64,000 nt of DNA, from positions 124,001 to 188,000 of the forward strand of contig NZ_JAHVAA010000015.1 in assembly GCF_019264485.1 (NCBI RefSeq), written 5' to 3'. This document shows positions 1 through 64,000 of the stretch, piece by piece. The number at the start of each line of letters is the position of its first letter. Position 1 is the first letter of the stretch. Position numbers and translations under genes: made by a program. Source of the DNA: Sediminibacterium sp. (GTDB taxonomy: Bacteria > Bacteroidota > Bacteroidia > Chitinophagales > Chitinophagaceae). A model generated the notes under the pieces. It had not been told where the DNA came from, ran no database searches, and was given only the letters and a program-made list of their open reading frames with translations.

Positions 1-1
1 T

Positions 2-610
2 GATGAGTCTGTTTTTAGCGCATTGCATTTGCCGGGGGTAGACAGGGTTTACCTGAACTGGATGGAGCCGCTGCCGAAAGAAACCATAGAAGCCTATGCA
101 CAACGGATGGCTGACCGGATTACAGAACCCAATCCTATTATCATTGGTCTTTCTTTTGGCGGTATGATGGCGATGGAAATTGCCAAACTTATTCCTGTTA
201 AACAGTTGATACTTATATCGAGTGCCAAAACACGTAAAGAACTTCCAACCTATTTTGCTGCATGCATTTATATTCCGCTGCATAAATTATTGCCTTTACA
301 GGCAGTGGCATACAGCAATACATTAATGGGTTTCTTTTTTGGGGTGAGAACTGCTACACAAAAAGAGCAGTTGAAAAATATTATCCGCAATACCACCAAA
401 GGATTTAATCAATGGGCCATCAACGTTTTGGTAAACTGGAAGAACCAACAGATCAATGCACCCGTATTTCATATTCATGGTAATGCTGATAAGCTGCTAC
501 CCCTGTCTTTTGTACGTCCAGATATTATTATTGAAGGAGGCAATCATTTTATGATCATGCAGAAAGCAAAGGAAATTTCAGCGCATATTCAGCAGGTGCT
601 CTTAAAGTAA
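2..610 (+). CDS. alpha/beta hydrolase, 5' end cut by window edge
   Basis: C-terminal part of an alpha/beta-fold hydrolase. The frame is open to the left edge, so the true start lies outside the window; an internal TTG at 23 is not a convincing start. The nucleophile elbow reads GLSFGG (G-x-S-x-G), followed by a helix of small residues as usual for the fold. Near the C-terminus HGNAD fits the loop with the catalytic acid, and GGNH carries the likely catalytic histidine. The lid region between them is short. The substrate cannot be told from sequence. It converges on the next gene, with a long palindrome just after the stop. Confidence 0.8.
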   Translation, partial: DESVFSALHLPGVDRVYLNWMEPLPKETIEAYAQRMADRITEPNPIIIGLSFGGMMAMEIAKLIPVKQLILISSAKTRKELPTYFAACIYIPLHKLLPLQAVAYSNTLMGFFFGVRTATQKEQLKNIIRNTTKGFNQWAINVLVNWKNQQINAPVFHIHGNADKLLPLSFVRPDIIIEGGNHFMIMQKAKEISAHIQQVLLK

Positions 611-707
611 TGAGTCCGGGAGACCGGAAGTCGGAAAGACCGAAAGAGAATGGCCCCGATGAAATTGTCTTCCGGACTTTCGGTCTCCCGGTCTTTCGGA
701 CTATTTT
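606..707. repeat. long imperfect palindrome (AGACCG/CTTTCGG word family)
   Basis: The spacer between two convergent genes holds an imperfect inverted repeat with arms of about 34 bases. The arms are built from the near-repeated words GGGAGACCG, GAAGTCGG and GAAAGACCG on the left, and their complements on the right. It may act as a two-way terminator. A related half copy (CTTTCGGACTTTCCGACTTT) lies just before the gdhA stop near 37850. Confidence 0.6.
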
Positions 708-735
708 GCCACTGAATGCACAGAGGAGCACAGAA

Positions 736-1695
736 TTATTGTTTGTTTGAGTTAATGCTTCTCCAGAACTGACGAATGGCTCTTAGTTCAGCATCAATAT
801 TATCTGTCATAGTAGAATGACCTGCGTCCATAATCTCCACAAAAGATGAAACCGGTACGAGACTTTGATAGTACATAACCGTTGCAGGCCGTGCCGCATC
901 GTATTCACCTGCCGTAAACAACACAGGAATTTTCAGCTTATTCAGGTCTGCTGTGCGGTCATAGTTTTTCAGGTTACCTGTTGCCACAAATTCTTCCGGC
1001 CCCCACATATGTCTGTACACGTTGAGCGCCTGATGGTGCTGAGAACTATCTACATAAGGTGAGAGTGGCTGTTTGCGGTTATAAAAACTGTTATAGTAAA
1101 GTGTCAATGCGGTGGCGAGTTGTAAAGAATCTGTCTTTGCTCCTTTAGCCATTGCTTCGAGGGTATTGCGTATACTATCGGGTAATGATTGCATGAGTAT
1201 GGCAGCATCTTCTACCCAGGTTTTTGTACGTATACATGGACTTGCCAACACCACAGACCTGATGTTCTCCGGATGTTGCAAATAAAAATCCATCGCCAGC
1301 ATGGTACCAAAGGAATGACCGTAGAGATCGTACTCCTTTATGTTCAGGTGTTGTAATAATGCAGTTACCTGATCAACATGGTGCTGCATATTCATCAAAC
1401 TGGTATCGGTAATTTTATCGGAACGTCCGCAACCTAATTGATCGAAGATGATGACGGGACGATCTTTTGCAATAGAATCGGCCAATGCTGTAAGATAATA
1501 ACTGGTAAAACCGGGACCGCCATGTAACATGAGCAGTGGTATTTCACCCCCCTTACCTACAACTCGATACCATATTTTTCCCCCTTTTACATCGAGGTAG
1601 CCGGTACGCGGGTTTAATGTTTTAAATCCTTCTGAGGTACAGCTAAATTGCAAAATCATAAGTGCTGCGAGAAAGAAGAGAATTTCTTTTTTCAT
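736..1695 (-). CDS. proline iminopeptidase-like S33 hydrolase, probable lipoprotein
   Basis: Alpha/beta hydrolase of the prolyl aminopeptidase (S33) type. The chosen ATG gives an N-terminus MKKEILFFLAALMILQFSC, a lipoprotein signal with a Cys about 19 residues in; an upstream in-frame start would add ten non-signal residues. Seen in order: HGGPG oxyanion motif, FDQLGCGRSD, nucleophile elbow GHSFG, then AGEYDAARP (catalytic Asp region) and DAGHS (catalytic His). HGGPG and DQ-G-GRS are hallmarks of the iminopeptidase group. It is likely anchored facing the periplasm and may trim N-terminal residues of peptides, though related sequences also act on other amides or esters. Confidence 0.82.
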   Translation of the reverse strand: MKKEILFFLAALMILQFSCTSEGFKTLNPRTGYLDVKGGKIWYRVVGKGGEIPLLMLHGGPGFTSYYLTALADSIAKDRPVIIFDQLGCGRSDKITDTSLMNMQHHVDQVTALLQHLNIKEYDLYGHSFGTMLAMDFYLQHPENIRSVVLASPCIRTKTWVEDAAILMQSLPDSIRNTLEAMAKGAKTDSLQLATALTLYYNSFYNRKQPLSPYVDSSQHHQALNVYRHMWGPEEFVATGNLKNYDRTADLNKLKIPVLFTAGEYDAARPATVMYYQSLVPVSSFVEIMDAGHSTMTDNIDAELRAIRQFWRSINSNKQ

Positions 1696-1744
1696 GGTGT
1701 ATGCGCATAAATTATACAGATCCAAAATTCCAACTCACTACTGA

Positions 1745-2431
1745 CTACTCACCACTCACTTTCTTAATCACTTTCCACATCGCTTCCGCCACCACTTTGT
1801 TTCCTTCATCGTTCAGGTGCACGCGATCGTAGGTAAGTATTTTTGAATCCAGGTTATTGGGATTATTTGCTTTGCTGTAGTTAAGAAAGATAGAACGCAG
1901 ATCAACCAGAGGCAATTGATTGTCTGTCGAGAATTTCCTGATCCAGTTACTGTAATGATTGAGTTCTCCATCCTGCGGATTACTACTGTCATGTCTTTCA
2001 CCAATAACTGCCGGTGTACAGAGAATTACTTTTGCACCTGCCACCTGTAATTTCTTAACCAGTGCTGTATAGAATTTTCCAAATTTATCGAAATCAGTTC
2101 CGGTCCCCATCATACTCTTGTGCCAGATATCATTTACACCGATATACACTACAACAATATCGGGTTGTAATTTCAGTACATCTTCTTCCATACGCAGGTA
2201 GAGATCGTACACTTTATTTCCGCCAATACCTTTACCGATCAGTTCATATTGTGTAACCTTATCTTCATTACGAATCAGGTCTTCGATTACACGGATATAA
2301 CCATTGGGCTTAACTCCCAACTCAGTAATGGAGTCACCAAAAAAAACTACTTTCTTTTTCTTATCAGAACGATAAGATGACAGAATAAACATCGCAGCGA
2401 TGAAGAGCGTTAAGAGAATGAGTTTGTTCAT
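1745..2431 (-). CDS. SGNH/GDSL-family hydrolase
   Basis: SGNH-type esterase or lipase with an N-terminal signal or membrane segment (MNKLILLTLFIAAMFILSS). Block I is FFGDSITE (nucleophile Ser in GDS), block II has the Gly of GKGIGGN, block III is GVND, and block V near the C-terminus is DRVH with the catalytic Asp and His. All four SGNH residues are present, so it should be active, possibly on acetylated sugars or other esters in the envelope. The ATG at 2431 was preferred because the upstream extension is encoded by low-complexity GAAAATTT repeats. It lies downstream of the cyanophycinase gene on the same strand, about 170 bases away. Confidence 0.83.
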   Translation of the reverse strand: MNKLILLTLFIAAMFILSSYRSDKKKKVVFFGDSITELGVKPNGYIRVIEDLIRNEDKVTQYELIGKGIGGNKVYDLYLRMEEDVLKLQPDIVVVYIGVNDIWHKSMMGTGTDFDKFGKFYTALVKKLQVAGAKVILCTPAVIGERHDSSNPQDGELNHYSNWIRKFSTDNQLPLVDLRSIFLNYSKANNPNNLDSKILTYDRVHLNDEGNKVVAEAMWKVIKKVSGE

Positions 2432-2602
2432 TGTAATTTGAAAATTTGAAAATTTGAAAATTTGGAAATGAAGCCCCCCTTTCACTTTTCACTTTTCACT
2501 TTTTTCACCACTGAGTTACACAGAGTTTGGCACGGAGTTTCACAAAGGGTTCTTCTATCTCTCACACCCTCTCACGTTTCACGTCTCACCTCACACGATT
2601 CC
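2432..2602. repeat. simple-word tandem repeats between genes
   Basis: The spacer has three GAAAATTT units, then TTTCACTTTTCAC-type repeats, then the string CCACTGAGTTACACAGAG and CACGTTTCACGTCTCAC words. A relative of the ACTGAG/CACAGAG string (CCACTGAATGCACAGAGG) lies near 711-728. No gene is seen. These are half-palindromes of the kind found elsewhere in the window. Confidence 0.5.
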
Positions 2603-3493
2603 TCAATACACATCCGTCATCACCGGCGTGGTTGCCGTCCCCATTTGCTCTACAAAAGTTCTTTCATTCACTAAGTATCCATTGCCTTTGGCGCAGAAAT
2701 GCACTTTCAGGTTTTCAATGGTAATGGGGTTTCCTTCGGGTATATCGGCCATATTACTATGTCGTATTTCGTGACCGTCTACAATAATCACCAGACCACT
2801 GCCAATGGCTTCCATGCGGTTGCCACGGGTAATGAGCATGCCGGTATCTTCTCCCAAACCAATACCAATACAGGATGGGTTGGATGAAACCGCCTGCGCC
2901 AGACGGGCAAAACGACCCCGTTTTTCAAAGTGAGAATCGAAGATAACGTTGTCCATAAAACCGAGACCGGTAGTAATTTTTACTTCCCCCTTTAAATGGG
3001 CTCGGGTGGCATTGCCTTCATAAATCATGGTATTACTCATGGCCATGGCACCTGCTGAAGTACCTGCAATTACAAATGTTTCATGCTGGTAACGATCGTG
3101 AATGGTTTTCAGGAAACTGGTACCACCGAAGATGGCGGTGAGTCGCATCTGGTTACCTCCACTGAACATGACTGCGGCACAATTGCGAACTCGCTGTACA
3201 TAATCTGGTCGCATGGCATCTTCGCGGTTGCGGATATGCATCACGCCAATATCGGTACAACCGATTTTACTGAATGCATGTACATAATTATCGCCTACTT
3301 CCTGCGGAATGGTAGATGCGGTGGTTATGACTTCTATACGGGAGTCGGTACCACCTGTTTCTTCAACGATTCTGCGGAGGATACCCAGTTCAAAAAAATT
3401 GAGGTTATTACGGTGAACTTCTCCTTTTTCCAGATCCGTCCCTTTATCTTCTGCACCGCCAATAGCGATCAGCTTGCCTTTTGGAATACTCAT
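2603..3493 (-). CDS. cphB: cyanophycinase (peptidase S51)
   Basis: About 296 residues from the chosen ATG (MSIPKG), close to the usual length. Cyanophycinase is a serine peptidase that cuts the storage polymer cyanophycin (poly-aspartate with arginine side chains) into beta-Asp-Arg dipeptides. The nucleophile motif GTSAGAMAM is near residue 147; FSGGNQ near 110-115 and GLGEDTG later are typical of the family. It is divergent from cyanophycin synthetase with 132 bases between the starts, so production and breakdown of the polymer are encoded side by side and may share regulation. No isoaspartyl dipeptidase gene is nearby to finish the breakdown. Confidence 0.92.
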   Translation of the reverse strand: MSIPKGKLIAIGGAEDKGTDLEKGEVHRNNLNFFELGILRRIVEETGGTDSRIEVITTASTIPQEVGDNYVHAFSKIGCTDIGVMHIRNREDAMRPDYVQRVRNCAAVMFSGGNQMRLTAIFGGTSFLKTIHDRYQHETFVIAGTSAGAMAMSNTMIYEGNATRAHLKGEVKITTGLGFMDNVIFDSHFEKRGRFARLAQAVSSNPSCIGIGLGEDTGMLITRGNRMEAIGSGLVIIVDGHEIRHSNMADIPEGNPITIENLKVHFCAKGNGYLVNERTFVEQMGTATTPVMTDVY

Positions 3494-3625
3494 GCCCTTT
3501 AAGTTCGTTCCAAACAAAAATAAGTGATTTCAACGGGTATGCCTTATTTGAAAATGTACTATATTCCATATCCTGCTCAATGGGTATTTACTGTGTATAA
3601 ATAGCAGCCAAATCAAAACAACTGT

Positions 3626-6241
3626 ATGAAGATTGAAGAGATTAAAGTATTACGTGGTCCAAATTATTGGAGCGTGCGAAGACCCAAGCTGATCCAGATG
3701 AAGCTTGACCTCGAAGAACTGGAACAACGCCCTACCAATACCATCGACGGTTTTCTATCCCGTCTCGAAACCCTTTTTCCATCCATGTATTCACATCGTT
3801 GCAGTGTAGGCAAACCGGGTGGATTTTTTGAAAGGGTAAAAGAAGGTACCTGGATGGGTCATGTAATTGAACATATTGCCCTCGAATTACAAACGCTGGC
3901 GGGTATGAACTGTGGTTTTGGTAGAACACGCGGCACAGGTAAAGAAGGCGAATACTATGTGGTATTTAATTATATGGAAGAAGATGCGGGCGCTTATGCC
4001 GCAAAAGCTGCTGTAAAAATAGCACAGGCACTGGTAGATGCAACAGCTTACGATTTGTCGGCCGACATTCAACGCTTACGTGAAATCAGGGAAGACACCC
4101 GTCTGGGCCCCTCTACCGGATGTATTGTAGATGAAGCGGCCAAACGTGGTATTCCATATATCCGACTGAATAAACAAAGTCTGGTGCAATTGGGTTATGG
4201 CGTTCACCAGAAACGCATACGCGCCACTATTGCCAGTACCACTTCGAATATTGCGGTAGACATCGCCTGTGATAAGGAAGAAACCAAAAACCTGCTCGAA
4301 GCGGCTGAAATTCCGGTACCCAGAGGCACGGTCATTCGTACCGAAGCCGGACTGGAAGAAGCCGTGGCCAAATATGGTTATCCGCTTGTCATCAAACCCA
4401 TTGATGGCAATCATGGTAAAGGCAATACCACCAATATCACCACCTGGGAGCAGGCTGTAAAAGCACTGGAAGCCGCCAAACAATATGGTCGCTCGGTGAT
4501 TGTAGAGAAGTTTATTACGGGATTTGATTTTCGGGTGCTGGTCATCAATTACAAATTTGTATGTGCCGCCTTACGCACCCCTGCTTCTGTTGTGGGCGAT
4601 GGTGAACACAATATTCAATGGCTGATTGATGAAACCAATAAAGACCCTCGCCGTGGTTATGGGCATGAGAAAGTGCTCACTCAAATTACCATCGATCAGT
4701 TTACACAAAAGATGCTGGATGAAAAAGGATATACACTGGATACCATTCCTGCCAAAAGCGAACAGGTCTTGCTTAAACCCACGGCCAATCTCAGCACCGG
4801 AGGTACTTCTACAGATGTTACGGATGAAGTGCATCCCATCAATATTGTTTTAGCAGAACGCATTGCCAAAATTATCGGACTGGATATCTGTGGTATTGAT
4901 ATTATGGCTCCCGATTTACGTGCCCCCATTTTTGAAAACGGTGGTGCGGTACTCGAAGTAAATGCTGCACCCGGTTTCCGTATGCATATAGAACCCGCTG
5001 AAGGTTTACCACGTAATGTGGCAGAGCCTGTCATCAATATGTTATTTCCGCAGGGCTCAGATGGCCGCATACCCATTATTGCCGTTACTGGTACCAATGG
5101 TAAAACCACTACTACCCGACTCACAGCCCATATCTGTAAAACAGCAGGTCGCAAAGTGGGTTATACTACCAGCGATGGTGTATACATCCAGAACCAGATG
5201 ATGATGAAGGGTGATTGTACAGGTCCGCTGAGTGCCCAGTTTGTATTACGTGACCCGACGGTTGATTTTGCGGTGCTTGAATGTGCCAGAGGTGGCTTAC
5301 TAAAAGCCGGACTTGCTTTTCAGAACTGTAATGTGAGTATTGTTACCAATGTTACGGCCGATCATTTAGGACTGGGCGGTATTGATTCACTCGAACAAAT
5401 GGCCCGCGCCAAAGCCGTAATACCCGAAACCACTTTTAACCATGGTTTTGCCATTCTGAATGCCGATGACGACCTGGTGTACAATATGCACAAAGGACTC
5501 ACCTGTAATGTGGCTTATTTCAGTATGGATGAAAACAACCCACGCATTCAGGAACATTGCCAGAAAGGTGGATATGCGGTGGTGTTTGAAAACGGTTATG
5601 TATCTATCCTGAAAGGCACCTGGAAGATAAGGGTGATTAAAGTGAGCGAAATTCCGATTACCTACGGTGGTAAAGCCATTCACAATATCATGAACACCCT
5701 CCCAGCCGTTTTAGCTACTTACCTGTTTAAAGATATCAGTATAGAAGATATTCGAACGGCACTCACCAGTTTTGTGCCTTCTCCTTCCCAAACACCGGGT
5801 CGTTTGAACCTGTTTGAGTTTAAACATTTCAAGTTCCTGGTCGATTTTGCCCATAATCCGGCCGGGCTCGAGCTGCTCTGCGATTTTGTGGGTAAGATGG
5901 ATGGTCACCCCAAAGTGGGCATCATCAGTGGCACGGGCGACCGCCGTGATGAAGATATCCGTGAGCTGGGGCGTATTTCCGGCCGGAGTTTTGATGAAAT
6001 CATTATTCGTCAGGATAAAAACCTGCGTGGCCGTACCGCCGAAGAAATTGTGAACCTGCTGGTTGAAGGCATTAATGATACCAAAGGCAAAGACATTCCC
6101 CTTACCATCATCTACAACGAGAAAGAAGCCATTATGCACGCCTACAACACCGCCAAACCCGGCTCGCTCATCACCATTATGTGCGATGTGGTGGCGGAAG
6201 CGCTGGACCTTATAAAAGCACTCAAAGAAGCGGAGGAATAG
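3626..6241 (+). CDS. cphA: cyanophycin synthetase
   Basis: 871 residues, the normal size for the primer-using CphA1 enzyme. It adds Asp to the backbone and Arg to the side chain, using ATP. Seen in order: an N-terminal CphA-specific domain (about 1-160), an ATP-grasp domain (about 210-480; VIKPIDGNHGKG and the ENGGAVLEVNAAPG metal-binding region), and a Mur-ligase domain starting near 486 with P-loop VTGTNGKTTTT, ending in a ligase C-domain with DFAHNPAG. All nucleotide-binding motifs look intact. It pairs with the divergent cphB. Cyanophycin would serve as a cytoplasmic nitrogen and carbon store. A long hairpin follows the stop codon. Confidence 0.95.
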   Translation: MKIEEIKVLRGPNYWSVRRPKLIQMKLDLEELEQRPTNTIDGFLSRLETLFPSMYSHRCSVGKPGGFFERVKEGTWMGHVIEHIALELQTLAGMNCGFGRTRGTGKEGEYYVVFNYMEEDAGAYAAKAAVKIAQALVDATAYDLSADIQRLREIREDTRLGPSTGCIVDEAAKRGIPYIRLNKQSLVQLGYGVHQKRIRATIASTTSNIAVDIACDKEETKNLLEAAEIPVPRGTVIRTEAGLEEAVAKYGYPLVIKPIDGNHGKGNTTNITTWEQAVKALEAAKQYGRSVIVEKFITGFDFRVLVINYKFVCAALRTPASVVGDGEHNIQWLIDETNKDPRRGYGHEKVLTQITIDQFTQKMLDEKGYTLDTIPAKSEQVLLKPTANLSTGGTSTDVTDEVHPINIVLAERIAKIIGLDICGIDIMAPDLRAPIFENGGAVLEVNAAPGFRMHIEPAEGLPRNVAEPVINMLFPQGSDGRIPIIAVTGTNGKTTTTRLTAHICKTAGRKVGYTTSDGVYIQNQMMMKGDCTGPLSAQFVLRDPTVDFAVLECARGGLLKAGLAFQNCNVSIVTNVTADHLGLGGIDSLEQMARAKAVIPETTFNHGFAILNADDDLVYNMHKGLTCNVAYFSMDENNPRIQEHCQKGGYAVVFENGYVSILKGTWKIRVIKVSEIPITYGGKAIHNIMNTLPAVLATYLFKDISIEDIRTALTSFVPSPSQTPGRLNLFEFKHFKFLVDFAHNPAGLELLCDFVGKMDGHPKVGIISGTGDRRDEDIRELGRISGRSFDEIIIRQDKNLRGRTAEEIVNLLVEGINDTKGKDIPLTIIYNEKEAIMHAYNTAKPGSLITIMCDVVAEALDLIKALKEAEE

Positions 6242-6246
6242 AAACA

Positions 6247-6327
6247 AACAGAGGAACAGAGAAACAGAGGAATATCCAATGTCCAAATTGGGAGTTGGAT
6301 ATTCCTCTGTTTCTCTGTTCTTCTGTT
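6247..6327. repeat. 26-bp perfect inverted repeat after cphA
   Basis: Arms 6254-6279 and 6295-6320 are exact complements (26 of 26), and extend to about 33 bases with one mismatch. The arms are repeats of the word ACAGAG/GAACAGAGAA followed by GAATATCCAA. The loop is 15 bases. It begins six bases after the cphA stop and may end or stabilise that transcript. A diverged copy in opposite orientation is at 24002-24060, sharing the 17-mer TTGGGAGTTGGATATTC. Confidence 0.85.
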
Positions 6328-6404
6328 CAATGCAGCTAAAAAATTTGGAACAATTCCCCTTCCCCCTTATTTTTGCACCCCATTCAGAAATGAAGGGGTC
6401 GGAT

Positions 6405-6475
6405 TGCCCGATAGTATAAGGGTAGTACAACTGATTTTGGTTCAGTATGTCTTGGTTCGAATCCAGGTCGGGCAA
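6405..6475 (+). tRNA. tRNA-Gln (anticodon UUG)
   Basis: Acceptor arms TGCCCGA (6405-6411) and TCGGGCA (6468-6474) pair perfectly. The anticodon stem ACTGA/TCAGT encloses loop TTTTGGT, giving anticodon TTG (reads CAA/CAG). The T-arm contains GGTTCGAATCC. The full CCA end is not encoded. A strong terminator follows, and an AT-rich accessory island starts directly downstream. Confidence 0.95.
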
Positions 6476-6486
6476 CAATCCAAATT

Positions 6487-6523
6487 AAAAACCGCTGTAA
6501 GTCTTATACTTATGGCGGTTTTT
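6487..6523 (+). terminator. intrinsic terminator of tRNA-Gln
   Basis: AAAAACCGC pairs exactly with GCGGTTTTT, and the inner TGTAAGT pairs with ACTTATG using two G-T wobbles, giving a 16-bp stem with loop CTTAT and a T tract. A degenerate copy of the same sequence is at 8446-8483. Confidence 0.85.
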
Positions 6524-6605
6524 CTTTTTAGTTCACACATAGTTGACACAAATACTTCAGAGATTTAACTTTTTTAGATAGTAAATACCAAACTAACTCA
6601 ATAAC

Positions 6606-7082
6606 CTATTTATTTAACCTCGCTTGAAAGAAAGAAATGGTAGTAAAAAAAGATTCGGTATCTCTTATAGTAATCACAAATATATTGTTACGAACAGTAG
6701 TTAACTCAACGCCATCTTCTCCTTCAAAAATATACCCTGTTCTAGAACGTGAGAATCTCAGCCCCCACCCTCCAAATTGACTCAGCGGTTTAATAGATGT
6801 CTTTTCAATTTGCTTAATATCTTCCCATAAAACTACTTCTTCCTTTCTTTGCAATCCTTTAATTTGAAAAGAAATACCACTTTCATTTACGTGTAAAATC
6901 AATTGTATAGTTTTCAAAAAAAACCAGCTAACTACACAGATAATTACTGATACAATCAAACTAGTTAATACTGCATTTTGCGATAACCCAGAAATGTATA
7001 ATATCCCAGGAGCCAAAAGAGGTAAAACAACTAATAAACTTGCTTTAGTTCTGACCAAGCTCTGTTTTTCAGTAAATTCCAT
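6606..7082 (-). CDS. small membrane protein with PH-like cytoplasmic domain, unknown function
   Basis: 158 residues that I do not recognise as a named family. Two hydrophobic segments (about residues 14-32 and 38-58) form a hairpin in the membrane. The rest is a beta-rich domain (ISFQIKG, VVLWEDIKQIE, GGWGLRFS, GYIFEGEDGVEL) resembling the bacterial PH-like domains often found behind two membrane helices. AT-rich composition and position just after tRNA-Gln suggest an acquired gene. The next gene on the strand is more than 300 bases upstream, so it is probably transcribed alone. Confidence 0.6.
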   Translation of the reverse strand: MEFTEKQSLVRTKASLLVVLPLLAPGILYISGLSQNAVLTSLIVSVIICVVSWFFLKTIQLILHVNESGISFQIKGLQRKEEVVLWEDIKQIEKTSIKPLSQFGGWGLRFSRSRTGYIFEGEDGVELTTVRNNIFVITIRDTESFFTTISFFQARLNK

Positions 7083-7406
7083 TTTGCTTTTTTAATAAAT
7101 ATATAAATAAAATAGAATAACACTACGTTCTCAAAAAGCAAATCACCGATTAAGATTTTGATTCAATTATTTTTTACACCCTATGCTTTTCTAATCGATT
7201 GATTAATAAAATATTACTCTAAAATAATCCACAAATCATGGATAAATCTCTTTGAAACTGAAACGAACGTAACTCAGTTCCGACAACGAAGAAAGCTTCA
7301 CAGAAATGTGGGGCTTTTTCTTTTGAGAACAGCCCTCTATGTAAATTTTAAGAAAGTTTCGGAATCTAGAAGATAAAAGAAATCATCACTTTAAAGAAGG
7401 GAAAAA
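7083..7406. other. AT-rich spacer with tRNA-end/terminator-like repeat
   Basis: No gene seen. Bases 7274-7335 form a terminator-like hairpin (AAAGCTTCACA, loop GAAA, TGTGGGGCTTT, then a T-rich run) preceded by CCGACAACGAA. The same block occurs at 10375-10437. The rest is AT-rich and featureless. Confidence 0.55.
7274..7335 (+). repeat. repeat copy 1: CGACAACGAA plus CACAG-AATGTGGGGCTTT hairpin
   Basis: About 60 bases shared with 10375-10437: CAACGAA, then CACAGNAATGTGGGGCTTT, then TTCTTTT and CAGCCCTCT, with few differences. The stem is 11 bp with two wobbles around a GAAA loop. It looks like a tRNA 3' end plus its terminator, left without a complete tRNA. Confidence 0.65.
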
Positions 7407-8057
7407 TCATCTGGCTAATTCTTCTGCAACAAAATCAATTTCCTCCCTTTTAAGAAAATAACCTTTGATGCAATTGGGATTGCGGACACAAATTTGAATA
7501 TGGCTTTTTGATTTCAGACCTGCTCCATCAAAAGCAGGGGCACCTTCTACATAAACACCCCTAAGAGAATCAAATATTTTATAATTACTGTATCCCTTAA
7601 CATCTATATCAGCTCTTACTGCCGATTTAATTTTGCTGTGCATAAATTCAATCACTGCACAATCGAGAAAACGAACTAACAAATCATTATTAGTATCCGA
7701 AGTTGCATCTTTATTAGTAGGTATTTCTTTACCAGCTTTTTGATAAGTGTCTACCATTGCTGAATGGTAACCAGAAATCAGATGAATAAACTGCGAATCC
7801 AGAAAATCACAACAATATCCGAGGTCGATCACTGCTCCAATTACTGCCGCTTTCTTTATTCTCCCCAGCTTTTGTTTATCAAGTGCCCACTTCATCGCCC
7901 GCTGGTAATTATTTTCCCAGAAATACATGCCATTGCCTAACCAATCAAATGCTTCTTCAGATTTAGGTAATTTAGAAGGGTCTGACAATAATTCCTGTTG
8001 CCTGGACTCATCACAACCATGAAAGCCTATCATTAATCCGGGCCTGGTGTTATACAT
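7407..8057 (-). CDS. putative ADP-ribosyltransferase-fold protein, possible toxin
   Basis: 216 residues with no family name I can give firmly. The N-terminus has GFHGCDES (His 13), then DWLGNGMYFWENNYQRAMKWA (split here: DWLGNGMYFWEN then QRAMKWA; Tyr 45). His-Gly followed by G-x-G-x-Y-F with a helix containing A-x-x-W-A is the layout of PARP-like and DUF3990-like ADP-ribosyltransferases, where His and Tyr hold NAD. The place where these enzymes carry the third residue reads HIQICVRN, with Gln 188 rather than Glu. It follows a 57-residue gene by 23 bases, the arrangement of a toxin with its antitoxin. Toxicity and chemistry are inference. Confidence 0.5.
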   Translation of the reverse strand: MYNTRPGLMIGFHGCDESRQQELLSDPSKLPKSEEAFDWLGNGMYFWENNYQRAMKWALDKQKLGRIKKAAVIGAVIDLGYCCDFLDSQFIHLISGYHSAMVDTYQKAGKEIPTNKDATSDTNNDLLVRFLDCAVIEFMHSKIKSAVRADIDVKGYSNYKIFDSLRGVYVEGAPAFDGAGLKSKSHIQICVRNPNCIKGYFLKREEIDFVAEELAR

Positions 8058-8080
8058 CTGGATAATTGAATTACAAGAAA

Positions 8081-8254
8081 TTATTGCTCTGCGGCAATGA
8101 GCATTTCCTGATAAGGTTGAGCATATTTACCATCCTTCTCTAAAATACCGGCTTCTACCAATGACTGTAGAGCCTCTTCTTTAGTAAGACTTGCAATTTG
8201 TTGATTTTGAGATTCAACCAATTCGAGAAGGTTATTTATATCCTTTTCACTCAT
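8081..8254 (-). CDS. 57-residue acidic protein, possible antitoxin partner
   Basis: A short gene on the same strand, ending 23 bases before the ART-like gene. The product begins MSEKDINNLLELVESQNQQI and continues with SLTKEEALQSLVEAGILEKDGKYA, a predicted helical and acidic protein with a small winged-helix feel. ATG and TAA are clear and codon use matches the next gene. Size, acidity and position suggest an antitoxin or specificity partner; there is no direct proof. Confidence 0.55.
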   Translation of the reverse strand: MSEKDINNLLELVESQNQQIASLTKEEALQSLVEAGILEKDGKYAQPYQEMLIAAEQ

Positions 8255-8445
8255 AGTTCAAAACTAAACAATTAATTGATTTGAAATATTAAAGCTAAGG
8301 AAATTAACGAATCGAGTAAAAGATGTATATCGATGATTTTCAAGCAATTGCGATCATCTAAGTGTTGATGGTGCCATAAATTTAAAAGGCATTTCCCAAA
8401 AAATACAGAACCCATTACTCCTTAACTACAACGATTCAAGTTTGT

Positions 8446-8483
8446 AAGCCGCTGTAAATTTTAGCTTATGGAGATATTTTTTG
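8446..8483 (+). repeat. degenerate copy of the tRNA-Gln terminator sequence
   Basis: Shares CCGCTGTAA, CTTATGG and the T run with 6487-6523, in the same order and orientation. The hairpin is no longer perfect. Together the two copies bracket the membrane-protein/ART/57-residue module, as expected for an insertion flanked by attachment-like repeats. Confidence 0.45.
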
Positions 8484-8579
8484 CAAGATGACTTTTAAAC
8501 TTTTTTTATGCCTATTAATCCAGGTTTTAGCCGGCAAATGGAAGCGTAAAAATCAGCAAGTGAAAGGTGTGGTAGATGT

Positions 8580-8648
8580 TAGGGGTTAGAGGTTAGGCGT
8601 TAGGAGGAAAAAATATATTATTGACAAACACCTAACCTCTAACCCCTA
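8580..8648. repeat. palindrome of GGTTAGAG words
   Basis: Arms TAGGGGTTAGAGGTTAGG (8580-8597) and its exact complement (8631-8648), 18 of 18 paired, built from the repeated word GGTTAG. It lies just past the stop of the YceI gene and may end its transcript. Confidence 0.8.
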
Positions 8649-8663
8649 CCCCCCGATTAAGCT

Positions 8664-9275
8664 TTATTGATTCATGACAATATCCAGCGACACATGAATA
8701 TCCGGCACCAGTTTTTCTTTGATGCCTGATAAAAAATCAGTAGAAAACGTTTGTGGTTTTGAATGAATATTCCATAACTGGCGCGCTATGTCAACTTTGG
8801 CAGTAATATGGCTGGTATTCTTTTTTGTGATAATGGTAGCCCTAAATTCGATTGGCTGAGTGATGCCTTTTATGGTAAGCTCTCCCGTTACCGTATAGTC
8901 GGTGGATGAACCAATCCGGGTGATTTTCTTTACAACCATGGTCGCTATTGGATACTGGTCCGATGCAAAAAAATCGTTTTCTCTTAACTCTGCATCCTTC
9001 TTTTTTCCCTCTGCCTCGTTGGGGTTATCCGTTGTGCGGATGCTATTCATATCCATATAGAAGGTTCCGCGTTCAGGTTCGCCTTTGGCTGAATACTCTA
9101 AATGGCCGTACTGAAAAAGGAAATAACCGTAATGACCACCCATCGTTTTTCCGGTATTCCACAAAACTTTGCTTTTTTGAACATCGAGTTGCCAGCCTGG
9201 CTGCAACTGCTGTGTACAGGCAAGGGTCTGGAATAGCATCATTAATACAAGAGTGGTAGTGACTTTATTTATCAT
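8664..9275 (-). CDS. YceI-family lipocalin-like protein
   Basis: 203 residues with a signal peptide that may be a lipoprotein signal (LFQTLAC near residue 20). The body matches the YceI fold: WQLDVQKSKVLWNTGK at the start, GTFYMDMNSI, a run of charged residues ending in FF, then FRATI-type and LTIKGITQPIEF strands. YceI proteins bind isoprenoid or other lipids in the periplasm. It is divergent from a membrane-bound winged-helix regulator with 95 bases between the starts, so that regulator is the obvious controller. Confidence 0.85.
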   Translation of the reverse strand: MINKVTTTLVLMMLFQTLACTQQLQPGWQLDVQKSKVLWNTGKTMGGHYGYFLFQYGHLEYSAKGEPERGTFYMDMNSIRTTDNPNEAEGKKKDAELRENDFFASDQYPIATMVVKKITRIGSSTDYTVTGELTIKGITQPIEFRATIITKKNTSHITAKVDIARQLWNIHSKPQTFSTDFLSGIKEKLVPDIHVSLDIVMNQ

Positions 9276-9278
9276 AGC

Positions 9279-9353
9279 GTTTACATTTGAAAGAGCAAAC
9301 TACTTTCACCTGCTGTATTCGATGCTATTAATATGGTAAATTAAAGTGTAAAC
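9279..9353. promoter_or_regulatory. divergent control region with GTTTACA/TGTAAAC half-sites
   Basis: GTTTACA (9279-9285) and its exact complement TGTAAAC (9347-9353) lie near the two divergent starts. On the minus strand TAGTTTG (9296-9302) is close to the Bacteroidota -7 element and would place a YceI transcript start about a dozen bases before the ATG. The half-sites could bind the adjacent regulator. Confidence 0.4.
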
Positions 9354-9370
9354 ATTGTAAATTCTGCGTA

Positions 9371-10282
9371 ATGACCATTAAAGACGATACGATATATCCT
9401 GAAAAGAAGAGGCGTTACATACTGCCGCTCCTTTTTCTGCTCACAGGTACAGTCATTTGTGCAGCGTTCGGCTTTACGGGTAATGAAAATTTTGACCTTG
9501 CCAAACGGCAGATACTGTTGAGGAATATCGGGCATGAGATACTGTTGCATGCGGGCGACAGTACTTCGAGGGTATTACCCATACAGGAAATAGCACCGCA
9601 TGAATACCAGATAAGGTTTGAAAATGAATTTAGTTTTGAAACAGATTCACTGGTTAAGATCATCAGGCAGTCGCTGGAGAAAGATCCGCTTGCAAAAGAT
9701 TATATCGTTAATGTACTGAACTGCTCGGGTAAGGATATTTTATTCGGTTATAGCATCTTTCAGCAAAAACAGAACAATATTGTACCCTGTTTGGGCCGCA
9801 GGCAGCCGCGTGCCTGTTACCTTGTTAGTATAAAATTTCAGAACAAGGCTTTTACCCCTATCAACAAAGCATACCTGATAGGTGGATTATCTGTTTTCGC
9901 TTTTATCGGGTTACTGGCTGTGCGTCCTTTGAGAACAAGGCGGTCGAGGGGTGCAGGAGCAGATACGAACGCAGGTGTTATGAAGATCGGCGATACTTTA
10001 TTTGAACCGGGAAAAAGGCAAATCACTATTTCGGGTATAACAACAGAACTTACGCCCAAGGAAAATAAACTGCTGAAAATATTTGCCGATGCTACTGGCA
10101 ATCTTATTGAAAGACAGCGGCTTCAAAAAGAAATATGGGAAGATGAAGGCGTGATTGTAGGACGGAGCCTGGATGTATTCATATCGAAACTCAGAAAAAA
10201 ACTGGAGGGCGATGCGTCGATACAGATTGTAAATGTACATGGTAAGGGATACCGCTTGCAGATCAATGATACCATTATATAA
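9371..10282 (+). CDS. membrane-anchored winged-helix transcriptional regulator
   Basis: 303 residues. A hydrophobic segment near residues 15-33 and another near 167-185 enclose an extracytoplasmic region; the cytoplasmic C-terminus (about 205-300) is an OmpR/PhoB-type winged helix (LTPKENKLLKIFADATGNLI, RSLDVFISKLRKKL, VHGKGYRL). The recognition-helix and wing motifs are intact. It resembles ToxR/CadC one-component sensors but with the DNA-binding domain at the C-terminus, after the second helix. No receiver or kinase domain is present. It probably senses an envelope condition and controls the divergent YceI gene. Confidence 0.8.
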   Translation: MTIKDDTIYPEKKRRYILPLLFLLTGTVICAAFGFTGNENFDLAKRQILLRNIGHEILLHAGDSTSRVLPIQEIAPHEYQIRFENEFSFETDSLVKIIRQSLEKDPLAKDYIVNVLNCSGKDILFGYSIFQQKQNNIVPCLGRRQPRACYLVSIKFQNKAFTPINKAYLIGGLSVFAFIGLLAVRPLRTRRSRGAGADTNAGVMKIGDTLFEPGKRQITISGITTELTPKENKLLKIFADATGNLIERQRLQKEIWEDEGVIVGRSLDVFISKLRKKLEGDASIQIVNVHGKGYRLQINDTII

Positions 10283-10510
10283 ACAGGATCTAGCAACAAG
10301 GAATAGCATAGTTCACCTCTTCATATCCGAAAGCTGACGAAGATACTCATGGAATCGGTTAGAAAATAATGCTAGTCGGGCAACGAAAGTCGCACAGCAA
10401 TGTGGGGCTTTCTTCTTTTAAGACCAGCCCTCTCATTTCAGTTCCCTACGTTCTGAAACTTTACAAAAGTTAAATCGCATTTGTTATATAAAATAAATAT
10501 GGTATATTAG
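10283..10510. other. spacer with tRNA 3'-end-like fragment and terminator
   Basis: Ends the regulator gene and precedes the NACHT gene. It holds the second copy of the CAACGAA-CACAG hairpin. No gene seen. Confidence 0.5.
10369..10437 (+). repeat. repeat copy 2: tRNA-end-like GTCGGGCAACGA plus hairpin
   Basis: GTCGGGCAACGA (10375-10386) matches the end of tRNA-Gln and its first downstream bases in 11 of 12 positions. A hairpin follows (GAAAGTCGCACA, loop GCAA, TGTGGGGCTTTC), shared with 7274-7335. The preceding TGCTAGT recurs at 13273, on the other side of the NACHT gene. Confidence 0.6.
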
Positions 10511-13006
10511 ATGATCCCGAGTATTAATTCTTCAGATATTTATACCGTTATTATGAATTTAGAGTCTTCTAAAAGAAAATTAATGAGAGCTCTTCAGTCA
10601 ATTCCTGAAAATGAGCTTACAAAGCATGGTATCATTCCCCTTCTGGAAAAATTAGAATTCAAAAGAGTAGAATTTTATGGAGGACCGACTGAACATGGTA
10701 AAGATATTATCTTTTGGGAACCACAAAAACTAGGCGGTGATCGTTTATTAGTTGCTCAAGTCAAACACTATAAATTTTCAAAAACAGCAAGCCATTCAAA
10801 TAGCTTCCAAACCGTTGTTAACCAGTTAATAGCTTCATTAAAAGATAGAATCCTCGGAATTGATCAATTCAATTACCAACCAGTAGAAGCGGTACTAATT
10901 AGCACATATGACATAGATGTAGCAGTTCTACAAACCAGATTAGGCAGCTATGATGAACTTAAAAATAAAGTAAGAATAATTGATGGAAATGAATTAGTCG
11001 AATTGTTCTTAAAACATTACCCAGAATATGCTGAGAAATTATTAGGCGTTTCAATAGAAATAAAAGATAAACTTAGCGACTACTTGACTAATGATATTTT
11101 ATTAAAAGCTATTGGCTTTAATAAAAGTAAGGATCTGAAAGTAATTTATACAGATATAGATTTCTCCGTGGGCAGACAATCTACTGAGCTCTTTTTTGAT
11201 ACCGAATTTAAACCAATTGATATCAATTTCACCTTTGATGAACCTCATTTTTTATTATTACTTGAAGACTTAGCAATTCTTTCTAAAGAATATAAACTAG
11301 ACTTCATAAAAGTTAATCTCGAATTACTTAAGAGAGAGTACGATGAGTTAAAAGAACAAAATGAATTGAGTGAGATTAAGAAGAAAGAGCTAAGGAGCAC
11401 TTTGTCCAAAATAAAAAATAGCAAATCCTATAGTGAATCAAAAAAGAGAAATGAAATAGATAAAATCAATTTGGAAATTACTAAAGAAAATTTAAATAAG
11501 AAAAAATTTAGCGCTACAATCCCGATTTATGGAAGTAAAATAACGAACCAAATTCTTCAAAAACGAAAATGGATAGAAGAGCAAGTATTGATTTTAAATA
11601 AAAAGAAACATTCTCGTTCTGGGTTAAAAGAATTCATTATCAAATCAAAAAAAATACTAAATAATACTTCTCTTTTCTTTACTCGTAGTTACTTTACTCA
11701 ATGCACCGGTCTGGAATCAAAAAAAATTCACAGAACAAATCATGAAAAGACTAGGTTCAAATTGCCGATTGGACAAATTTTTGATACAGGAGAAAATATT
11801 ATCCTTCTAGGGGAAGCAGGAGCTGGAAAATCAACAAGTGTGCAAATGTATGCTCTAAATGCAGCTGACTTAGATGACCCTTTGGTTATATGCATCCCCT
11901 TAGCAAATACAATTCTGAATTGGATTAAAAATGAGTCCAACTTAGATGATGATTATAAGATCACCAATTTCTCAGATGCAATTTCAAAGTATTTAATATT
12001 TAAAGGAATCAAAATTCAGCCTCACCAGTTTATTGAATATTTACAAACTAAGAGATTAACTTTACTATTAGACGGATTAGATGAAGCCATTAAACCAAAT
12101 CCATGGCTTACAAAAGCAATAGTAACTCTTTCAGAGAACTATCCAAATTGTCAGGTAGTTGTAACTTCACGTGTTTCTGGAAAATATATTGAAGAAATCC
12201 CCTTCTTTGCAGTGACTCTATTACCATTTACTGTTCAACAAAGAAATACTTTTATAAAACAATGGTTTGAAAACGGCGAGAAAAAATTTGCTGATAAAGT
12301 AAAGAGGCACCTAAGATTAAACCCTGAATTAAGTGAAGTCGTATTAAGTCCATTATTATTAACAACTGTTTGCGTATTAGCTCGCAATGAAGTGGATTTG
12401 CCAATTACTGAAACTAAGCTCTATGACGATAGATTAAGACTATTAACAGGCTATTACGATAGAGTAAAAAATATTCAACAACGACTAGAAACTACTCCAC
12501 AAGATCTAGAAATGGTTTCTAGGAAATTAGCTTTTTTCCTCCATTACAATAATAAACGCGAAGAAGATAAAGAAACATTAATGAATATGGCTGCTTCTTT
12601 ACTAAGGGGTAAAATGAGCGCCAATAATGCTAAACGAGCTGTATCAGAGTTAATTGACCCTTGTAATATTCTAGTTCCAATGACGGATGATGGGAAATTT
12701 GGTTTTGGACACCTAAGGTTCCAAGAACATCTTTGTGCACGTGAAATAAGTCAACACCGTGGAATAAAAATAGCACCATTATTATTTCAAAATTGGTGGA
12801 GGGGCACGTTGCTTTTATACGCCCAAATGGATAACGATATTTCTTGGCTAATTGAAGAAGTTGGGGAAGGAGAAACTATAATTGGTTATTACGAAACCCT
12901 TAAAAGCATGATACAGGTTAGTCCAAAACATGAGCAAGAAGGTTTAATGACAATGTTAAAAACATACTTTGATGAAAATCAAAGGCACAAAGAATATTAT
13001 TTATAA
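10511..13006 (+). CDS. nuclease-NACHT NTPase, candidate antiphage protein
   Basis: 831 residues. The N-terminus (about 35-170) resembles Mrr-type PD-(D/E)xK nucleases: GKD with Asp 65 and Q-V-K at 83-85. A charged, partly coiled region follows (about 250-390). The NACHT-type NTPase has Walker A GEAGAGKS near 434-441, Walker B LLLDGLDEA near 518-526 and VVTSR near 549. The C-terminus has a GHLRFQEHL helix typical after NACHT domains but no long repeat array. Bacterial NACHT proteins with effector nucleases defend against phage by sensing infection; that role is inferred here. The gene is markedly AT-rich and stands alone between tRNA-end-like repeats. An internal ATG at 10553 is an alternative start. 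Confidence 0.82.
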   Translation: MIPSINSSDIYTVIMNLESSKRKLMRALQSIPENELTKHGIIPLLEKLEFKRVEFYGGPTEHGKDIIFWEPQKLGGDRLLVAQVKHYKFSKTASHSNSFQTVVNQLIASLKDRILGIDQFNYQPVEAVLISTYDIDVAVLQTRLGSYDELKNKVRIIDGNELVELFLKHYPEYAEKLLGVSIEIKDKLSDYLTNDILLKAIGFNKSKDLKVIYTDIDFSVGRQSTELFFDTEFKPIDINFTFDEPHFLLLLEDLAILSKEYKLDFIKVNLELLKREYDELKEQNELSEIKKKELRSTLSKIKNSKSYSESKKRNEIDKINLEITKENLNKKKFSATIPIYGSKITNQILQKRKWIEEQVLILNKKKHSRSGLKEFIIKSKKILNNTSLFFTRSYFTQCTGLESKKIHRTNHEKTRFKLPIGQIFDTGENIILLGEAGAGKSTSVQMYALNAADLDDPLVICIPLANTILNWIKNESNLDDDYKITNFSDAISKYLIFKGIKIQPHQFIEYLQTKRLTLLLDGLDEAIKPNPWLTKAIVTLSENYPNCQVVVTSRVSGKYIEEIPFFAVTLLPFTVQQRNTFIKQWFENGEKKFADKVKRHLRLNPELSEVVLSPLLLTTVCVLARNEVDLPITETKLYDDRLRLLTGYYDRVKNIQQRLETTPQDLEMVSRKLAFFLHYNNKREEDKETLMNMAASLLRGKMSANNAKRAVSELIDPCNILVPMTDDGKFGFGHLRFQEHLCAREISQHRGIKIAPLLFQNWWRGTLLLYAQMDNDISWLIEEVGEGETIIGYYETLKSMIQVSPKHEQEGLMTMLKTYFDENQRHKEYYL

Positions 13007-13317
13007 TTGCAAAATCCCATTTTTTCTAAGCAGGGTCTACTATGTCTAAGATTCCCTGCAGATGTTTCTCGTAAAGGATTACGCGACAACTTGCACATAA
13101 GATAGTTAATAATCAGTTATCATCCTCAACTGTTAACTAAGAACTTGGCAACACTAAAAGTAAATAACACTCCGGCATGATAAAACACACAGTTCTCTTT
13201 GAGATATATCTTCGTCGAACTTCTTGTGATTCTGAATATGTTGCAAAAAAGGAAAAAAATTCGATAATAATTACTGCTAGTTCGGCAAATTATTTGTTTA
13301 CTGTCTCAGTCTAACTG
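13007..13317. other. spacer after the NACHT gene
   Basis: No gene or clear terminator seen. At 13273-13287 TGCTAGTTCGGCAAA resembles TGCTAGTCGGGCAAC at 10371-10384, on the other side of the NACHT gene. The rest is AT-rich. Confidence 0.45.
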
Positions 13318-13827
13318 TTAGCTCTCTCTTCTTTTCGGATTCCCCGGGAAATCATACCCACGCTCAATCAAGAGATCCTGTAGTTTATTGATAAGGTATG
13401 CCGCCATTGCGCCATTTGCAACCCAATCGGTGATGATCTGATACATAACATTAAGCTCTGCAGCAATAAAAGCTTGTCTTGCATCAGCACCCCTGATTCC
13501 CTTTTCATCTTTGTTGTGGCCTTGAGTAAGCAGAATATTCTTCAACTCGTAGGTATAATCACGCAAGCTTTTATACTCGCTTCCCTTCGGCAAGAATTGC
13601 TTCATTAGCGATTGTATTGCGTAAAAAAGCTTATACGATAATTCCGGATTTTGCGTATCGTGGATTGCCTGGATCGTAGCTGCATCTGCTTCATCAAGTG
13701 GTTCTTCAAAAATGATGGAAGTTTGAACTGTCCTGCTCGCTTCCTCGTCAGCTCTTTTAGCCATTTCCATGATACTTTTTTGCATTTCATCGGATATAAC
13801 AGCTTTTTCGTTTTGGTCTCCGTTCAT
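13318..13827 (-). CDS. unknown protein paired with HTH-metalloprotease
   Basis: 169 residues, mostly helical, soluble, with no family I recognise. It begins MNGDQNEKAVISDEMQKSI and has a helix-rich middle (ELSYKLFYAIQSLMKQFLP). The start is 11 bases after the stop of the HTH-ImmA/IrrE gene on the same strand, so the two form an operon. In such pairs one member is often a toxin or effector and the other its regulator or protease; which applies here cannot be told. Confidence 0.6.
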   Translation of the reverse strand: MNGDQNEKAVISDEMQKSIMEMAKRADEEASRTVQTSIIFEEPLDEADAATIQAIHDTQNPELSYKLFYAIQSLMKQFLPKGSEYKSLRDYTYELKNILLTQGHNKDEKGIRGADARQAFIAAELNVMYQIITDWVANGAMAAYLINKLQDLLIERGYDFPGNPKRRES

Positions 13828-13838
13828 ATATTATATAA

Positions 13839-15071
13839 TTAATTGTTAACAGCACTTGTATAAGCTTGTTTAACACGAGCAGCATCTTCTTTTACGTTTC
13901 CGTGCAACATCGTATTAATAGTCTTTATAGCCCTATCAGGTGATACATTTAATTGATGGTTGTAACGTGCATACCAACTGCTATGATCCGCACCCGGATG
14001 TGCATCTTCTAGTGATCGAATAAAAATGGAATAAATAATTGATGGATGCACTTTGTTCTGTTCTGCGTATTGTTCTACTACACGAGGGGAATCAATAAAC
14101 TGGCGTATATAATTAACCTTGTCTGAAGAAAAGAGTATCTCCCTCGCAAACATATTTGCCTCAGGTTCCATCAGGTACAAATCATCATTGCCCGACACAT
14201 GGTAACCCAATGTTTTAATTTTATCGAAATGGTAAAATACATGCGCTATCTCGTGCATCAGCGTAAACCAAAGCGTTGGGTATTTATTATAGTAGTTTGA
14301 GAGAGCTATGCATGGTTTACCATCCACAATCATGGTCATACCGTACACGTGTGTCTTCATCAAATAAGGTTGTACTATAACTGTAACCCCCAAATTGTAT
14401 AATGCTTTGATGACTGTAAGCAAGCCCGCTTCAACGTCACGACTGTATGGCCGCATTTTAGGAATGAGAGCTTCCAAGCTCGCTTTATCATATGGATTAG
14501 GGTTTGCTATCTGCTGGAATTTTGCGTATGCAGATTTTACCCAATATTCCAGCATACGATCTGCGAATGGTCGCTTGCTGCGGCTAAATATGGGATAGGC
14601 GACCTCCAGAGAATATTCAAAAATAGAATTCAGCCCGAACTGTTGAACAATCTGTTCTTCGATCGCGTCATAATCGGTAACTGAATCAATAATCCCTGTT
14701 TTCTTTAAAGTTTTGAGATCAAAATGTTCGACAATATAGTTAGCCTTACGAACCTTTTCTAGACTACCGATCGATGCCGGCGGTAAGGACGAGACGTATA
14801 ATTTAATAAATTCACCCACCTCCAAGTTTAGAAACTGGATGAGTTTCAATGCGGTAAGCATATCTACTTTTTGCGCCTCACCCTCTTTTAATCTTTTTAA
14901 GGATGGGCGTTCGATCCCAAGTATGGAACTTAGTTGACGTTCTGAAAGATCCAGCTCCGTCATTTTCTTGTCGATCAGAGTAGCAATATCTGCTACATGG
15001 CCAGTTTGACTCAACAGCTGGTATATTTCCGACATTAACCCATCATCTGACTTTTCATCCATCATCGGCAT
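13839..15071 (-). CDS. HTH (Xre/Cro) and ImmA/IrrE metallopeptidase protein
   Basis: About 410 residues from the chosen ATG (MPMMDEK); a longer start would run through the palindromic operator and is unlikely. The N-terminal HTH reads LSERQLSSILGIERPSLKRL. The C-terminal half is an ImmA/IrrE-type zinc peptidase with HEIAH and a downstream Glu in LMEPEANMFAREIL. Proteins with this pairing act as antitoxins or as switches that cut a repressor. It is first in an operon with the 169-residue gene. Two matching palindromes upstream suggest the HTH represses its own operon. It lies in the low-GC island. Confidence 0.8.
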   Translation of the reverse strand: MPMMDEKSDDGLMSEIYQLLSQTGHVADIATLIDKKMTELDLSERQLSSILGIERPSLKRLKEGEAQKVDMLTALKLIQFLNLEVGEFIKLYVSSLPPASIGSLEKVRKANYIVEHFDLKTLKKTGIIDSVTDYDAIEEQIVQQFGLNSIFEYSLEVAYPIFSRSKRPFADRMLEYWVKSAYAKFQQIANPNPYDKASLEALIPKMRPYSRDVEAGLLTVIKALYNLGVTVIVQPYLMKTHVYGMTMIVDGKPCIALSNYYNKYPTLWFTLMHEIAHVFYHFDKIKTLGYHVSGNDDLYLMEPEANMFAREILFSSDKVNYIRQFIDSPRVVEQYAEQNKVHPSIIYSIFIRSLEDAHPGADHSSWYARYNHQLNVSPDRAIKTINTMLHGNVKEDAARVKQAYTSAVNN

Positions 15072-15090
15072 TTTTAGTAAAGTTATTAAA

Positions 15091-15130
15091 TATTTAATTA
15101 CTGGCATAAAATTATACCAGTAATTAAATA
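15091..15130. promoter_or_regulatory. 40-bp near-perfect palindrome, probable autoregulatory operator
   Basis: Arms TATTTAATTACTGG (15091-15104) and CCAGTAATTAAATA (15117-15130) are exact complements, and the middle is also nearly symmetric, so 18 of 20 base pairs match across the axis. It contains TGGCATAAAATTATACCA (15102-15119) and lies 20 bases before the chosen start of the HTH-protease gene. Confidence 0.7.
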
Positions 15131-15164
15131 ACAAAGGCCTTACTGAATATTTTACGTATCTAGA

Positions 15165-15182
15165 TGGAATAAAATTATACCA
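15165..15182. promoter_or_regulatory. second operator copy
   Basis: TGGAATAAAATTATACCA matches the core of the 40-bp palindrome in 17 of 18 positions. The two sites are 63 bases apart centre to centre, about six helical turns, which would suit cooperative binding of a dimeric repressor. Confidence 0.65.
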
Positions 15183-15288
15183 ACTAGGACATTTTCATTT
15201 TACAGAGTCTCAATTAAATGGAGTTTTTCCTTCTCCGTGGGTGTACTTTTCCCTTTGGCAAGGGAGGGAGACGACACGCAAAACTGCT

Positions 15289-18200
15289 CTACTTATCCCC
15301 TTCCCCAATCACCCTCAACATCTCCTTCACCGCCGCTTCTATCTGTGTATCCTTACCATTGATCAGCGCATCGTAAGGCAGGGTGGCGGGGATATCGGGT
15401 TCCAACTGAAAATTTTCTAAGGGTCTTTTTTCTTTTACGCCAATATTCGCAATCATGGGTATGCCAAAAACCATCGTGGGGTCTATCTGGGTTTCCCACC
15501 AAACAGAAGTGCTGGTACCCGGTACGGGCATACCAATTAATTTACCAATGTTTTTGGCACGGTAGGCATAGGGAAAAGTATGGGCATCGCTGTAATTGCT
15601 TTCACTCATGAGCACACAGCTGGGTTTAAACCATTTGCCCTGTGGCTCTCCCCCTTCGGCACTATAACCATAGGGTTTGAATGTGATATAGTTTTTGCCA
15701 TCTAAGAAATTAGAAAGATCCTCATGCAGCCAGCCACCACCATTAAAACGAGTGTCTACAATCAATGCCTGCTTGTCGGCATTTCTGCCCAATACTTCTT
15801 CATACACGGTTCGGTAACTGCCATCGTTCATACCCTGTACATGTACATAACCTACTTTACCATTGCTCAGTTTGTCTACCATGGCACGCATGGTATTTAC
15901 CCATCGGTTATACAAGAGGTTTTGTTCTGCACCCAGGCTAATGGGTTTTACCGTTTCTTCAAAACGGGTATTGCTGGCGGCATCAAAAACAGACAGCAAT
16001 ACATAACTGCCTGCTTTACGATTCAGGAGCCGGGTCCAGTCAATAGCAGCACTGATATTTTCTCCATCTATTTTCTCAATCAGCATACCTGCTTTTATCT
16101 TTGTACCCGCCACATCGAGCGGACCATTTTTTATGATTTCTGTGATCTTCAATCCATCTCCCCCGGTAAACTCATCTACAAATACACCCAGCGATGCTGT
16201 CTGGTCTGCATTCTGCGGCTGCGGACTGTACCTGCCACCTGTATGTGAAGCATTGAGTTCGCCCAGTATTTCACTCAGCAATTCCTGGAAATCATAATTG
16301 TTGTTGATGTGCGGCAGAAATTTTGCGTAAGCCTGTTTATACATGTCCCAGTTGAGTCCATGCAGGTTGGGGTCATAGAATTTTTTCTTTACCTGCCGCC
16401 AGGCATGTTCAAATATATAGGCCCTTTCACCCGCAGCATTCAATACCATTTCGCTCCTGATGCTGATGGGTGTTATTTTAGCTGATTCTGTTTCAAATTT
16501 GGCCAGCCCCTGTGCACTGTTGAGGAACAAAGATTTTCCATCGGCACTCACCACAAAACCGGCACCGGGTGCTACCCTGGTAATGATGCGGGTTTCACGG
16601 GTCCTGGTATTCATCTCCCATAAATCGGTATTTCTTTCTGTGGTGGCCGTGTACCATAATTTGCTGCCATCATTCGATAAAGTAAATGAACCAATCACCA
16701 AGGAGTTGGGTGTAAGCCTTATTTTGCGTTCGTTGACATTATCAAAATCAGGCTGCCAGTTTTGTCTGGCAATGGAGTCTTTTATTTTCCAGGCACTGTC
16801 TTTTTTAACTTTCGCATCAAGTTCCTGTAACAAAGCATAGTCTTCTTTGCTCAGCCTGAAACGGTCGTAACTATCCTGGTCAAAAAACAGGATGGAAATA
16901 TCTGTTTCCCTGGCACCCTGGTATGCCAGTGGCCGCTTACCGTATTTATCGGTTGACCATACAATGGCTTTTCCGCCAAAAGCAAATACCTGTCCGCCAT
17001 CCTGGAAACCGCTTTGGGTAAGATCGGTTCCGGTTTTATCGGTACCATCTGCTTTATACATTACCACTTCACTGCTGCCAAAGCGACCTTTACTGCTGCG
17101 TATGGCCAGCCATTTACTATCGGGACTCCATTCAAAATACTGGTCACCATCTGCATAAGAAAAATTCATACCTGCGGGCAGAATGGTGCGTACTGCTTTG
17201 GTGGCCAAATTCATCACACGCACCATGTTTCTGTCTTCCAGGTAGGCCAGCTCTTTTCCATCGGGTGATATGTCGGGTTGAAATTCTTCTTTATCCGTAG
17301 CAAGTACGGCTTCTTCTTTTAAGAGCGTTGAGGCATAGAAATAAGGCTCTTCTTTTCTAAGGATGCTGGTTTTATAAATATCCCAGCTACCATTGCGTTC
17401 AGTAGCATAGTACACCGTTTTACCATCGGCCCCAAACTCTACCATTCTTTCCTGTTGCGGTGTGTTGGTGATTCTTTTGGTAATACCTCCTTCTACACTG
17501 GTAACAAAAACCTCTCCCCTGAAAATAAAAGCCAGCTCTTTGCCATTGGGCGATACGGCAATATCGCCATTGGTAGCCGTTACCGGCACCATCTGTTCTG
17601 CATTGTTTTTTACATCGCTTACAATGGTAATAGTCAGTTTACGGGCATTGCCATCGTTCTTTACGGTATAGATATCGCCATTCCAGCTAAAACATAAACT
17701 GTTATTGTTTGAACGTGTTAAATGTCTTACCGGGTGATCTTTGAAATTGGTGATCTGCTTTTCTTCTTTTCCATCGAGCGAGGTTTTAAAAATATTCTGT
17801 GCCCCTTTTTTCTCACTCAGGTAATACACATGTGCATCATCACTGCTGAACAGTGGCTCACGGTCTTCTCCTTCAAATTTGCTTACTTGTGTGTAGGTAT
17901 TGGCTTTTATATCGAACAACCATATATCACGGGTTAAGGATGATGTATGGTGTTTGCGCCAGGGGTCTTCGGTTCCTTTTCTGTCCTGGTACACAATAAG
18001 GTTACCTGAACGGTTGTACTGGGCATGTTCCATTCCGGTAGCAGAAACCAGTACACTTCTTCCTCCATTTACGGGTACGGTATAGGTCTGCAGAAATAAA
18101 TTACCCCTCGGAAAACGCACATTCGTGTTTACCGTATGCCTTGCACTGCCATACAATACGCTTGCATTATCTGTAGAAAAATCGAAGGGATAATCATTGG

Positions 18201-18522
18201 CGGAATGATGGGTTAAGCGGGTGGCTTCTCCTCCGCTGGCGGGCATAACAAATACATCGAAATTGCCATAGCGGTTGCTGGCAAAAGCAATTTTCTTTCC
18301 ATCCCTGCTCCATACGGGCTGGTAATCATGTGCTTCGTGTGTGGTAATGGCGGTGGCTACACCCCCTTCTGCACTCACCGTATATAAATCGCCTTTATAG
18401 CTGAATACAATGGTGCTTCCATCAGGAGATATGGAAGGATACCGCATCCACAACGCATTGTTTTGAGCAATAATGGGTTGTATACATACTAAGGCAAAAC
18501 ACAGATGAATGAAGCGTTTCAT
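15289..18522 (-). CDS. tricorn-like S41 protease with beta-propeller and PDZ domains
   Basis: 1077 residues with an N-terminal signal peptide (MKRFIHLCFALVCIQPIIAQ). The first two-thirds are TolB/PD40-type propeller blades (ISPDGSTIVFSYKGDLY, WSRDGKKIAFASNR, SPDGKELAYLEDR). A PDZ domain follows near SLGVFVDEFTGGDG and GMLIEKIDG. The C-terminus is an S41 peptidase with VDTRFNGGGW and the probable nucleophile region SESNYSDAHTFPY. This is the domain order of tricorn protease homologues, but the signal peptide puts it in the periplasm, where it likely degrades peptides or damaged proteins. It appears intact and is transcribed alone. Confidence 0.9.
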   Translation of the reverse strand: MKRFIHLCFALVCIQPIIAQNNALWMRYPSISPDGSTIVFSYKGDLYTVSAEGGVATAITTHEAHDYQPVWSRDGKKIAFASNRYGNFDVFVMPASGGEATRLTHHSANDYPFDFSTDNASVLYGSARHTVNTNVRFPRGNLFLQTYTVPVNGGRSVLVSATGMEHAQYNRSGNLIVYQDRKGTEDPWRKHHTSSLTRDIWLFDIKANTYTQVSKFEGEDREPLFSSDDAHVYYLSEKKGAQNIFKTSLDGKEEKQITNFKDHPVRHLTRSNNNSLCFSWNGDIYTVKNDGNARKLTITIVSDVKNNAEQMVPVTATNGDIAVSPNGKELAFIFRGEVFVTSVEGGITKRITNTPQQERMVEFGADGKTVYYATERNGSWDIYKTSILRKEEPYFYASTLLKEEAVLATDKEEFQPDISPDGKELAYLEDRNMVRVMNLATKAVRTILPAGMNFSYADGDQYFEWSPDSKWLAIRSSKGRFGSSEVVMYKADGTDKTGTDLTQSGFQDGGQVFAFGGKAIVWSTDKYGKRPLAYQGARETDISILFFDQDSYDRFRLSKEDYALLQELDAKVKKDSAWKIKDSIARQNWQPDFDNVNERKIRLTPNSLVIGSFTLSNDGSKLWYTATTERNTDLWEMNTRTRETRIITRVAPGAGFVVSADGKSLFLNSAQGLAKFETESAKITPISIRSEMVLNAAGERAYIFEHAWRQVKKKFYDPNLHGLNWDMYKQAYAKFLPHINNNYDFQELLSEILGELNASHTGGRYSPQPQNADQTASLGVFVDEFTGGDGLKITEIIKNGPLDVAGTKIKAGMLIEKIDGENISAAIDWTRLLNRKAGSYVLLSVFDAASNTRFEETVKPISLGAEQNLLYNRWVNTMRAMVDKLSNGKVGYVHVQGMNDGSYRTVYEEVLGRNADKQALIVDTRFNGGGWLHEDLSNFLDGKNYITFKPYGYSAEGGEPQGKWFKPSCVLMSESNYSDAHTFPYAYRAKNIGKLIGMPVPGTSTSVWWETQIDPTMVFGIPMIANIGVKEKRPLENFQLEPDIPATLPYDALINGKDTQIEAAVKEMLRVIGEGDK

Positions 18523-19115
18523 AAATGGATATAATTGGTCTCTTTAAAGATATTAATTCAATGGAATGATCGAATTAAAATGTATGAAGGGTTAGAAAGT
18601 GCTCGGCTGAGCTGCTCACAGGCGGTATTACCTGTAAAAACAGCAGCTATGGTCAGACCCATGTAATCAGCCTTTTACCTGTACAGTTTTTTAGTACAAG
18701 ACATCGGAAACTGGAGGGAGATGGTCCGTACCATGACCGTACCATGTTCGGGGTTTCTTCGAGGTTTCTTCGGGAGTTCTTCGGGAGTTCCCGAAGAAGT
18801 TCCGAAGCGGCTTCGGGAAAATCCGAAGAAACCCGGTAGCAGGTACGAAGTAAACCCGGCCCAAATACGGCTATGATTCGACCCCGGTACGAATAAAAAA
18901 CCTTGTCTTCTACTGAAAAGCTTTACTGATGCTAGGCATATTACTGCCAGGACTTTACAGTCATTTGTTCAGCATCAAGAATATCTACTTCTGTACCACT
19001 GTAAACTACCCTTGCAACTGTTCTTCTGAACATAGCAAATGACCGTTTATTGAATTCTGAAACTTACCAGCAGATGGTTCAAGTAATTTGAAGGATAAAG
19101 TTCAATGGTAAGATT
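18523..19115. other. 593-bp intergenic region with a branched palindromic element
   Basis: No gene seen. The centre holds the multi-hairpin element at 18722-18895. The flanks contain nothing I recognise beyond the signals expected for the genes on either side. Confidence 0.6.
18722..18895. repeat. branched palindromic element (TTCTTCGGG words)
   Basis: An outer perfect 11-bp stem, GGGTTTCTTCG (18751-18761) with CGAAGAAACCC (18824-18834), encloses a 9-bp hairpin TTCTTCGGG/CCCGAAGAA (18777-18798, loop AGTT) and a 6-bp hairpin CCGAAG-CGG-CTTCGG (18802-18816). Upstream CCGTACCATG occurs twice (18726 and 18737), and GGTACGAA occurs twice downstream, able to pair with CGTACC. It could be a structured RNA or a mobile palindromic repeat. 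Confidence 0.65.
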
Positions 19116-20285
19116 ATGAACAAAAAACCCTTGCTTCTTCTGGCTGGCGTCTTTATAGCCTTGGTTACTTACGCACAAAGCATTAATAAAATAAAGCTCA
19201 ACACAGTTCTTGAAAAAGCGGAACAAACCCATTCTGAATCTGTTATCATTTATCAAAACAACACTTTAATTGCTGAAAAATATTTTGGTATTGGACAAGC
19301 CAACAATAAAATTGAAAGCATGTCTTGTACCAAAAGTATTGTTGGGCTAGCCGTTACATGTTTGCTTTCAGATAAATTAATCGACAGTCTTGATATTCCT
19401 GTTTCGAAATTTTATCCGGAGTGGCGTCAAGGACAAAAACAATTTATCACATTAAGACACCTGGTAAATATGACGTCGGGGTTGCAGAATAACCCAAATG
19501 CTTCCGCTGAAATTTATCCAAGCCCCAATTTTGTTCAGCTAGCGCTTGCGGCTGAACTTACCCATAAACCAGGCGAAGTATGGGCATACAATAACAAGTC
19601 GCTCAACCTAATGGCAGGCATCTTTCAAAAAATTACCGGCAAAAGAATGGATGTTTATATTGGTGAACGCCTTTTTAAACCATTGGGCATTACTGATTTT
19701 AGCTGGTCGCTCGATAGCGCAGGCAACCCGCATGTAATGTCTGGATGTCAGATTAAACCAATGGACTTTGCCAAAATCGGCATTTTAGTACTCAATAAAG
19801 GAAAGCTACATGATAAGGTGATCATTGAAGAAAAATACATCAATGAACTTGTTACACCATGTAAGCAGTATGAAGCTTATGGAATATTATGGTGGATTGA
19901 CTATGAAAAAACAGTTTCAATCATAGATGATGAAATAGTAGATGAACTTAAGAAAGCTGGTGTATCGCAGCAATTTATTGAAAAGGTTATACAGGCAAAA
20001 GGAACATATCATTCAAATGATGCGTATGTCGCCAAAATTCAAAGCATTTTTGGAGAGAACCCCTGGGGCTATATCAGTGAAAACCTCGGTGCAAGCCTTC
20101 GCATCAGGAAGAAAAAGTATAGTGGAAATGTAAGTTACAGGGCTGATGGTTATTTAGGCAATTATCTTATCATAGACCCCAAAAATAAAATAGTGGCTGT
20201 TAGAATGATCAGTCATCAAAGCTTTAAGACACATACCGACAATTATGCTGATTTTGGAATGCTGTTATTAAATATAACAGAATAA
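19116..20285 (+). CDS. beta-lactamase-family serine hydrolase
   Basis: 389 residues with an N-terminal signal peptide ending near AQS. The S-x-x-K motif is SCTKS near residue 70, and the Tyr motif is YNN in VWAYNNKSLN. These match the class C beta-lactamase/penicillin-binding superfamily, which includes esterases and D-amino peptidases as well as lactamases. Its real substrate is not evident. It stands alone after the large palindromic element, with a DUF5694 gene 120 bases downstream on the same strand. Confidence 0.83.
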   Translation: MNKKPLLLLAGVFIALVTYAQSINKIKLNTVLEKAEQTHSESVIIYQNNTLIAEKYFGIGQANNKIESMSCTKSIVGLAVTCLLSDKLIDSLDIPVSKFYPEWRQGQKQFITLRHLVNMTSGLQNNPNASAEIYPSPNFVQLALAAELTHKPGEVWAYNNKSLNLMAGIFQKITGKRMDVYIGERLFKPLGITDFSWSLDSAGNPHVMSGCQIKPMDFAKIGILVLNKGKLHDKVIIEEKYINELVTPCKQYEAYGILWWIDYEKTVSIIDDEIVDELKKAGVSQQFIEKVIQAKGTYHSNDAYVAKIQSIFGENPWGYISENLGASLRIRKKKYSGNVSYRADGYLGNYLIIDPKNKIVAVRMISHQSFKTHTDNYADFGMLLLNITE

Positions 20286-20407
20286 GCAAGCCTGGATAAT
20301 ATCTCCATCTTTTAGTGTTGAATGGCTACATGAACAAAACAATATATACTGAAAGCAATTGCAACTGAGATAATTAAATAAGTCAAGTATGTTATAAAAT
20401 AAATGTC

Positions 20408-21214
20408 ATGAAATATATCTATGTTTTTATTATTTTATTTTCTATCGCTTCCCTTTCAAGTGCTCAAACAATATTGGTTAAAAAAACAGAAGTGTTGCTG
20501 CTCGGCACTTTTCATTTTGCTAATCCCGGATTAGATGTTGCAAAGTTTGAAGATGTCAATATCTTATCTGACAAAAGACAGAAAGAAGTTGAAGCCCTTA
20601 TTGCAAAACTGAAAACGTTTAAACCTGATAAAATATTTATAGAAGTTCCTGTAGCTGGTCAAAAGCGTTACGATTCATTGTTAAATGCATATAAAAACGG
20701 AACCCATATTTTAAGTAAAAGTGAAAGCCAACAAATTGGCTTTCGGCTGGCAAAGGAATGTGGACTTAGTACCCTGTATTGTTCTGATTACACCAATGTG
20801 AGTTTTCCTATGGATAGTATAACGAGAATTATGGCTGCAAACCAACAAATGGGGATGCTTAAATACCTACAGGAGACAATACAAAAAGAGCAAACTGATT
20901 TTAATGAACAACTCAAAACAAAAACGATTACCGAAATACTAATTGACCAGAATACAGAAGCAGTATATAAAAAACTGGCTGGCCTGTATTATTTTTTCTT
21001 AAAAGCCGGAGATAAAAGCAATCACGTTGGTTCTTTCCTGGCCAGTGAGCAGTGGCGACGCAATACCTATATCTATGAAAATATTTTGAAAGAATTGGAT
21101 GGAAAAGAACAGAGAATACTTGTTTTGTATGGAACCACTCATGTGGCCATGCTAAAAGAAATGATGAAGTATAATGACCAATTTGACATTATACCTGTTT
21201 CAAAAATATTATGA
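20408..21214 (+). CDS. DUF5694 protein with signal peptide
   Basis: 268 residues with a signal peptide (MKYIYVFIILFSIASLSSAQ). The first strand after it is LLLGTFHFANPGLD, followed by IFIEVPVAGQKRYDS, and the C-terminus has VLYGTTHVAMLKEMM. G-T-F-H with a late G-x-x-H is typical of the DUF5694/TraB-like group, possible metal-dependent hydrolases. No activity is established. It may share a transcript with the serine hydrolase upstream. Confidence 0.72.
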   Translation: MKYIYVFIILFSIASLSSAQTILVKKTEVLLLGTFHFANPGLDVAKFEDVNILSDKRQKEVEALIAKLKTFKPDKIFIEVPVAGQKRYDSLLNAYKNGTHILSKSESQQIGFRLAKECGLSTLYCSDYTNVSFPMDSITRIMAANQQMGMLKYLQETIQKEQTDFNEQLKTKTITEILIDQNTEAVYKKLAGLYYFFLKAGDKSNHVGSFLASEQWRRNTYIYENILKELDGKEQRILVLYGTTHVAMLKEMMKYNDQFDIIPVSKIL

Positions 21215-21348
21215 TCTGCCTATCAAACAATATTACTTCTTCAATGAAATATATCTTATAACTCAAGTTACTATTATACAGTGTTGGCAAATTTCTTAAA
21301 CAGAAATTACCGCACTAAAAGGAAAAAACAATCCTGAGCGAACAAGTG

Positions 21349-22560
21349 CTAAGGATATAACAAATACTTTTTTCTCATTTCCTTATACGCACTCAATCCC
21401 GGCTCCCAGCTTTTACGGATTTCTTCTTCTGAAACGCCGTTTATTACCTGCTGTCTGAATTCACCCACACCTATCTGTATTTCTATTGAATTCATTTCTT
21501 TACTCAGTTTCTCAAAGAATTTCTCTTTGAAAGGATGTGCTTTGTACAATTCAATGATCCAGCTGATATTGATCTTTTTACTTTTTCTAAGTTTTTCTAC
21601 ATCGTAATTACGAAGATCGAGCCCATAACATTCCTGATCCATAAACAGCGGTGTTTCTGCCATGCCTTTGATGCTGGTGGGTGTATAGGAAAATGAATAA
21701 ATACCTTTTAACTCCGGACTGCCCAATACAGTGAACGGATACATGGTACCACGTCCATGATTCAGGTACACCCCTTCGAACATACAGGTGGATGGATATA
21801 ACATAATGGCCTGTTGCGTATTCAGGTTGGGCGAAGGTTTTACAGGCAATGTGTATGGCATGTCGTGATCGTAATTGGCAACAGGTATAATACGGAGATT
21901 ACATGTTGCCTTATTGGCCAGCCAGCCTTCCCCATTGGCCATCTGTGCAAATTCACCCACCGTAAGTCCGTGCGACATAGGTATCGGGAACATTCCAATA
22001 CCCGATTTGTATTTCATATCCAGTACCGGACCATCCACCAGATAGGCATTCGGATTGGGGCGATCGAGAATCAGCAATTCTTTTCCATTTTCCACGCAGG
22101 CATCCATCAACCGTACCAGTGCATTGATATTGGTATAAAAACGAACACCTACATCCTGTATATCGTAGATCATGATATCCACATCTGCCAGATCTTCTTT
22201 ACTGGGTTTGTTTTTCTTTCCATAGAGTGAAATGATCGGAATACCCGTTGCCATATCTTTTTCATCTGATACTTCTACCCCTGCGCTTGCATTGCCACGA
22301 AACCCGTGTTCAGGGCCAAATACTTTTACAATATTCACCCCCAGTTTCTGCAGACTGTCTACCAGATGTATTTTACCAATAATGGTGGTAGGATTGGCGA
22401 GCATGGCCACTCTTTTACCTTTCAGCAAAGGCAGGTATTTAGCTGTTTGCTCGGCACCTGTGAGAATAGGCCTGGCAGTTTTTTCATCAGCTACGCCGGA
22501 AAATGACTGTACACAAATCATCATGCATAAGCAAACAAGCTGAAATATCCATTTCTTCAT
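21349..22560 (-). CDS. namZ: exo-beta-N-acetylmuramidase NamZ-like (DUF1343)
   Basis: About 403 residues with a signal peptide (KKWIFQLVCLCMMICVQSFS). An ATG at 22560 is used because the apparent upstream start is TTG. Seen: ANPTT near the start, GPEHGFRG (Glu and His in the active-site region), DVGVRFYT, LDRPNP, and MYPSTCMFEGV. These are hallmarks of DUF1343, characterised as NamZ, which removes N-acetylmuramic acid from the non-reducing end of peptidoglycan fragments. It would recycle wall material or scavenge it. No other muramate-catabolism gene is beside it. Confidence 0.88.
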   Translation of the reverse strand: MKKWIFQLVCLCMMICVQSFSGVADEKTARPILTGAEQTAKYLPLLKGKRVAMLANPTTIIGKIHLVDSLQKLGVNIVKVFGPEHGFRGNASAGVEVSDEKDMATGIPIISLYGKKNKPSKEDLADVDIMIYDIQDVGVRFYTNINALVRLMDACVENGKELLILDRPNPNAYLVDGPVLDMKYKSGIGMFPIPMSHGLTVGEFAQMANGEGWLANKATCNLRIIPVANYDHDMPYTLPVKPSPNLNTQQAIMLYPSTCMFEGVYLNHGRGTMYPFTVLGSPELKGIYSFSYTPTSIKGMAETPLFMDQECYGLDLRNYDVEKLRKSKKINISWIIELYKAHPFKEKFFEKLSKEMNSIEIQIGVGEFRQQVINGVSEEEIRKSWEPGLSAYKEMRKKYLLYP

Positions 22561-22628
22561 ATGTGGCAATTGAACGATAAATATAAGTACAATTATAAAG
22601 TAGGCTTAGAATGAAGCATTTATTTATA

Positions 22629-22677
22629 TAGCCACAGATTCACAGATTAGTTCGCGTAATCTGTGAATCTGTGGCTA
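22629..22677. repeat. perfect 21-bp palindrome (CCACAGATT family)
   Basis: TAGCCACAGATTCACAGATTA (21 of 21 paired; the arm is split in mind as TAGCCACAGATT and CACAGATTA) with a 7-base loop. The same sequence forms the palindrome at 28566-28616, and half copies occur at 25841 and 26450. It lies between the VOC gene stop and the namZ start, on the 3' side of the operon. Confidence 0.85.
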
Positions 22678-22692
22678 ATCAAATCCTGGCTA

Positions 22693-23088
22693 TTAAATCG
22701 CAAACATCCAACGCACATCAAACCTGTCTACAATTTCCACAAGTGGCTCGGTGCTGCTGGTTAACACTGTGGTATGTTTATAATCGTAAAGCTGCTCTAT
22801 ATAACGGGTTCTTTCTTCATAGCTATTGCAGGCAATCAATACAGCCATATAATTACCTACCCGCCTTCCTTCATTATACACCAGATCGGACCCCTGTATA
22901 ACCAGTTTGGGAGAATATAATACCGCTCTGATGACAGGTTGTGCTGAACACCCTTCTATATGTTGCGTAAATGCATCAATGACCAATTCTCCGCCGAAAC
23001 AGGAATGATAAAGCATAAATGCTTCCCTGCAATCGCCACTGAATGTGAGAAAAATACCACTTCCTTTATGCGCTGTTGACATACTCAT
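22693..23088 (-). CDS. PhnB-like VOC protein
   Basis: 131 residues of the PhnB/glyoxalase-like vicinal oxygen chelate type: FLTFSGDCREAFMLYHSCFGGE near the N-terminus, then IQGSDL, matching other PhnB proteins. It overlaps the DUF1801 gene by four bases (ATGA), so the two are translated together. The VOC fold usually binds a metal and small substrates; no function is assigned. Confidence 0.75.
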   Translation of the reverse strand: MSMSTAHKGSGIFLTFSGDCREAFMLYHSCFGGELVIDAFTQHIEGCSAQPVIRAVLYSPKLVIQGSDLVYNEGRRVGNYMAVLIACNSYEERTRYIEQLYDYKHTTVLTSSTEPLVEIVDRFDVRWMFAI

Positions 23089-23456
23089 TTACCGCCTTTT
23101 AACTCATTCTCTTTTTTCCGGAACACAACCATACGCTTGATCATCTTTTCAGGAAGGGGTTGATCATTCGGAAATTGAATAGCTGCTTTACTTAGTTTAT
23201 ATCCTTGTAATTCTTCCCGAAACGTATCAAGAAATGCCTGGCTAAAAGGATGCGACAAGGTAATATGCTTTGCAAATGCGGCATAATAGATCAGGTAGCC
23301 CTTGTATTTAAAACAGGGTATCTGGTAACTGATACATTCTTCCACACCGGGTACTACTGCTTTAATCAGCGACCTGATCTTTTCCATTCGTACAACAACA
23401 TCGCCACTGAAAGCTGCATGGTATTGGTCGATCGTCTGGTAATCTGTTTTAGCCAT
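23085..23456 (-). CDS. DUF1801-family protein
   Basis: 123 residues from the MAKTD start. It matches the DUF1801/YdhG group, small alpha-beta proteins of the iron-chaperone-like fold (TIDQYHAAF, IRSLIKAVVPGVEECISYQIPCFKYKG). The longer in-frame start would overlap the upstream gene heavily. It overlaps both neighbours slightly, indicating an operon of DoxX-like, DUF1801 and VOC genes. Its role is not known from sequence. Confidence 0.75.
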   Translation of the reverse strand: MAKTDYQTIDQYHAAFSGDVVVRMEKIRSLIKAVVPGVEECISYQIPCFKYKGYLIYYAAFAKHITLSHPFSQAFLDTFREELQGYKLSKAAIQFPNDQPLPEKMIKRMVVFRKKENELKGGK

Positions 23457-23823
23457 GTAGCTGTTTTTTGGGTTGATAGTAATACGATACAAAAAGAATG
23501 GCGCCTACTGCTACAGGCATAAGTATGAAGCCAATGTTACCATCTACTATGATATGACTGATTACTGCAAACAGGAGGTTGAAACTAAGTCCTGCATAGG
23601 CCCACTCTCTTAGTTTGGCTGGCAGTTTTGTGATGGCAATAGCTGCTGCTCCTAACACTTTGCAAATGATAAGTGTGTAGGCAAAATAATCGGGGTAACC
23701 CAGTGGTTTAGTGCCTGCATTAACATATTCCGGCATAAACAGCACGGTTGATAAGGGCATGAGACCTTCCCATAAAAGAATGATGATGGTGGCGATCCAG
23801 AAAATGATCTTGTTGCGTTTCAT
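23449..23823 (-). CDS. DoxX-like small membrane protein
   Basis: 124 residues with about four hydrophobic segments and the DoxX-like pattern (IIILLWEGLMPLSTVLFMPEY near the N-terminus; PLGYPDYFAYTLIICKVLGA). It starts the three-gene operon and overlaps the DUF1801 start by eight bases. DoxX-like proteins are often paired with small stress or redox proteins; the substrate is unknown. Confidence 0.75.
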   Translation of the reverse strand: MKRNKIIFWIATIIILLWEGLMPLSTVLFMPEYVNAGTKPLGYPDYFAYTLIICKVLGAAAIAITKLPAKLREWAYAGLSFNLLFAVISHIIVDGNIGFILMPVAVGAILFVSYYYQPKKQLHG

Positions 23824-24188
23824 AATAATAATAAATTTGAATGTTTGGTTTAGGTGTCTTAATCGCAGCGCTTCTTCATTAAAAGCATCCCCTCCGTTTT
23901 CTTTTTTGTCTTGACACCCTCCAAAGGCGGACAAGCAAAAAAGAAACCTGCCTGACGGCAGACAGGCAAAAAAAGTCAAGGCGCCAGCAATAATGAATAA
24001 CGAATATCCAACTCCCAACTTCGAAATTCAATATTGGATATTTCGCTGTTCTTCTGTTTTACAAGGCCAGGCATCATCCATTGCTTAACGCTTCATTACG
24101 AAAATTTCTTAACGCTTTTTTTCTAAGGCCGGAGGGCTAAGTCAATACAAAAAATCTTTGTGTGTATTTTATTTAATTTTCTTTCTCA
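23824..24188. other. spacer with repeats of two families
   Basis: No gene seen. Bases 24002-24060 are a diverged inverted copy of the palindrome after cphA. A second hairpin, CCTGCCTG-ACGG-CAGACAGG, lies near 23952-23971, followed by an A run. Both are probably transcript-end elements for the AHSA1 gene to the right, whose stop is at 24189. Confidence 0.55.
24002..24060. repeat. diverged copy of the palindrome found after cphA
   Basis: GAATATCCAACTCCCAA (24002-24018) is the exact reverse complement of 17 bases within 6288-6304. It is followed by TTGGATATTTCGCTGTTC, which matches the other arm (TTGGATATTCCTCTGTTTCTCTGTTC, given in parts) with a deletion. Confidence 0.75.
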
Positions 24189-24608
24189 CTATTTATTGGT
24201 AACGTATTGAACGAAATTGTTCAGAATAGCCTGCCAGCCCTGTTGCTGTAGCTCTACCGGGTTTTCAGTTTCTGCATCAAATGTGCTGGTGATGGTAACA
24301 GTATTACCTGCTTCTTCAAAAAGGGTGGTGACCATTCTACCATCAGACATGGTGTAGGTGATTTCTTTGTGTAGCACTACTTTGTCATATACGCCACCAA
24401 AATCGAATCCGAAACTACCATCTCTGGCTTCCATTCTGTGTTTGAATGAACCGCCTTCACGCAGATCGTTTTCACTGGCAGGACAATGCCAGCTGGGATC
24501 AGCCGTGTTCCACTGCTTAATATCTTCAGGATTATTCCAGGCATCCCATACCTTCTGAACAGGTGCTTCTATGCTTGCTGATACGGTAACTTTTGTGTTG
24601 GTTGACAT
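24189..24608 (-). CDS. AHSA1/SRPBCC-domain protein
   Basis: 139 residues from the ATG at 24608. START-like SRPBCC fold of the AHSA1 group: VSASIEAPVQKVWDAWNNPE at the N-terminus, WHCPASENDLREGG and GGVYDKVV in the middle, QQGWQAILNNFVQYV at the end. It binds a hydrophobic ligand or partner. It is divergent from a GlxA-type regulator, which may control it. Confidence 0.82.
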   Translation of the reverse strand: MSTNTKVTVSASIEAPVQKVWDAWNNPEDIKQWNTADPSWHCPASENDLREGGSFKHRMEARDGSFGFDFGGVYDKVVLHKEITYTMSDGRMVTTLFEEAGNTVTITSTFDAETENPVELQQQGWQAILNNFVQYVTNK

Positions 24609-24663
24609 GTTATATGTTTTTATTGATTTAGTGATACAAAGATGCAAAGGGTTTTGCTGCGGG

Positions 24664-24717
24664 GTAATACGTGAAAACGACAAGTTGAAGGGTGTATTAC
24701 GACAATCCTTACTTTTG
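24664..24717 (+). promoter_or_regulatory. promoter and dyad upstream of the GlxA-type regulator
   Basis: TACTTTTG (24710-24717) matches TAnnTTTG, 12 bases before the ATG at 24730; TTG at 24685-24687 could be the -33 element. GTAATAC (24664-24670) and GTATTAC (24694-24700) form an exact 7-bp inverted repeat upstream, a possible operator. Confidence 0.45.
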
Positions 24718-24729
24718 AATAAGAACCCA

Positions 24730-25719
24730 ATGCCTGCAGCCATGCGTATTTCTGTTTTTGTTCCGGAATATGGTGTCATTGAAGCCATTACTCCACCATT
24801 CAGGTCATTTCATACTGCCAATGAATTTCTTACCGCTTTTGGAAAAAAGGCGGTATTTGAAGTGGAATATGTTGGACTGAACAAGTATGTTACCGCCAAT
24901 AATGGCGAGTACACCATAAAGACAGACCGGTTGCTGAAAGATGTTGAAACAACAGATCTGCTCATTATTCCGCCCACTTTTGGCGATACGGGCAGAGGTA
25001 TTGCGGCCAATGCAGATGCCATTCCCTATTTCAAAGCACTGCATCAGAAAGGTGCCAGTTTGGCCAGTCTTTGTATTGGTGCTTTTTTACTGGCAGAAAC
25101 GGGTTTACTGAATGGTAAAAAATGTTCTACTCATTGGGCCTATATCAATGAGTTCAGGGAGAAATATCCTGAAATAGCGGTAGAAGATGGTGCCATCATT
25201 ACAGAGTACGACAATATTTACAGCAGTGGCGGTGCCAGTAGCTTATGGAATCTGGTGCTGTACCTGATAGAAAAATTCTCAGACAAAGAAACAGCCGTAC
25301 TGATCTCCAAATATTTTGCACTGGATATTGGTCGCGACAGCCAGGCTCAGTTTGCCATTTTCAGAGGACAGCGTAACCATACTGATACCGAGATTCAGCA
25401 AGTGCAGGACTTCATTGAAAAAAATTATGAAGAGAAAGTAACCATCGAACAATTGGCCACCATCATCAATACCGGACGCAGAACTTTTGAAAGAAGGTTC
25501 AAACAGGCCACCAATAATTCTCCCATTGAATATTTACAACGTGTACGAATTGAAGCTGCCAAAAAACATTTTGAGCACTCCCGCAAAAATGTGAATGAAG
25601 TAATGTATGATGTTGGTTATACTGATACAAAAGCCTTCCGTGATATTTTCAAGAAACTAACGGGGCTTACGCCGATTGAGTACAGGAATCGATTTGTAAA
25701 AACCACAACTGAGATATAA
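24730..25719 (+). CDS. GlxA-type transcriptional regulator (DJ-1 plus AraC)
   Basis: 329 residues from MPAAMRIS. The first half is a DJ-1/PfpI-like domain with SLCIGAFLLAETGLLNGK (Cys of the nucleophile elbow) and TTHW-like CSTHW. The last 90 residues are an AraC/XylS domain with two helix-turn-helix motifs (VTIEQLATIINTGRRTFERR and VNEVMYDVGYTDTKAFRDIF). This domain order is typical of GlxA-like regulators. It is divergent from the AHSA1 gene and is followed immediately by a 23-bp palindrome. Confidence 0.88.
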   Translation: MPAAMRISVFVPEYGVIEAITPPFRSFHTANEFLTAFGKKAVFEVEYVGLNKYVTANNGEYTIKTDRLLKDVETTDLLIIPPTFGDTGRGIAANADAIPYFKALHQKGASLASLCIGAFLLAETGLLNGKKCSTHWAYINEFREKYPEIAVEDGAIITEYDNIYSSGGASSLWNLVLYLIEKFSDKETAVLISKYFALDIGRDSQAQFAIFRGQRNHTDTEIQQVQDFIEKNYEEKVTIEQLATIINTGRRTFERRFKQATNNSPIEYLQRVRIEAAKKHFEHSRKNVNEVMYDVGYTDTKAFRDIFKKLTGLTPIEYRNRFVKTTTEI

Positions 25720-25794
25720 ATGGAACACAGATTTTCATGATGATGATGATCTGTCATGATAAATCATAAGGATCATGAAAATCCGTGTTCCATT
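25720..25794. repeat. palindrome after the GlxA-type gene
   Basis: AATGGAACACAGATTTTCATGAT (arms 25720-25742 and 25772-25794; arm named here by its first and last words, AATGGAACACAG and TTTTCATGAT) pairs with 22 of 23 positions. It starts on the base after the stop codon, with further TGATGATGAT/ATCATAAGGATCAT symmetry inside. Likely a transcript end. Confidence 0.8.
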
Positions 25795-25840
25795 CATCGT
25801 CGATTTATTGAAAACGTATTGATGGCAATAAAATAATTAA

Positions 25841-25852
25841 GCCACAGATTCA
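25841..25852. repeat. half copy of the CCACAGATT palindrome
   Basis: GCCACAGATTCA matches the arm of the palindrome at 22629, without a complementary partner nearby. Confidence 0.45.
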
Positions 25853-25908
25853 TTCTCACACTTCATCAATTCTATTGATTAATCTTTGTATCTTCAAAGA
25901 AAAAAAAT

Positions 25909-26409
25909 ATGCTTAGTAAAACAATGGCCGAGGCCTTAAACAAACAGGTGCTGATGGAGGCCCAGAGTTCTCAGGCATACCTTGCCATGGGTAGCTGGGC
26001 AGAAATACAACCCGGATTAAAAGGTGTTACCTCTTTCTTCTTTAAACACAGTGAAGAAGAAAGAATGCATATGCTCAAACTCATTCACTATATCAACGAA
26101 AGAGGCGGCTTTGCCATAGTACCGGAACTCAAACAACCCACCCTCACTTTCGTATCGCTCAAGCAGGCTTTTGAGGAACTGTTAAAACACGAACTCGCTG
26201 TAAGTGCCAGCATCAATGACCTCGTGGATCGTGCCTTAAGTGAAAAAGATTATGCTACCCATAATTTCTTACAATGGTATGTAATGGAACAAATGGAAGA
26301 AGAAAAACTGGCCCGCGACTGCAATGACAAACTGGAAATGGTGGGCGATGACCGTAGTGGATTGTATTTATTTGACAGGGATATTATGACGATGGATATG
26401 GAGAAATAA
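25909..26409 (+). CDS. ftnA: ferritin
   Basis: 166 residues, standard ferritin length. It oxidises and stores iron in a 24-subunit cage. Glu and His of the ferroxidase centre are seen in EAQSSQAYLAM, HSEEERMHMLKL and further helices (QWYVMEQMEEEKLA). The C-terminus is short and fits the bacterial non-haem group. A possible -7 promoter (AATCTTTG, 25881-25888) lies about 20 bases upstream. It is monocistronic. Confidence 0.93.
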   Translation: MLSKTMAEALNKQVLMEAQSSQAYLAMGSWAEIQPGLKGVTSFFFKHSEEERMHMLKLIHYINERGGFAIVPELKQPTLTFVSLKQAFEELLKHELAVSASINDLVDRALSEKDYATHNFLQWYVMEQMEEEKLARDCNDKLEMVGDDRSGLYLFDRDIMTMDMEK

Positions 26410-26449
26410 TAGCAGGAAGAAACAAGAAAGAAAAATACAGAGGGATATT

Positions 26450-26471
26450 TTAGCCACAGATTCGCAGATTA
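26450..26471. repeat. half copy of the CCACAGATT palindrome
   Basis: TTAGCCACAGATTCGCAGATTA differs from the palindrome arm at 28566 by a single base, without a complementary partner. It lies 40 bases after the ferritin stop. (Arm read as TTAGCCACAGATTC and GCAGATTA.). Confidence 0.6.
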
Positions 26472-26535
26472 TTGCGCTTTGTTATTTGGTGGTATTGTAG
26501 AAAGTTGGTTACTTTTTTTACTAAAATCATTTAAT

Positions 26536-27450
26536 ATGCCATTACTGCCTTTGAAAAACAAATGGATCGGCATTTGCTGTATCGCTTTTGGTTTTTCATT
26601 TACAGGTCTGCAGCCTAAAGCTACGGATACGCTTCTTTTCACCAGTTCAAGAGATGGTAACTGGGAAGTATATACAATGGATGCCGATGGTAATAACCAA
26701 CACAACCTCAGTAACCATGCTGGTGCAGATTATGGTCTTGGCTGGTCGCCCGATGGCAGCTATATTCTTTTCTATAGTAATCGCGATGGCAATGAAGATA
26801 TATGGCGGATGAACGCAGATGGCAGTAATCCTGTTAATCTTACCAAACATCCTGCCGGTGAACGCGCCGCTGCCTGGTCGCCCGATGGAAAAGAAATTGC
26901 TTTTATTACCGACCGTGACGGAGCTGAAAGAGAACTCTATCTCATGAATGCCGATGGCAGTAACCCACGCAGACTTACCTACAACAAAGCATACATAGAA
27001 TGTCCTGTCTGGTTGAAAGATGGATCAGGTATTGTATTTACCATGATGGTGAACGATAAAACAGACAGCACCACTGTAAGTAACGGCGACCTGCACCTCA
27101 TTAGCAAGGATGGGAAAAACTTAAAAAGACTTACACATAAAAAAGGATTTGATTCCGGCGTCTGCTTCTCTCCCGATTTTAAACGGATGGCATTTTATGG
27201 TCCAACAGAAACCAAATGGTATGATATCTTCCTGATGAATGCAGACGGAAGTAATATGATCAATCTCACCAATGATGCTACAGAAGATTATTCCCCTTCT
27301 TGGTCGCCTGATGGTGAGTGGGTTGCTTTTACTTCGGGCAGCAAGGGTAAATATGATGTGTGGCTGATGAACATCAACAGTAAAGAAAAGATTCAGCTAA
27401 CCACTGCCCCAAAAAGAAATGAATCTCCCATATGGAAGCCTGTTAAATAA
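26536..27450 (+). CDS. TolB-like beta-propeller protein, secreted
   Basis: About 304 residues from MPLLPLKNK with a signal peptide; the earlier in-frame ATG adds a region not typical of a signal. Six repeats of the PD40/TolB type are seen, with WSPDG-(S/K/E) at each blade (GWSPDGSYILFYSNRDG, AAWSPDGKEIAF, CFSPDFKRMAFYG, SWSPDGEWVAFTSG). It is likely a periplasmic six-bladed propeller that binds a partner protein. No Tol-Pal cluster is nearby, so it is a stand-alone PD40 protein. Confidence 0.82.
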   Translation: MPLLPLKNKWIGICCIAFGFSFTGLQPKATDTLLFTSSRDGNWEVYTMDADGNNQHNLSNHAGADYGLGWSPDGSYILFYSNRDGNEDIWRMNADGSNPVNLTKHPAGERAAAWSPDGKEIAFITDRDGAERELYLMNADGSNPRRLTYNKAYIECPVWLKDGSGIVFTMMVNDKTDSTTVSNGDLHLISKDGKNLKRLTHKKGFDSGVCFSPDFKRMAFYGPTETKWYDIFLMNADGSNMINLTNDATEDYSPSWSPDGEWVAFTSGSKGKYDVWLMNINSKEKIQLTTAPKRNESPIWKPVK

Positions 27451-27565
27451 TTTTTCCCCTGCGTAAACTCCGCGTTCTCTCGTTCTCTGCGGTGGAATTC
27501 CTCACGTCACCCTGACGAAGGAAGGGACCGCAGAGAACAAGAGGGTGCAGAGATTATCCGCAGAG
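27450..27565. repeat. palindrome with GTTCTCTGCGGT core
   Basis: GTTCTCTGCGGT (27482-27493) and its exact complement ACCGCAGAGAAC (27527-27538) form the core; flanking CGTTCTCTC words pair with AAGAGGG. It lies between convergent genes. The inner sequence CGTCACCCTGACG is a smaller dyad. Confidence 0.7.
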
Positions 27566-27567
27566 CG

Positions 27568-28074
27568 TTAGGCTTCCAGTTCGAAGAGGCTTACTTTATC
27601 GAGTTTGTAATGATCGGGTAGTGTGCTGGTGTCTTTTAATTCAACCAATCCGAGAAAGCGGAAGCCGCTGTCCTGATAATGCTGAATGAGTTTCTGGTTC
27701 TCTCCTACTGTATCTAGCCGCACATATTTTTTTCCTTGTTCTTTTGCATACTGCTTTGCCCAATTCACAATTTCTTTTACTAAATGTCTGCCCCTGAATG
27801 CCGGCACTGTTGTGATGCGGTGAATATAAATAGATGGATCAGCATCTTTTTCCTCCCATATCTCCGGATCATTAAATGTGATGGCCCAGATACAGGCCAG
27901 TTCTCCATCAATCATTATTTTCCATTGACGGCCTTCTTCTATTTCTCTTATCACCATATTCCTGTCGAATTCGGGGAAGTGTACCCAGAATCTTTCTTTC
28001 ATGTACTGGGCGGCCATTCTGTATAAACCGAAAATAGTATCAATATCTGCGAGGGTACTGTTCTGTATTTGCAT
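27568..28074 (-). CDS. GNAT-family N-acetyltransferase
   Basis: 168 residues. The acetyl-CoA site reads ITTVPAFRGRHLVKEIVNWA (V-P-A-F-R-G-R is the motif A signature) followed by RLDTVGENQKLIQHYQDSGF. The start and end are normal. The substrate is unknown. It converges on the TolB-like gene and is divergent from a VOC protein. Confidence 0.85.
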   Translation of the reverse strand: MQIQNSTLADIDTIFGLYRMAAQYMKERFWVHFPEFDRNMVIREIEEGRQWKIMIDGELACIWAITFNDPEIWEEKDADPSIYIHRITTVPAFRGRHLVKEIVNWAKQYAKEQGKKYVRLDTVGENQKLIQHYQDSGFRFLGLVELKDTSTLPDHYKLDKVSLFELEA

Positions 28075-28168
28075 GTCATAAAATTACAGTTCTCTTCATC
28101 GAATAATGCAACTGAATTGACAAACGGTTTTCTCCCGGATACAATTAACTTTATACAAACCTTATCAC

Positions 28169-28537
28169 ATGTCCACAATACTTCAGAATCATTATGTATT
28201 AGCCGTTCATGATCTTGATGTACACGCTGCATTTCTTGAAAAACTGGGGTTTAGTGTTGTAGATCGTCCTGATGGGTGGGTATTTCTTCAAAAAGACAAT
28301 TGCATGATGATGTTCGGTGAATGTAAAGACGCGACAGCTCCTGCCGAACTCGGCGATCATAGTTATTTTGCTTATCTGCGGGTTGATGATGTTGATGCTT
28401 ATTACAATGAGATCAAGAAAAACAATGTTCCCACTTTTGATGAGCCTTCTACCAAGCCATGGATGATGCGAGAATTCGCGTTACGTCTTCCTGAGGGGCA
28501 CCGGTTAACTATTGGGCAGTGGATGGGTGGTGAATAA
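28169..28537 (+). CDS. VOC (glyoxalase/bleomycin-resistance-like) protein
   Basis: 122 residues. Two beta-alpha-beta-beta-beta halves are recognisable: VLAVHDLDVHAAFLEKLGFSVVDRPDG at the start (shortened: VLAVHDLD, LGFSVVDRP) and YFAYLRVDDVDAYYNEIKKN later, with REFALRLPEGHRLTIGQ at the end. It is a metal-dependent fold used for lyases, dioxygenases and drug binding. The function cannot be narrowed. Confidence 0.78.
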   Translation: MSTILQNHYVLAVHDLDVHAAFLEKLGFSVVDRPDGWVFLQKDNCMMMFGECKDATAPAELGDHSYFAYLRVDDVDAYYNEIKKNNVPTFDEPSTKPWMMREFALRLPEGHRLTIGQWMGGE

Positions 28538-28565
28538 TGGCTCTCTTACTTTAAAAGAAATGATG

Positions 28566-28616
28566 TTAGCCACAGATTCACAGATTAGAAAAAGTAATCT
28601 GTGAATCTGTGGCTAA
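28566..28616. repeat. perfect 22-bp palindrome (CCACAGATT family)
   Basis: Arms at 28566-28587 and 28595-28616 are exact complements, with a loop GAAAAAG. The same arm occurs at 22629-22677. It lies between convergent VOC and rmlD genes, downstream of both. Confidence 0.85.
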
Positions 28617-28633
28617 CTTATACTACACAATTT

Positions 28634-29506
28634 CTATGATTTAAGTTGTAAGATACATTCCTGCAGCGCCTCTTTCCAGTCACGCATCACAATTCCATAA
28701 GCTGTGCTTATTTTACTTGTATCCATTACCGAATAAGCAGGCCGTTTGGCAGGTGTTGGATATTCTGTGGTAGTTATTCCATTCACCATACAGGAGAGTG
28801 AAGCCTGTTGAGCAATTTCTCTGGCAAAATCGCTCCAGTTGGTAACTCCGGCATTGCTGTAATGAAATATGCCGTAGTGTTTATTTCCCTTTTCTAATTG
28901 ATTAATGATCTGTAAGATTGCCGTAGCGAGGTCGCGCGCGTAGGTTGGCGAACCCACCTGGTCGGCAACTACGTTCAACGTATCGCGTTCTTTCATCAAA
29001 CGCATCATGGTCTTCACAAAATTATTTCCATGTGAACTATACACCCAGGAGGTGCGGATTATAATAGTGGCCGGATTATTAGCCAGGGCTAATTGCTCTC
29101 CAACCTGTTTGGTATACCCATAATAATTTACCGGTTCAGTTGCATCCTCAGTAGCATAGGGTTTTACTCCTTTGCCATTGAATACATAGTCGGTAGAGAT
29201 AGTGATGAAAGTTGCGCCCAGTTTGCTACAGGCATTGGCCATTACTCCTGTAGCCACCGCATTTACCTGATAAGCCAAAGGCTGTTCTGTTTCGGCTTTA
29301 TCAACAGCCGTATAAGCTGCACAGTTAATAAAATAGGCTGGCCGGTATTGCTCTATACATTTTTGTATGGACTGACTATCGGAAAGATCAAGATCAGTTC
29401 TGTCTAAAAAAACAAAATCGAATTGCTGATGCCCATCAGCCAGTTGTGTGAGTTCCCAACCCAACTGTCCCTGTTTACCTGTAACGAGAATGAGTAGCTT
29501 TGACAT
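28634..29506 (-). CDS. rfbD: dTDP-4-dehydrorhamnose reductase
   Basis: 290 residues. Last step of dTDP-L-rhamnose synthesis, reducing the 4-keto sugar with NADPH. The Rossmann motif is TGKQGQLGWEL near the N-terminus, TDYVFNGK and the YYGYTKQVGE (Tyr-x-x-x-Lys) motif follow, and RTSWVYSSHG is typical. Last of a four-gene operon with UXS, UDP-glucose dehydrogenase and a DegT aminotransferase. The gene pair for rmlA/rmlB is not in the window, so dTDP-4-keto sugar must come from elsewhere. Confidence 0.9.
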   Translation of the reverse strand: MSKLLILVTGKQGQLGWELTQLADGHQQFDFVFLDRTDLDLSDSQSIQKCIEQYRPAYFINCAAYTAVDKAETEQPLAYQVNAVATGVMANACSKLGATFITISTDYVFNGKGVKPYATEDATEPVNYYGYTKQVGEQLALANNPATIIIRTSWVYSSHGNNFVKTMMRLMKERDTLNVVADQVGSPTYARDLATAILQIINQLEKGNKHYGIFHYSNAGVTNWSDFAREIAQQASLSCMVNGITTTEYPTPAKRPAYSVMDTSKISTAYGIVMRDWKEALQECILQLKS

Positions 29507-29510
29507 ATAA

Positions 29511-30485
29511 TCAGTTAAACTCTTTGGGTTGTTTAGACCATTCTTCTTTGGGCAATGATTTAAAATAGTCGTAGGTTTTTTTCAATCCTTCCGCTCTATC
29601 GACAGTGGGTTCCCAACCCAGTATTTCTCTTGCTTTGGTAATATCGGGCCGGCGTTGTTTCGGATCATCCACCGGTAATGGTTTATGAATAATTTTTACC
29701 GAAGATCCGGTCAGCTTCAACACTTCTTCTGCAAAAGCGAGTAAGGTAATTTCATTGGGGTTTCCGATGTTTACCGGCAAAGCATAATCGCTCATCAATA
29801 ACCTGTAAATACCTTCTACCAGATCGTCTACATAACAAAATGAACGGGTTTGACTACCATCTCCAAAAACAGTGAGGTCCTCTCCTCTCAATGCCTGTCC
29901 GATAAACGCCGGCAGAGCTCTTCCATCATTCAAACGCATACGCGGACCATATGTATTGAATATGCGGATGATTCTTGTTTCTACACCATGATAGGTATGA
30001 TAAGCCATGGTGATGGATTCCATAAAACGCTTGGCTTCATCATACACTCCTCTCGGACCAACCGGATTTACATTACCCCAATACTCTTCTGTTTGCGGAT
30101 GTACCAATGGATCACCATATACTTCACTTGTTGATGCCACAAGTATTCTTGCTTTTTTCTCTCTTGCCAGTCCGAGGCAATTATGTGTACCCAATGCTCC
30201 CACTTTAAGGGTTTGTATGGGAATTTTTAAATAATCAATCGGGCTGGCCGGTGAGGCAAAATGCAGGATATAATCCAGATGCCCGGGTACATGAATAAAT
30301 TTAGTAACGTCGTGATGAAAGAATTCAAAATCGGGCAGGTTCATCAGGTGTTCGATATTTTTCATATCGCCTGTAATGAGGTTATCCATTCCAATTACAT
30401 GATACCCTTCACGGATAAAACGATCGGAAAGATGAGAACCGAGAAATCCGGCAGCACCAGTAATGAGTATTCTTTTCTTTGACAT
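29511..30485 (-). CDS. UDP-glucuronate decarboxylase (UDP-xylose synthase)
   Basis: 324 residues, an extended SDR. It turns UDP-glucuronate into UDP-xylose. The NAD site is [10 protein letters not shown], the Tyr-x-x-x-Lys is YDEAKRF, and [17 protein letters not shown] and RRPDI are UXS hallmarks. It is preceded by ugd, which supplies the substrate, and the rmlD start lies four bases after its stop. Sugar nucleotides from this module would feed lipopolysaccharide or exopolysaccharide. Confidence 0.92.
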
Positions 30486-30498
30486 AGTTTGTTGTTTT

Positions 30499-30540
30499 GG
30501 TCCATAGTTGATGGTCCATGGACCATGGTCTATTGACTAT
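30499..30540. repeat. GGTCCAT palindrome at the ugd stop
   Basis: ATGGTCCATGGACCAT is a perfect 16-bp palindrome inside a longer imperfect one (CCATAGTTGATGG / CCATGGTCTATTGACTAT). The TAG stop codon of ugd is formed by its right end (CTATTGACTATTT, read on the minus strand). Shares this tail with 39372-39387. Confidence 0.8.
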
Positions 30541-31838
30541 TTCCTCCCCACACTTTCATAATGATAGCCCATATCTGCCATCTGTTTTACATCGAAGAGA
30601 TTTCGTCCGTCAAAAATGGCTTTGTGTTTCATGCGGGTTTCAATAGCTTCGAAATCAGGAGTGCGGAATTCGCTCCATTCAGTCGCAATAATTAATGCAT
30701 CTGCATCTGTCAATGCATCATATTGATTATCGGCATATGCTATCTGGTCGCCCAATACCTGTTTTACATTGTTCATGGCTTCCGGATCAAATGCAGTAAC
30801 CGTTGCACCCTTCTCCAATAACCTGCTGATCATTTCCAATGATGGCGCTTCTCTTATATCGTCTGTATTGGGTTTAAAAGCCAGTCCCCATACTGCCAGT
30901 TTTTTCCCTTTTAGGTCTTGTTGAAAATAACGGGTTATCTTTTCTACGAGATGTAGTTTTTGTGCGGTGTTGACTTCTTCTACTGATTTTAGTATTTTGA
31001 AATCGTACCCCGCCTCTTCTGCTGAACGTATTAATGCCTGTACATCTTTAGGGAAACAACTTCCTCCATAACCGATACCCGGAAAGAGGAAACGTTTGCC
31101 AATACGATCATCACTACCAATACCTCTGCGCACCATATCTACATCGGCACCCATTCTTTCACAGAGTTGTGCAATTTCATTCATGAATGAAATTTTGGTT
31201 GCAAGAAATGAGTTGGCGGCATATTTGGTGAGTTCAGCAGAGCGCTCATCCATATAAATAATCGGATTACCCTGGCGCACAAAAGGCGCAAAGAGGTCTC
31301 CCATAATTTTTCTTGCTCTTTCTGAGTCTGTTCCCACCACTACCCTGTCGGGTTTCATAAAATCATCAACAGCCACACCTTCGCGTAGAAATTCCGGGTT
31401 ACTCACTACATCAAACTCGCCTTTATAATTAGCAGCGATGGCCTGCTTTACTTTATCTGCGGTACCTACCGGTACTGTGCTCTTGTCTACAATTACTTTA
31501 TAACCGGTCAGTATTTTCCCCAGTTGGTCGGCCACTCCTAAAACATATTTCAGGTCGGCTGCTCCGTCAGCTCCGGGTGGTGTAGGTAATGCGAGGAAAA
31601 TAATTTCCGCCTCCTGTATACCAGACTGTAAATCTGTGGTAAACTTTAACCTGCCTTCTTTCAGGTTGCGCAAGAAAATTTTCTCCAACCCCGGTTCATA
31701 TATCGTAATCTCTCCGTTTGATAAACGATCTACTTTCGACTGGTCAATATCCACGCAATACACTTTGTTACCGGTTTCTGCAAAACAGGTTCCGGTTACA
31801 AGGCCAACATATCCCGTTCCAACAACTGCAATCTTCAT
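30537..31838 (-). CDS. ugd: UDP-glucose 6-dehydrogenase
   Basis: 433 residues, normal for the family. Oxidises UDP-glucose to UDP-glucuronate with two NAD. Rossmann motif GTGYVGL at the start and GGSCFPKD with the catalytic Cys at mid-length; EFLREG and KPNTDDIREAPS are conserved. The start is three bases after the DegT stop, so the two are co-transcribed. Its product is decarboxylated by the next enzyme in the operon. Confidence 0.95.
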   Translation of the reverse strand: MKIAVVGTGYVGLVTGTCFAETGNKVYCVDIDQSKVDRLSNGEITIYEPGLEKIFLRNLKEGRLKFTTDLQSGIQEAEIIFLALPTPPGADGAADLKYVLGVADQLGKILTGYKVIVDKSTVPVGTADKVKQAIAANYKGEFDVVSNPEFLREGVAVDDFMKPDRVVVGTDSERARKIMGDLFAPFVRQGNPIIYMDERSAELTKYAANSFLATKISFMNEIAQLCERMGADVDMVRRGIGSDDRIGKRFLFPGIGYGGSCFPKDVQALIRSAEEAGYDFKILKSVEEVNTAQKLHLVEKITRYFQQDLKGKKLAVWGLAFKPNTDDIREAPSLEMISRLLEKGATVTAFDPEAMNNVKQVLGDQIAYADNQYDALTDADALIIATEWSEFRTPDFEAIETRMKHKAIFDGRNLFDVKQMADMGYHYESVGRK

Positions 31839-31841
31839 TCC

Positions 31842-32972
31842 TTACTGATTTACATAATTTAAAACATGTTGTGTAATATACTCCAATTGATCTGCATCCA
31901 TTTCGGTATGCACCGGTAACGATATTACCCGCTCGGTTAACCAATCCGTTGTTTGCAGGTTATAAGCAGGCAGGTTAAATGTGTTGAACATGTCCTGTCT
32001 GTGTCCCGGAACCGGATAATAGATCATGGATGGAATTTTATGTTCAGACAAATAGGCTACAAGTCCGTCTCTGTTTACTCCATTCAATAACATCGTGTAC
32101 TGGTGGTACACATGCTTGCTGTAAGGAGCTACATATGGAGTGGTAATTTTTTCATTGCCTGCAAAAGCATCATTGTAATAAGCTGCCACCGACTGGCGTG
32201 CTGCATTGTAGGTATCCAGTTTTTTGAGTTTGATGTTCAGTATGGCTGCCTGTATACTATCGAGTCTGGAATTGCATCCCACCACTTCATGATAGTATCT
32301 TTTCTGCTGTCCATGATTGGCTACCATTTTGAGTTGTTGCGCAAGTGCATCGTCATTGGTAAAAATGGCCCCGCCATCGCCGTATGCCCCTAAGTTTTTA
32401 CTGGGATAAAAAGAAGTGGCGCCAATGGTTCCAATGGTACCGGCTTTTTTAACCGTACCATCGGAGAATGTATAATCGCAACCAATTGCCTGTGCGTTGT
32501 CTTCAATTACATAGAGGTTATGCTCTTTTGCTATCTGCATAATTTCTTCCATAGGCGCGGCGTGACCATACAAATGCACCGGAACAATAGCTTTTGTTTT
32601 TGGTGTGATGGCTTTACGCATTGCCTGTGGGTCCATACAGAAAGTTTTGGGATCCACTTCCACAAAAACAGGAGTTAATCGTAAAAGTGCCACTACTTCT
32701 GTGGTGGCGATATAGGTGAAAGATGGTGTAATCACTTCATCACCCGGTTGCAGCCCCAAAGCCATCATGGCTATCTGCAATGCATCGGTTCCGTTTGCAC
32801 AGGGTATGGTATGTTTTACACCCATGTATTCACTTAACCCCGCAGCAAAATCCTGAACAGCTTTACCATTGATATAGGCTGCAGAATTTAATACTTCCTG
32901 GATAGCTGCATCTACTTCCGGTTTAATCTGTTCATACTGCCGTTTTGTATCTACCATCTGTATGGGTCGCAT
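31842..32972 (-). CDS. DegT/DnrJ/EryC1-family sugar aminotransferase
   Basis: 376 residues. PLP-dependent aminotransferase of the nucleotide-sugar group. PLP-Lys is in SFYPSKNLGAYGDGG, the loop GTDAL near the start binds cofactor phosphate, and VPVHLYGHAAPM is typical. It makes an amino sugar on a nucleotide carrier. First gene of the four-gene operon. A probable promoter (TAATTTTG, minus strand) lies 20 bases before the start. Confidence 0.9.
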   Translation of the reverse strand: MRPIQMVDTKRQYEQIKPEVDAAIQEVLNSAAYINGKAVQDFAAGLSEYMGVKHTIPCANGTDALQIAMMALGLQPGDEVITPSFTYIATTEVVALLRLTPVFVEVDPKTFCMDPQAMRKAITPKTKAIVPVHLYGHAAPMEEIMQIAKEHNLYVIEDNAQAIGCDYTFSDGTVKKAGTIGTIGATSFYPSKNLGAYGDGGAIFTNDDALAQQLKMVANHGQQKRYYHEVVGCNSRLDSIQAAILNIKLKKLDTYNAARQSVAAYYNDAFAGNEKITTPYVAPYSKHVYHQYTMLLNGVNRDGLVAYLSEHKIPSMIYYPVPGHRQDMFNTFNLPAYNLQTTDWLTERVISLPVHTEMDADQLEYITQHVLNYVNQ

Positions 32973-32992
32973 GTTTTCTAACCTTTAGGGTG

Positions 32993-33000
32993 CAAAATTA
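32993..33000 (-). promoter_or_regulatory. probable -7 element of the nucleotide-sugar operon
   Basis: TAATTTTG on the minus strand is a perfect TAnnTTTG, 20 bases before the DegT start codon. No clear -33 TTTG is seen at the usual spacing. Confidence 0.45.
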
Positions 33001-33044
33001 CTGTAAAAAAGCTCATTTTATTATCCCGGCAATCAATCAATGAA

Positions 33045-34352
33045 TTGGTTTACAAGAAGTTTAAGTTGTTATTTTGTGGTAATAAAATACTGCCATTGCG
33101 TTTACTGTACCGAATATTCGTCTGGATTTACCCCAAAGCCGCATGGTTATTGTCTTTTTATAACCCCAAGGCTAAACTTTGGGTAAATGGAAGGAAACAA
33201 CAGTTTCGCAAACTCTCCATGATTTTTCATACCAACCAGCAACCTGTGGTATGGATGCATTGTTCTTCATTAGGCGAATTTGAACAGGGCAAACCTGTTC
33301 TGGAATCCATACGGCAGCAATACCCACAGTATTTTATCCTGATCAGTTTTTTTTCACCTTCGGGCTATGAGATCAGAAAACATGATACAGTGGCCGATTA
33401 TGTTTGTTACCTGCCCATGGACCGCCCCTATAATGCCAGCCGTTTTTTAAATATTGTTCAGCCATCGCTGGTATTTTTTGTGAAGTATGAATTCTGGTTT
33501 TATTACCTCGATGAAATCAGGCAAAGGAATATTCCGTTACTGCTTGTGTCGGGTATTTTCAGACCTGATCAAGCTTTTTTTAAATGGTATGGAAAATTTT
33601 ATCGCGGCATGCTCCAGAAATTTTCACACCTGTTTTTACAAAACAAAGAATCGTATGCGCTGCTGCAACAGCTTGAACTATCACAGGATTATTCCGTTGC
33701 GGGCGATACACGTTTTGACCGCGTATTACAAATTGCCGGAAGGTTTGAACCGCTTCCGCTGATTGCCTCTTTCTGTGGTAGTCATCCGGTGATTGTTGCG
33801 GGAAGTACCTGGACTGATGATGATGAAGCACTGGATCATTTTGCAAATACGTATACTGATATTCGCTTTATCATTGCACCGCATGATATTGATGAAGACC
33901 GACTGAAAGAGTGTGAGCATCTTTATCAGCATAGCATCCGCTATTCAGCTTTGGTGGCACAACCTGATGCAGCCATGAACAGAAATGTACTCATCATGGA
34001 TAATATGGGTATGCTGAGTAAACTGTATCATTATGCCACGATAGCTTATATAGGTGGTGGTTTTGGAGACGACGGCATTCATAATGCACTTGAAGCTGCT
34101 GTATTTGGCAAGCCTGTTGTGTTCGGACCAGTTTATGATAAATACCAGGAAGCCATTGATCTTGTGGATACAGGTGCCGCTTTTAGTATAGAAGATGCTT
34201 TGGAGCTGGAAGAACAATTGAAAGAATTATTATCCAATCAAACCCTGTTAAAACAATCAGGAAGGATTGCAGGAGATTATGTAAGGGAACAGGCAGGTGC
34301 AACAGCAATGATACTCCACTATATTCAGGCAAACCGTCTTCTTACCAACTGA
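33045..34352 (+). CDS. waaA: 3-deoxy-D-manno-octulosonic acid (Kdo) transferase
   Basis: Glycosyltransferase that adds Kdo to lipid A precursor at the inner membrane. A hydrophobic N-terminal helix (LLYRIFVWIYPKAAWLLSFY) anchors it. CSSLGEFEQGKP carries the conserved Glu near residue 75, and the C-terminal half has GGGFGDDGIHNALEAA and the nucleotide-binding FGPVYDK. No in-frame ATG occurs near the start: TTG at 33045 or, better placed for the family, TTG at 33096. Its tail overlaps the convergent gene by 28 bases. Confidence 0.88.
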   Translation: MVYKKFKLLFCGNKILPLRLLYRIFVWIYPKAAWLLSFYNPKAKLWVNGRKQQFRKLSMIFHTNQQPVVWMHCSSLGEFEQGKPVLESIRQQYPQYFILISFFSPSGYEIRKHDTVADYVCYLPMDRPYNASRFLNIVQPSLVFFVKYEFWFYYLDEIRQRNIPLLLVSGIFRPDQAFFKWYGKFYRGMLQKFSHLFLQNKESYALLQQLELSQDYSVAGDTRFDRVLQIAGRFEPLPLIASFCGSHPVIVAGSTWTDDDEALDHFANTYTDIRFIIAPHDIDEDRLKECEHLYQHSIRYSALVAQPDAAMNRNVLIMDNMGMLSKLYHYATIAYIGGGFGDDGIHNALEAAVFGKPVVFGPVYDKYQEAIDLVDTGAAFSIEDALELEEQLKELLSNQTLLKQSGRIAGDYVREQAGATAMILHYIQANRLLTN

Positions 34353-35035
34353 TCGAATAATTTGGCAGTTTCGCATTGATCACCCCATCCGAGTTTTACT
34401 TTCAGTTCTCTTTCAATCCAGTATTGCGCTTCAGGATAAATGGTAAATCCATTAATGGTTTTCATACTTCTCTCATACATACTCTCATCGCCACGGAACA
34501 ACTCATTTACAAAAAGATAGCGATCGTTGATGCCTACTGCTTTCTTTAAATCGCGCACCGGTGCGCTTTGTAATACAGTTGCTACTTCTACTCTTTCTTC
34601 TTTTAACCTCTCATTTAATTCGGGGTGTTCATGTTGTGCCACCAGTAGTTCATTCAATTCATACACTTCTTTCTGAACCTGTACAGGCTGGTGTACCATG
34701 GTAGGAATTTCAACAGGTATATTCATCATCCATGGAATGACTTCCTCCAGTTTTTCTGTTGGAGTGGCTTCCGGAACAGGTTCAGGTTCAACCAGGGCTG
34801 TTATAGCAGGTGTAAATTCTTTTTCAGCTTCGGCTTCATGGGGGGTAACATGACCATTAGCAAAAGAAGAGGGCATGGTAACAGAAACCTTGCTTTTTAT
34901 GGGTGAGGGTTGCTGCTGCAGTACCGTTTGTAATTCGGCCAGCAATAGGCGTGTATTGACCAGCAGTTTGGCTGGATCAGCTTCCTGCTCAAACTGTTCT
35001 TTCAGTTTATTGATTAACGTGCCTACTCTTTCCAT
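34325..35035 (-). CDS. conserved hypothetical protein with low-complexity middle
   Basis: 236 residues with no known function. The N-terminus is helical (RVGTLINKLKEQFEQEADPAKLL), the middle is proline- and glutamate-rich and probably unfolded, and the C-terminus is conserved (VGINDRYLFVNELFRGDESMYERS, then YWIERELKVKLGW). The C-terminal pattern is common in Bacteroidota proteins of unknown role. It overlaps the waaA tail and is divergent from thymidine kinase. Confidence 0.7.
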   Translation of the reverse strand: MERVGTLINKLKEQFEQEADPAKLLVNTRLLLAELQTVLQQQPSPIKSKVSVTMPSSFANGHVTPHEAEAEKEFTPAITALVEPEPVPEATPTEKLEEVIPWMMNIPVEIPTMVHQPVQVQKEVYELNELLVAQHEHPELNERLKEERVEVATVLQSAPVRDLKKAVGINDRYLFVNELFRGDESMYERSMKTINGFTIYPEAQYWIERELKVKLGWGDQCETAKLFDQLVRRRFA

Positions 35036-35121
35036 AGTATGTAATACATTTGGGGGCTTACTAAATAAGGGGCAGGGTTGTTTAAAGTTACTAACGTTTT
35101 ATTTAATAATTTATTTCATTC

Positions 35122-35703
35122 ATGTTCATTGAGCCAAATTTAACAGGTGAGCGAAGAGGCTGGATTGAAGTGATTTGCGGCAGTATGTTCAGTGGCAAGA
35201 CCGAAGAACTCATCCGCAGGCTGAAAAGAGCCAAAATTGCCAACCTGAAGGTAGAGATATATAAACCTGCCATTGATGTTCGCTACGATGAAACACAGGT
35301 GGTGAGTCATGATGCCAACAGTATACAGAGTACACCCATTGAGAACTCCCAGACCATTTTGCTGATGGCACAGGATGTAGATGTGGTAGGTATTGATGAA
35401 GCCCAGTTTTTCGATGCAGAAATTATGCATGTTTGTGAAATGCTGGCCCTGAGAGGTACCCGCGTTATTGTTGCAGGTCTTGACATGGATTACCTGGGCA
35501 GACCCTTCGGACAGATGCCCAATTTACTGGCCATTGCAGATTATATTACCAAACTGCACGCCATTTGCATGAAATGCGGCAATATTGCCAATGTTTCTTA
35601 CCGGAAAGTAGCAGGTGATGGACAAGTGTTACTGGGAGAAAAAGAAACTTACGAACCCCGTTGCCGTAAATGTTACCATGAAATGAGCCACAACAAAAGT
35701 TAA
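35122..35703 (+). CDS. tdk: thymidine kinase
   Basis: 193 residues, type II thymidine kinase. Walker A is [11 protein letters not shown], the DEAQFF motif carries the catalytic Glu, and zinc cysteines appear in CMKCGN and CRKCYHE. It phosphorylates thymidine for salvage. CcmB starts about 60 bases after its stop; the two may share a transcript. Confidence 0.95.
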
Positions 35704-35762
35704 TACAACCCGGAATGTTAAAGGGCGAATTCCATGTGACAAAAACCAATAGAAATGCACAC

Positions 35763-36422
35763 ATGAAAAGTAGCAACACCATACTTGCACTGGTTAAAAA
35801 AGACCTCCTGCTGGAAATGCGCCAGCAATACACGCTGTATGGAATACTCCTCTATGTAGCTTCTACTATTTTCGTGGTTTACTTATCCATGGGGCAACCT
35901 GATGATGCTGTATGGAACGGTTTATTCTGGGTGATTCAACTTTTTGTTTGTGTAAATGCAGTTGCCAAAAGTTTTCTTGCTGAAGGGCGTGGCAGGATGT
36001 TATATTTCTATTCGATTGCCGGACCTGTTGATTTTGTACTCGCCAAACTTATTTTCAACCTACTGCTGATGCTGGTGATGAGTTTACTTAGCCTGCTAGT
36101 ATTCTCATTACTGCTTGGAAACCCTTTACAAAACTTTCTGAAGTTTACGGGTATTGTGTGTTTGGGGGGTGTTAGCCTCAGTCTTGTATTTACTTTCCTG
36201 GCCGCCATTGCCGCAAAAGCACAGCAACAATCGGCCATGATGGCCATCATGGGTTTCCCATTGATTATTCCCCAGTTATTATTGCTGATGAAAATTTCCG
36301 GAACAGGTTTCTCCGATGTAATACAAGCCGGCTGGTGGCAGATGGTATTCCTGCTTGCAGGACTGGATATACTTGTAATTGCGCTGGCAGTGATATTGTT
36401 TCCTTTTTTGTGGAAAGATTGA
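35763..36422 (+). CDS. ccmB: haem exporter membrane protein CcmB
   Basis: 219 residues, six hydrophobic segments, matching CcmB of the cytochrome c maturation system. ALVKKDLLLEMRQQYTLYG and the AKSFLAEGRGRMLYFYSIAGP segment are family signatures. Works with CcmA and CcmC to move haem across the inner membrane. CcmC and CcmD are encoded 3 kb away on the other strand; CcmA is not in this window. The next element is a palindrome on the 3' side. Confidence 0.88.
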   Translation: MKSSNTILALVKKDLLLEMRQQYTLYGILLYVASTIFVVYLSMGQPDDAVWNGLFWVIQLFVCVNAVAKSFLAEGRGRMLYFYSIAGPVDFVLAKLIFNLLLMLVMSLLSLLVFSLLLGNPLQNFLKFTGIVCLGGVSLSLVFTFLAAIAAKAQQQSAMMAIMGFPLIIPQLLLLMKISGTGFSDVIQAGWWQMVFLLAGLDILVIALAVILFPFLWKD

Positions 36423-36438
36423 GATGATGGCAGACATT

Positions 36439-36482
36439 AGATGTCAGATAGCAGATTTATTTGAAATAAATATCTGACATCT
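36439..36482. repeat. palindrome of ATCTGACATCTG words
   Basis: AGATGTCAGATA (36439-36450) pairs exactly with TATCTGACATCT (36471-36482), around a TTTATTT-g-AAATAAA inner stem. A related copy is at 53722-53785. It sits between convergent genes. Confidence 0.78.
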
Positions 36483-36500
36483 GCGATCTGACATCTCCTA

Positions 36501-37271
36501 TCAAAACCTCAGGTGCCTCACCGTTTGCCCTTTATTGATGAGTTGTTTGAGTGAGTCGATACCTATTTTCAGGTGTTTTTCAACATAATCAGCTGTTACT
36601 TTTTTATCACTGGCTTCTGTTTTTACTCCGTCTGGAATCATGGGCTGATCGCTTACGAGTAAGAGTGCACCGGTTGGTATTTTATTATAAAAGCCTACCG
36701 TAAAAATGGTAGCCGTTTCCATGTCGATGGCGTAGGCCCGTACTTTGGTGAGATAGGCTTTAAACTCATCATCATGTTCCCATACCCTTCTGTTGGTGGT
36801 GTATACCGTACCCGTCCAGTAATCTACTTTATAATCACGTATGGTGGTGGATATGGCTTTCTGCAATGCAAACGCCGGCATGGCCGGCACTTCCGGCGGG
36901 AAATAGTCGTTAGAAGTTCCCTCTCCCCTGATAGCAGCAATTGGCAATATAAGATCGCCTAACTTATTTCTTCTTTTCAAACCACCACATTTCCCGAGAA
37001 ATAATACCGCTTCAGGAGCAATTGCCGTGAGTAAATCCATAATGGTGGCGGCACCCGGACTTCCCATTCCAAAATTAATAATGGTAATTCCGTTGGCGGT
37101 AGCGCATTGCATGGGCCTGTCGGTTCCTATCACTTTCACCTTGTTCCATTTTGCGAACATGGTTACATAGTTGCCGAAATTGGTCAGCAAAATGTATTTC
37201 CCGAAATTTTCCAGTTTCTCGCCTGTATAGCGTGGTAACCAGTTGTTCACAATTTCTGTTTTCGTCTTCAT
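36501..37271 (-). CDS. amn: AMP nucleosidase
   Basis: 256 residues from the ATG at 37271, the short form in which the purine-nucleoside-phosphorylase-like domain occurs alone. It splits AMP to adenine and ribose 5-phosphate. Seen: INFGMGSPGAATIMDLLTA, FLGKCGGLK, AIDMETATIFTVG (the Met-Glu that contacts ribose) and LLVSDQPM. It is convergent with CcmB and divergent from the small nuclease-domain gene. Confidence 0.88.
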   Translation of the reverse strand: MKTKTEIVNNWLPRYTGEKLENFGKYILLTNFGNYVTMFAKWNKVKVIGTDRPMQCATANGITIINFGMGSPGAATIMDLLTAIAPEAVLFLGKCGGLKRRNKLGDLILPIAAIRGEGTSNDYFPPEVPAMPAFALQKAISTTIRDYKVDYWTGTVYTTNRRVWEHDDEFKAYLTKVRAYAIDMETATIFTVGFYNKIPTGALLLVSDQPMIPDGVKTEASDKKVTADYVEKHLKIGIDSLKQLINKGQTVRHLRF

Positions 37272-37358
37272 AACATAACTATTTTGGTCTGCTTGCCCGG
37301 TATCTTTGAACAAGTTAATTGGCTAAAATACAAAAAATCAATTCCGCCTGCAAGCATT

Positions 37359-37796
37359 ATGATCAAAATAACCTACCCTTCTTACCCCTATAAAATAGAA
37401 ATGAAAGATGGCAAGGAACATATTTTTGATCCGCTGCGTAAAAAATGGGTGCGACTTACCCCGGAGGAATGGGTACGTCAAAATTTCCTGCAGTACCTGC
37501 TTCAGGTAAAGCAATACCCCGCCTCACTGATTGCCGTAGAGAAAGAGATTATAGTGGGTGAATTGAAGAAGCGTTTTGATATACTGGTGTATAAAAATGA
37601 CCTGCCCTGGTTATTGATAGAATGTAAAGAGATGAATATTCCTGTTGAAGAAGCTGTATTTCATCAGCTTTTAAGATACCAGTCTGCATTGCAGGCAAGC
37701 CATATTATCATCACTAACGGTAATGAAACAAAAGGCTGGACAACAAAAGAACAAGGAATTATTCACCTCGATTCGATTCCGGATTACGACAACTAA
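37359..37796 (+). CDS. stand-alone HSDR_N-type nuclease domain
   Basis: 145 residues from the ATG at 37359. It matches the N-terminal (HSDR_N) PD-(D/E)xK domain of type I restriction R subunits, but with no helicase part. The active-site line is RFDILVYKNDLPWLLIECKE (D and E-x-K spaced as in the family). No HsdM or HsdS gene is nearby. Such single-domain proteins are common in Bacteroidota and may have a general nucleic acid role. A clean terminator follows. Confidence 0.8.
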   Translation: MIKITYPSYPYKIEMKDGKEHIFDPLRKKWVRLTPEEWVRQNFLQYLLQVKQYPASLIAVEKEIIVGELKKRFDILVYKNDLPWLLIECKEMNIPVEEAVFHQLLRYQSALQASHIIITNGNETKGWTTKEQGIIHLDSIPDYDN

Positions 37797-37811
37797 TATA
37801 CGATATACATA

Positions 37812-37836
37812 AAAAAGGGAAGCAATGCTTCCCTTT
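37812..37836. terminator. two-way intrinsic terminator
   Basis: AAAAGGGAAGCA and TGCTTCCCTTTT form a perfect 12-bp stem with almost no loop, between the convergent HSDR_N and gdhA genes. A and T runs on both sides allow termination in both directions. Confidence 0.9.
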
Positions 37837-37847
37837 TCTTTTATCAT

Positions 37848-37881
37848 CTTTCGGACTTTCCGACTTTGGTCTCGCGGACTA
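37848..37881. repeat. half copy of the CTTTCGG palindrome family
   Basis: CTTTCGGACTTTCCGACTTT followed by GGTCTCGCGGACT, matching the right arm at 670-707. It ends on the base before the gdhA stop codon. Confidence 0.6.
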
Positions 37882-39303
37882 TTATGGGAAAATACCCAGT
37901 TCGGCATAAGATGTACCTACTTTATTGATGGCACATACATAAGCGGCAGTTCGCATATCGGGAATATCAGGATTGTTTTTCCAAATCTCCATGATCTCGC
38001 GTGTTGCAGTAATCATGGTTTCTTCGAGACCACTGTGAACGAGGTCTACTTCTTCCGGTCCATGGAGAATAAAGGTACGCTCACTATCGGTTACTTTTTT
38101 ACCGGTGAGTTCTTCAATCTGTCCGAGAATATGGTTGTTCATATTTTCAGTAAAGCGTTTTTCCATACGACCATAGCGAACATGGCTCAGGTTTTTCAAC
38201 CACTCAAAATAAGATACGGTTACCCCACCTGCATTCAGGTACATATCGGGTACTACCAGTATTCCTTTGGCTGAAAATATTTCATCTGCTTCTGGCGTTA
38301 AAGGTCCGTTGGCAGCTTCCCCAATAATCTTTGCTTTTACGCGTGGTGCGTTCTCGCCATTAATAACATTTTCAAGTGCAGCAGGAATCAGGATATCACA
38401 TTCCAGCTCCAGGGCATCTGTGCTTTTAGCAAGGTTGGTAGCACCTGGGAAATTCAGGATAGAACCTGTTTTCTTTCTGTGCTGAAACACTTCTTCTTCA
38501 TTCAATCCAGCGGCATTAAAAATAGCGCCTTCATATTCTGCAATGGCTACTACTTTTGAACCTGCTTCACGGAAGAATTTAGCAGAATGATATCCCACAT
38601 TACCTAATCCCTGTACTACTACCGTTTTACCTACAACGCCTACTGTAAGCCCCAGTTTCTGCATTACATCGGGCATATTACATACTTCACGGATACCGAA
38701 AAAAACACCCAGTCCGGTTGCTTCTTTTCTTCCACGTACACCACCCTGTGTTACTGGTTTACCTGTTACACAACCTGCAGCATCAATTTCTCCGGGTTTT
38801 AAAGAAGCATAGGTATCAACAATCCATGCCATTTCACGTTCGCCGGTTCCATAATCAGGTGCAGGGACATCGATACCAGGTCCTATAAAATTTTTCTTCA
38901 CGAGTTCAGCCGTGTAACGACGCGTAATTTTCTCCAGTTCATAAGTACTATGGCTACGTGGATTGATTTTAATACCGCCCTTACCACCACCAAATGGCAC
39001 ATTCACAATAGCGCATTTGTAGGTCATGAGCGAAGCAAGTGCCATCACTTCATCCTGGTTCACTTCTTCACTGAAACGGATACCTCCTTTACAGGGCGAC
39101 TTATGCTGCGAATGCTGCACACGGTATGCTTCAATTACTTCTATACGGCCATCATCCATTTTTACCGGGAATCGCATGCTGTATATACTGTTACAGGCTT
39201 TGATCTGTTCAAGCAAACCCTTCTCCCAGTTGGTAAATTTGGCCGCTTTATCAAAACTTCTCTCAACACTCTGAAAGAAGCTATACGGTTTGTGTTCTGA
39301 CAT
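37882..39303 (-). CDS. gdhA: glutamate dehydrogenase
   Basis: 473 residues, matching Glu/Leu/Phe/Val dehydrogenases of the glutamate type. Lys-rich PCKGGIRF and [11 protein letters not shown] line the substrate site, [10 protein letters not shown] is conserved, and [13 protein letters not shown] binds the nucleotide. It interconverts glutamate and 2-oxoglutarate with ammonia, and could link to cyanophycin nitrogen storage, though the genes are far apart. Confidence 0.93.
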
Positions 39304-39343
39304 GAGCTAATCGTTTTTGTTTTTGACGTTTATTGTATAGCAG

Positions 39344-39387
39344 ATAGTCGATAGACCATAGTCCATGGACCATGGTCTATTGACTAT
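39344..39387. repeat. GGTCCAT palindrome at the ccmD stop
   Basis: ATAGTCGATAGACCAT (39344-39359) and ATGGTCTATTGACTAT (39372-39387) pair at 15 of 16 positions around AGTCCATGGACC. The last bases CTATTGACTATTT encode the TAG stop codon of ccmD. Same tail as 30531-30543. Confidence 0.82.
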
Positions 39388-39599
39388 TTGCTTTTCTCCA
39401 GTTTACTGATCTTACGGTCGAGGCTTGCTACATAGATGAAGAGTCCGGCAACAATGGTAATTACCACCGCCATGACTACATAAATCTTTCCGTTACTTCT
39501 CATGATATCTGTTTCTGCTGCTACTTCCTGTGCCGAAGCTGAGGTGGTAAGAAATAATGCGAACAGTATAAAACTTATTCTCTGCAGTAATTTATTCAT
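39384..39599 (-). CDS. ccmD: CcmD-family small membrane protein
   Basis: 71 residues: signal-like start, then one membrane helix (KIYVVMAVVITIVAGLFIYVASL) and a charged C-terminus (RKISKLEKSK). This is the layout of CcmD proteins, which help CcmC/CcmE in haem delivery. It overlaps the ccmC end by eight bases. Small size and family match are moderate evidence; the ccmC neighbour makes it convincing. Confidence 0.78.
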   Translation of the reverse strand: MNKLLQRISFILFALFLTTSASAQEVAAETDIMRSNGKIYVVMAVVITIVAGLFIYVASLDRKISKLEKSK

Positions 39600-40272
39600 G
39601 GGTTAATCTTTGTTCTTTAATGATTTCGTAACGAATACGCAGTGTGCTGATCCACACACCTAATAAAGTCCAGCCAATTACTGCAGGATAAAATACAGAC
39701 CGCATATTAGAGTCCATATCTTTTCCATTCAATCCAGGGTTTCCCTCACTGCCTTCTCCGCCGGGGTGTAATGATTCTGTTAAACGGGGTAATATCCAGA
39801 GTGTGGGGAAGAGCATGAAAAAAGCGAAAATATTGTACACAGCACCTATTCTTGCTTTCTTCTCTTCGTCATTCATACTACCACGTAATACAAAATAGGC
39901 GAGATAGATAAGCATTGCAATAGCGGCTCCATTTTGTTTGGGATCTCCACTCCATGGACTCCCCCATTGGTAATTGGCCCAGATGGCACCGGTAGCCAGA
40001 CCAAGAAAACCAAAAATAGTACCCGTAATAGCAAAAGCTACTGAATAATGATCATGAATGGGTTTACTGCCCCTCAGGTATTTAATGGCATATACCACTG
40101 ATACGCCAAGAAGAATCATCATGGCAAACCACATGGGTACATGAAAAAAGAAATTGCGGATCGATTCCTGTAACCTGTCGTCCAGTTTTGGTATTTCTAC
40201 CAGGAATCCATACGAGCAGACATACATCAGTAACAGAAAGGATAATATCTTCCACCAGGCTTTTCGAATCAT
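39592..40272 (-). CDS. ccmC: haem handling protein CcmC (CcsA/CcmF-type)
   Basis: 226 residues from the ATG at 40272, six membrane helices. The conserved tryptophan-rich motif is WGSPWSGDPKQ (WxWD-type haem-binding loop) and two His lie in FFFHVPMWFAM and ESLHPGGEG. It binds haem at the outer face of the inner membrane and passes it to the maturation chaperone. Overlapped by ccmD downstream. The gene pair is in an operon, divergent from the peptide ABC ATPase. Confidence 0.88.
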   Translation of the reverse strand: MIRKAWWKILSFLLLMYVCSYGFLVEIPKLDDRLQESIRNFFFHVPMWFAMMILLGVSVVYAIKYLRGSKPIHDHYSVAFAITGTIFGFLGLATGAIWANYQWGSPWSGDPKQNGAAIAMLIYLAYFVLRGSMNDEEKKARIGAVYNIFAFFMLFPTLWILPRLTESLHPGGEGSEGNPGLNGKDMDSNMRSVFYPAVIGWTLLGVWISTLRIRYEIIKEQRLTHE

Positions 40273-40449
40273 GATCGGTTTTTTACAGTTTCCATACACA
40301 CCAGCCAAACTAACAACTGTTTGGCGCAAAATTAGGTGAAAGCCCTTCAATAAATGCCAGTATCTGCTAAAATAATCTATGCACAACAATTGGTGAATTT
40401 TGTGGGCCAGCGGCAGAATCGATAAATCAAACTTATCTTGTGACTGCCT

Positions 40450-42165
40450 ATGCCTTCACCCGTTTTATCTATCCGCAATCTTTGTGTAGATTTTACATCT
40501 TCCTCCGGTAATCAGCGGGCTATTGACAGTTTGAATCTCGATTTAAATAAAAGTGAAATATTGGCCATTGTGGGTGAATCGGGTTCAGGGAAATCGGTTA
40601 CAGCCCTTTCTATATTGCGGCTATTATCCGGTTCCGGGGTCAGTTATCCATCTGGCCAGCTTCTTTTTTATGACGAAAACAAAGAAACAGACCTGCTTAG
40701 GCTGCCGGAAGAAGAGCTGCAACAGATTCGTGGACAAAAGATTGCCATGATCTTTCAGGAGCCCATGACGGCACTGAATCCGGTATTTACCTGTGGCGAC
40801 CAGGTAGCAGAAGCCATTCGCCAGCACTATGATCTGGATGAAAAAGCGGTCAGGGAGAAAGTAGTGGCACTTTTTAAACAGGTGCAATTACCCCATCCTG
40901 AAAAAATTGGTTTGAGGTACCCCCATCAGCTTAGCGGCGGACAAAAACAAAGGGTGATGATTGCTATGGCCATGAGTTGTAATCCATCATTACTCATTTG
41001 CGATGAACCTACCACCGCATTGGATGTTACGGTTCAGAAAAACATACTCCGACTCATTAAAGAATTGCAGTTAGCGCACCAGATGGCTGTTATTTTTATT
41101 ACACATGACCTGGGTGTGGTAGCAGAAATAGCAGACCGTGTAGCTGTTTTATACCGTGGTAAATTATTGGAAGAAGGAAAGGTTCAACAAATATTTCAAC
41201 AGCCGGCACATCCATATACAAAAGCATTACTGGCCTGCAGACCTTTATTGCATCCAAAAGGAAAAAGATTACCCGTAGTGAGTGATTTTATGGATGAACA
41301 TCTCGCAGAGAAAAAATGGGCTCCACCCGAACAGCCTGTCAGTAAACCTGTTTCATCAACAATGAATCAACCCCTGCTCGAAGTAAAAGATCTCTGTGTA
41401 TGGTATCCGGTGAGGAAAAATTTTCTCGGCAAACCAGTTGAATTCATGAAAGCGGTTGACAGGGTAAGTTTTACAGTTCAGGAAGGTGAAACTTTAGGGC
41501 TGGTGGGTGAATCGGGCTGCGGGAAAACCACCATTGGCAGAGCCATACTCGGACTTAACCCAGTAACATCGGGCACCATTCATTATAAAGGACATGATCT
41601 TACGCATGCTACTACCAGACAAAGAATGCCCTTTCGCCGCGATATGCAGTTGATTTTCCAGGACCCCTATTCTTCGCTTAATCCACGCATAACCATTGGC
41701 GAAGCCATTGGGGAACCTTTGCTGGTGCATGGGCTGGTAAAAAATCAGCAGGAGAAAAAAGACTGTGTAATTGATTTACTTGAAAAAGTACAACTGGGTG
41801 CTGCTCATTATCATCGATACCCTCATGAATTCAGTGGCGGACAAAGACAAAGGATCGTAATTGCCCGTGCACTGGCGCTGAAGCCTTCGTTTATTGTATG
41901 CGATGAAAGCGTTTCGGCACTGGATGTAAGTGTTCAGGCACAGGTGTTGAATTTATTAAACGACCTGAAACAGGCTTTTTCGTTTACTGCTATTTTTATT
42001 TCGCATGACCTGTCTGTGGTAAAATATATCAGCGACCGGATTATGGTAATGAAAGCCGGAAAGATTGAGGAAAGCGGGCCCGCAGAAACTGTTTATTATC
42101 AACCCAAAAAAGAATATACCCGGCAACTGATAGCTGCTATTCCGGGTATAAGCACCAGTACCTAG
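40450..42165 (+). CDS. fused dipeptide/oligopeptide ABC transporter ATPase
   Basis: 571 residues, two complete ABC ATPase domains in one chain (DppD- and DppF-like). First Walker A GESGSGKS, signature LSGGQKQRV, Walker [13 protein letters not shown]; second Walker A GESGCGKT, signature FSGGQRQRI, Walker [13 protein letters not shown] (Ser where most have Pro). The C-terminal segments of each half carry peptide-transporter features. No permease or binding-protein gene is nearby. queA starts 77 bases after its stop, and the two could be co-transcribed. Confidence 0.9.
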
Positions 42166-42242
42166 GTCGTTTCTTGCTTATTGCACCAAAAACGGCAAAA
42201 AATCCGTACCTTTGCCGACTTCATAAAAAATCATGCCGTAAC

Positions 42243-43292
42243 ATGAAATTATCTCAATTTAAGTTCGATTTACCCCTTAACCTTATTGCACAAAACCCTA
42301 CCAAAAGAAGAGAAGACAGTCGACTGATGGTAGTTGACCGTAAAAGCGGTCACATGGAAAACAAACATTTTCGTGATATCCTCGAATATTACGATGACAA
42401 AGATGTGTTTGTAGTAAATAACACCAAAGTGTTTCCTGCCCGTATGTATGGAAGGAAAGAAAAAACAGGTGCCAAGATTGAAGTGTTTTTGTTGCGTGAG
42501 CTGAACAAGCCCAATCGTTTATGGGATGTAATTGTTGATCCCGCAAGAAAAATTCGTGTAGGAAACAAACTCTATTTTGGCGACAACGAGGAACTGGTAG
42601 CAGAAGTAATTGACAATACCACCAGCCGCGGTCGTACCATTCGTTTTTTATGGGATGATGATGATGAGAGTTTCAAAAAAATGCTGGAATTTCTGGGCGA
42701 AACACCTCTTCCCAAATACATTAAACGTAAACCAGATGAGGAAGACAAAGAACGTTACCAGACTGTTTATGCCAAGCATGAAGGTGCTGTAGCAGCTCCT
42801 ACTGCCGGTTTGCATTTCAGCAAGGAACTTATTAAACGTTGCGAAATACTGGGTATTCGTTTTGCAGAAGTAACACTGCATACAGGTTTGGGTACTTTCC
42901 GTCCTATTGAAGTGGAAGACCTGAGCAAACATAAAATGGATGCAGAATACTATGCCATTTCTGAAGAAGCCTGTAAAATTGTAAACAAAGCCAAAGAAGG
43001 CGGTCATCGCATCTGTTCCATCGGTACTACTACCATGCGTGCCATGGAAAGCAGTTTTACTGCCCAGAAATTACTGAAGCCAAGTGAAGGATGGACCAAC
43101 CATTTTATTCACCCACCTTATAATTTTAATGTGGCCGATAGCCTGGTTACCAATTTCCACCTGCCAAAAACAAGTCTGTTGATTATGACCTGTGCTTTTG
43201 CCGGTTATGACCTGGCCATGGAAGCTTATAAGAAAGCCATTAAAGACAAGTATCGTTTCTTCAGTTATGGTGATGCATTACTGATCATCTGA
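42243..43292 (+). CDS. queA: tRNA preQ1 ribosyltransferase-isomerase (QueA)
   Basis: 349 residues from the ATG at 42243. Uses S-adenosylmethionine to make epoxyqueuosine in tRNA. Family motifs seen: [49 protein letters not shown], and FIHPPYNF with [10 protein letters not shown]. The sequence is intact and ends in a perfect terminator. Confidence 0.95.
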
Positions 43293-43321
43293 TGAAGAAA
43301 TAACAATAGCTTTTAAATGAG

Positions 43322-43352
43322 AAAGCCATCCCACCTTAGGCGGGATGGCTTT
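43322..43352 (+). terminator. queA terminator
   Basis: AAAGCCATCCC and GGGATGGCTTT pair perfectly, followed by TTTTTT. Confidence 0.92.
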
Positions 43353-43482
43353 TTTCATTTAACAACCAACAACTCCCATATACCCTATAAGAAGTTGTCA
43401 AAACTGAATCTAACGTTCACCTAAACTAACAAACATTAGTTGTAATACAGGTATAAAACTGCAACTATTTTTTTAAAAACGC

Positions 43483-43500
43483 AAATAACCGCAGTTATTT
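43483..43500. terminator. weak hairpin with flanking T/A runs
   Basis: AAATAAC-CGCA-GTTATTT with T runs on both sides, downstream of the SRPBCC gene on the minus strand. May end that transcript. Confidence 0.45.
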
Positions 43501-43533
43501 TTTAAATAATAGGGATAAAATGGCAAAATAACT

Positions 43534-44037
43534 CTACAAATTGCCTGTTTGAGCCTCTACGTATTGGCGGAGTTTCTCCAGATTCTTCTCCATCATGGGT
43601 CCGAGTATCTTATCATTCATCATCGTTCCCAGCTTTTCCCAGGGTAACCAGCCTACAGATTGTTCAAACTGCCACTGTACAATGGTCAGGTTTTCACTTT
43701 GCCCACCAATGAGTTGTATGGTGCTTACCTGCTTTTTATTCCTCTGGCTGATCCATTCACTCACTACCATGGTATCAGTTAGTTTTACAATACGCACTTC
43801 ACTCTTTCCTATCGAAGCCTCATTTGCTGAACGTATATGTACAGAGGCGTCATTCATACCTTCCACCCAGTTTTTCCAGTGTGCTAAACTGTTTAATTCG
43901 GTCATTATTTTTCCGGCAGGGGCTTTTATATTCACTGCTCTCGATACCAATACCTTTGGTGGCAATAAAGCACCAATACCGGTAGCCAGTGCAAAAAGAC
44001 AGACCAGACTTATCGCTGCAAGTTTCAGCAACTTCAT
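43534..44037 (-). CDS. SRPBCC-family lipid/ligand-binding protein with membrane anchor
   Basis: 167 residues. An N-terminal hydrophobic helix (KLAAISLVCLFALATGIGALL) anchors it; the rest resembles polyketide cyclase/START proteins (VNIKAPAGKIMTELNSLAHW, VQWQFEQSVGWLPWEKLGTMM). It starts one base after the ABC permease stop, so the two are one operon. Ligand unknown. Confidence 0.75.
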   Translation of the reverse strand: MKLLKLAAISLVCLFALATGIGALLPPKVLVSRAVNIKAPAGKIMTELNSLAHWKNWVEGMNDASVHIRSANEASIGKSEVRIVKLTDTMVVSEWISQRNKKQVSTIQLIGGQSENLTIVQWQFEQSVGWLPWEKLGTMMNDKILGPMMEKNLEKLRQYVEAQTGNL

Positions 44038-44038
44038 A

Positions 44039-45145
44039 TTATTCCCATTTAAAGGTTTTAAACGCTACTGCATAAACAACTACGGTCCATGCACCCAATA
44101 TCATCAGTTCTTTTCCACAGGCAGATAAAGCCGCTCCCTCAAAAGCAATACTACGCATGGCATTATTGAAATGCGTAAGAGGCAATATTCTGCACAAAGG
44201 CTGTAACCAGGAAGGGAAAGCATCAATAGAAAAAAAAGTGCCTGCCAGCAAAAACTGGGGTAATGTAATAAGATTGGCTAATGGAGGAATACTGCTTTCG
44301 TTTTTTGCCAGACTGCTTACAATAAAACCAAAACCCATAAACAATATCAGCGCAATAAAACTGAGCAACATAATGGTTAGAAAAGTTTCAACACCATTAA
44401 CCAGTGTAAACTTAAAAGCATAATGCCCTACCCCGATGATGATGATAGCTGTCATCATCTGAAAGATCACACGACTCAGTGCTTCGCCCAGAACAATATA
44501 AGGTCTGCGTATAGGTGTAGCATAAAACCGTTTGAGTACGAGTTGCTGGCGCAGATTAAAAAACAAAAATGCCACACCAAATACACCAGCGCTTAATAAA
44601 GAAAAACCCAATTGTCCGGGTAAAATAAAATCAATGGTCCGGTAAATACGCCCCGGAATTTTTTCTATCCGGCTATTCACCATTGCAATGGTTGGCGTAT
44701 TACTGTATGTCTGCTGGTTGATTCCTGCTATAACAGCATTCAGTATGGATTGCAAGACCTGCAGGTTCTGCGGATTTACCGCCTCCGAGCTGGAGATATC
44801 AATGCTGTATGGTGGATTTTCAACCCCCGATTTCCGGATATTAATCATAGCAGTTACCCTGCCTTTTTCCAGGTCTTCTTTTAAAGCCTGTCCAGATTTG
44901 TCGACGATGCGTATGCCTGCAATTTTTTTAAGTGCAGGGTAAACAGGATTGAGCGTATCTGTATTGGCCGCAAAAGCAATACTCAGCGATACCCGGCTCC
45001 CTCCCCCAATAAAACCAAAAACAAGGATAAAAATCAAAGGGAATGCAATGCTGAAAAGAACTGCCGATGGACTGCGAAAAACGGCTTTAAGGCTCCCTTT
45101 GGTTATGGCCAGCATGGCGCGTAACTGGCTGTATTGTACAGGCAT
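44039..45145 (-). CDS. ABC-2 type transporter permease
   Basis: 368 residues with an N-terminal membrane helix (SPSAVLFSIAFPLIFILVFGF), a large extracytoplasmic loop, and five helices at the C-terminal end (LPGQLGFSLLSAGVFGVAFLF, FAT-like segments). It matches the YhgE/ABC2_membrane_3 type of exporters of drugs or lipids. No ATPase gene sits near it in the window, so the ATPase must be encoded elsewhere. First in its operon. Confidence 0.82.
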   Translation of the reverse strand: MPVQYSQLRAMLAITKGSLKAVFRSPSAVLFSIAFPLIFILVFGFIGGGSRVSLSIAFAANTDTLNPVYPALKKIAGIRIVDKSGQALKEDLEKGRVTAMINIRKSGVENPPYSIDISSSEAVNPQNLQVLQSILNAVIAGINQQTYSNTPTIAMVNSRIEKIPGRIYRTIDFILPGQLGFSLLSAGVFGVAFLFFNLRQQLVLKRFYATPIRRPYIVLGEALSRVIFQMMTAIIIIGVGHYAFKFTLVNGVETFLTIMLLSFIALILFMGFGFIVSSLAKNESSIPPLANLITLPQFLLAGTFFSIDAFPSWLQPLCRILPLTHFNNAMRSIAFEGAALSACGKELMILGAWTVVVYAVAFKTFKWE

Positions 45146-45225
45146 ACGATTTTACTTGTAAAACAAAGCTATCCTATTCTACAGGAAGATAAAAGGAATA
45201 ATTTTTTATTCAAAGACAGAAGTCG

Positions 45226-45233
45226 TATATTTG
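45226..45233 (+). promoter_or_regulatory. probable -7 element of the xre-res pair
   Basis: TATATTTG matches TAnnTTTG, 18 bases before the antitoxin ATG. Confidence 0.5.
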
Positions 45234-45251
45234 GGTGACAAATGTTACTTA

Positions 45252-45674
45252 ATGGCAAAAGCTAAAAAAATACCACCGGCACCTCATCCTCCCCTTGCGG
45301 AAGAACCTGTTGCTTCCTATTTGCCTGCAGTTGCAGAATTTACCTATCGCAAGTTTAAAAAAATTGCCGACCTGGTTCCTTTTACGCAGGCCGAGTGGGC
45401 AGGTATTTTACATCTCTCCGAAAGAACGCTTCAGCGATATGCCAAAAACAATGGGTCGTTTGAAGGCATTTATACTGACCGCATTCTTCAGTTACAGGAA
45501 CTCATTGAAACTGGTCTTGTTACTTTTTCTTCTCCTGAAGCTTTTTACCAATGGCTAAAAAAAGATAAACATGTAATGGGGCATGTGCTCAATTTTAATT
45601 CTTTGTCTGCCGGTCGTGGTATCCAGGAAACACTCAACCAATTGGTTCGTATACAACAAGGTGTGTACGCATGA
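45252..45674 (+). CDS. Xre/ParS-family antitoxin (DUF2384-type)
   Basis: 140 residues from MAKAKK. The N-terminus is proline-rich; a helix-turn-helix-like segment (TQAEWAGILHLSERTLQRYAK) follows, and the C-terminal toxin-binding part has LSAGRGIQETLNQLVRIQQGVYA, the usual end of ParS/Xre antitoxins. It overlaps the RES toxin start by four bases (ATGA), so translation is coupled. It is expected to bind the toxin and repress its own promoter. Confidence 0.85.
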   Translation: MAKAKKIPPAPHPPLAEEPVASYLPAVAEFTYRKFKKIADLVPFTQAEWAGILHLSERTLQRYAKNNGSFEGIYTDRILQLQELIETGLVTFSSPEAFYQWLKKDKHVMGHVLNFNSLSAGRGIQETLNQLVRIQQGVYA

Positions 45675-46135
45675 TTTTGTATCGTTTTGCACACCACAAA
45701 TTTGCGGACGACTTATCCGGTACAGGTGCCAAACTGAAAGGTGGGAGATGGAACATGGTTGGTACACCTGTATTGTACACCAGCAGTTCTATTTCACTGG
45801 CCCTTCTCGAAATATTAGTGAACACAGGAAGTTTTGAGGAACTGCAACTATTTAAACTGATGCAACTCACTTTGCCTGCAGATGCAGCTGTATATCATAT
45901 AGAGACAAAAAATTTGAAGAAAAACTGGCACCACGATTTTGAATATACACAGTGGATGGGCAGTGAAATTATGCAGGATAAAAATTCACTCGCCGTTGCC
46001 TGCCCTTCTGCCGTAGTTCAGCAGGAACAAAACTTCTTACTGAATCCTACCCACAAAGATTATGGTAAGATTCGTTTAAAAGAAGTAAGTGGTTTTTATT
46101 TTGATGAACGTTTATTTCTCTCAGTGTATCGTTAA
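45671..46135 (+). CDS. RES-domain toxin
   Basis: 154 residues. RES toxins destroy cellular NAD and stop growth. Conserved residues seen: Arg in YRFAHH, GAKLKGGRWN (R-x-N) and the Glu of LALLEILV. The length and the antitoxin overlap fit the family. The tail overlaps the convergent sppA gene by 15 bases. Confidence 0.9.
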   Translation: MILYRFAHHKFADDLSGTGAKLKGGRWNMVGTPVLYTSSSISLALLEILVNTGSFEELQLFKLMQLTLPADAAVYHIETKNLKKNWHHDFEYTQWMGSEIMQDKNSLAVACPSAVVQQEQNFLLNPTHKDYGKIRLKEVSGFYFDERLFLSVYR

Positions 46136-47881
46136 GAAATAAGGCATTCGTGCCTGTGGTTCTCCTACCATCTGTTTTACCTGTTTGAACTGCTGCATCA
46201 ATTGCCACTGCTCTACCCCTATTTCATCTTTTATCAGCGTGGTTTTGATGGAACGCTTATAATCGCCCATAATCTGTTCGAGGAAATTTTTCTTCTCGGG
46301 ATATTCGCGCAAACGATAATCGTCTTCAATTTTAGCGAGTTTGGCCGCATGTTTTACTGCATCCTGCAATGTTCCAATCTTATCTACCAGCCCTGCTTCC
46401 AATGCCCGTTTACCTGTCCATACCCTGCCTTGCGCGATACTGTCTACATATTCCATGCCCTTATTACGGCCTTCCGCTACCCGGCTTTTGAAAGTATTAT
46501 AAATTGAATCTGTTGCCGCCTGAAAGAATCGTTTTTCAGTTGCTGTTAATGCACGGTCACCTGCCCCCATATCGGCATAAGGAGCCGTTCTTACCCGGTC
46601 TGTAGTAATACCCAGCTTATTTTTCAGGAAAGATTCGAAATTGGGAACAATACTGAATACACCGATAGAGCCGGTGATAGTTGTTTCATTGGCGAATACG
46701 GCATCTGCATTACAGGCAATATAATAACCACCAGATGCAGCAACATCGCCCATACTTACCACTACAGGTTTTTCTTTCCGGGCCAATGAAATTTCTCTCC
46801 ATATTACATCACTCGCAAGCGCGCTGCCACCGGGTGAATTTACACGAAGCACTATTGCTTTGATATCTTTATCAAGTCTGGCCTTGCGAATTACATTTTT
46901 ATATACATCACTACTCACCTGTTCTTCATCGCCTTCCTGGCTTACAATATCGCCCTGTGCATAGATGATGGCGATTCTGCCACTACCCGAATAATCACTC
47001 AATGTAGTTGCAGCAGCATATTCATTGATGGTGACAAAATTGATACTTGATCGCGAACCTTTTTTCAGTCGCTGTAAAATCTCTCCCTTTATTTCATCAT
47101 CATATTTCAGTCCATCTACCAACTGGTATTTTTCTGCATCAACTGCTGTTTGAATATCTCCATCATTGGCCAACTGGTGTAATACCGCTGTATCGATCTT
47201 ACGAGCCGTACTGGTTGCTTTTAAAAAAGCACTGTACAAATCGCCCAGCCATACCGATGTTTGTAACCGATTGGCTTCGGTCATTTTTGTTTCGCGCAAT
47301 GGCTCTGTTGCGCTTTTAAATTTACCCGCATAAAATATCTGCGGTTCAATCTCAAGCTTATCCAACATTCCTTTCAGAAAAAACAAATTCGATGAAAATC
47401 CAGACCACTCCAATCCGCCCTGTGGATGTACATATACACGTTCTGCTGCGTTGGCCACGTAATAAGCTTTCTGGGTCATGGTTTCGCCATAGGCTATCAC
47501 AAACTTTCCCGATTTTTTAAAATCAAGGACCGCTTTCCGCAATTCTTCACTTGATGAGAACCCATTTGCATTATCGCTGGCTAATATATAAATTCCTTTC
47601 ACTGCCGAATCTGATTTTGCCTCTCCGATCAATCTTACTACATCGAACAGGGATGGTGTATTGGCTTCTGCGGAAGAAATGAGTCCACCAAAAGGATCTT
47701 CTTCTGCCTGTTCTTTGAAATTAACAGACAGGTCAAGTACCAGCACTGCTTTTGAACCCACAACCGGCACTTCTGAAGTAGTGGCTGTTGATATAAACCC
47801 GATCAAAATAAACAGGCCGATTACCGTAAACACGATTAATGCCAGTAATGAGGCGAAAAATATTTTAAAAAATGTCTTCAT
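46121..47881 (-). CDS. sppA: signal peptide peptidase SppA (67K type)
   Basis: 586 residues, the long form with two tandem domains. N-terminal membrane anchor (IFFASLLALIVFTVIGLFIL). Catalytic Ser is in MGDVAASGGYYIA, and the Lys is in FKSATEPLRETKM in the first half, as in the family. It degrades leftover signal peptides in the inner membrane. Tail overlaps the RES gene. folK is divergent. Confidence 0.92.
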   Translation of the reverse strand: MKTFFKIFFASLLALIVFTVIGLFILIGFISTATTSEVPVVGSKAVLVLDLSVNFKEQAEEDPFGGLISSAEANTPSLFDVVRLIGEAKSDSAVKGIYILASDNANGFSSSEELRKAVLDFKKSGKFVIAYGETMTQKAYYVANAAERVYVHPQGGLEWSGFSSNLFFLKGMLDKLEIEPQIFYAGKFKSATEPLRETKMTEANRLQTSVWLGDLYSAFLKATSTARKIDTAVLHQLANDGDIQTAVDAEKYQLVDGLKYDDEIKGEILQRLKKGSRSSINFVTINEYAAATTLSDYSGSGRIAIIYAQGDIVSQEGDEEQVSSDVYKNVIRKARLDKDIKAIVLRVNSPGGSALASDVIWREISLARKEKPVVVSMGDVAASGGYYIACNADAVFANETTITGSIGVFSIVPNFESFLKNKLGITTDRVRTAPYADMGAGDRALTATEKRFFQAATDSIYNTFKSRVAEGRNKGMEYVDSIAQGRVWTGKRALEAGLVDKIGTLQDAVKHAAKLAKIEDDYRLREYPEKKNFLEQIMGDYKRSIKTTLIKDEIGVEQWQLMQQFKQVKQMVGEPQARMPYFLTIH

Positions 47882-47955
47882 ATGCTTTTTTTACGGCCTC
47901 TTACAAGGTACCATTCTTCTTTCTGAGAATAATCTCCACAGCTACGTGAATTTAA

Positions 47956-47979
47956 AGATATTTGAAGCCGCAAATATCT
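47956..47979. promoter_or_regulatory. inverted repeat before folK
   Basis: AGATATTTG (47956-47964) and CAAATATCT (47971-47979) form a perfect 9-bp dyad with a 6-base loop, seven bases before the folK ATG, where the ribosome would bind. Confidence 0.5.
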
Positions 47980-47986
47980 CCAATTT

Positions 47987-48466
47987 ATGAATACAGCGTA
48001 TTTGCTGACAGGCGGTAATATGGGTAACCGGGCTTTTCACCTGCAACAGGCCGAACAATATATTCAACAATATTGTGGCGAAATCGTTTGCAGTTCTTCT
48101 ATTTATGAAACCGAAGCCTGGGGTTTTACAGATCAACCCGCATTTTATAACCAGGCCCTGGAACTGAAAACGGCACTTTCCCCTGATCAGCTTATGCGTA
48201 AATTACTGGAAATAGAACTGGAGATGGGGCGTATCAGGACACAGAAAATGGGGCCTCGTATTATTGATCTGGATATATTACTGATCGATGACCTGATTAT
48301 TGAATCTGAATTACTTTCCGTACCACATCCGGCCCTTACTGAAAGACGGTTTGCTTTACTGCCGCTGGCAGAAATTGCACCCCTACTCATACACCCTATT
48401 GAGGGTAAAACCATTACCGCTTTGCTTGATAGCTGCACCGATACATTAAATGTGCAAAAAAAATAG
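47987..48466 (+). CDS. folK: 2-amino-4-hydroxy-6-hydroxymethyldihydropteridine pyrophosphokinase
   Basis: 159 residues, folate-pathway HPPK. The line LLTGGNMGNR binds pterin and ATP; YETEAWGFTDQPAFYNQ and GPRIIDLDILLIDD (metal-binding Asp pair) and PHPALTERRFALLPL are family signatures. The deoxynucleoside kinase follows 51 bases downstream, a common arrangement in Bacteroidota. Confidence 0.95.
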   Translation: MNTAYLLTGGNMGNRAFHLQQAEQYIQQYCGEIVCSSSIYETEAWGFTDQPAFYNQALELKTALSPDQLMRKLLEIELEMGRIRTQKMGPRIIDLDILLIDDLIIESELLSVPHPALTERRFALLPLAEIAPLLIHPIEGKTITALLDSCTDTLNVQKK

Positions 48467-48517
48467 CATACTGCTTGGTTACTGCGGTTAATTTTGACGG
48501 TATTGCATCGAATCAAT

Positions 48518-49150
48518 ATGAAGTATCAATATATTACCGTAGAAGGAAACATAGGAGCAGGTAAAACCACTTTAGCGCATTTACTATCGAAAAAACTCAA
48601 TTCCAGGTTGATATTGGAAGAGTTTGCAGACAATCCTTTCCTGCCAAAGTTTTATGAGAACCCCCAGCAATATGCTTTTCCGCTTGAACTGTTTTTTATG
48701 GCTGAGCGATATAAACAGTTAAAAGATATGCTGCATACCAAAGATATGTTTCAGCACGTGACCGTTTCTGATTACCTGTTTACCAAATGTTTGCTCTTTG
48801 CCAAAGTGAATCTGCCTGAGGAAGAATTCAGGCTTTATCAGAAATTATTTGATATTATTCACCAGCAACTCATGTTTCCCGATATTCTTATTTACCTGCA
48901 TGCGCCTGTTCAGAAATTGCAACAGAACATCAAGCGGAGAAACAGAGAATACGAACAAGCTATTCCTGATGAATATTTATTCAACATACAGGAAACCTAT
49001 ACCAGTTATATCAAACAACACAATATCAAAACCATTTTTATTGATGCCAGTAATGCTGATTTTCTGGGTAATGAAAAGCATTTAAATATTGTATTGGAAG
49101 CATTGGAAAAAGATTACGACGGAGGACAGCATTATTTCAGTTTACCCTGA
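48518..49150 (+). CDS. deoxynucleoside kinase
   Basis: 210 residues from MKYQYITVEG. The P-loop is EGNIGAGKTTLA and the conserved FFMAERYKQL, VSDYLF and RRNREYEQAIPDEYL segments match dGK/dAK-type kinases. It phosphorylates deoxynucleosides for salvage. Possibly co-transcribed with folK; MFS follows 29 bases on. Confidence 0.9.
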   Translation: MKYQYITVEGNIGAGKTTLAHLLSKKLNSRLILEEFADNPFLPKFYENPQQYAFPLELFFMAERYKQLKDMLHTKDMFQHVTVSDYLFTKCLLFAKVNLPEEEFRLYQKLFDIIHQQLMFPDILIYLHAPVQKLQQNIKRRNREYEQAIPDEYLFNIQETYTSYIKQHNIKTIFIDASNADFLGNEKHLNIVLEALEKDYDGGQHYFSLP

Positions 49151-49179
49151 AATAAATAAGGCACTCAAAAAAAATACAG

Positions 49180-50427
49180 ATGACCCAGCAGCCTACTACA
49201 TACGACGCTTTCGCAGCCATGCGTATTCCTGAATACCGCAACCTGATGATGGGACGCTTTCTGTTTATCATGGGTTTGCGTATGATGGGAACACTGGTTG
49301 GCTGGTGGATTTATGAACTTACCAATGACCCGTTTGCTATTGGGTTAATTGGCTTATCGGAAGTAATACCTGCTGTTTCCCTTTCCTTATATGCGGGGCA
49401 TGTAATTGATATCAGTGAGAAAAGAAAACTCTTATTACGTGGTGTGAGTTTGTATTTTACCTGTGCCATTTTTCTGCTACTCTTATCCAGCAACTATACT
49501 TCCACTCAATTAAGTAATCACTGGATTGCTTTCAGCATTTATGTAATCATCTTTTTTACTGGTATCATCCGTGCTTTTACCGGGCCCACATTTGGCACGA
49601 TGGTGGCTTCTATTGTACCCAGAGAACAATTACAAAATGCCACTACCTGGAACCAGGGCATCTGGCTTACGGCTTCTGTAACAGGCCATGCCACCGTTGG
49701 TTTTATGATTGCTTTACTGGGTAATACAGGCTCCCTGATTATTATCTGCAGTCTTGTAGCTATTGGTTTTTTATTTATGTACCAGCTAAAACCCAAACCT
49801 TCCCTGAACGAACCCGGTGAGAAAAAAACCATGGATAGTGTAAAAGAAGGTCTGCGTTTCGTCTTTAAGACAAAAGAAGTTTTGGGAGCACTCAGCCTCG
49901 ATTTATTTGCCGTTCTTTTTGGCGGTGCTGTTGCCATGATTCCTGTATTTGCAAAAGATATTTTAAAAACCGGACCCATTGGTTTTGGATGGCTCAATGC
50001 GGCTTCCGACATTGGGGCCATTCTTGTAGTTATTTTACTGACACTGTTCCCGCTTCGAAAACAGCAGGGTAAAAAATTATTATTTGCCGTAGGTGGTTTT
50101 GGTGTCTGTATCATCATATTTGCCTTATCAGAGTGGTTCTGGCTATCGTTTTTTGTACTGATGTTAAGCGGCATACTTGATGGCATCAGCGTGGTAGTAA
50201 GAGGCACCATTCTTCAACTCAAAACACCCGACCAGATGCGAGGAAGGGTAATGAGTGTAAACTCCATGTTTATTAACAGCAGTAATGAGCTCGGACAATT
50301 TGAAAGTGGTGTTGCCGCCAAATTATTGGGGGTAGTGCCGTCTGTAGTTTTTGGCGGATGTATGACCCTGCTGGTAGTAGTAGGCACCTGGTTTAAAGCA
50401 CCCAGTTTAAGAAAGATGGAATATTAA
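49180..50427 (+). CDS. MFS transporter (EntS/MFS_3-like)
   Basis: 415 residues with about 12 hydrophobic helices. Starts MTQQPTTYDAFAAMRIPEYRN; the loop GHVIDISEKRKLLLRG is the MFS motif A equivalent. Likely an exporter of a small molecule. The substrate is unknown. It ends in a two-way terminator. Confidence 0.87.
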   Translation: MTQQPTTYDAFAAMRIPEYRNLMMGRFLFIMGLRMMGTLVGWWIYELTNDPFAIGLIGLSEVIPAVSLSLYAGHVIDISEKRKLLLRGVSLYFTCAIFLLLLSSNYTSTQLSNHWIAFSIYVIIFFTGIIRAFTGPTFGTMVASIVPREQLQNATTWNQGIWLTASVTGHATVGFMIALLGNTGSLIIICSLVAIGFLFMYQLKPKPSLNEPGEKKTMDSVKEGLRFVFKTKEVLGALSLDLFAVLFGGAVAMIPVFAKDILKTGPIGFGWLNAASDIGAILVVILLTLFPLRKQQGKKLLFAVGGFGVCIIIFALSEWFWLSFFVLMLSGILDGISVVVRGTILQLKTPDQMRGRVMSVNSMFINSSNELGQFESGVAAKLLGVVPSVVFGGCMTLLVVVGTWFKAPSLRKMEY

Positions 50428-50452
50428 AAAAGCATCCCGGAGGATGCTTTTT
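50427..50452. terminator. two-way intrinsic terminator
   Basis: AAAAAGCATCC and GGATGCTTTTT pair perfectly around CGGA, between the convergent MFS and M1 peptidase genes. Confidence 0.92.
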
Positions 50453-50459
50453 ATGCTGG

Positions 50460-52328
50460 TTAGTCAGGTATTACAAGTTTATTATTGTTGCGGTTTATAT
50501 CTGCCATTCGCATGGATGGATCAATTTCAACCGATTTAATTTCCTGTATCCCCTTTGCAATAGCGAATTTGTATTCGGGGTGTGTCCAACGCCAGGGCGT
50601 ATGATTGGTGCGGGGTATTTCATTTTCCGCAGGTTTTGTTCCATACATCAGGTCTAGGGCAATTACATGCATTTCCTTTGAGCCGTCTTTATAGGTTACC
50701 AGTACATCAATAGGCATGGGCATTTTTCCGATGCGTTTTACCGAGAGCATGGTCTTACCATTTTCTACGTTGATATCTCCTACTGCGTAATCAATGGTTT
50801 TGGTTGAATTGATCCAGTATTCTTTATACCAGTCGAGTTCCATACCACTTCTTTTTTCTGCCACACGGATGAGATCATTTGGATTGGGATGTTTGAATCT
50901 CCATTGATAATAATAGTCGAGCAAAATCTGGTCGCGTACTTTTTCACCTACTATATAACCTAATTGCGCCATAAACACAGCTCCTTTGCTATACGCTGCA
51001 GCGCTATAGGCAAAATTGGTATTGAAATGATCGGCATGTGTACTGGCAGGTTCTTCCAGACCACTTTTTGCGAGATTAAAATAACTTCTGTAAGAACCTT
51101 CTGCTGCAAATCCGCTTCTACCGCGCATTTCAGCCATGACACGTGATGTGGCATAATCTGTAAATCCTTCATCCATCCATGGATAGAGTGCTTCGTTACT
51201 GCCCAGCATCATCTGGTACCAGCTATGCATCCATTCATGAATAGCGGTGCCGATGCTGGCATTTTTCAGCAAAGTGGCCATCGGATATTCCATTCCACCA
51301 TCTCCACCCTGTATAAAAGTGTAGGTTTTATACGGATAGGGACCAAATGTTTTGGCGATAATCGGATAAGCCAGCGCAGTTGAATCTGCTACACGCTGCC
51401 AGCGGCTGTCAACAGAATCCACCGCTTTATATACTACCCGGATCAAGGGGCCGTTTACAGTTGTGCGAGTAATCATTTTATAATTCGGATCAGCGGCCCA
51501 CATAAAATCATGAACATTATACGCCTGCCATTTCCAGGTAACGGTATTTCCTGCAGGTGTTGAGGGTTTAGTACCTGCAACTTCATACCCTCTGCCTATT
51601 TCATTGGCATTCATGAGATCGCCACCGGCTGTTACAAAATAATTTTTATCGATGGTGATGTTTACATCAAAATCGCCCCATACGCCATAAAATTCCCGGG
51701 CAATATAGGGATTGGCATTCCATCCCTGGTAATCGTATTCTACTACTTTGGGATACCACTGGCTCATGCTGTAGCGGATACCTTCCGCATTATCGCGACC
51801 GCTTCTGCGGATCTGCTGGGGCACTTGTGCTTCAAACTGAACATCGAGTTGCACTTTCGATTTGGGCATGATAGGTTTTGCCAGCACTACTTCCAAAATC
51901 GTTTCGTGCATTTTCAATTCCTGGGCCACTCCTGCAATTTTTACCGATGCCACTTGCTGAAAACCGATTTGTTCGGGTGTAAGTTTACTGATCCGGTCTT
52001 TTACGCGCGCATCCCAATCGAGGCCATCACTCATACGGGATGGTTCTCTTAACACGGTTTTACCCAATTCACGGCTGCGCACGTCCATGCTGCTGTTGGG
52101 CTGAAATGCATTCCAGTATAAATGAAAGAAAATACGGGTTAAGGTATCGGGCGAATTGTTCCAGTAATCAATTTTCTCTGTGCCTGTAAAACGGTTTGTG
52201 TTCACATTCATGTTTACATTGATCTGGTATTTGATACGCTGCTGCCAGCGATCGGGCTGTGCTTCAACAAACAATGAACTAATCATTGCAGATGTGAGCA
52301 GAACAGAAAATAGAAATAGTTTTTTCAT
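50460..52328 (-). CDS. M1-family metallopeptidase, secreted
   Basis: 622 residues from the ATG at 52328, with signal peptide. Zinc site HEWMH (HExxH) followed by DEGFTDYA with the third Glu; the exopeptidase motif appears as GGMEYPMATL. It is an aminopeptidase working outside the cytoplasm. Other M1 domains are recognisable (WNNSPDTLTRIFFHLYWNAF). Divergent from nitroreductase, 41 bases between starts. Confidence 0.92.
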   Translation of the reverse strand: MKKLFLFSVLLTSAMISSLFVEAQPDRWQQRIKYQINVNMNVNTNRFTGTEKIDYWNNSPDTLTRIFFHLYWNAFQPNSSMDVRSRELGKTVLREPSRMSDGLDWDARVKDRISKLTPEQIGFQQVASVKIAGVAQELKMHETILEVVLAKPIMPKSKVQLDVQFEAQVPQQIRRSGRDNAEGIRYSMSQWYPKVVEYDYQGWNANPYIAREFYGVWGDFDVNITIDKNYFVTAGGDLMNANEIGRGYEVAGTKPSTPAGNTVTWKWQAYNVHDFMWAADPNYKMITRTTVNGPLIRVVYKAVDSVDSRWQRVADSTALAYPIIAKTFGPYPYKTYTFIQGGDGGMEYPMATLLKNASIGTAIHEWMHSWYQMMLGSNEALYPWMDEGFTDYATSRVMAEMRGRSGFAAEGSYRSYFNLAKSGLEEPASTHADHFNTNFAYSAAAYSKGAVFMAQLGYIVGEKVRDQILLDYYYQWRFKHPNPNDLIRVAEKRSGMELDWYKEYWINSTKTIDYAVGDINVENGKTMLSVKRIGKMPMPIDVLVTYKDGSKEMHVIALDLMYGTKPAENEIPRTNHTPWRWTHPEYKFAIAKGIQEIKSVEIDPSMRMADINRNNNKLVIPD

Positions 52329-52369
52329 ATGCCTTGGAAACATTTTATGTTTAATTTCAGAAAAAAAAT

Positions 52370-53053
52370 ATGGAAACTCCAAATATAATCAATGGTTATC
52401 CTTTTATAATCTATCGTAAAGAAACGTATAATGATGATCAAATAAAGCAAAGATCAGCTGATTTTTATGGGTGGATGAATGAAAGACGCACTGTTCGTGA
52501 GTTTTCTGACCGAAATATTGACAAATCTGTTATTGAAAATATTCTAATGACCGCTTCCACAGCACCTTCGGGGGCCCATAAACAGCCTTGGACATTCTGT
52601 GTTGTAAGCGACCCCGACATTAAGCAACAAATAAGAGTAGCTGCTGAAGCAGAGGAAAAAGAAAGTTATACAAACAGAATGAGTGAGGAATGGCTGGAAG
52701 ATCTGGCCCCTTTTCAAACAGATTGGCAAAAACCATTTCTTGAGATAGCTCCTTACCTGATTGTTGTTTTCAGAAGAAGTTATGAAATTGATTCGAATGG
52801 AAAAAAAAGGCAGAATTATTATGTTACGGAGAGTTGTGGAATTGCCTGTGGTTTTTTATTAACTGCTATCCATAATGCAGGTCTCGTTGCGCTTACCCAT
52901 ACACCTTCACCTATGAATTTTCTGTCAACACTCTTACACCGACCGGAAAATGAAAAGCCCTATTTATTAATACCAGTTGGATACCCGACTGATACTTGTC
53001 TGGTTCCACAATTGTCAAGAAAAAAAATAAATGAAATTTCAAACTGGTATTAA
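52370..53053 (+). CDS. nitroreductase-family protein
   Basis: 227 residues. Flavin-dependent fold. Seen: RRTVREFSDRNIDKSVIENIL (flavin phosphate loop), TASTAPSGAHKQPWTFCVV and the late GYPTDTCLVP. These fit the iodotyrosine deiodinase-like branch of nitroreductases. The tail overlaps rsmI by four bases convergently. AT-rich compared to its neighbours. Confidence 0.85.
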   Translation: METPNIINGYPFIIYRKETYNDDQIKQRSADFYGWMNERRTVREFSDRNIDKSVIENILMTASTAPSGAHKQPWTFCVVSDPDIKQQIRVAAEAEEKESYTNRMSEEWLEDLAPFQTDWQKPFLEIAPYLIVVFRRSYEIDSNGKKRQNYYVTESCGIACGFLLTAIHNAGLVALTHTPSPMNFLSTLLHRPENEKPYLLIPVGYPTDTCLVPQLSRKKINEISNWY

Positions 53054-53718
53054 GCAGGATTTCCGGCTACAACAATCACGATTTCCCCTTTCACTGTTTT
53101 TGCACGAAAATGATCGGCTACTTCTTTTATGGTACCACGGAAATTTTCTTCAAAGAGTTTGGTGAGTTCGCGACTCACAGAACAGGGTCTGTTTTCTCCA
53201 AAATATCCAGCCATTTCATCCAGTGTCTTTACCAGTCGAACAGGACTCTCATAAAACACCATGGTTCTCTCTTCGGTTACCAGTTGTTTGAATAGTGTCT
53301 GGCGACCTTTTTTGAGCGGCAAAAAACCTTCAAATACAAAACGGTTAGACGGAATTCCGCTGTTTACCAGTGCCGGTACAAAAGCGGTAGCGCCGGGCAG
53401 ACATTCTACTTTAATTCCTTCCTGCACGCAGGCCCTGACGAGTAAAAAAGCCGGATCTGAAATACCGGGAGTACCTGCATCTGTTATCAATGCAAATTGT
53501 TTACCGGCTTTCATCTGGTCAACCAGGTGTGCCACCACTTTATGTTCATTATGCTGGTGATAGGGAGAAAGCGGTTTCTGTATCTGATAATGATTCAGGA
53601 AGCGGGATGATGTGCGCGTATCCTCACATAAAATCACATCTACCTGTTGCAATACTTCTAATGAACGAAGTGTTACATCTTTTAAATTCCCGAGGGGTGT
53701 AGGGACGAGGTAGAGCAT
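53050..53718 (-). CDS. rsmI: 16S rRNA (cytidine1402-2'-O)-methyltransferase RsmI
   Basis: 222 residues from MLYLVPTPLG. Conserved: VPTPLGNLKDVTLRSLEVL at the start, DTRTSSRFLNHY, ITDAGTPGISDPAFLLV and the GIPSNRFVFEGFLP region. It methylates 16S rRNA. A palindrome sits between it and purS upstream. Confidence 0.93.
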   Translation of the reverse strand: MLYLVPTPLGNLKDVTLRSLEVLQQVDVILCEDTRTSSRFLNHYQIQKPLSPYHQHNEHKVVAHLVDQMKAGKQFALITDAGTPGISDPAFLLVRACVQEGIKVECLPGATAFVPALVNSGIPSNRFVFEGFLPLKKGRQTLFKQLVTEERTMVFYESPVRLVKTLDEMAGYFGENRPCSVSRELTKLFEENFRGTIKEVADHFRAKTVKGEIVIVVAGNPA

Positions 53719-53721
53719 ATA

Positions 53722-53785
53722 GCAGATATGAGATATCAGATAGCAGATGTATTTCAAATCAGACATCTGCCATCTGACATCATCA
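53722..53785. repeat. palindrome of ATCTGACATC words before rsmI
   Basis: GATATCAGATAGCAGATGT and ACATCTGCCATCTGACATC pair at about 17 of 19 positions. Same family as 36439-36482. It sits between the purS stop and the rsmI start, inside a likely operon. Confidence 0.7.
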
Positions 53786-53789
53786 AATA

Positions 53790-54038
53790 TTATTGTATCA
53801 TTTCAATCTCATAAAACTCCATCACCGGGTTGGCGAGTAGTTTTTTACTGGCTTCTTCGGCTATTTGTCTGGCTTCTGTTTCTGAGGCGGCATCGATCTG
53901 TAAAGTAATATGTTTCCCTACTCTTACATCGGCAATTGATCCGAGTCCGAGGTTCTTCAATCCACCCAACACTGCTTTACCCTGGGGATCGAGCAGGTCT
54001 TTTAATGGCATTACTTTGATCTGCACGTTATAGGTCAT
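53790..54038 (-). CDS. purS: phosphoribosylformylglycinamidine synthase subunit PurS
   Basis: 82 residues, standard PurS size. Starts MTYNVQIKVMPLKDLLDPQGKAV (shown to position 20 only: MTYNVQIKVMPLKDLLDPQG) with VGKHITLQID later. It is the small subunit of the purine pathway enzyme. It overlaps pssA by four bases. purL and purQ are not in this window. Confidence 0.93.
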   Translation of the reverse strand: MTYNVQIKVMPLKDLLDPQGKAVLGGLKNLGLGSIADVRVGKHITLQIDAASETEARQIAEEASKKLLANPVMEFYEIEMIQ

Positions 54039-54799
54039 GATTCTGTTTGTTTAAGGAGCAAAGATAAAACTACATAAGCAATAAAACTAAGCGGAACTGC
54101 CAGCCAGCCAAATAAGACTGCACCGATCAGTGCTATTACAGCTATGATAAGGAAAGGAGCGATTTTTTTTACACTTATATTTTTAAATTTCAGGGCCATC
54201 ATGGGTAATGTAGATACCATGAGGTAACTCACACCCAGTACTATCGCATACCAGAACCATTTGTTGAGTAATAGGGTAATAACCCATGTTTCGGAAGTAG
54301 TCCAATAGATCAGCGGAAATGATGCAAATAATAAACCCGCTGCTGGAATGGGTACCCCTTTAAAACCATGAGACTGTTGTGTATCGATATTAAACCTGGC
54401 CAGCCGGTAAGCACCTGCGCAGGGCACAAGTACGGCCGGTAATAACCATGCTACGGGGGCATCAAGACCATCGGGCTCCTGTGCCAGGCATAAACGCAGG
54501 AACTGGTATACAATAAGACCCGGCGCCACGCCAAAACTCACTACATCGGCGAGTGAATCGAGTTGTTTGCCCATTTCGGATGGTACTTTTAATAACCTTG
54601 CCATGAAACCATCACAGAAATCAATAATGGCTGCCAGTGCAAGAAAAAGGCTGGCCCATTGCATCTGTTCAGGTATTTCTACAATGGGCTCCCCGGCAGA
54701 AGAACTGGTTATCTCCAACCCTGTTTGCATAATACAAATAATGGCCAGACAACCGAATACCAGATTAAGGAGTGTAAAAAGGTTGGGAATTTGTTTCAT
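54035..54799 (-). CDS. pssA: CDP-diacylglycerol-serine O-phosphatidyltransferase
   Basis: 254 residues, multi-span membrane protein. The CDP-alcohol phosphotransferase signature is seen as DGFMARLLKVPSEMGKQLDS (DG, AR, G, D) with a following AD. It makes phosphatidylserine, precursor of phosphatidylethanolamine. Overlaps purS start. A palindrome lies upstream, before pepP's stop. Confidence 0.92.
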   Translation of the reverse strand: MKQIPNLFTLLNLVFGCLAIICIMQTGLEITSSSAGEPIVEIPEQMQWASLFLALAAIIDFCDGFMARLLKVPSEMGKQLDSLADVVSFGVAPGLIVYQFLRLCLAQEPDGLDAPVAWLLPAVLVPCAGAYRLARFNIDTQQSHGFKGVPIPAAGLLFASFPLIYWTTSETWVITLLLNKWFWYAIVLGVSYLMVSTLPMMALKFKNISVKKIAPFLIIAVIALIGAVLFGWLAVPLSFIAYVVLSLLLKQTES

Positions 54800-54810
54800 G
54801 GGGAGGGTTT

Positions 54811-54861
54811 ATAGTCCATGGTCGATAGTCCATAGTTTATGGACTATCGACCATGGACCAT
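54811..54861. repeat. GGTCCAT palindrome, 24-bp arms
   Basis: ATAGTCCATGGTCGATAGTC plus CATA (54811-54834) pairs at 23 of 24 positions with 54838-54861, loop GTT. It begins 11 bases after the pssA start side and ends four bases before the pepP stop. Same family as 30499, 39344 and 57183. Confidence 0.85.
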
Positions 54862-54865
54862 TCGC

Positions 54866-56158
54866 TTATTTTTTCTTCATCAATGCTTCAATCTCTTCTA
54901 CAGTAATGGGGATGTTTTTCATCAGGTCTGTATTTCCATTACGGGTGATCCAGAAATTATTTTCGATACGTATACCCATTTGTTCTTCTTCAATATAAAT
55001 ACCCGGTTCTATGGTAAAAACCATTCCTGCTTTAACAGGTTGTGTTTTAGTGCCCAAATCATGGACATCAATACCCAGGTGGTGTGATATACCATGATAG
55101 AGATATTTTCGATAGGCGCGGTTTTCGGGTGTTTCGTTCTTTACATCCGATTTTTTCAGCAACCCTATCTTTAAAAACTGCTGTGTGGCTTCCTCTCCTA
55201 CTTTCTCTGTGTAATCAACAATGGTAATTCCAGGTTTTAAAATGCTTTTGGCATAGTTGTGCAAATGTAAACAGGCATTGTAAACTGTTTTTTGCCGGCG
55301 TGTGAACTTACCATTAACTGGTACAGTTCTGGTAAGATCGGCACAATAACCGCCATATTCTGCTCCGAAATCCATTAACACCATCTCTCCATCCTTACAC
55401 TCCTGGTTATTTGATACATAGTGAAGAATACGGGCACGGTCGCCACCGGCAATAATACTTCCGTAGGCAGGACCTGTTGCACGCTGACTATAAAAATCAT
55501 GGTAGATTTCTGCTTCAATTTCATATTCCATTACACCGGGTTTAATAAAACCCAGCAGGCGACGGAATGTATGATCTGTAATATCAATGGCTTTCTGTAA
55601 TACGGCTACTTCATCTTTGGTTTTGATGGCCCGCAATGAACGCATGATTTTTGCTGCACGATGGTAGGTATGCAGTGGGTATCTCTCACGCATTTCATCT
55701 ACAAAACGGTAGTCGCGGCTCCTGATCTGTGAGGCTTTACGGTCGTTTTCGTTGGTATCGAGGTAAATATGATCGGCCAGGTGAACCCAGGTTTGTAATA
55801 AAGCATCAATACTATCTACCCATACAATGGTTTGTATGCCGGAGATGGCTGTTGCCTCGTTGGTGCGTAATCTTTTTCCATCCCATTTCTCTTTCAATTC
55901 GTTGGGACGAACCAATACCAGCACTTCACGGAATTTGGGGTCTGGACAATCGGGAAACAGCACTACCATTGAATCTTCCTGTGTAATACCACTGAGCCAG
56001 AAAAGATTGCTGTTTTGTTTGAATTTATGAAGGGCGTCGCCATTCATCGGCCATTCGTCGTTGCTCACAAAAATGGCGATGCTGTTGGGAACCATCTCTT
56101 TTACAAATCGTTCCCTATTGGTTATGAAGATGTTAGCATCTAAAGGAAGATATTTCAT
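54866..56158 (-). CDS. pepP: aminopeptidase P (M24B)
   Basis: 430 residues with an N-terminal aminopeptidase P domain and a C-terminal pita-bread metallopeptidase. Metal ligands: MDFGAEYGGYCADLTRTVP (two Asp), HHLGIDVHD (His), FTIEPGIYI (Glu) and IRIENNFWI (Glu). It removes an N-terminal residue before proline. Full length, with no odd features. Confidence 0.94.
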   Translation of the reverse strand: MKYLPLDANIFITNRERFVKEMVPNSIAIFVSNDEWPMNGDALHKFKQNSNLFWLSGITQEDSMVVLFPDCPDPKFREVLVLVRPNELKEKWDGKRLRTNEATAISGIQTIVWVDSIDALLQTWVHLADHIYLDTNENDRKASQIRSRDYRFVDEMRERYPLHTYHRAAKIMRSLRAIKTKDEVAVLQKAIDITDHTFRRLLGFIKPGVMEYEIEAEIYHDFYSQRATGPAYGSIIAGGDRARILHYVSNNQECKDGEMVLMDFGAEYGGYCADLTRTVPVNGKFTRRQKTVYNACLHLHNYAKSILKPGITIVDYTEKVGEEATQQFLKIGLLKKSDVKNETPENRAYRKYLYHGISHHLGIDVHDLGTKTQPVKAGMVFTIEPGIYIEEEQMGIRIENNFWITRNGNTDLMKNIPITVEEIEALMKKK

Positions 56159-56366
56159 GTGTTTATTTTCACTGATTTTAGTTACATGTAATTCGCCAAT
56201 TAATATTCAGGGTTTATAACAACCATTGTTAAGGCTTATTTCATATGGGTCATTTTGGAGTGGCTGCAATATAAAACATAAAGTTTTGCGAGCCTGCTAC
56301 AATTCAACCCACCCTCCTGCCGCAAATGTTAAAAAATAGCCGGTTATCCAGATTGATGATCCATTT

Positions 56367-56403
56367 ACGAATATAATCGTATGTTTACTACGAAATAATT
56401 CGT
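56367..56403. promoter_or_regulatory. pair of ACGAA...TTCGT dyads upstream of the coiled-coil gene
   Basis: ACGAATATAATCGT (56367-56380) and ACGAAATAATTCGT (56390-56403) are similar dyads 23 bases apart, just before the gene at 56424. The pattern TACGAAATAATTCGTCA recalls BlaI/MecI-type operators of Bacteroidota. The regulator is not encoded in this window. Confidence 0.4.
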
Positions 56404-56423
56404 CAATCAATAAAACAATCAAC

Positions 56424-57176
56424 ATGAAAACGATTTTAATCAACAAATGGATAGCTGGTATTGTACTCGCCCTGGCAACGATCAGCTTTACTGCCTGGAA
56501 AGTGGCCGATAAGAAAACCGAGCAACAGGAACCTTCTTTCGAAAATTTCTACCAGGATACAACCAAAACAAAAAAGAAATACAAGTACAGGTATAATGAT
56601 GACAGAGAATACAAAATTCATGATCTGGAAAGAGCCATGAAAGAACTGGATAAAGCTTCCATTGAACTGGACCAGGAGATAAAAATTGATCTCGGCAAAA
56701 TGGAAAAGGAAATGAAAAAAGCGATGGAGGAGATTAAAAAAATTGATGTAGATAAAATTCAGGCAGAAGTTCGTAAAGCCATGAAAGAAGTGGAACTGGC
56801 GCTGAAAGAAATTGATTTCAAAGAGATAGACAAAGAAATGGCAAAAGTAAAAACAGAATTAAAGTCGGAGAAATTCAAACACAATATTGATTTTGATAAA
56901 ATACGCAGCGATGTGGAGAAGGGACTGAATGAAGCAAGGGCGGGTATTGCCACTGCAAAAAAACAACTCACAAAAATCAAGGCTTTTGTTGATGAGCTGG
57001 ATAAAGACGGACTGATTGACAAGGATAAAAATTATAAGATACAGGTGAAAAGCCATAAGCTGTATATAAATGGCAAAGCCCAGTCTGATGATGTAAATAA
57101 AAAATACAGCAAATACCTGGATGAAGACGACTACAGCATAAGCAAAGATGCAGATGATGAAGACATTGAAATCTAA
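56424..57176 (+). CDS. coiled-coil protein with N-terminal membrane segment, unknown function
   Basis: 250 residues. After a hydrophobic N-terminus (IAGIVLALATISFTAWKVA) comes a long lysine/glutamate-rich coiled coil (residues about 60-190: EKEMKKAMEEIKKIDVDKI and similar), then a short acidic tail with repeated Asp/Glu. No conserved motifs I can name. It resembles the C-terminal tails of Bacteroidota M56/BlaR-type proteins but has no M56 domain. The dyads upstream suggest it is regulated. Confidence 0.65.
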   Translation: MKTILINKWIAGIVLALATISFTAWKVADKKTEQQEPSFENFYQDTTKTKKKYKYRYNDDREYKIHDLERAMKELDKASIELDQEIKIDLGKMEKEMKKAMEEIKKIDVDKIQAEVRKAMKEVELALKEIDFKEIDKEMAKVKTELKSEKFKHNIDFDKIRSDVEKGLNEARAGIATAKKQLTKIKAFVDELDKDGLIDKDKNYKIQVKSHKLYINGKAQSDDVNKKYSKYLDEDDYSISKDADDEDIEI

Positions 57177-57182
57177 GCGCTG

Positions 57183-57227
57183 GATAATAGACCATGGCCC
57201 ATGGACCATGGACCATGGTCTATTATC
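57183..57227. repeat. GGTCCAT palindrome, 15-bp perfect arms
   Basis: GATAATAGACCATGG (57183-57197) and its exact complement (57213-57227) enclose CCCATGGACCATGGA. It lies between the convergent coiled-coil and PorP genes, six bases before the PorP stop. Confidence 0.85.
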
Positions 57228-57232
57228 TTATT

Positions 57233-58261
57233 TTAAAATCTCACCGTCGGACATTTTACCCCGTTTCCGCCATTCGAGAAGATTCCGCTTTTGATAATCG
57301 ATATTTCATAAGCCCCTCTTGCCCCATTGATACTGCCGAGGTTAGATGTTGTGGCATCATAATTAAATGTAAAGCGGGTATCATTTACCTGATAACCCAC
57401 CATGGGTATTACCGCATCTTTATGACGATAATACAAACCTAAGATCATTTGTTGTTCTCCATCGCCACTCAGGTTACGGTTGGCATTAAAACCAACTACT
57501 GTTTCCCATGCATTACCCATTTTACTTACATAGATATTCGGATTCACGATCCACAAATCCTGTAATTTGATACTGGCATTTACAAAACCTGTATACCTCC
57601 TGTTTACCCTCGCATCGGCAACATTGGGTGCAAAAAAACTTTCCTGTGGACTATTGATATGCATGGCACTTACACCTGCATTAAAATAAAAATTATCAGA
57701 AGCAAAATACGCATAGTTCATCCCCACGTGCAGGTCTAGATAAGAAGTCTGGCTATACGCAAATGGTTCATTCGAGGGGATATTGATATCAAAAAACTGT
57801 CCGTTCCACTGGTTATCGAAATTTAGTTTACTGATATCAATTCTTTTGGTAACAAGTCCTACGCTAAAACCCCCACTCAATAAACTGTTATACCCGAGCA
57901 TCTGGTGGTATGCCACACTTGCATAGGCATTGGTAGAAACGAGGTTACCACTTCCTGCTTTATCGCTGTACAAGGAGGCACCTGCGCCCATCCAGCCATT
58001 TTCAAAACGATTGGTAAATAATTTGGTGTCGCCCCACAGGCTCATGGTGCGGAAAGGATTGCCTACACTGGCCCACTGGTTCCGGTAATTACCTCCGATA
58101 CGATAATCATAGTCGGGATTAAATCCTGTATTGGCCGGATTCACCAACATGGGTGCATTATAGTATTGCGAGAAATGCAAACCCTGCCCGCTCACTGTAA
58201 TTCCAATGAACAGTAATAATACAAACGCTCCTGTTTTCAACACGCTACGCATATCTGGCAT
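57233..58261 (-). CDS. type IX secretion system outer-membrane protein, PorP/SprF family
   Basis: 342 residues with a signal peptide. The family start QGLHFSQYYNAPMLVNPANTGF is seen (first 20: QGLHFSQYYNAPMLVNPANT), followed by a beta-barrel with many aromatic strand ends. PorP/SprF proteins are needed to hold or export specific surface proteins, usually encoded just upstream. Here the start codon directly follows the stop of the giant PKD protein (TAA then ATG), so the pair is one operon. It is therefore expected to work with that protein. Confidence 0.92.
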   Translation of the reverse strand: MPDMRSVLKTGAFVLLLFIGITVSGQGLHFSQYYNAPMLVNPANTGFNPDYDYRIGGNYRNQWASVGNPFRTMSLWGDTKLFTNRFENGWMGAGASLYSDKAGSGNLVSTNAYASVAYHQMLGYNSLLSGGFSVGLVTKRIDISKLNFDNQWNGQFFDINIPSNEPFAYSQTSYLDLHVGMNYAYFASDNFYFNAGVSAMHINSPQESFFAPNVADARVNRRYTGFVNASIKLQDLWIVNPNIYVSKMGNAWETVVGFNANRNLSGDGEQQMILGLYYRHKDAVIPMVGYQVNDTRFTFNYDATTSNLGSINGARGAYEISIIKSGIFSNGGNGVKCPTVRF

Positions 58262-61200
58262 TTATCGAAGTAATGTAATATCGCCCTTCTTTGACACTTT
58301 ATCGCCGTTGGTAAATTCTATCTGTAAAGTATAATGGTACACATCCTGTGGCTGTATCCTGCCTTTGTACCTGCCATCCCAACCCTCATCCTGGTTATTA
58401 CTCACATATACCTGTACGCCCCATCTGTTGTAAATACGCCAGGTCATTTTATCTATTCCATAACCACGTACAAAAATGCGGTCATTGGTTCCGTCGCCAT
58501 TAGGCGAAAATGCATTAGGCACAACAGCCGTTGCATTCACGGTTACACTGATTGACTGACAGGTAGTATCACTACAGCCCGATGCATTGAATGCAATGAG
58601 ACAGGCATTATAGGTACCGGTTCTGTTGTATAAATGTGGTACGGGAGAATCCGGATCGGTTGTAATGGTACTGTCCCCATCTCCAAATAACCATTTAAAT
58701 GAAACAGCGCCTATTGATCCGTTATTAAAGTTTACGGCTGTATTGGGTTCAGTTGGATTGGGTGTGTATGTGAAAGCTGCTGTAGGGCTACCACTCACTG
58801 TTATAACCTGGGTCGTGGTATCCCGTATATTACAGGTGGCATTGTCTATCGCAATCAGGGTTACGGTATAAGTTCCCGGTGTAGGATATAAATGTGTCGG
58901 GCTGGTTACTGTTGATGTTGTTCCATCACCAAAATTCCAGAAGAATTGTTGTCCGGCCAGTGAAGTATTATTAAACACGGCATTGTATGGTGCACAACCC
59001 ACCGAAGGAGTGGAAAACCTTGCTTCTACATTGGGTGCAATGCGTATTTGTTGTACGATACTGTCTGCATGGTTACAATAATTGGTATCAATTAGTACAA
59101 GTTTCACATCATAAGTACCGCCTGCTGCATAGCTATGTGTTACCAGACCGGGACCAGCAATTCTTGTATTGCCATCACCAAAATCCCAGCGGAAGCTTTG
59201 GTTGGTAAAGGGCTTACCGGCGGGTGCTACTGATGTGTTATTAAACTCAAATACCAGTGACTCGCAGGGAGGAATTTTGGTAGATGTAAATGATAATAAA
59301 GCTTCATCTCCACGTACCCGCATATTGATATAGGCAGTATCGGTAAAATTACAGGTAGTGGAATCAACTGCTACCAGCATTACCCTGTATAATCCGATAT
59401 TATTGAATGTATGCGAAATAGAAGGTGTTGTTGTTCTCACTGCTGGTGAACCATCCCCAAAATGCCACCAGTAAGCTTGACCCTGTGCCAAGGTATCCCT
59501 GAAATCAACTGTTAATGGTACACAACCGGCGGTATCTCTGGCAACACCATTAATGGATGCTTGCAGACCAGCTCCTACGCCTGCGAGGTCGAAGGAGAAT
59601 TTGATGGCGAGTAAGTTACACCTTGCACCTCCGCCCGGAGTAGCTAAATTATTTCTGGACCAGACTCCCGCTGTACCAGGTAATGACTGCGATGAACTAT
59701 TACCTAAACATGAACAAATTGACTGATAAATGGTACCATTTCTATCAAAACGACTGGTTCCGCCATCCACATGATCGCCCAAAGGGACATTGCTTATTGA
59801 AGTGGCACCAAAAAAAGTAGCATACAAAACAGATCTGGCATCCCTTTCAATCACATAGAAATAGACATCCTTTCCATCTGTTTGTGGTTTAAACTGGTCT
59901 GTTCCGGCTGTAAGCAAACCAGTGGTGCCTGATGATGGAAAGTCCTCAGTAATTTCTCCACCCCATCCGGAAACATACACATTCTCACAACGATCTACTA
60001 AGAATGCGGTGGGCGAAATATTGGGTGTACTTCCAGTTATTGTACCAAAGTTTGTTGAAAAAATAAATGCAGATAAATCTGGCTGTAATTTGGAAATAAA
60101 CTGCTTCCCTGTAGCCTGACTTCCATTTGCATTGATTGGTGCATTTACAACAGGCCAGGCAACTGTTGAGGTTCCCATTATGTAGGGGAATCCGTTCCTA
60201 TCAAACTGAATACCGTAAATAAGATCAATACCTGTAGTAGCGAAATAACTTGTTTTAATAATCTGAGAGCCGTCAGGACTTATAATTGATACAAATCCAT
60301 CAGTAGTACCTCCTCTGAATGCAGGAAAGACAACCCCTGTTTTGTCTCCGGGGAAATTATTACTAGCTGTTCCTCCTGCCACATAAATATTTCCATTAAG
60401 CGGATGCGTTGCCAGTACAAATGCAGCATCATCTCCATTGCCCCCTAAAAAAGAACTGAACAGAACAGTATTTAAATCGGAAGTAAGTTTAATAACCACT
60501 CCATCCTGAAAACGTGTTTGTGTTGCAGTACCCGGCGTGGTTTGAAATGCATTATTCGTTACCTGAAAGTTTGGCGACTGTGTAACAGATGCCAGAATTG
60601 GATTTCCTCCTTCATCTAATATAATTTCACTTCTTGCATCATCGCCATAATTTCGGCGTGTTGTTTCCGGAGCAATAGGATTTAAATAATTAGCTCTAAC
60701 ATTAATACCATCGTCACGATTTCCACCAATTCTCAATGAACTAATAATATCAGTACCAGTAGGATTCAATTTTGTAATAATAATATCTGCACCGCCTCCA
60801 CTTCCATATAAACCAAGCCCCCGGGTTGGATATGAATTGCCAGATGTAGTTCTGCCAGCAATAAATAAATTTCCCTGACTATCAACAACTAAACTATGTG
60901 GTTGTTCATTTCCAGTTCCTCCCAAATAAGTAGCATATATTCTATTTGCTCCCGAAGGATCAAATTTTATAATTGCTATATCATTCGGGTTTAATTGTCC
61001 TTCACTTATTCCACCCTGAAACGTTCTTTGAAACGCACCATTACTAACGGGGAAAGTACCAGGTTGGAATACTATCCCCCCTCCATAGAAATTACCCATA
61101 GCATCATATGTTGCTGTAAAGCCCCAATTCTCAGCCGTACTCCCCGAATATCCATAGAACACAATCGACGGATCTACTATCAATGTTGCATCTTTATTAT

Positions 61201-61966
61201 ATGCTCCATTTACTTTAAATCGAACAATATTTCCCTTCACCTCAAAACTACAGGGTATTTCTGTGCGGGTATTACGTGCCAGTTGATAGGTATAGGGTGC
61301 CATTTCCTTCACCTCAATAACCGATGTTTTAATAACCAGTTGCTGATCCTTCACCTTTAACCCATCTACTCCTTCAAAATAAAGATTTACATCATTGATA
61401 TTTCCACCCGGATTCACAATCAGGTCATATTTCAAAGTGCCATTAGCAGTGTAATAGCGAATATCAATATTGGGATAAATATTCCTGAAAGTTACGCCCT
61501 GGTATATCTTGCAGTTGGATGCCCATTTAGATGGGTCATTGCCCAATATATAGTTGTTATAAGAAGCCTGGGCCTTATCTGGAATCACCTGTGCATTTGG
61601 ATTGGCATTCAGGAATTTCACCTGGTAGGCATGCCCCCTCAAAATAAGATTATCTGTTGAACCACCGCCTCCCCCTCTTGAAGGTTCACCTGCGGCGGAT
61701 TTTTTTACGGATGTTGCTGTAGTGGTTGTATGTTGGTGACCTCGCGGATGCGGATTCAGTTTTTCCAGGTCTTCTTCATTGTGCAATAATACCCGGTAAC
61801 CGTCTGCCTGCAGCGCTACCGAACCGATGCCTGTATTGGCTAGGTATAATATTTTTTTATCCCACTGTCCTTTGTTCTCCACAAACTCCAGGTAGTTCTG
61901 CGCATAAGTTACCAGTCCCGTCACAAGCAATAGTACCGTTCCTGCTATTTTCTTCAGTGCTGCCAA
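58262..61966 (-). CDS. giant secreted PKD-domain protein with gliding-type T9SS C-terminal domain
   Basis: 1234 residues with a signal peptide (ALKKIAGTVLLLVTGLVTYA). N-terminal part is an SBBP-like propeller region (VVDSQGNLFIAGRT, DAAFVLATHPLNGNIYVAGG), then four PKD-type domains, each with YWWHFGDGSP-, FRWDFGDGNT-, FFWNFGDGTT- and FKWLFGDGDS-like cores. The end is the type B T9SS signal (PNAFSPNGDGTNDRIFV, IYNRWGVQVY, GWDGRYKGR, ending in KKGDITLLR). It is exported by type IX secretion and probably stays on the surface as an adhesin. Paired with PorP/SprF. Confidence 0.93.
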   Translation of the reverse strand: MAALKKIAGTVLLLVTGLVTYAQNYLEFVENKGQWDKKILYLANTGIGSVALQADGYRVLLHNEEDLEKLNPHPRGHQHTTTTATSVKKSAAGEPSRGGGGGSTDNLILRGHAYQVKFLNANPNAQVIPDKAQASYNNYILGNDPSKWASNCKIYQGVTFRNIYPNIDIRYYTANGTLKYDLIVNPGGNINDVNLYFEGVDGLKVKDQQLVIKTSVIEVKEMAPYTYQLARNTRTEIPCSFEVKGNIVRFKVNGAYNKDATLIVDPSIVFYGYSGSTAENWGFTATYDAMGNFYGGGIVFQPGTFPVSNGAFQRTFQGGISEGQLNPNDIAIIKFDPSGANRIYATYLGGTGNEQPHSLVVDSQGNLFIAGRTTSGNSYPTRGLGLYGSGGGADIIITKLNPTGTDIISSLRIGGNRDDGINVRANYLNPIAPETTRRNYGDDARSEIILDEGGNPILASVTQSPNFQVTNNAFQTTPGTATQTRFQDGVVIKLTSDLNTVLFSSFLGGNGDDAAFVLATHPLNGNIYVAGGTASNNFPGDKTGVVFPAFRGGTTDGFVSIISPDGSQIIKTSYFATTGIDLIYGIQFDRNGFPYIMGTSTVAWPVVNAPINANGSQATGKQFISKLQPDLSAFIFSTNFGTITGSTPNISPTAFLVDRCENVYVSGWGGEITEDFPSSGTTGLLTAGTDQFKPQTDGKDVYFYVIERDARSVLYATFFGATSISNVPLGDHVDGGTSRFDRNGTIYQSICSCLGNSSSQSLPGTAGVWSRNNLATPGGGARCNLLAIKFSFDLAGVGAGLQASINGVARDTAGCVPLTVDFRDTLAQGQAYWWHFGDGSPAVRTTTPSISHTFNNIGLYRVMLVAVDSTTCNFTDTAYINMRVRGDEALLSFTSTKIPPCESLVFEFNNTSVAPAGKPFTNQSFRWDFGDGNTRIAGPGLVTHSYAAGGTYDVKLVLIDTNYCNHADSIVQQIRIAPNVEARFSTPSVGCAPYNAVFNNTSLAGQQFFWNFGDGTTSTVTSPTHLYPTPGTYTVTLIAIDNATCNIRDTTTQVITVSGSPTAAFTYTPNPTEPNTAVNFNNGSIGAVSFKWLFGDGDSTITTDPDSPVPHLYNRTGTYNACLIAFNASGCSDTTCQSISVTVNATAVVPNAFSPNGDGTNDRIFVRGYGIDKMTWRIYNRWGVQVYVSNNQDEGWDGRYKGRIQPQDVYHYTLQIEFTNGDKVSKKGDITLLR

Positions 61967-62024
61967 TCCTCAATTTTTTAATAAGTTACTATAATATACG
62001 TTTCCGGCCCTGTTAAAGTTGTCG

Positions 62025-64000
62025 TCAGGAAATACGGCTCCATGCATTTTTACCTTTCTGTGACCTGAGGTAGTTTTTTAACAGCAAATTCTTTGCCATA
62101 TCCAGTGTTGGATCCTCGTCCACTATCTGCTCGGCCATTGTTTTTGCCAGCTCGAGTAATTCCTTATCATTAACAATACTCGCTACTTTAAAGTTCAATG
62201 CACCGCTCTGTCTGGTACCTGCAATGTCGCCCGGGCCACGCAATTCAAGGTCTTTTTCTGCAATTTTAAACCCGTCATTGGTGGCGCACATAGTATTGAT
62301 CCGTTCTCTGCCTTCTTTGCTTACTTTGGCACCCGTTAATAAAATGCAAAAACTTTTCTCGCTGCCCCTTCCCACCCTTCCACGGAGCTGGTGCAACTGC
62401 GATAAGCCGAATTTTTCTGAGCTTTCTATAACCATAACCGTTGCATTGGGCACATTTACGCCCACTTCTATCACGGTTGTACTCACCATTATCTGTGTAT
62501 CACCACTTACAAAACGTTGCATATTGGTTTCCTTCTGCTCTGCCGGTTGGCGTCCGTGTAGCATACTGATGAGGTACCTGGGTTCGGGGAAAAAGCTTTT
62601 TACCTGCTCATAGCCCTGCATCAGGTCCTCATAACTCAGTTTTTCACTTTCTTCAATCAATGGATATATAAAATAAGCCTGACGACCTTTTTGTATCTCG
62701 GTTTTTACGAAATCCATCACACTGGCCCTTGCCGATTCATTACGGTGAACTGTGGTAATGGGTTGTCTGCCTGGCGGTAATTCATCCATTACACTATAAT
62801 CCAGGTCACCATAGGCAGTCATGGCAAGTGTTCTTGGAATGGGAGTTGCCGTCATCACCAATACATGCGGCGGAACAGCAGCTTTTTCCCATAATTTGGC
62901 CCTTTGTGCCACACCAAAACGGTGTTGTTCATCTACAATTACAATCCCCAGGTTTTTAAACTGTACCACGTCTTCTATTACCGCATGTGTGCCCACCACA
63001 AAATGAATGGTATCGTCCTGTAAGCCGGCCAATATTCTCTTTCTTTCTTTGCCTTTTACGGTACCCGTTAATAAAGCTATTTCAACAGGCATTTCTTTCA
63101 ATAATGCTTTCAGCCCATTGTAATGCTGCTGTGCAAGAATTTCTGTAGGAGCCATCAGACAACTCTGGTAGCCATTGTCTGCTGCCAGTAACATACTCAG
63201 CAAAGCCACAATGGTTTTACCACTGCCTACATCGCCCTGTAACAAACGATTCATCTGGTGTCCGCGGCCGGTATCGGTTCTGATTTCCCTGATTACCCTT
63301 TTCTGTGCACCTGTTAATTCAAAAGGCAGGTAATTGTTGTAAAAATTGTTGAACAGCTCACCCACTTTTTCAAATACTACACCCCTGCTGTTTTTATGTC
63401 GTTCAAGTCGAATCAGGTTCAGTCTTACCTGCGCGATAAAGAGTTCTTCAAATTTGAGTCTTTTGAGTGATCGCTCATATGCCTCCTGTGATACAGGAAA
63501 ATGAATATTGCAATAAGCTTCATAGCGGTTAATCAACTGCTGTTGCGCTATTATATGTTCCGGCAGGTTTTCCGGAATATCCGTTGGTTTAATTTGTGAG
63601 AACAACTGAAAACTAAGTTTGGCCAGTTGCCGCCCATTGAGTCCCCTGGCTTTTAATTTTTCTGTGGCAGGATATACGGGTTCGAGGTATTCTTTCCCAT
63701 CGGCTTTAGCCGCTACAAAAGGTTCTATTTCCGGATGCACCATTTGCGGTCTGCCACTAAAAAAACCGGTGCGACCAAAGACCAGGTATTTTTGTCCGGG
63801 TACCAGGTTTTTCTGCACCCAGCTAATTCCCTGGAACCAGGTGAGTTCGAGGCTGCCTGTTTCATCTTTTAATTGAGCCACCAATCTTTTGGCCCTGCCT
63901 GCACCTAATATTTCAAACTGTTGTAAAACACCTGCTACCTGTACAAAATCGGTTTGATAATTAATGCTGCTTATCTTATTTACCTTGGTCTTATCAATAT
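62025..64000 (-). CDS. recG: ATP-dependent DNA helicase RecG, start beyond window
   Basis: At least 658 residues; the frame stays open to the right edge. RecG remodels stalled replication forks. The N-terminal wedge domain begins in this window (RAKRLVAQLKDETGSLEL). Walker A is LLQGDVGSGKTIVALL, motif II is VDEQHRFG, motif III is TATPIPRTLAM, and motifs V-VI appear as STTVIEVGVNVPNAT and QLRGRVGRG. Full helicase core and C-terminal RecG segment (SGALNFKVASI) are present. A stop-to-start spacing of 58 bases separates it from the giant surface protein. Confidence 0.95.
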   Translation of the reverse strand, partial: IDKTKVNKISSINYQTDFVQVAGVLQQFEILGAGRAKRLVAQLKDETGSLELTWFQGISWVQKNLVPGQKYLVFGRTGFFSGRPQMVHPEIEPFVAAKADGKEYLEPVYPATEKLKARGLNGRQLAKLSFQLFSQIKPTDIPENLPEHIIAQQQLINRYEAYCNIHFPVSQEAYERSLKRLKFEELFIAQVRLNLIRLERHKNSRGVVFEKVGELFNNFYNNYLPFELTGAQKRVIREIRTDTGRGHQMNRLLQGDVGSGKTIVALLSMLLAADNGYQSCLMAPTEILAQQHYNGLKALLKEMPVEIALLTGTVKGKERKRILAGLQDDTIHFVVGTHAVIEDVVQFKNLGIVIVDEQHRFGVAQRAKLWEKAAVPPHVLVMTATPIPRTLAMTAYGDLDYSVMDELPPGRQPITTVHRNESARASVMDFVKTEIQKGRQAYFIYPLIEESEKLSYEDLMQGYEQVKSFFPEPRYLISMLHGRQPAEQKETNMQRFVSGDTQIMVSTTVIEVGVNVPNATVMVIESSEKFGLSQLHQLRGRVGRGSEKSFCILLTGAKVSKEGRERINTMCATNDGFKIAEKDLELRGPGDIAGTRQSGALNFKVASIVNDKELLELAKTMAEQIVDEDPTLDMAKNLLLKNYLRSQKGKNAWSRIS

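Follow-up and report, generated by a model that had tools for sequence, protein, structure and literature searches.

An intergenic palindrome of Sediminibacterium sp. composed of two converging arrays of 11-bp-phased TTCG words

Described repeat families and the architecture of the palindrome

Several described systems share features with the palindrome studied here. Iteron and centromere arrays, such as the 11-bp direct repeats of R1 parC, are bound by an oligomer, and cyanobacterial STRRs are arrays of short tandem words. A REP sequence is a palindrome that carries a GTAG or CGTC tag at one of its ends. According to the accessible part of PMC3733652, REPs measure 20–40 bp. BrickBuilt of Porphyromonas gingivalis is a MITE with an internal array of 23-nt direct repeats and with terminal inverted repeats that resemble those of known IS elements (accessible part of PMC4596501). 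Heptamer arrays (TAACTGA repeats), whose function is unknown, occur in Beggiatoaceae, Cyanobacteria and some Bacteroidetes (accessible part of PMC4679880).

The palindrome lies in a 593-bp gene-free gap (18523–19115) between two divergent genes of the window, that is, the whole 64,000-nucleotide stretch of Sediminibacterium sp. DNA that was analyzed. It had been predicted from its letters as a branched palindromic element, with RNA folding proposed as a check. The palindrome in the gap was confirmed: its stems were exact at the predicted positions (Table 1), and the 221-nt region folded at −89 kcal/mol, versus a mean of −66.1 (s.d. 4.4) for 200 shuffled sequences, none of which folded as well (z = −5.23). 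The branched shape held up in its perfect stems but not as the sole best fold. Specifically, the fold of 18758–18838 constrained to these stems and the unbranched optimum both reached −42.2 kcal/mol. The branched form is thus one of two equal-energy drawings of the same palindrome.

A better description of the palindrome is a pair of arrays of the 11-bp unit TTCG-N7, placed head to head and converging on a centre. The 11-bp phase extends from 18725 as far as about 18900 and includes a single 10-bp step. The same words return across the palindrome because of this underlying phase, and the element can form hairpins because its arms are inverted (TTCG facing CGAA). At up to two mismatches, TTCTTCGGGNNTTC occurred 16 times in the window versus 4.4 expected, and six of the 16 occurrences were within the element.

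Table 1. Features of the palindrome and its surroundings, in window coordinates
Feature	Position	Strand	Description
Tricorn/S41-peptidase-domain gene	start 18522	−	left neighbour of the gap
IS-like end CTGTACAGTTTTTTAGTACAAGACA	18679..18703	+	resembles IS3-type right end; tip points into array
Whole element	18704..18903	none	200 bp; 11-bp-phased units in two converging arms between IS-like tips
Left arm	18725..18790	+	six 11-bp units by phase
Left-arm words			in order TCCGTACCATG, ACCGTACCATG, TTCGGGGTTTC, TTCGAGGTTTC, TTCGGGAGTTC, TTCGGGAGTTC; two outer ones degenerate
Flanking word CCGTACCATG	18726 and 18737
Predicted branched fold	18763..18833	none	outer stem enclosing 9-bp and 6-bp hairpins
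Outer stem	18763–18773 with 18823–18833		perfect, 11 bp; GGTTTCTTCGG with CCGAAGAAACC
Hairpin 1	18777–18785 with 18790–18798		perfect, 9 bp
Hairpin 2	18802–18807 with 18811–18816		perfect, 6 bp
Right arm	18791..18900	−	CGAA-type words at 18792, 18803, 18824, 18846, 18890
Right arm, degenerate words	18857, 18868, 18879		CGGC, CGGC, CGAC, by phase
Right arm, irregularities	18835; 18824		no word at 18835; 10-bp step precedes 18824
Flanking word GGTACGAA	18842 and 18886
Outer word CATAGCCGTA	18866..18875	−	also in elements C13:11494 and C3:1411
IS-like end TGTCTTCTACTGAAAAGCTTTACTG	18904..18928	−	like end, inverted orientation; tip points into array
Second, weaker end-like repeat	18935..18960	−	31 bp further out; 7 mismatches to 26-base end
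Beta-lactamase-domain gene	start 19116	+	right neighbour of the gap

The phase was evaluated in 78 distinct matches of a palindromic pattern with two words per arm. Words beyond the matched part lay at 11–88 bp in steps of 11, numbering 31, 26, 13, 12, 5, 5, 6 and 6 at successive distances on the left side and 30, 31, 10, 7, 7, 7, 5 and 8 on the right; other distances yielded 0–3. Each arm held words of its own orientation only. For 79 of the 84 arms with at least four words, an opposite arm lay no more than 120 bp away, a count in which many loci had been fetched by a pattern needing both arms.

Compared with the described families, the element matches none in full. Like REP, BIME and REPIN sequences with their RAYT (TnpA-REP), which are IS landing sites in some genomes, the arrays are scattered, intergenic and palindromic; at about 130–250 bp of 11-bp units, they do not fit the REP length. 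They share with the heptamer and STRR arrays, as far as the accessible source describes them, short intergenic words and a patchy spread that includes Bacteroidetes. However, heptamer arrays repeat an entire 7-bp unit in direct orientation, whereas here the period is 11, the word alone is constant and the arms are inverted. The units are also not near-identical: 76 distinct spacers were found in 111 units of nine arrays in Parapedobacter lycopersici (G431), and the 15 units of the own genome contained 13. Iteron and centromere arrays similarly place short words about one helical turn apart but are single loci beside the gene of their binder, whereas the present elements are scattered and inverted. 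Among the systems found, BrickBuilt is the nearest described relative in style: as the accessible part of its description has it, it too is non-coding, dispersed, from Bacteroidota and built around a repeat array, and it differs from the window-type element in the latter's 11-bp units, constant 4-bp word, opposed arms and at most putative terminal repeats of its own. Among the titles and abstract openings listed in a literature search, in which few subscription papers were covered, none described such phased arrays.

Conservation of words and spacers in dispersed copies

The own genome contains four such elements: the window copy and those at C13:11494, C8:265511 and C3:1411. The first two align in the same order, the secondary hairpin included. 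G428, a Chitinophagaceae MAG, has ten copies that align from end to end between unrelated flanks; two of these are incomplete, and some common sequence continues past one end in L405 and L406. The complete copies measure 129 bp from the first to the last word and show no length differences. Because the search that yielded these copies demanded five phased words, intact words are over-represented among them; in the eight complete copies (excluding L399, with a run of N, and L403, at a contig end), 0 of 48 word columns varied versus 37 of 81 spacer columns (p = 6e-10). Similarly, in the right arm of seven copies, additionally without L407 (end mark), 0 of 24 word columns and 16 of 41 spacer columns varied (p = 2e-4). 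By eye, the spacers change in blocks. A DNA search of the same MAG independent of the words recovered the same ten copies and one further long copy that had lost some words; its 19 rows included five opposite-strand matches of counted arrays, and three matches of 27–29 bp were set aside. What is retained in these copies is the word together with its phase rather than a helix, in view of the spacer pairing given below.

The one-turn phase, the invariant words and the free spacers led us to propose a row of protein contacts. Opposed rows, dispersal of whole copies and decay of words in an old copy in turn point to a non-autonomous mobile element with several sites per end. Our preferred reading, at a probability of roughly 0.5, is that the palindrome is a dispersed, non-coding, MITE/REP-like DNA element with protein-docking words that is moved by a transposase. 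Judging from the dispersal of its copies, the element has probably spread as mobile DNA.

Such arrays could also be neutral products of slippage and template switching, akin to short tandem word arrays and without a protein partner. The window does have palindromic word arrays of other periods, so a general repeat-making process may exist, and the heptamer arrays cited above occur in some Bacteroidetes as well. However, slippage should alter the number of units and strike words and spacers alike, whereas the eight complete copies in G428 are of one length with unchanged words and differing spacers, and dispersed copies have common ends. We consider this origin improbable.

The original prediction had offered a structured RNA or a mobile cloverleaf-like repeat. 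The repeat half was borne out by the four own-genome elements and by the ten copies in G428 with common ends and unrelated flanks, which suggest movement; the RNA half was not. A structured RNA, terminator or attenuator with a branched or long hairpin fold would suit the fold score (z −5.2) and the innermost spacers (unit 1), which complement each other at 4.7 of 7 positions versus 2.9 in the control (81 elements). Further out, the values were 3.2 versus 2.6 (n = 20); for unit 3, 4.4 versus 2.6 (n = 10); and for the outermost spacers measured, 3.0 versus 3.2 (n = 3). Pairing near the centre of the element may therefore matter. Nevertheless, left and right spacers in seven G428 copies paired in 98 of 196 cells, and only 1 of 28 spacer column pairs covaried. 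A conserved RNA helix is unsupported because the spacers do not covary; the word pairs never vary and are therefore uninformative on compensatory change. The four Rfam matches of the window element were all below gathering scores, and the branched and unbranched folds do not differ in energy. Further, the window element lies between divergent genes, arrays overall are not enriched at gene ends, and arrays with a single long arm exist (L193 and L194). The RNA reading was rejected on covariation, placement and Rfam, although complementarity of the inner spacers does exceed the control. The palindrome is unlikely to be a structured RNA, and a role as terminator or attenuator is very improbable.

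Distribution and genomic context

The palindromic pattern with two words per arm matched at least 118 stretches in a species-genome collection. Among the matches listed, many were from Bacteroidota and others from Gemmatimonadota, with single ones from Actinobacteria and elsewhere. The Gemmatimonadota loci (e.g., L036, L068 and L096) had short palindromes of the form TTCGG-N6-TTCGG, in which the spacers are A/T-rich and each arm has few words. Within the order of the window, the strict pattern was found in 2 of 393 genomes, its own included, and the reversed control in none. Five words in phase on one strand occurred in 16 of 29 genomes chosen as element carriers (L106 left out), for which the reversed control gave 1 match in all; the maximum was 144 matches, in P. 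lycopersici. At the window locus itself, the neighbouring peptidase gene has a homologue in 24 of 61 same-genus genomes, the closest of which (74% identity) has a different upstream sequence. Three words in phase were present only at the window's own locus among 30 peptidase-homologue loci fetched.

Viral contigs held at least 120 stretches with TTCG words in 11-bp phase. By eye, the arrays among the matches listed were mostly direct repeats without an opposite arm, and they look like replication iterons. The words in 11-bp phase are thus not unique to the Bacteroidota elements. Several of the viral arrays (L218–L337) lie beside A/T-rich short repeats. A phage origin of the palindrome was rejected: the palindromic pattern was found in three viral stretches only, and the window element had no match in 50,697 phage records. 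It likewise had none in 72,556 plasmid records.

The placement of arrays relative to genes was evaluated using simple ORF calls as genes, leaving out arrays without two flanking ORFs and setting L002 and L003 by hand. Of 60 arrays so placed, 35 were in tandem, 17 in divergent and 8 in convergent gaps. The background of 43 array-free long gaps comprised 20, 17 and 6, respectively. Arrays therefore occur in every gene orientation, in a distribution resembling the background. An association with promoters had been considered from a first count of 24 loci (12 tandem, 10 divergent, 1 convergent and 1 unclear), in which ORFs ran through arrays; the larger count with its background ended it. Judged from their translations, the genes beside arrays are diverse.

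One orthologous spacer in Parapedobacter, bounded by genes that we take to be a HesB/SufA-like gene and ileS, contains a TTCG array in P. lycopersici, none in P. soli, and an 11-phased TTACC array in P. defluvii (L394:13094-13291 and L373), with GGTA-type words on its opposite arm. These data bear on whether the arrays are sites for a host DNA-binding protein, either a regulator or a nucleoid protein, that would place one subunit per helical turn and act where the arrays lie, the arrays having no mobility of their own. Phase and invariant words suit protein contacts, and arrays often lie upstream of genes, ileS among them. Yet the neighbours are diverse, the orientation classes are as in the background, presence varies between species at this one spacer, and dispersal of whole copies with common ends needs a copying step. 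Such a host-protein role is unlikely.

A more general proposal, which we advance tentatively, is a class of mobile elements across Bacteroidota whose main constrained feature would be a 4–5 bp word that recurs with each helical turn along two converging arms. These would form a candidate docking array for a recombinase, in which the spacers change freely and the word varies with the species (TTCG, TTACC) while the 11-bp phase is kept.

Insertion-sequence tips and the proposed mobile element

Both outer edges of the window element carry IS-like ends (Table 1), and the weaker repeat beyond the right one parallels the arrangement at an end in another genome (G429; L416:1132-1189). Of 67 arrays, six had tips of the type CAGTACAAGACA (at most one mismatch; seven matches) no more than 80 bp away and pointing into them, versus about 0.02 expected by our arithmetic, although the motif had been spotted by eye in some arrays beforehand and some counted loci had been fetched with it. 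The six arrays are those of the window, L062, L109, L401, L405 and L436, from three genomes only; array spans were set by hand for L436, with a hand-set fallback for L002 and L003. Owing to the degenerate words in the outer right arm, this count scored the window's right tip as far. L418 contains a full element bounded by these ends; of its two reading frames, one encodes an rve integrase domain, and its right end adjoins another 11-phased repeat. On account of this domain, the pair of frames and its TG...CA termini, we read it as probably of IS3 type. Fragments of about 63 bp of its right end, without its genes, were observed at L416, L417 and L419 in G429.

The tips face inward, and the array therefore lies outside the IS. 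We take the tips to mark use of the array as a landing site by the IS rather than to be the element's own ends. An IS3-type IS may thus have inserted at array edges and left end fragments, which is compatible with our preferred reading. The tip frequency and the L418 element are consistent with such landing, and REPs are described as IS targets (accessible part of PMC1525189). However, the count carries the selection given above, most arrays are without tips, the window's right tip counted as far, and the window's ends are diverged. Indeed, the 26-base end was absent from the own genome at up to three mismatches, from which this divergence is concluded, and no transposase matched there at E 1e-40. 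Landing at array edges is possible, although we hold it only with caution.

Known modes of mobilization were compared with the arrays. Eight of 13 array genomes, among them the one richest in arrays, lack the RAYT domain (Y1_Tnp, PF01797), and the single RAYT-type gene of the own genome is flanked by other repeats. Mobilization by RAYT was therefore rejected. This gene (L030, G000:C11:31609) stands beside several copies of the palindrome CCCGGATTGAAATCCGGGG and variants. As in MITEs, the ten copies in G428 are short, non-coding and dispersed and have common ends. With regard to terminal inverted repeats, the IS3-like tips seen at 6 of 67 arrays face inward, which places the array outside the IS. 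For a target-site duplication, no clean junction or empty site was found: the copies differ in their flanks, and the empty spacer in Parapedobacter has diverged too far for a junction to be seen. The elements thus agree with MITEs in part only, and with REP/RAYT not at all in the feature tested.

For the preferred reading, a transposase-moved element with docking words, we propose the following mechanism. Each TTCG word would be the putative contact of one DNA-binding protein subunit, and one contact per helical turn would place all contacts on one face of the DNA. The inverted arms would then be two ends that a transposase, most likely, or a recombinase joins when it copies or moves the element; once words are lost, a copy would stop moving and decay. 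The hairpin may matter as DNA during replication, for which a transcript would be unnecessary. In the sequence searched, neither an autonomous element with its arms split around a gene nor a cognate transposase was found. Two long TTCG arrays of G010 (L202 and L010/L011), which lie 234 kb from each other, match over 230 bp in inverted orientation at 88%, with a central 126 bp identical in direct orientation, which we read as a likely exchange of arms between the two copies.

If the mechanism holds, a widespread intergenic repeat of Bacteroidota has a readable grammar of constant word, 11-bp phase and two arms. Such a grammar would suggest that protein docks on a single face of the DNA and would help in the search for the protein. 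Rearrangement endpoints such as the G010 exchange would be explained too, as might IS landing sites.

Other periods occur in the own genome, where 10 of the 13 palindromic arrays that passed the filter in the 224 kb examined had a period of 7, making it the commonest. This period is unexplained by the model of one contact per turn, and these arrays may be a separate matter. Palindromes of 7-bp-phased words of the CATAGTC/CATGGTC type lie in the window at 39339–39392, 54811–54861, 57183–57227 and 30500–30540, and at other sites of the own genome. Palindromes of tandem words of about 7–9 bp were also observed in the window at 6247–6327, 8580–8648, 22622–22684, 28565–28617, 27464–27556, 36426–36495 and 621–702, with words of the CAGAG, GGTTAG, CACAGATT, CTCTGCG, ATCTGAC and CTTTCGGT types.
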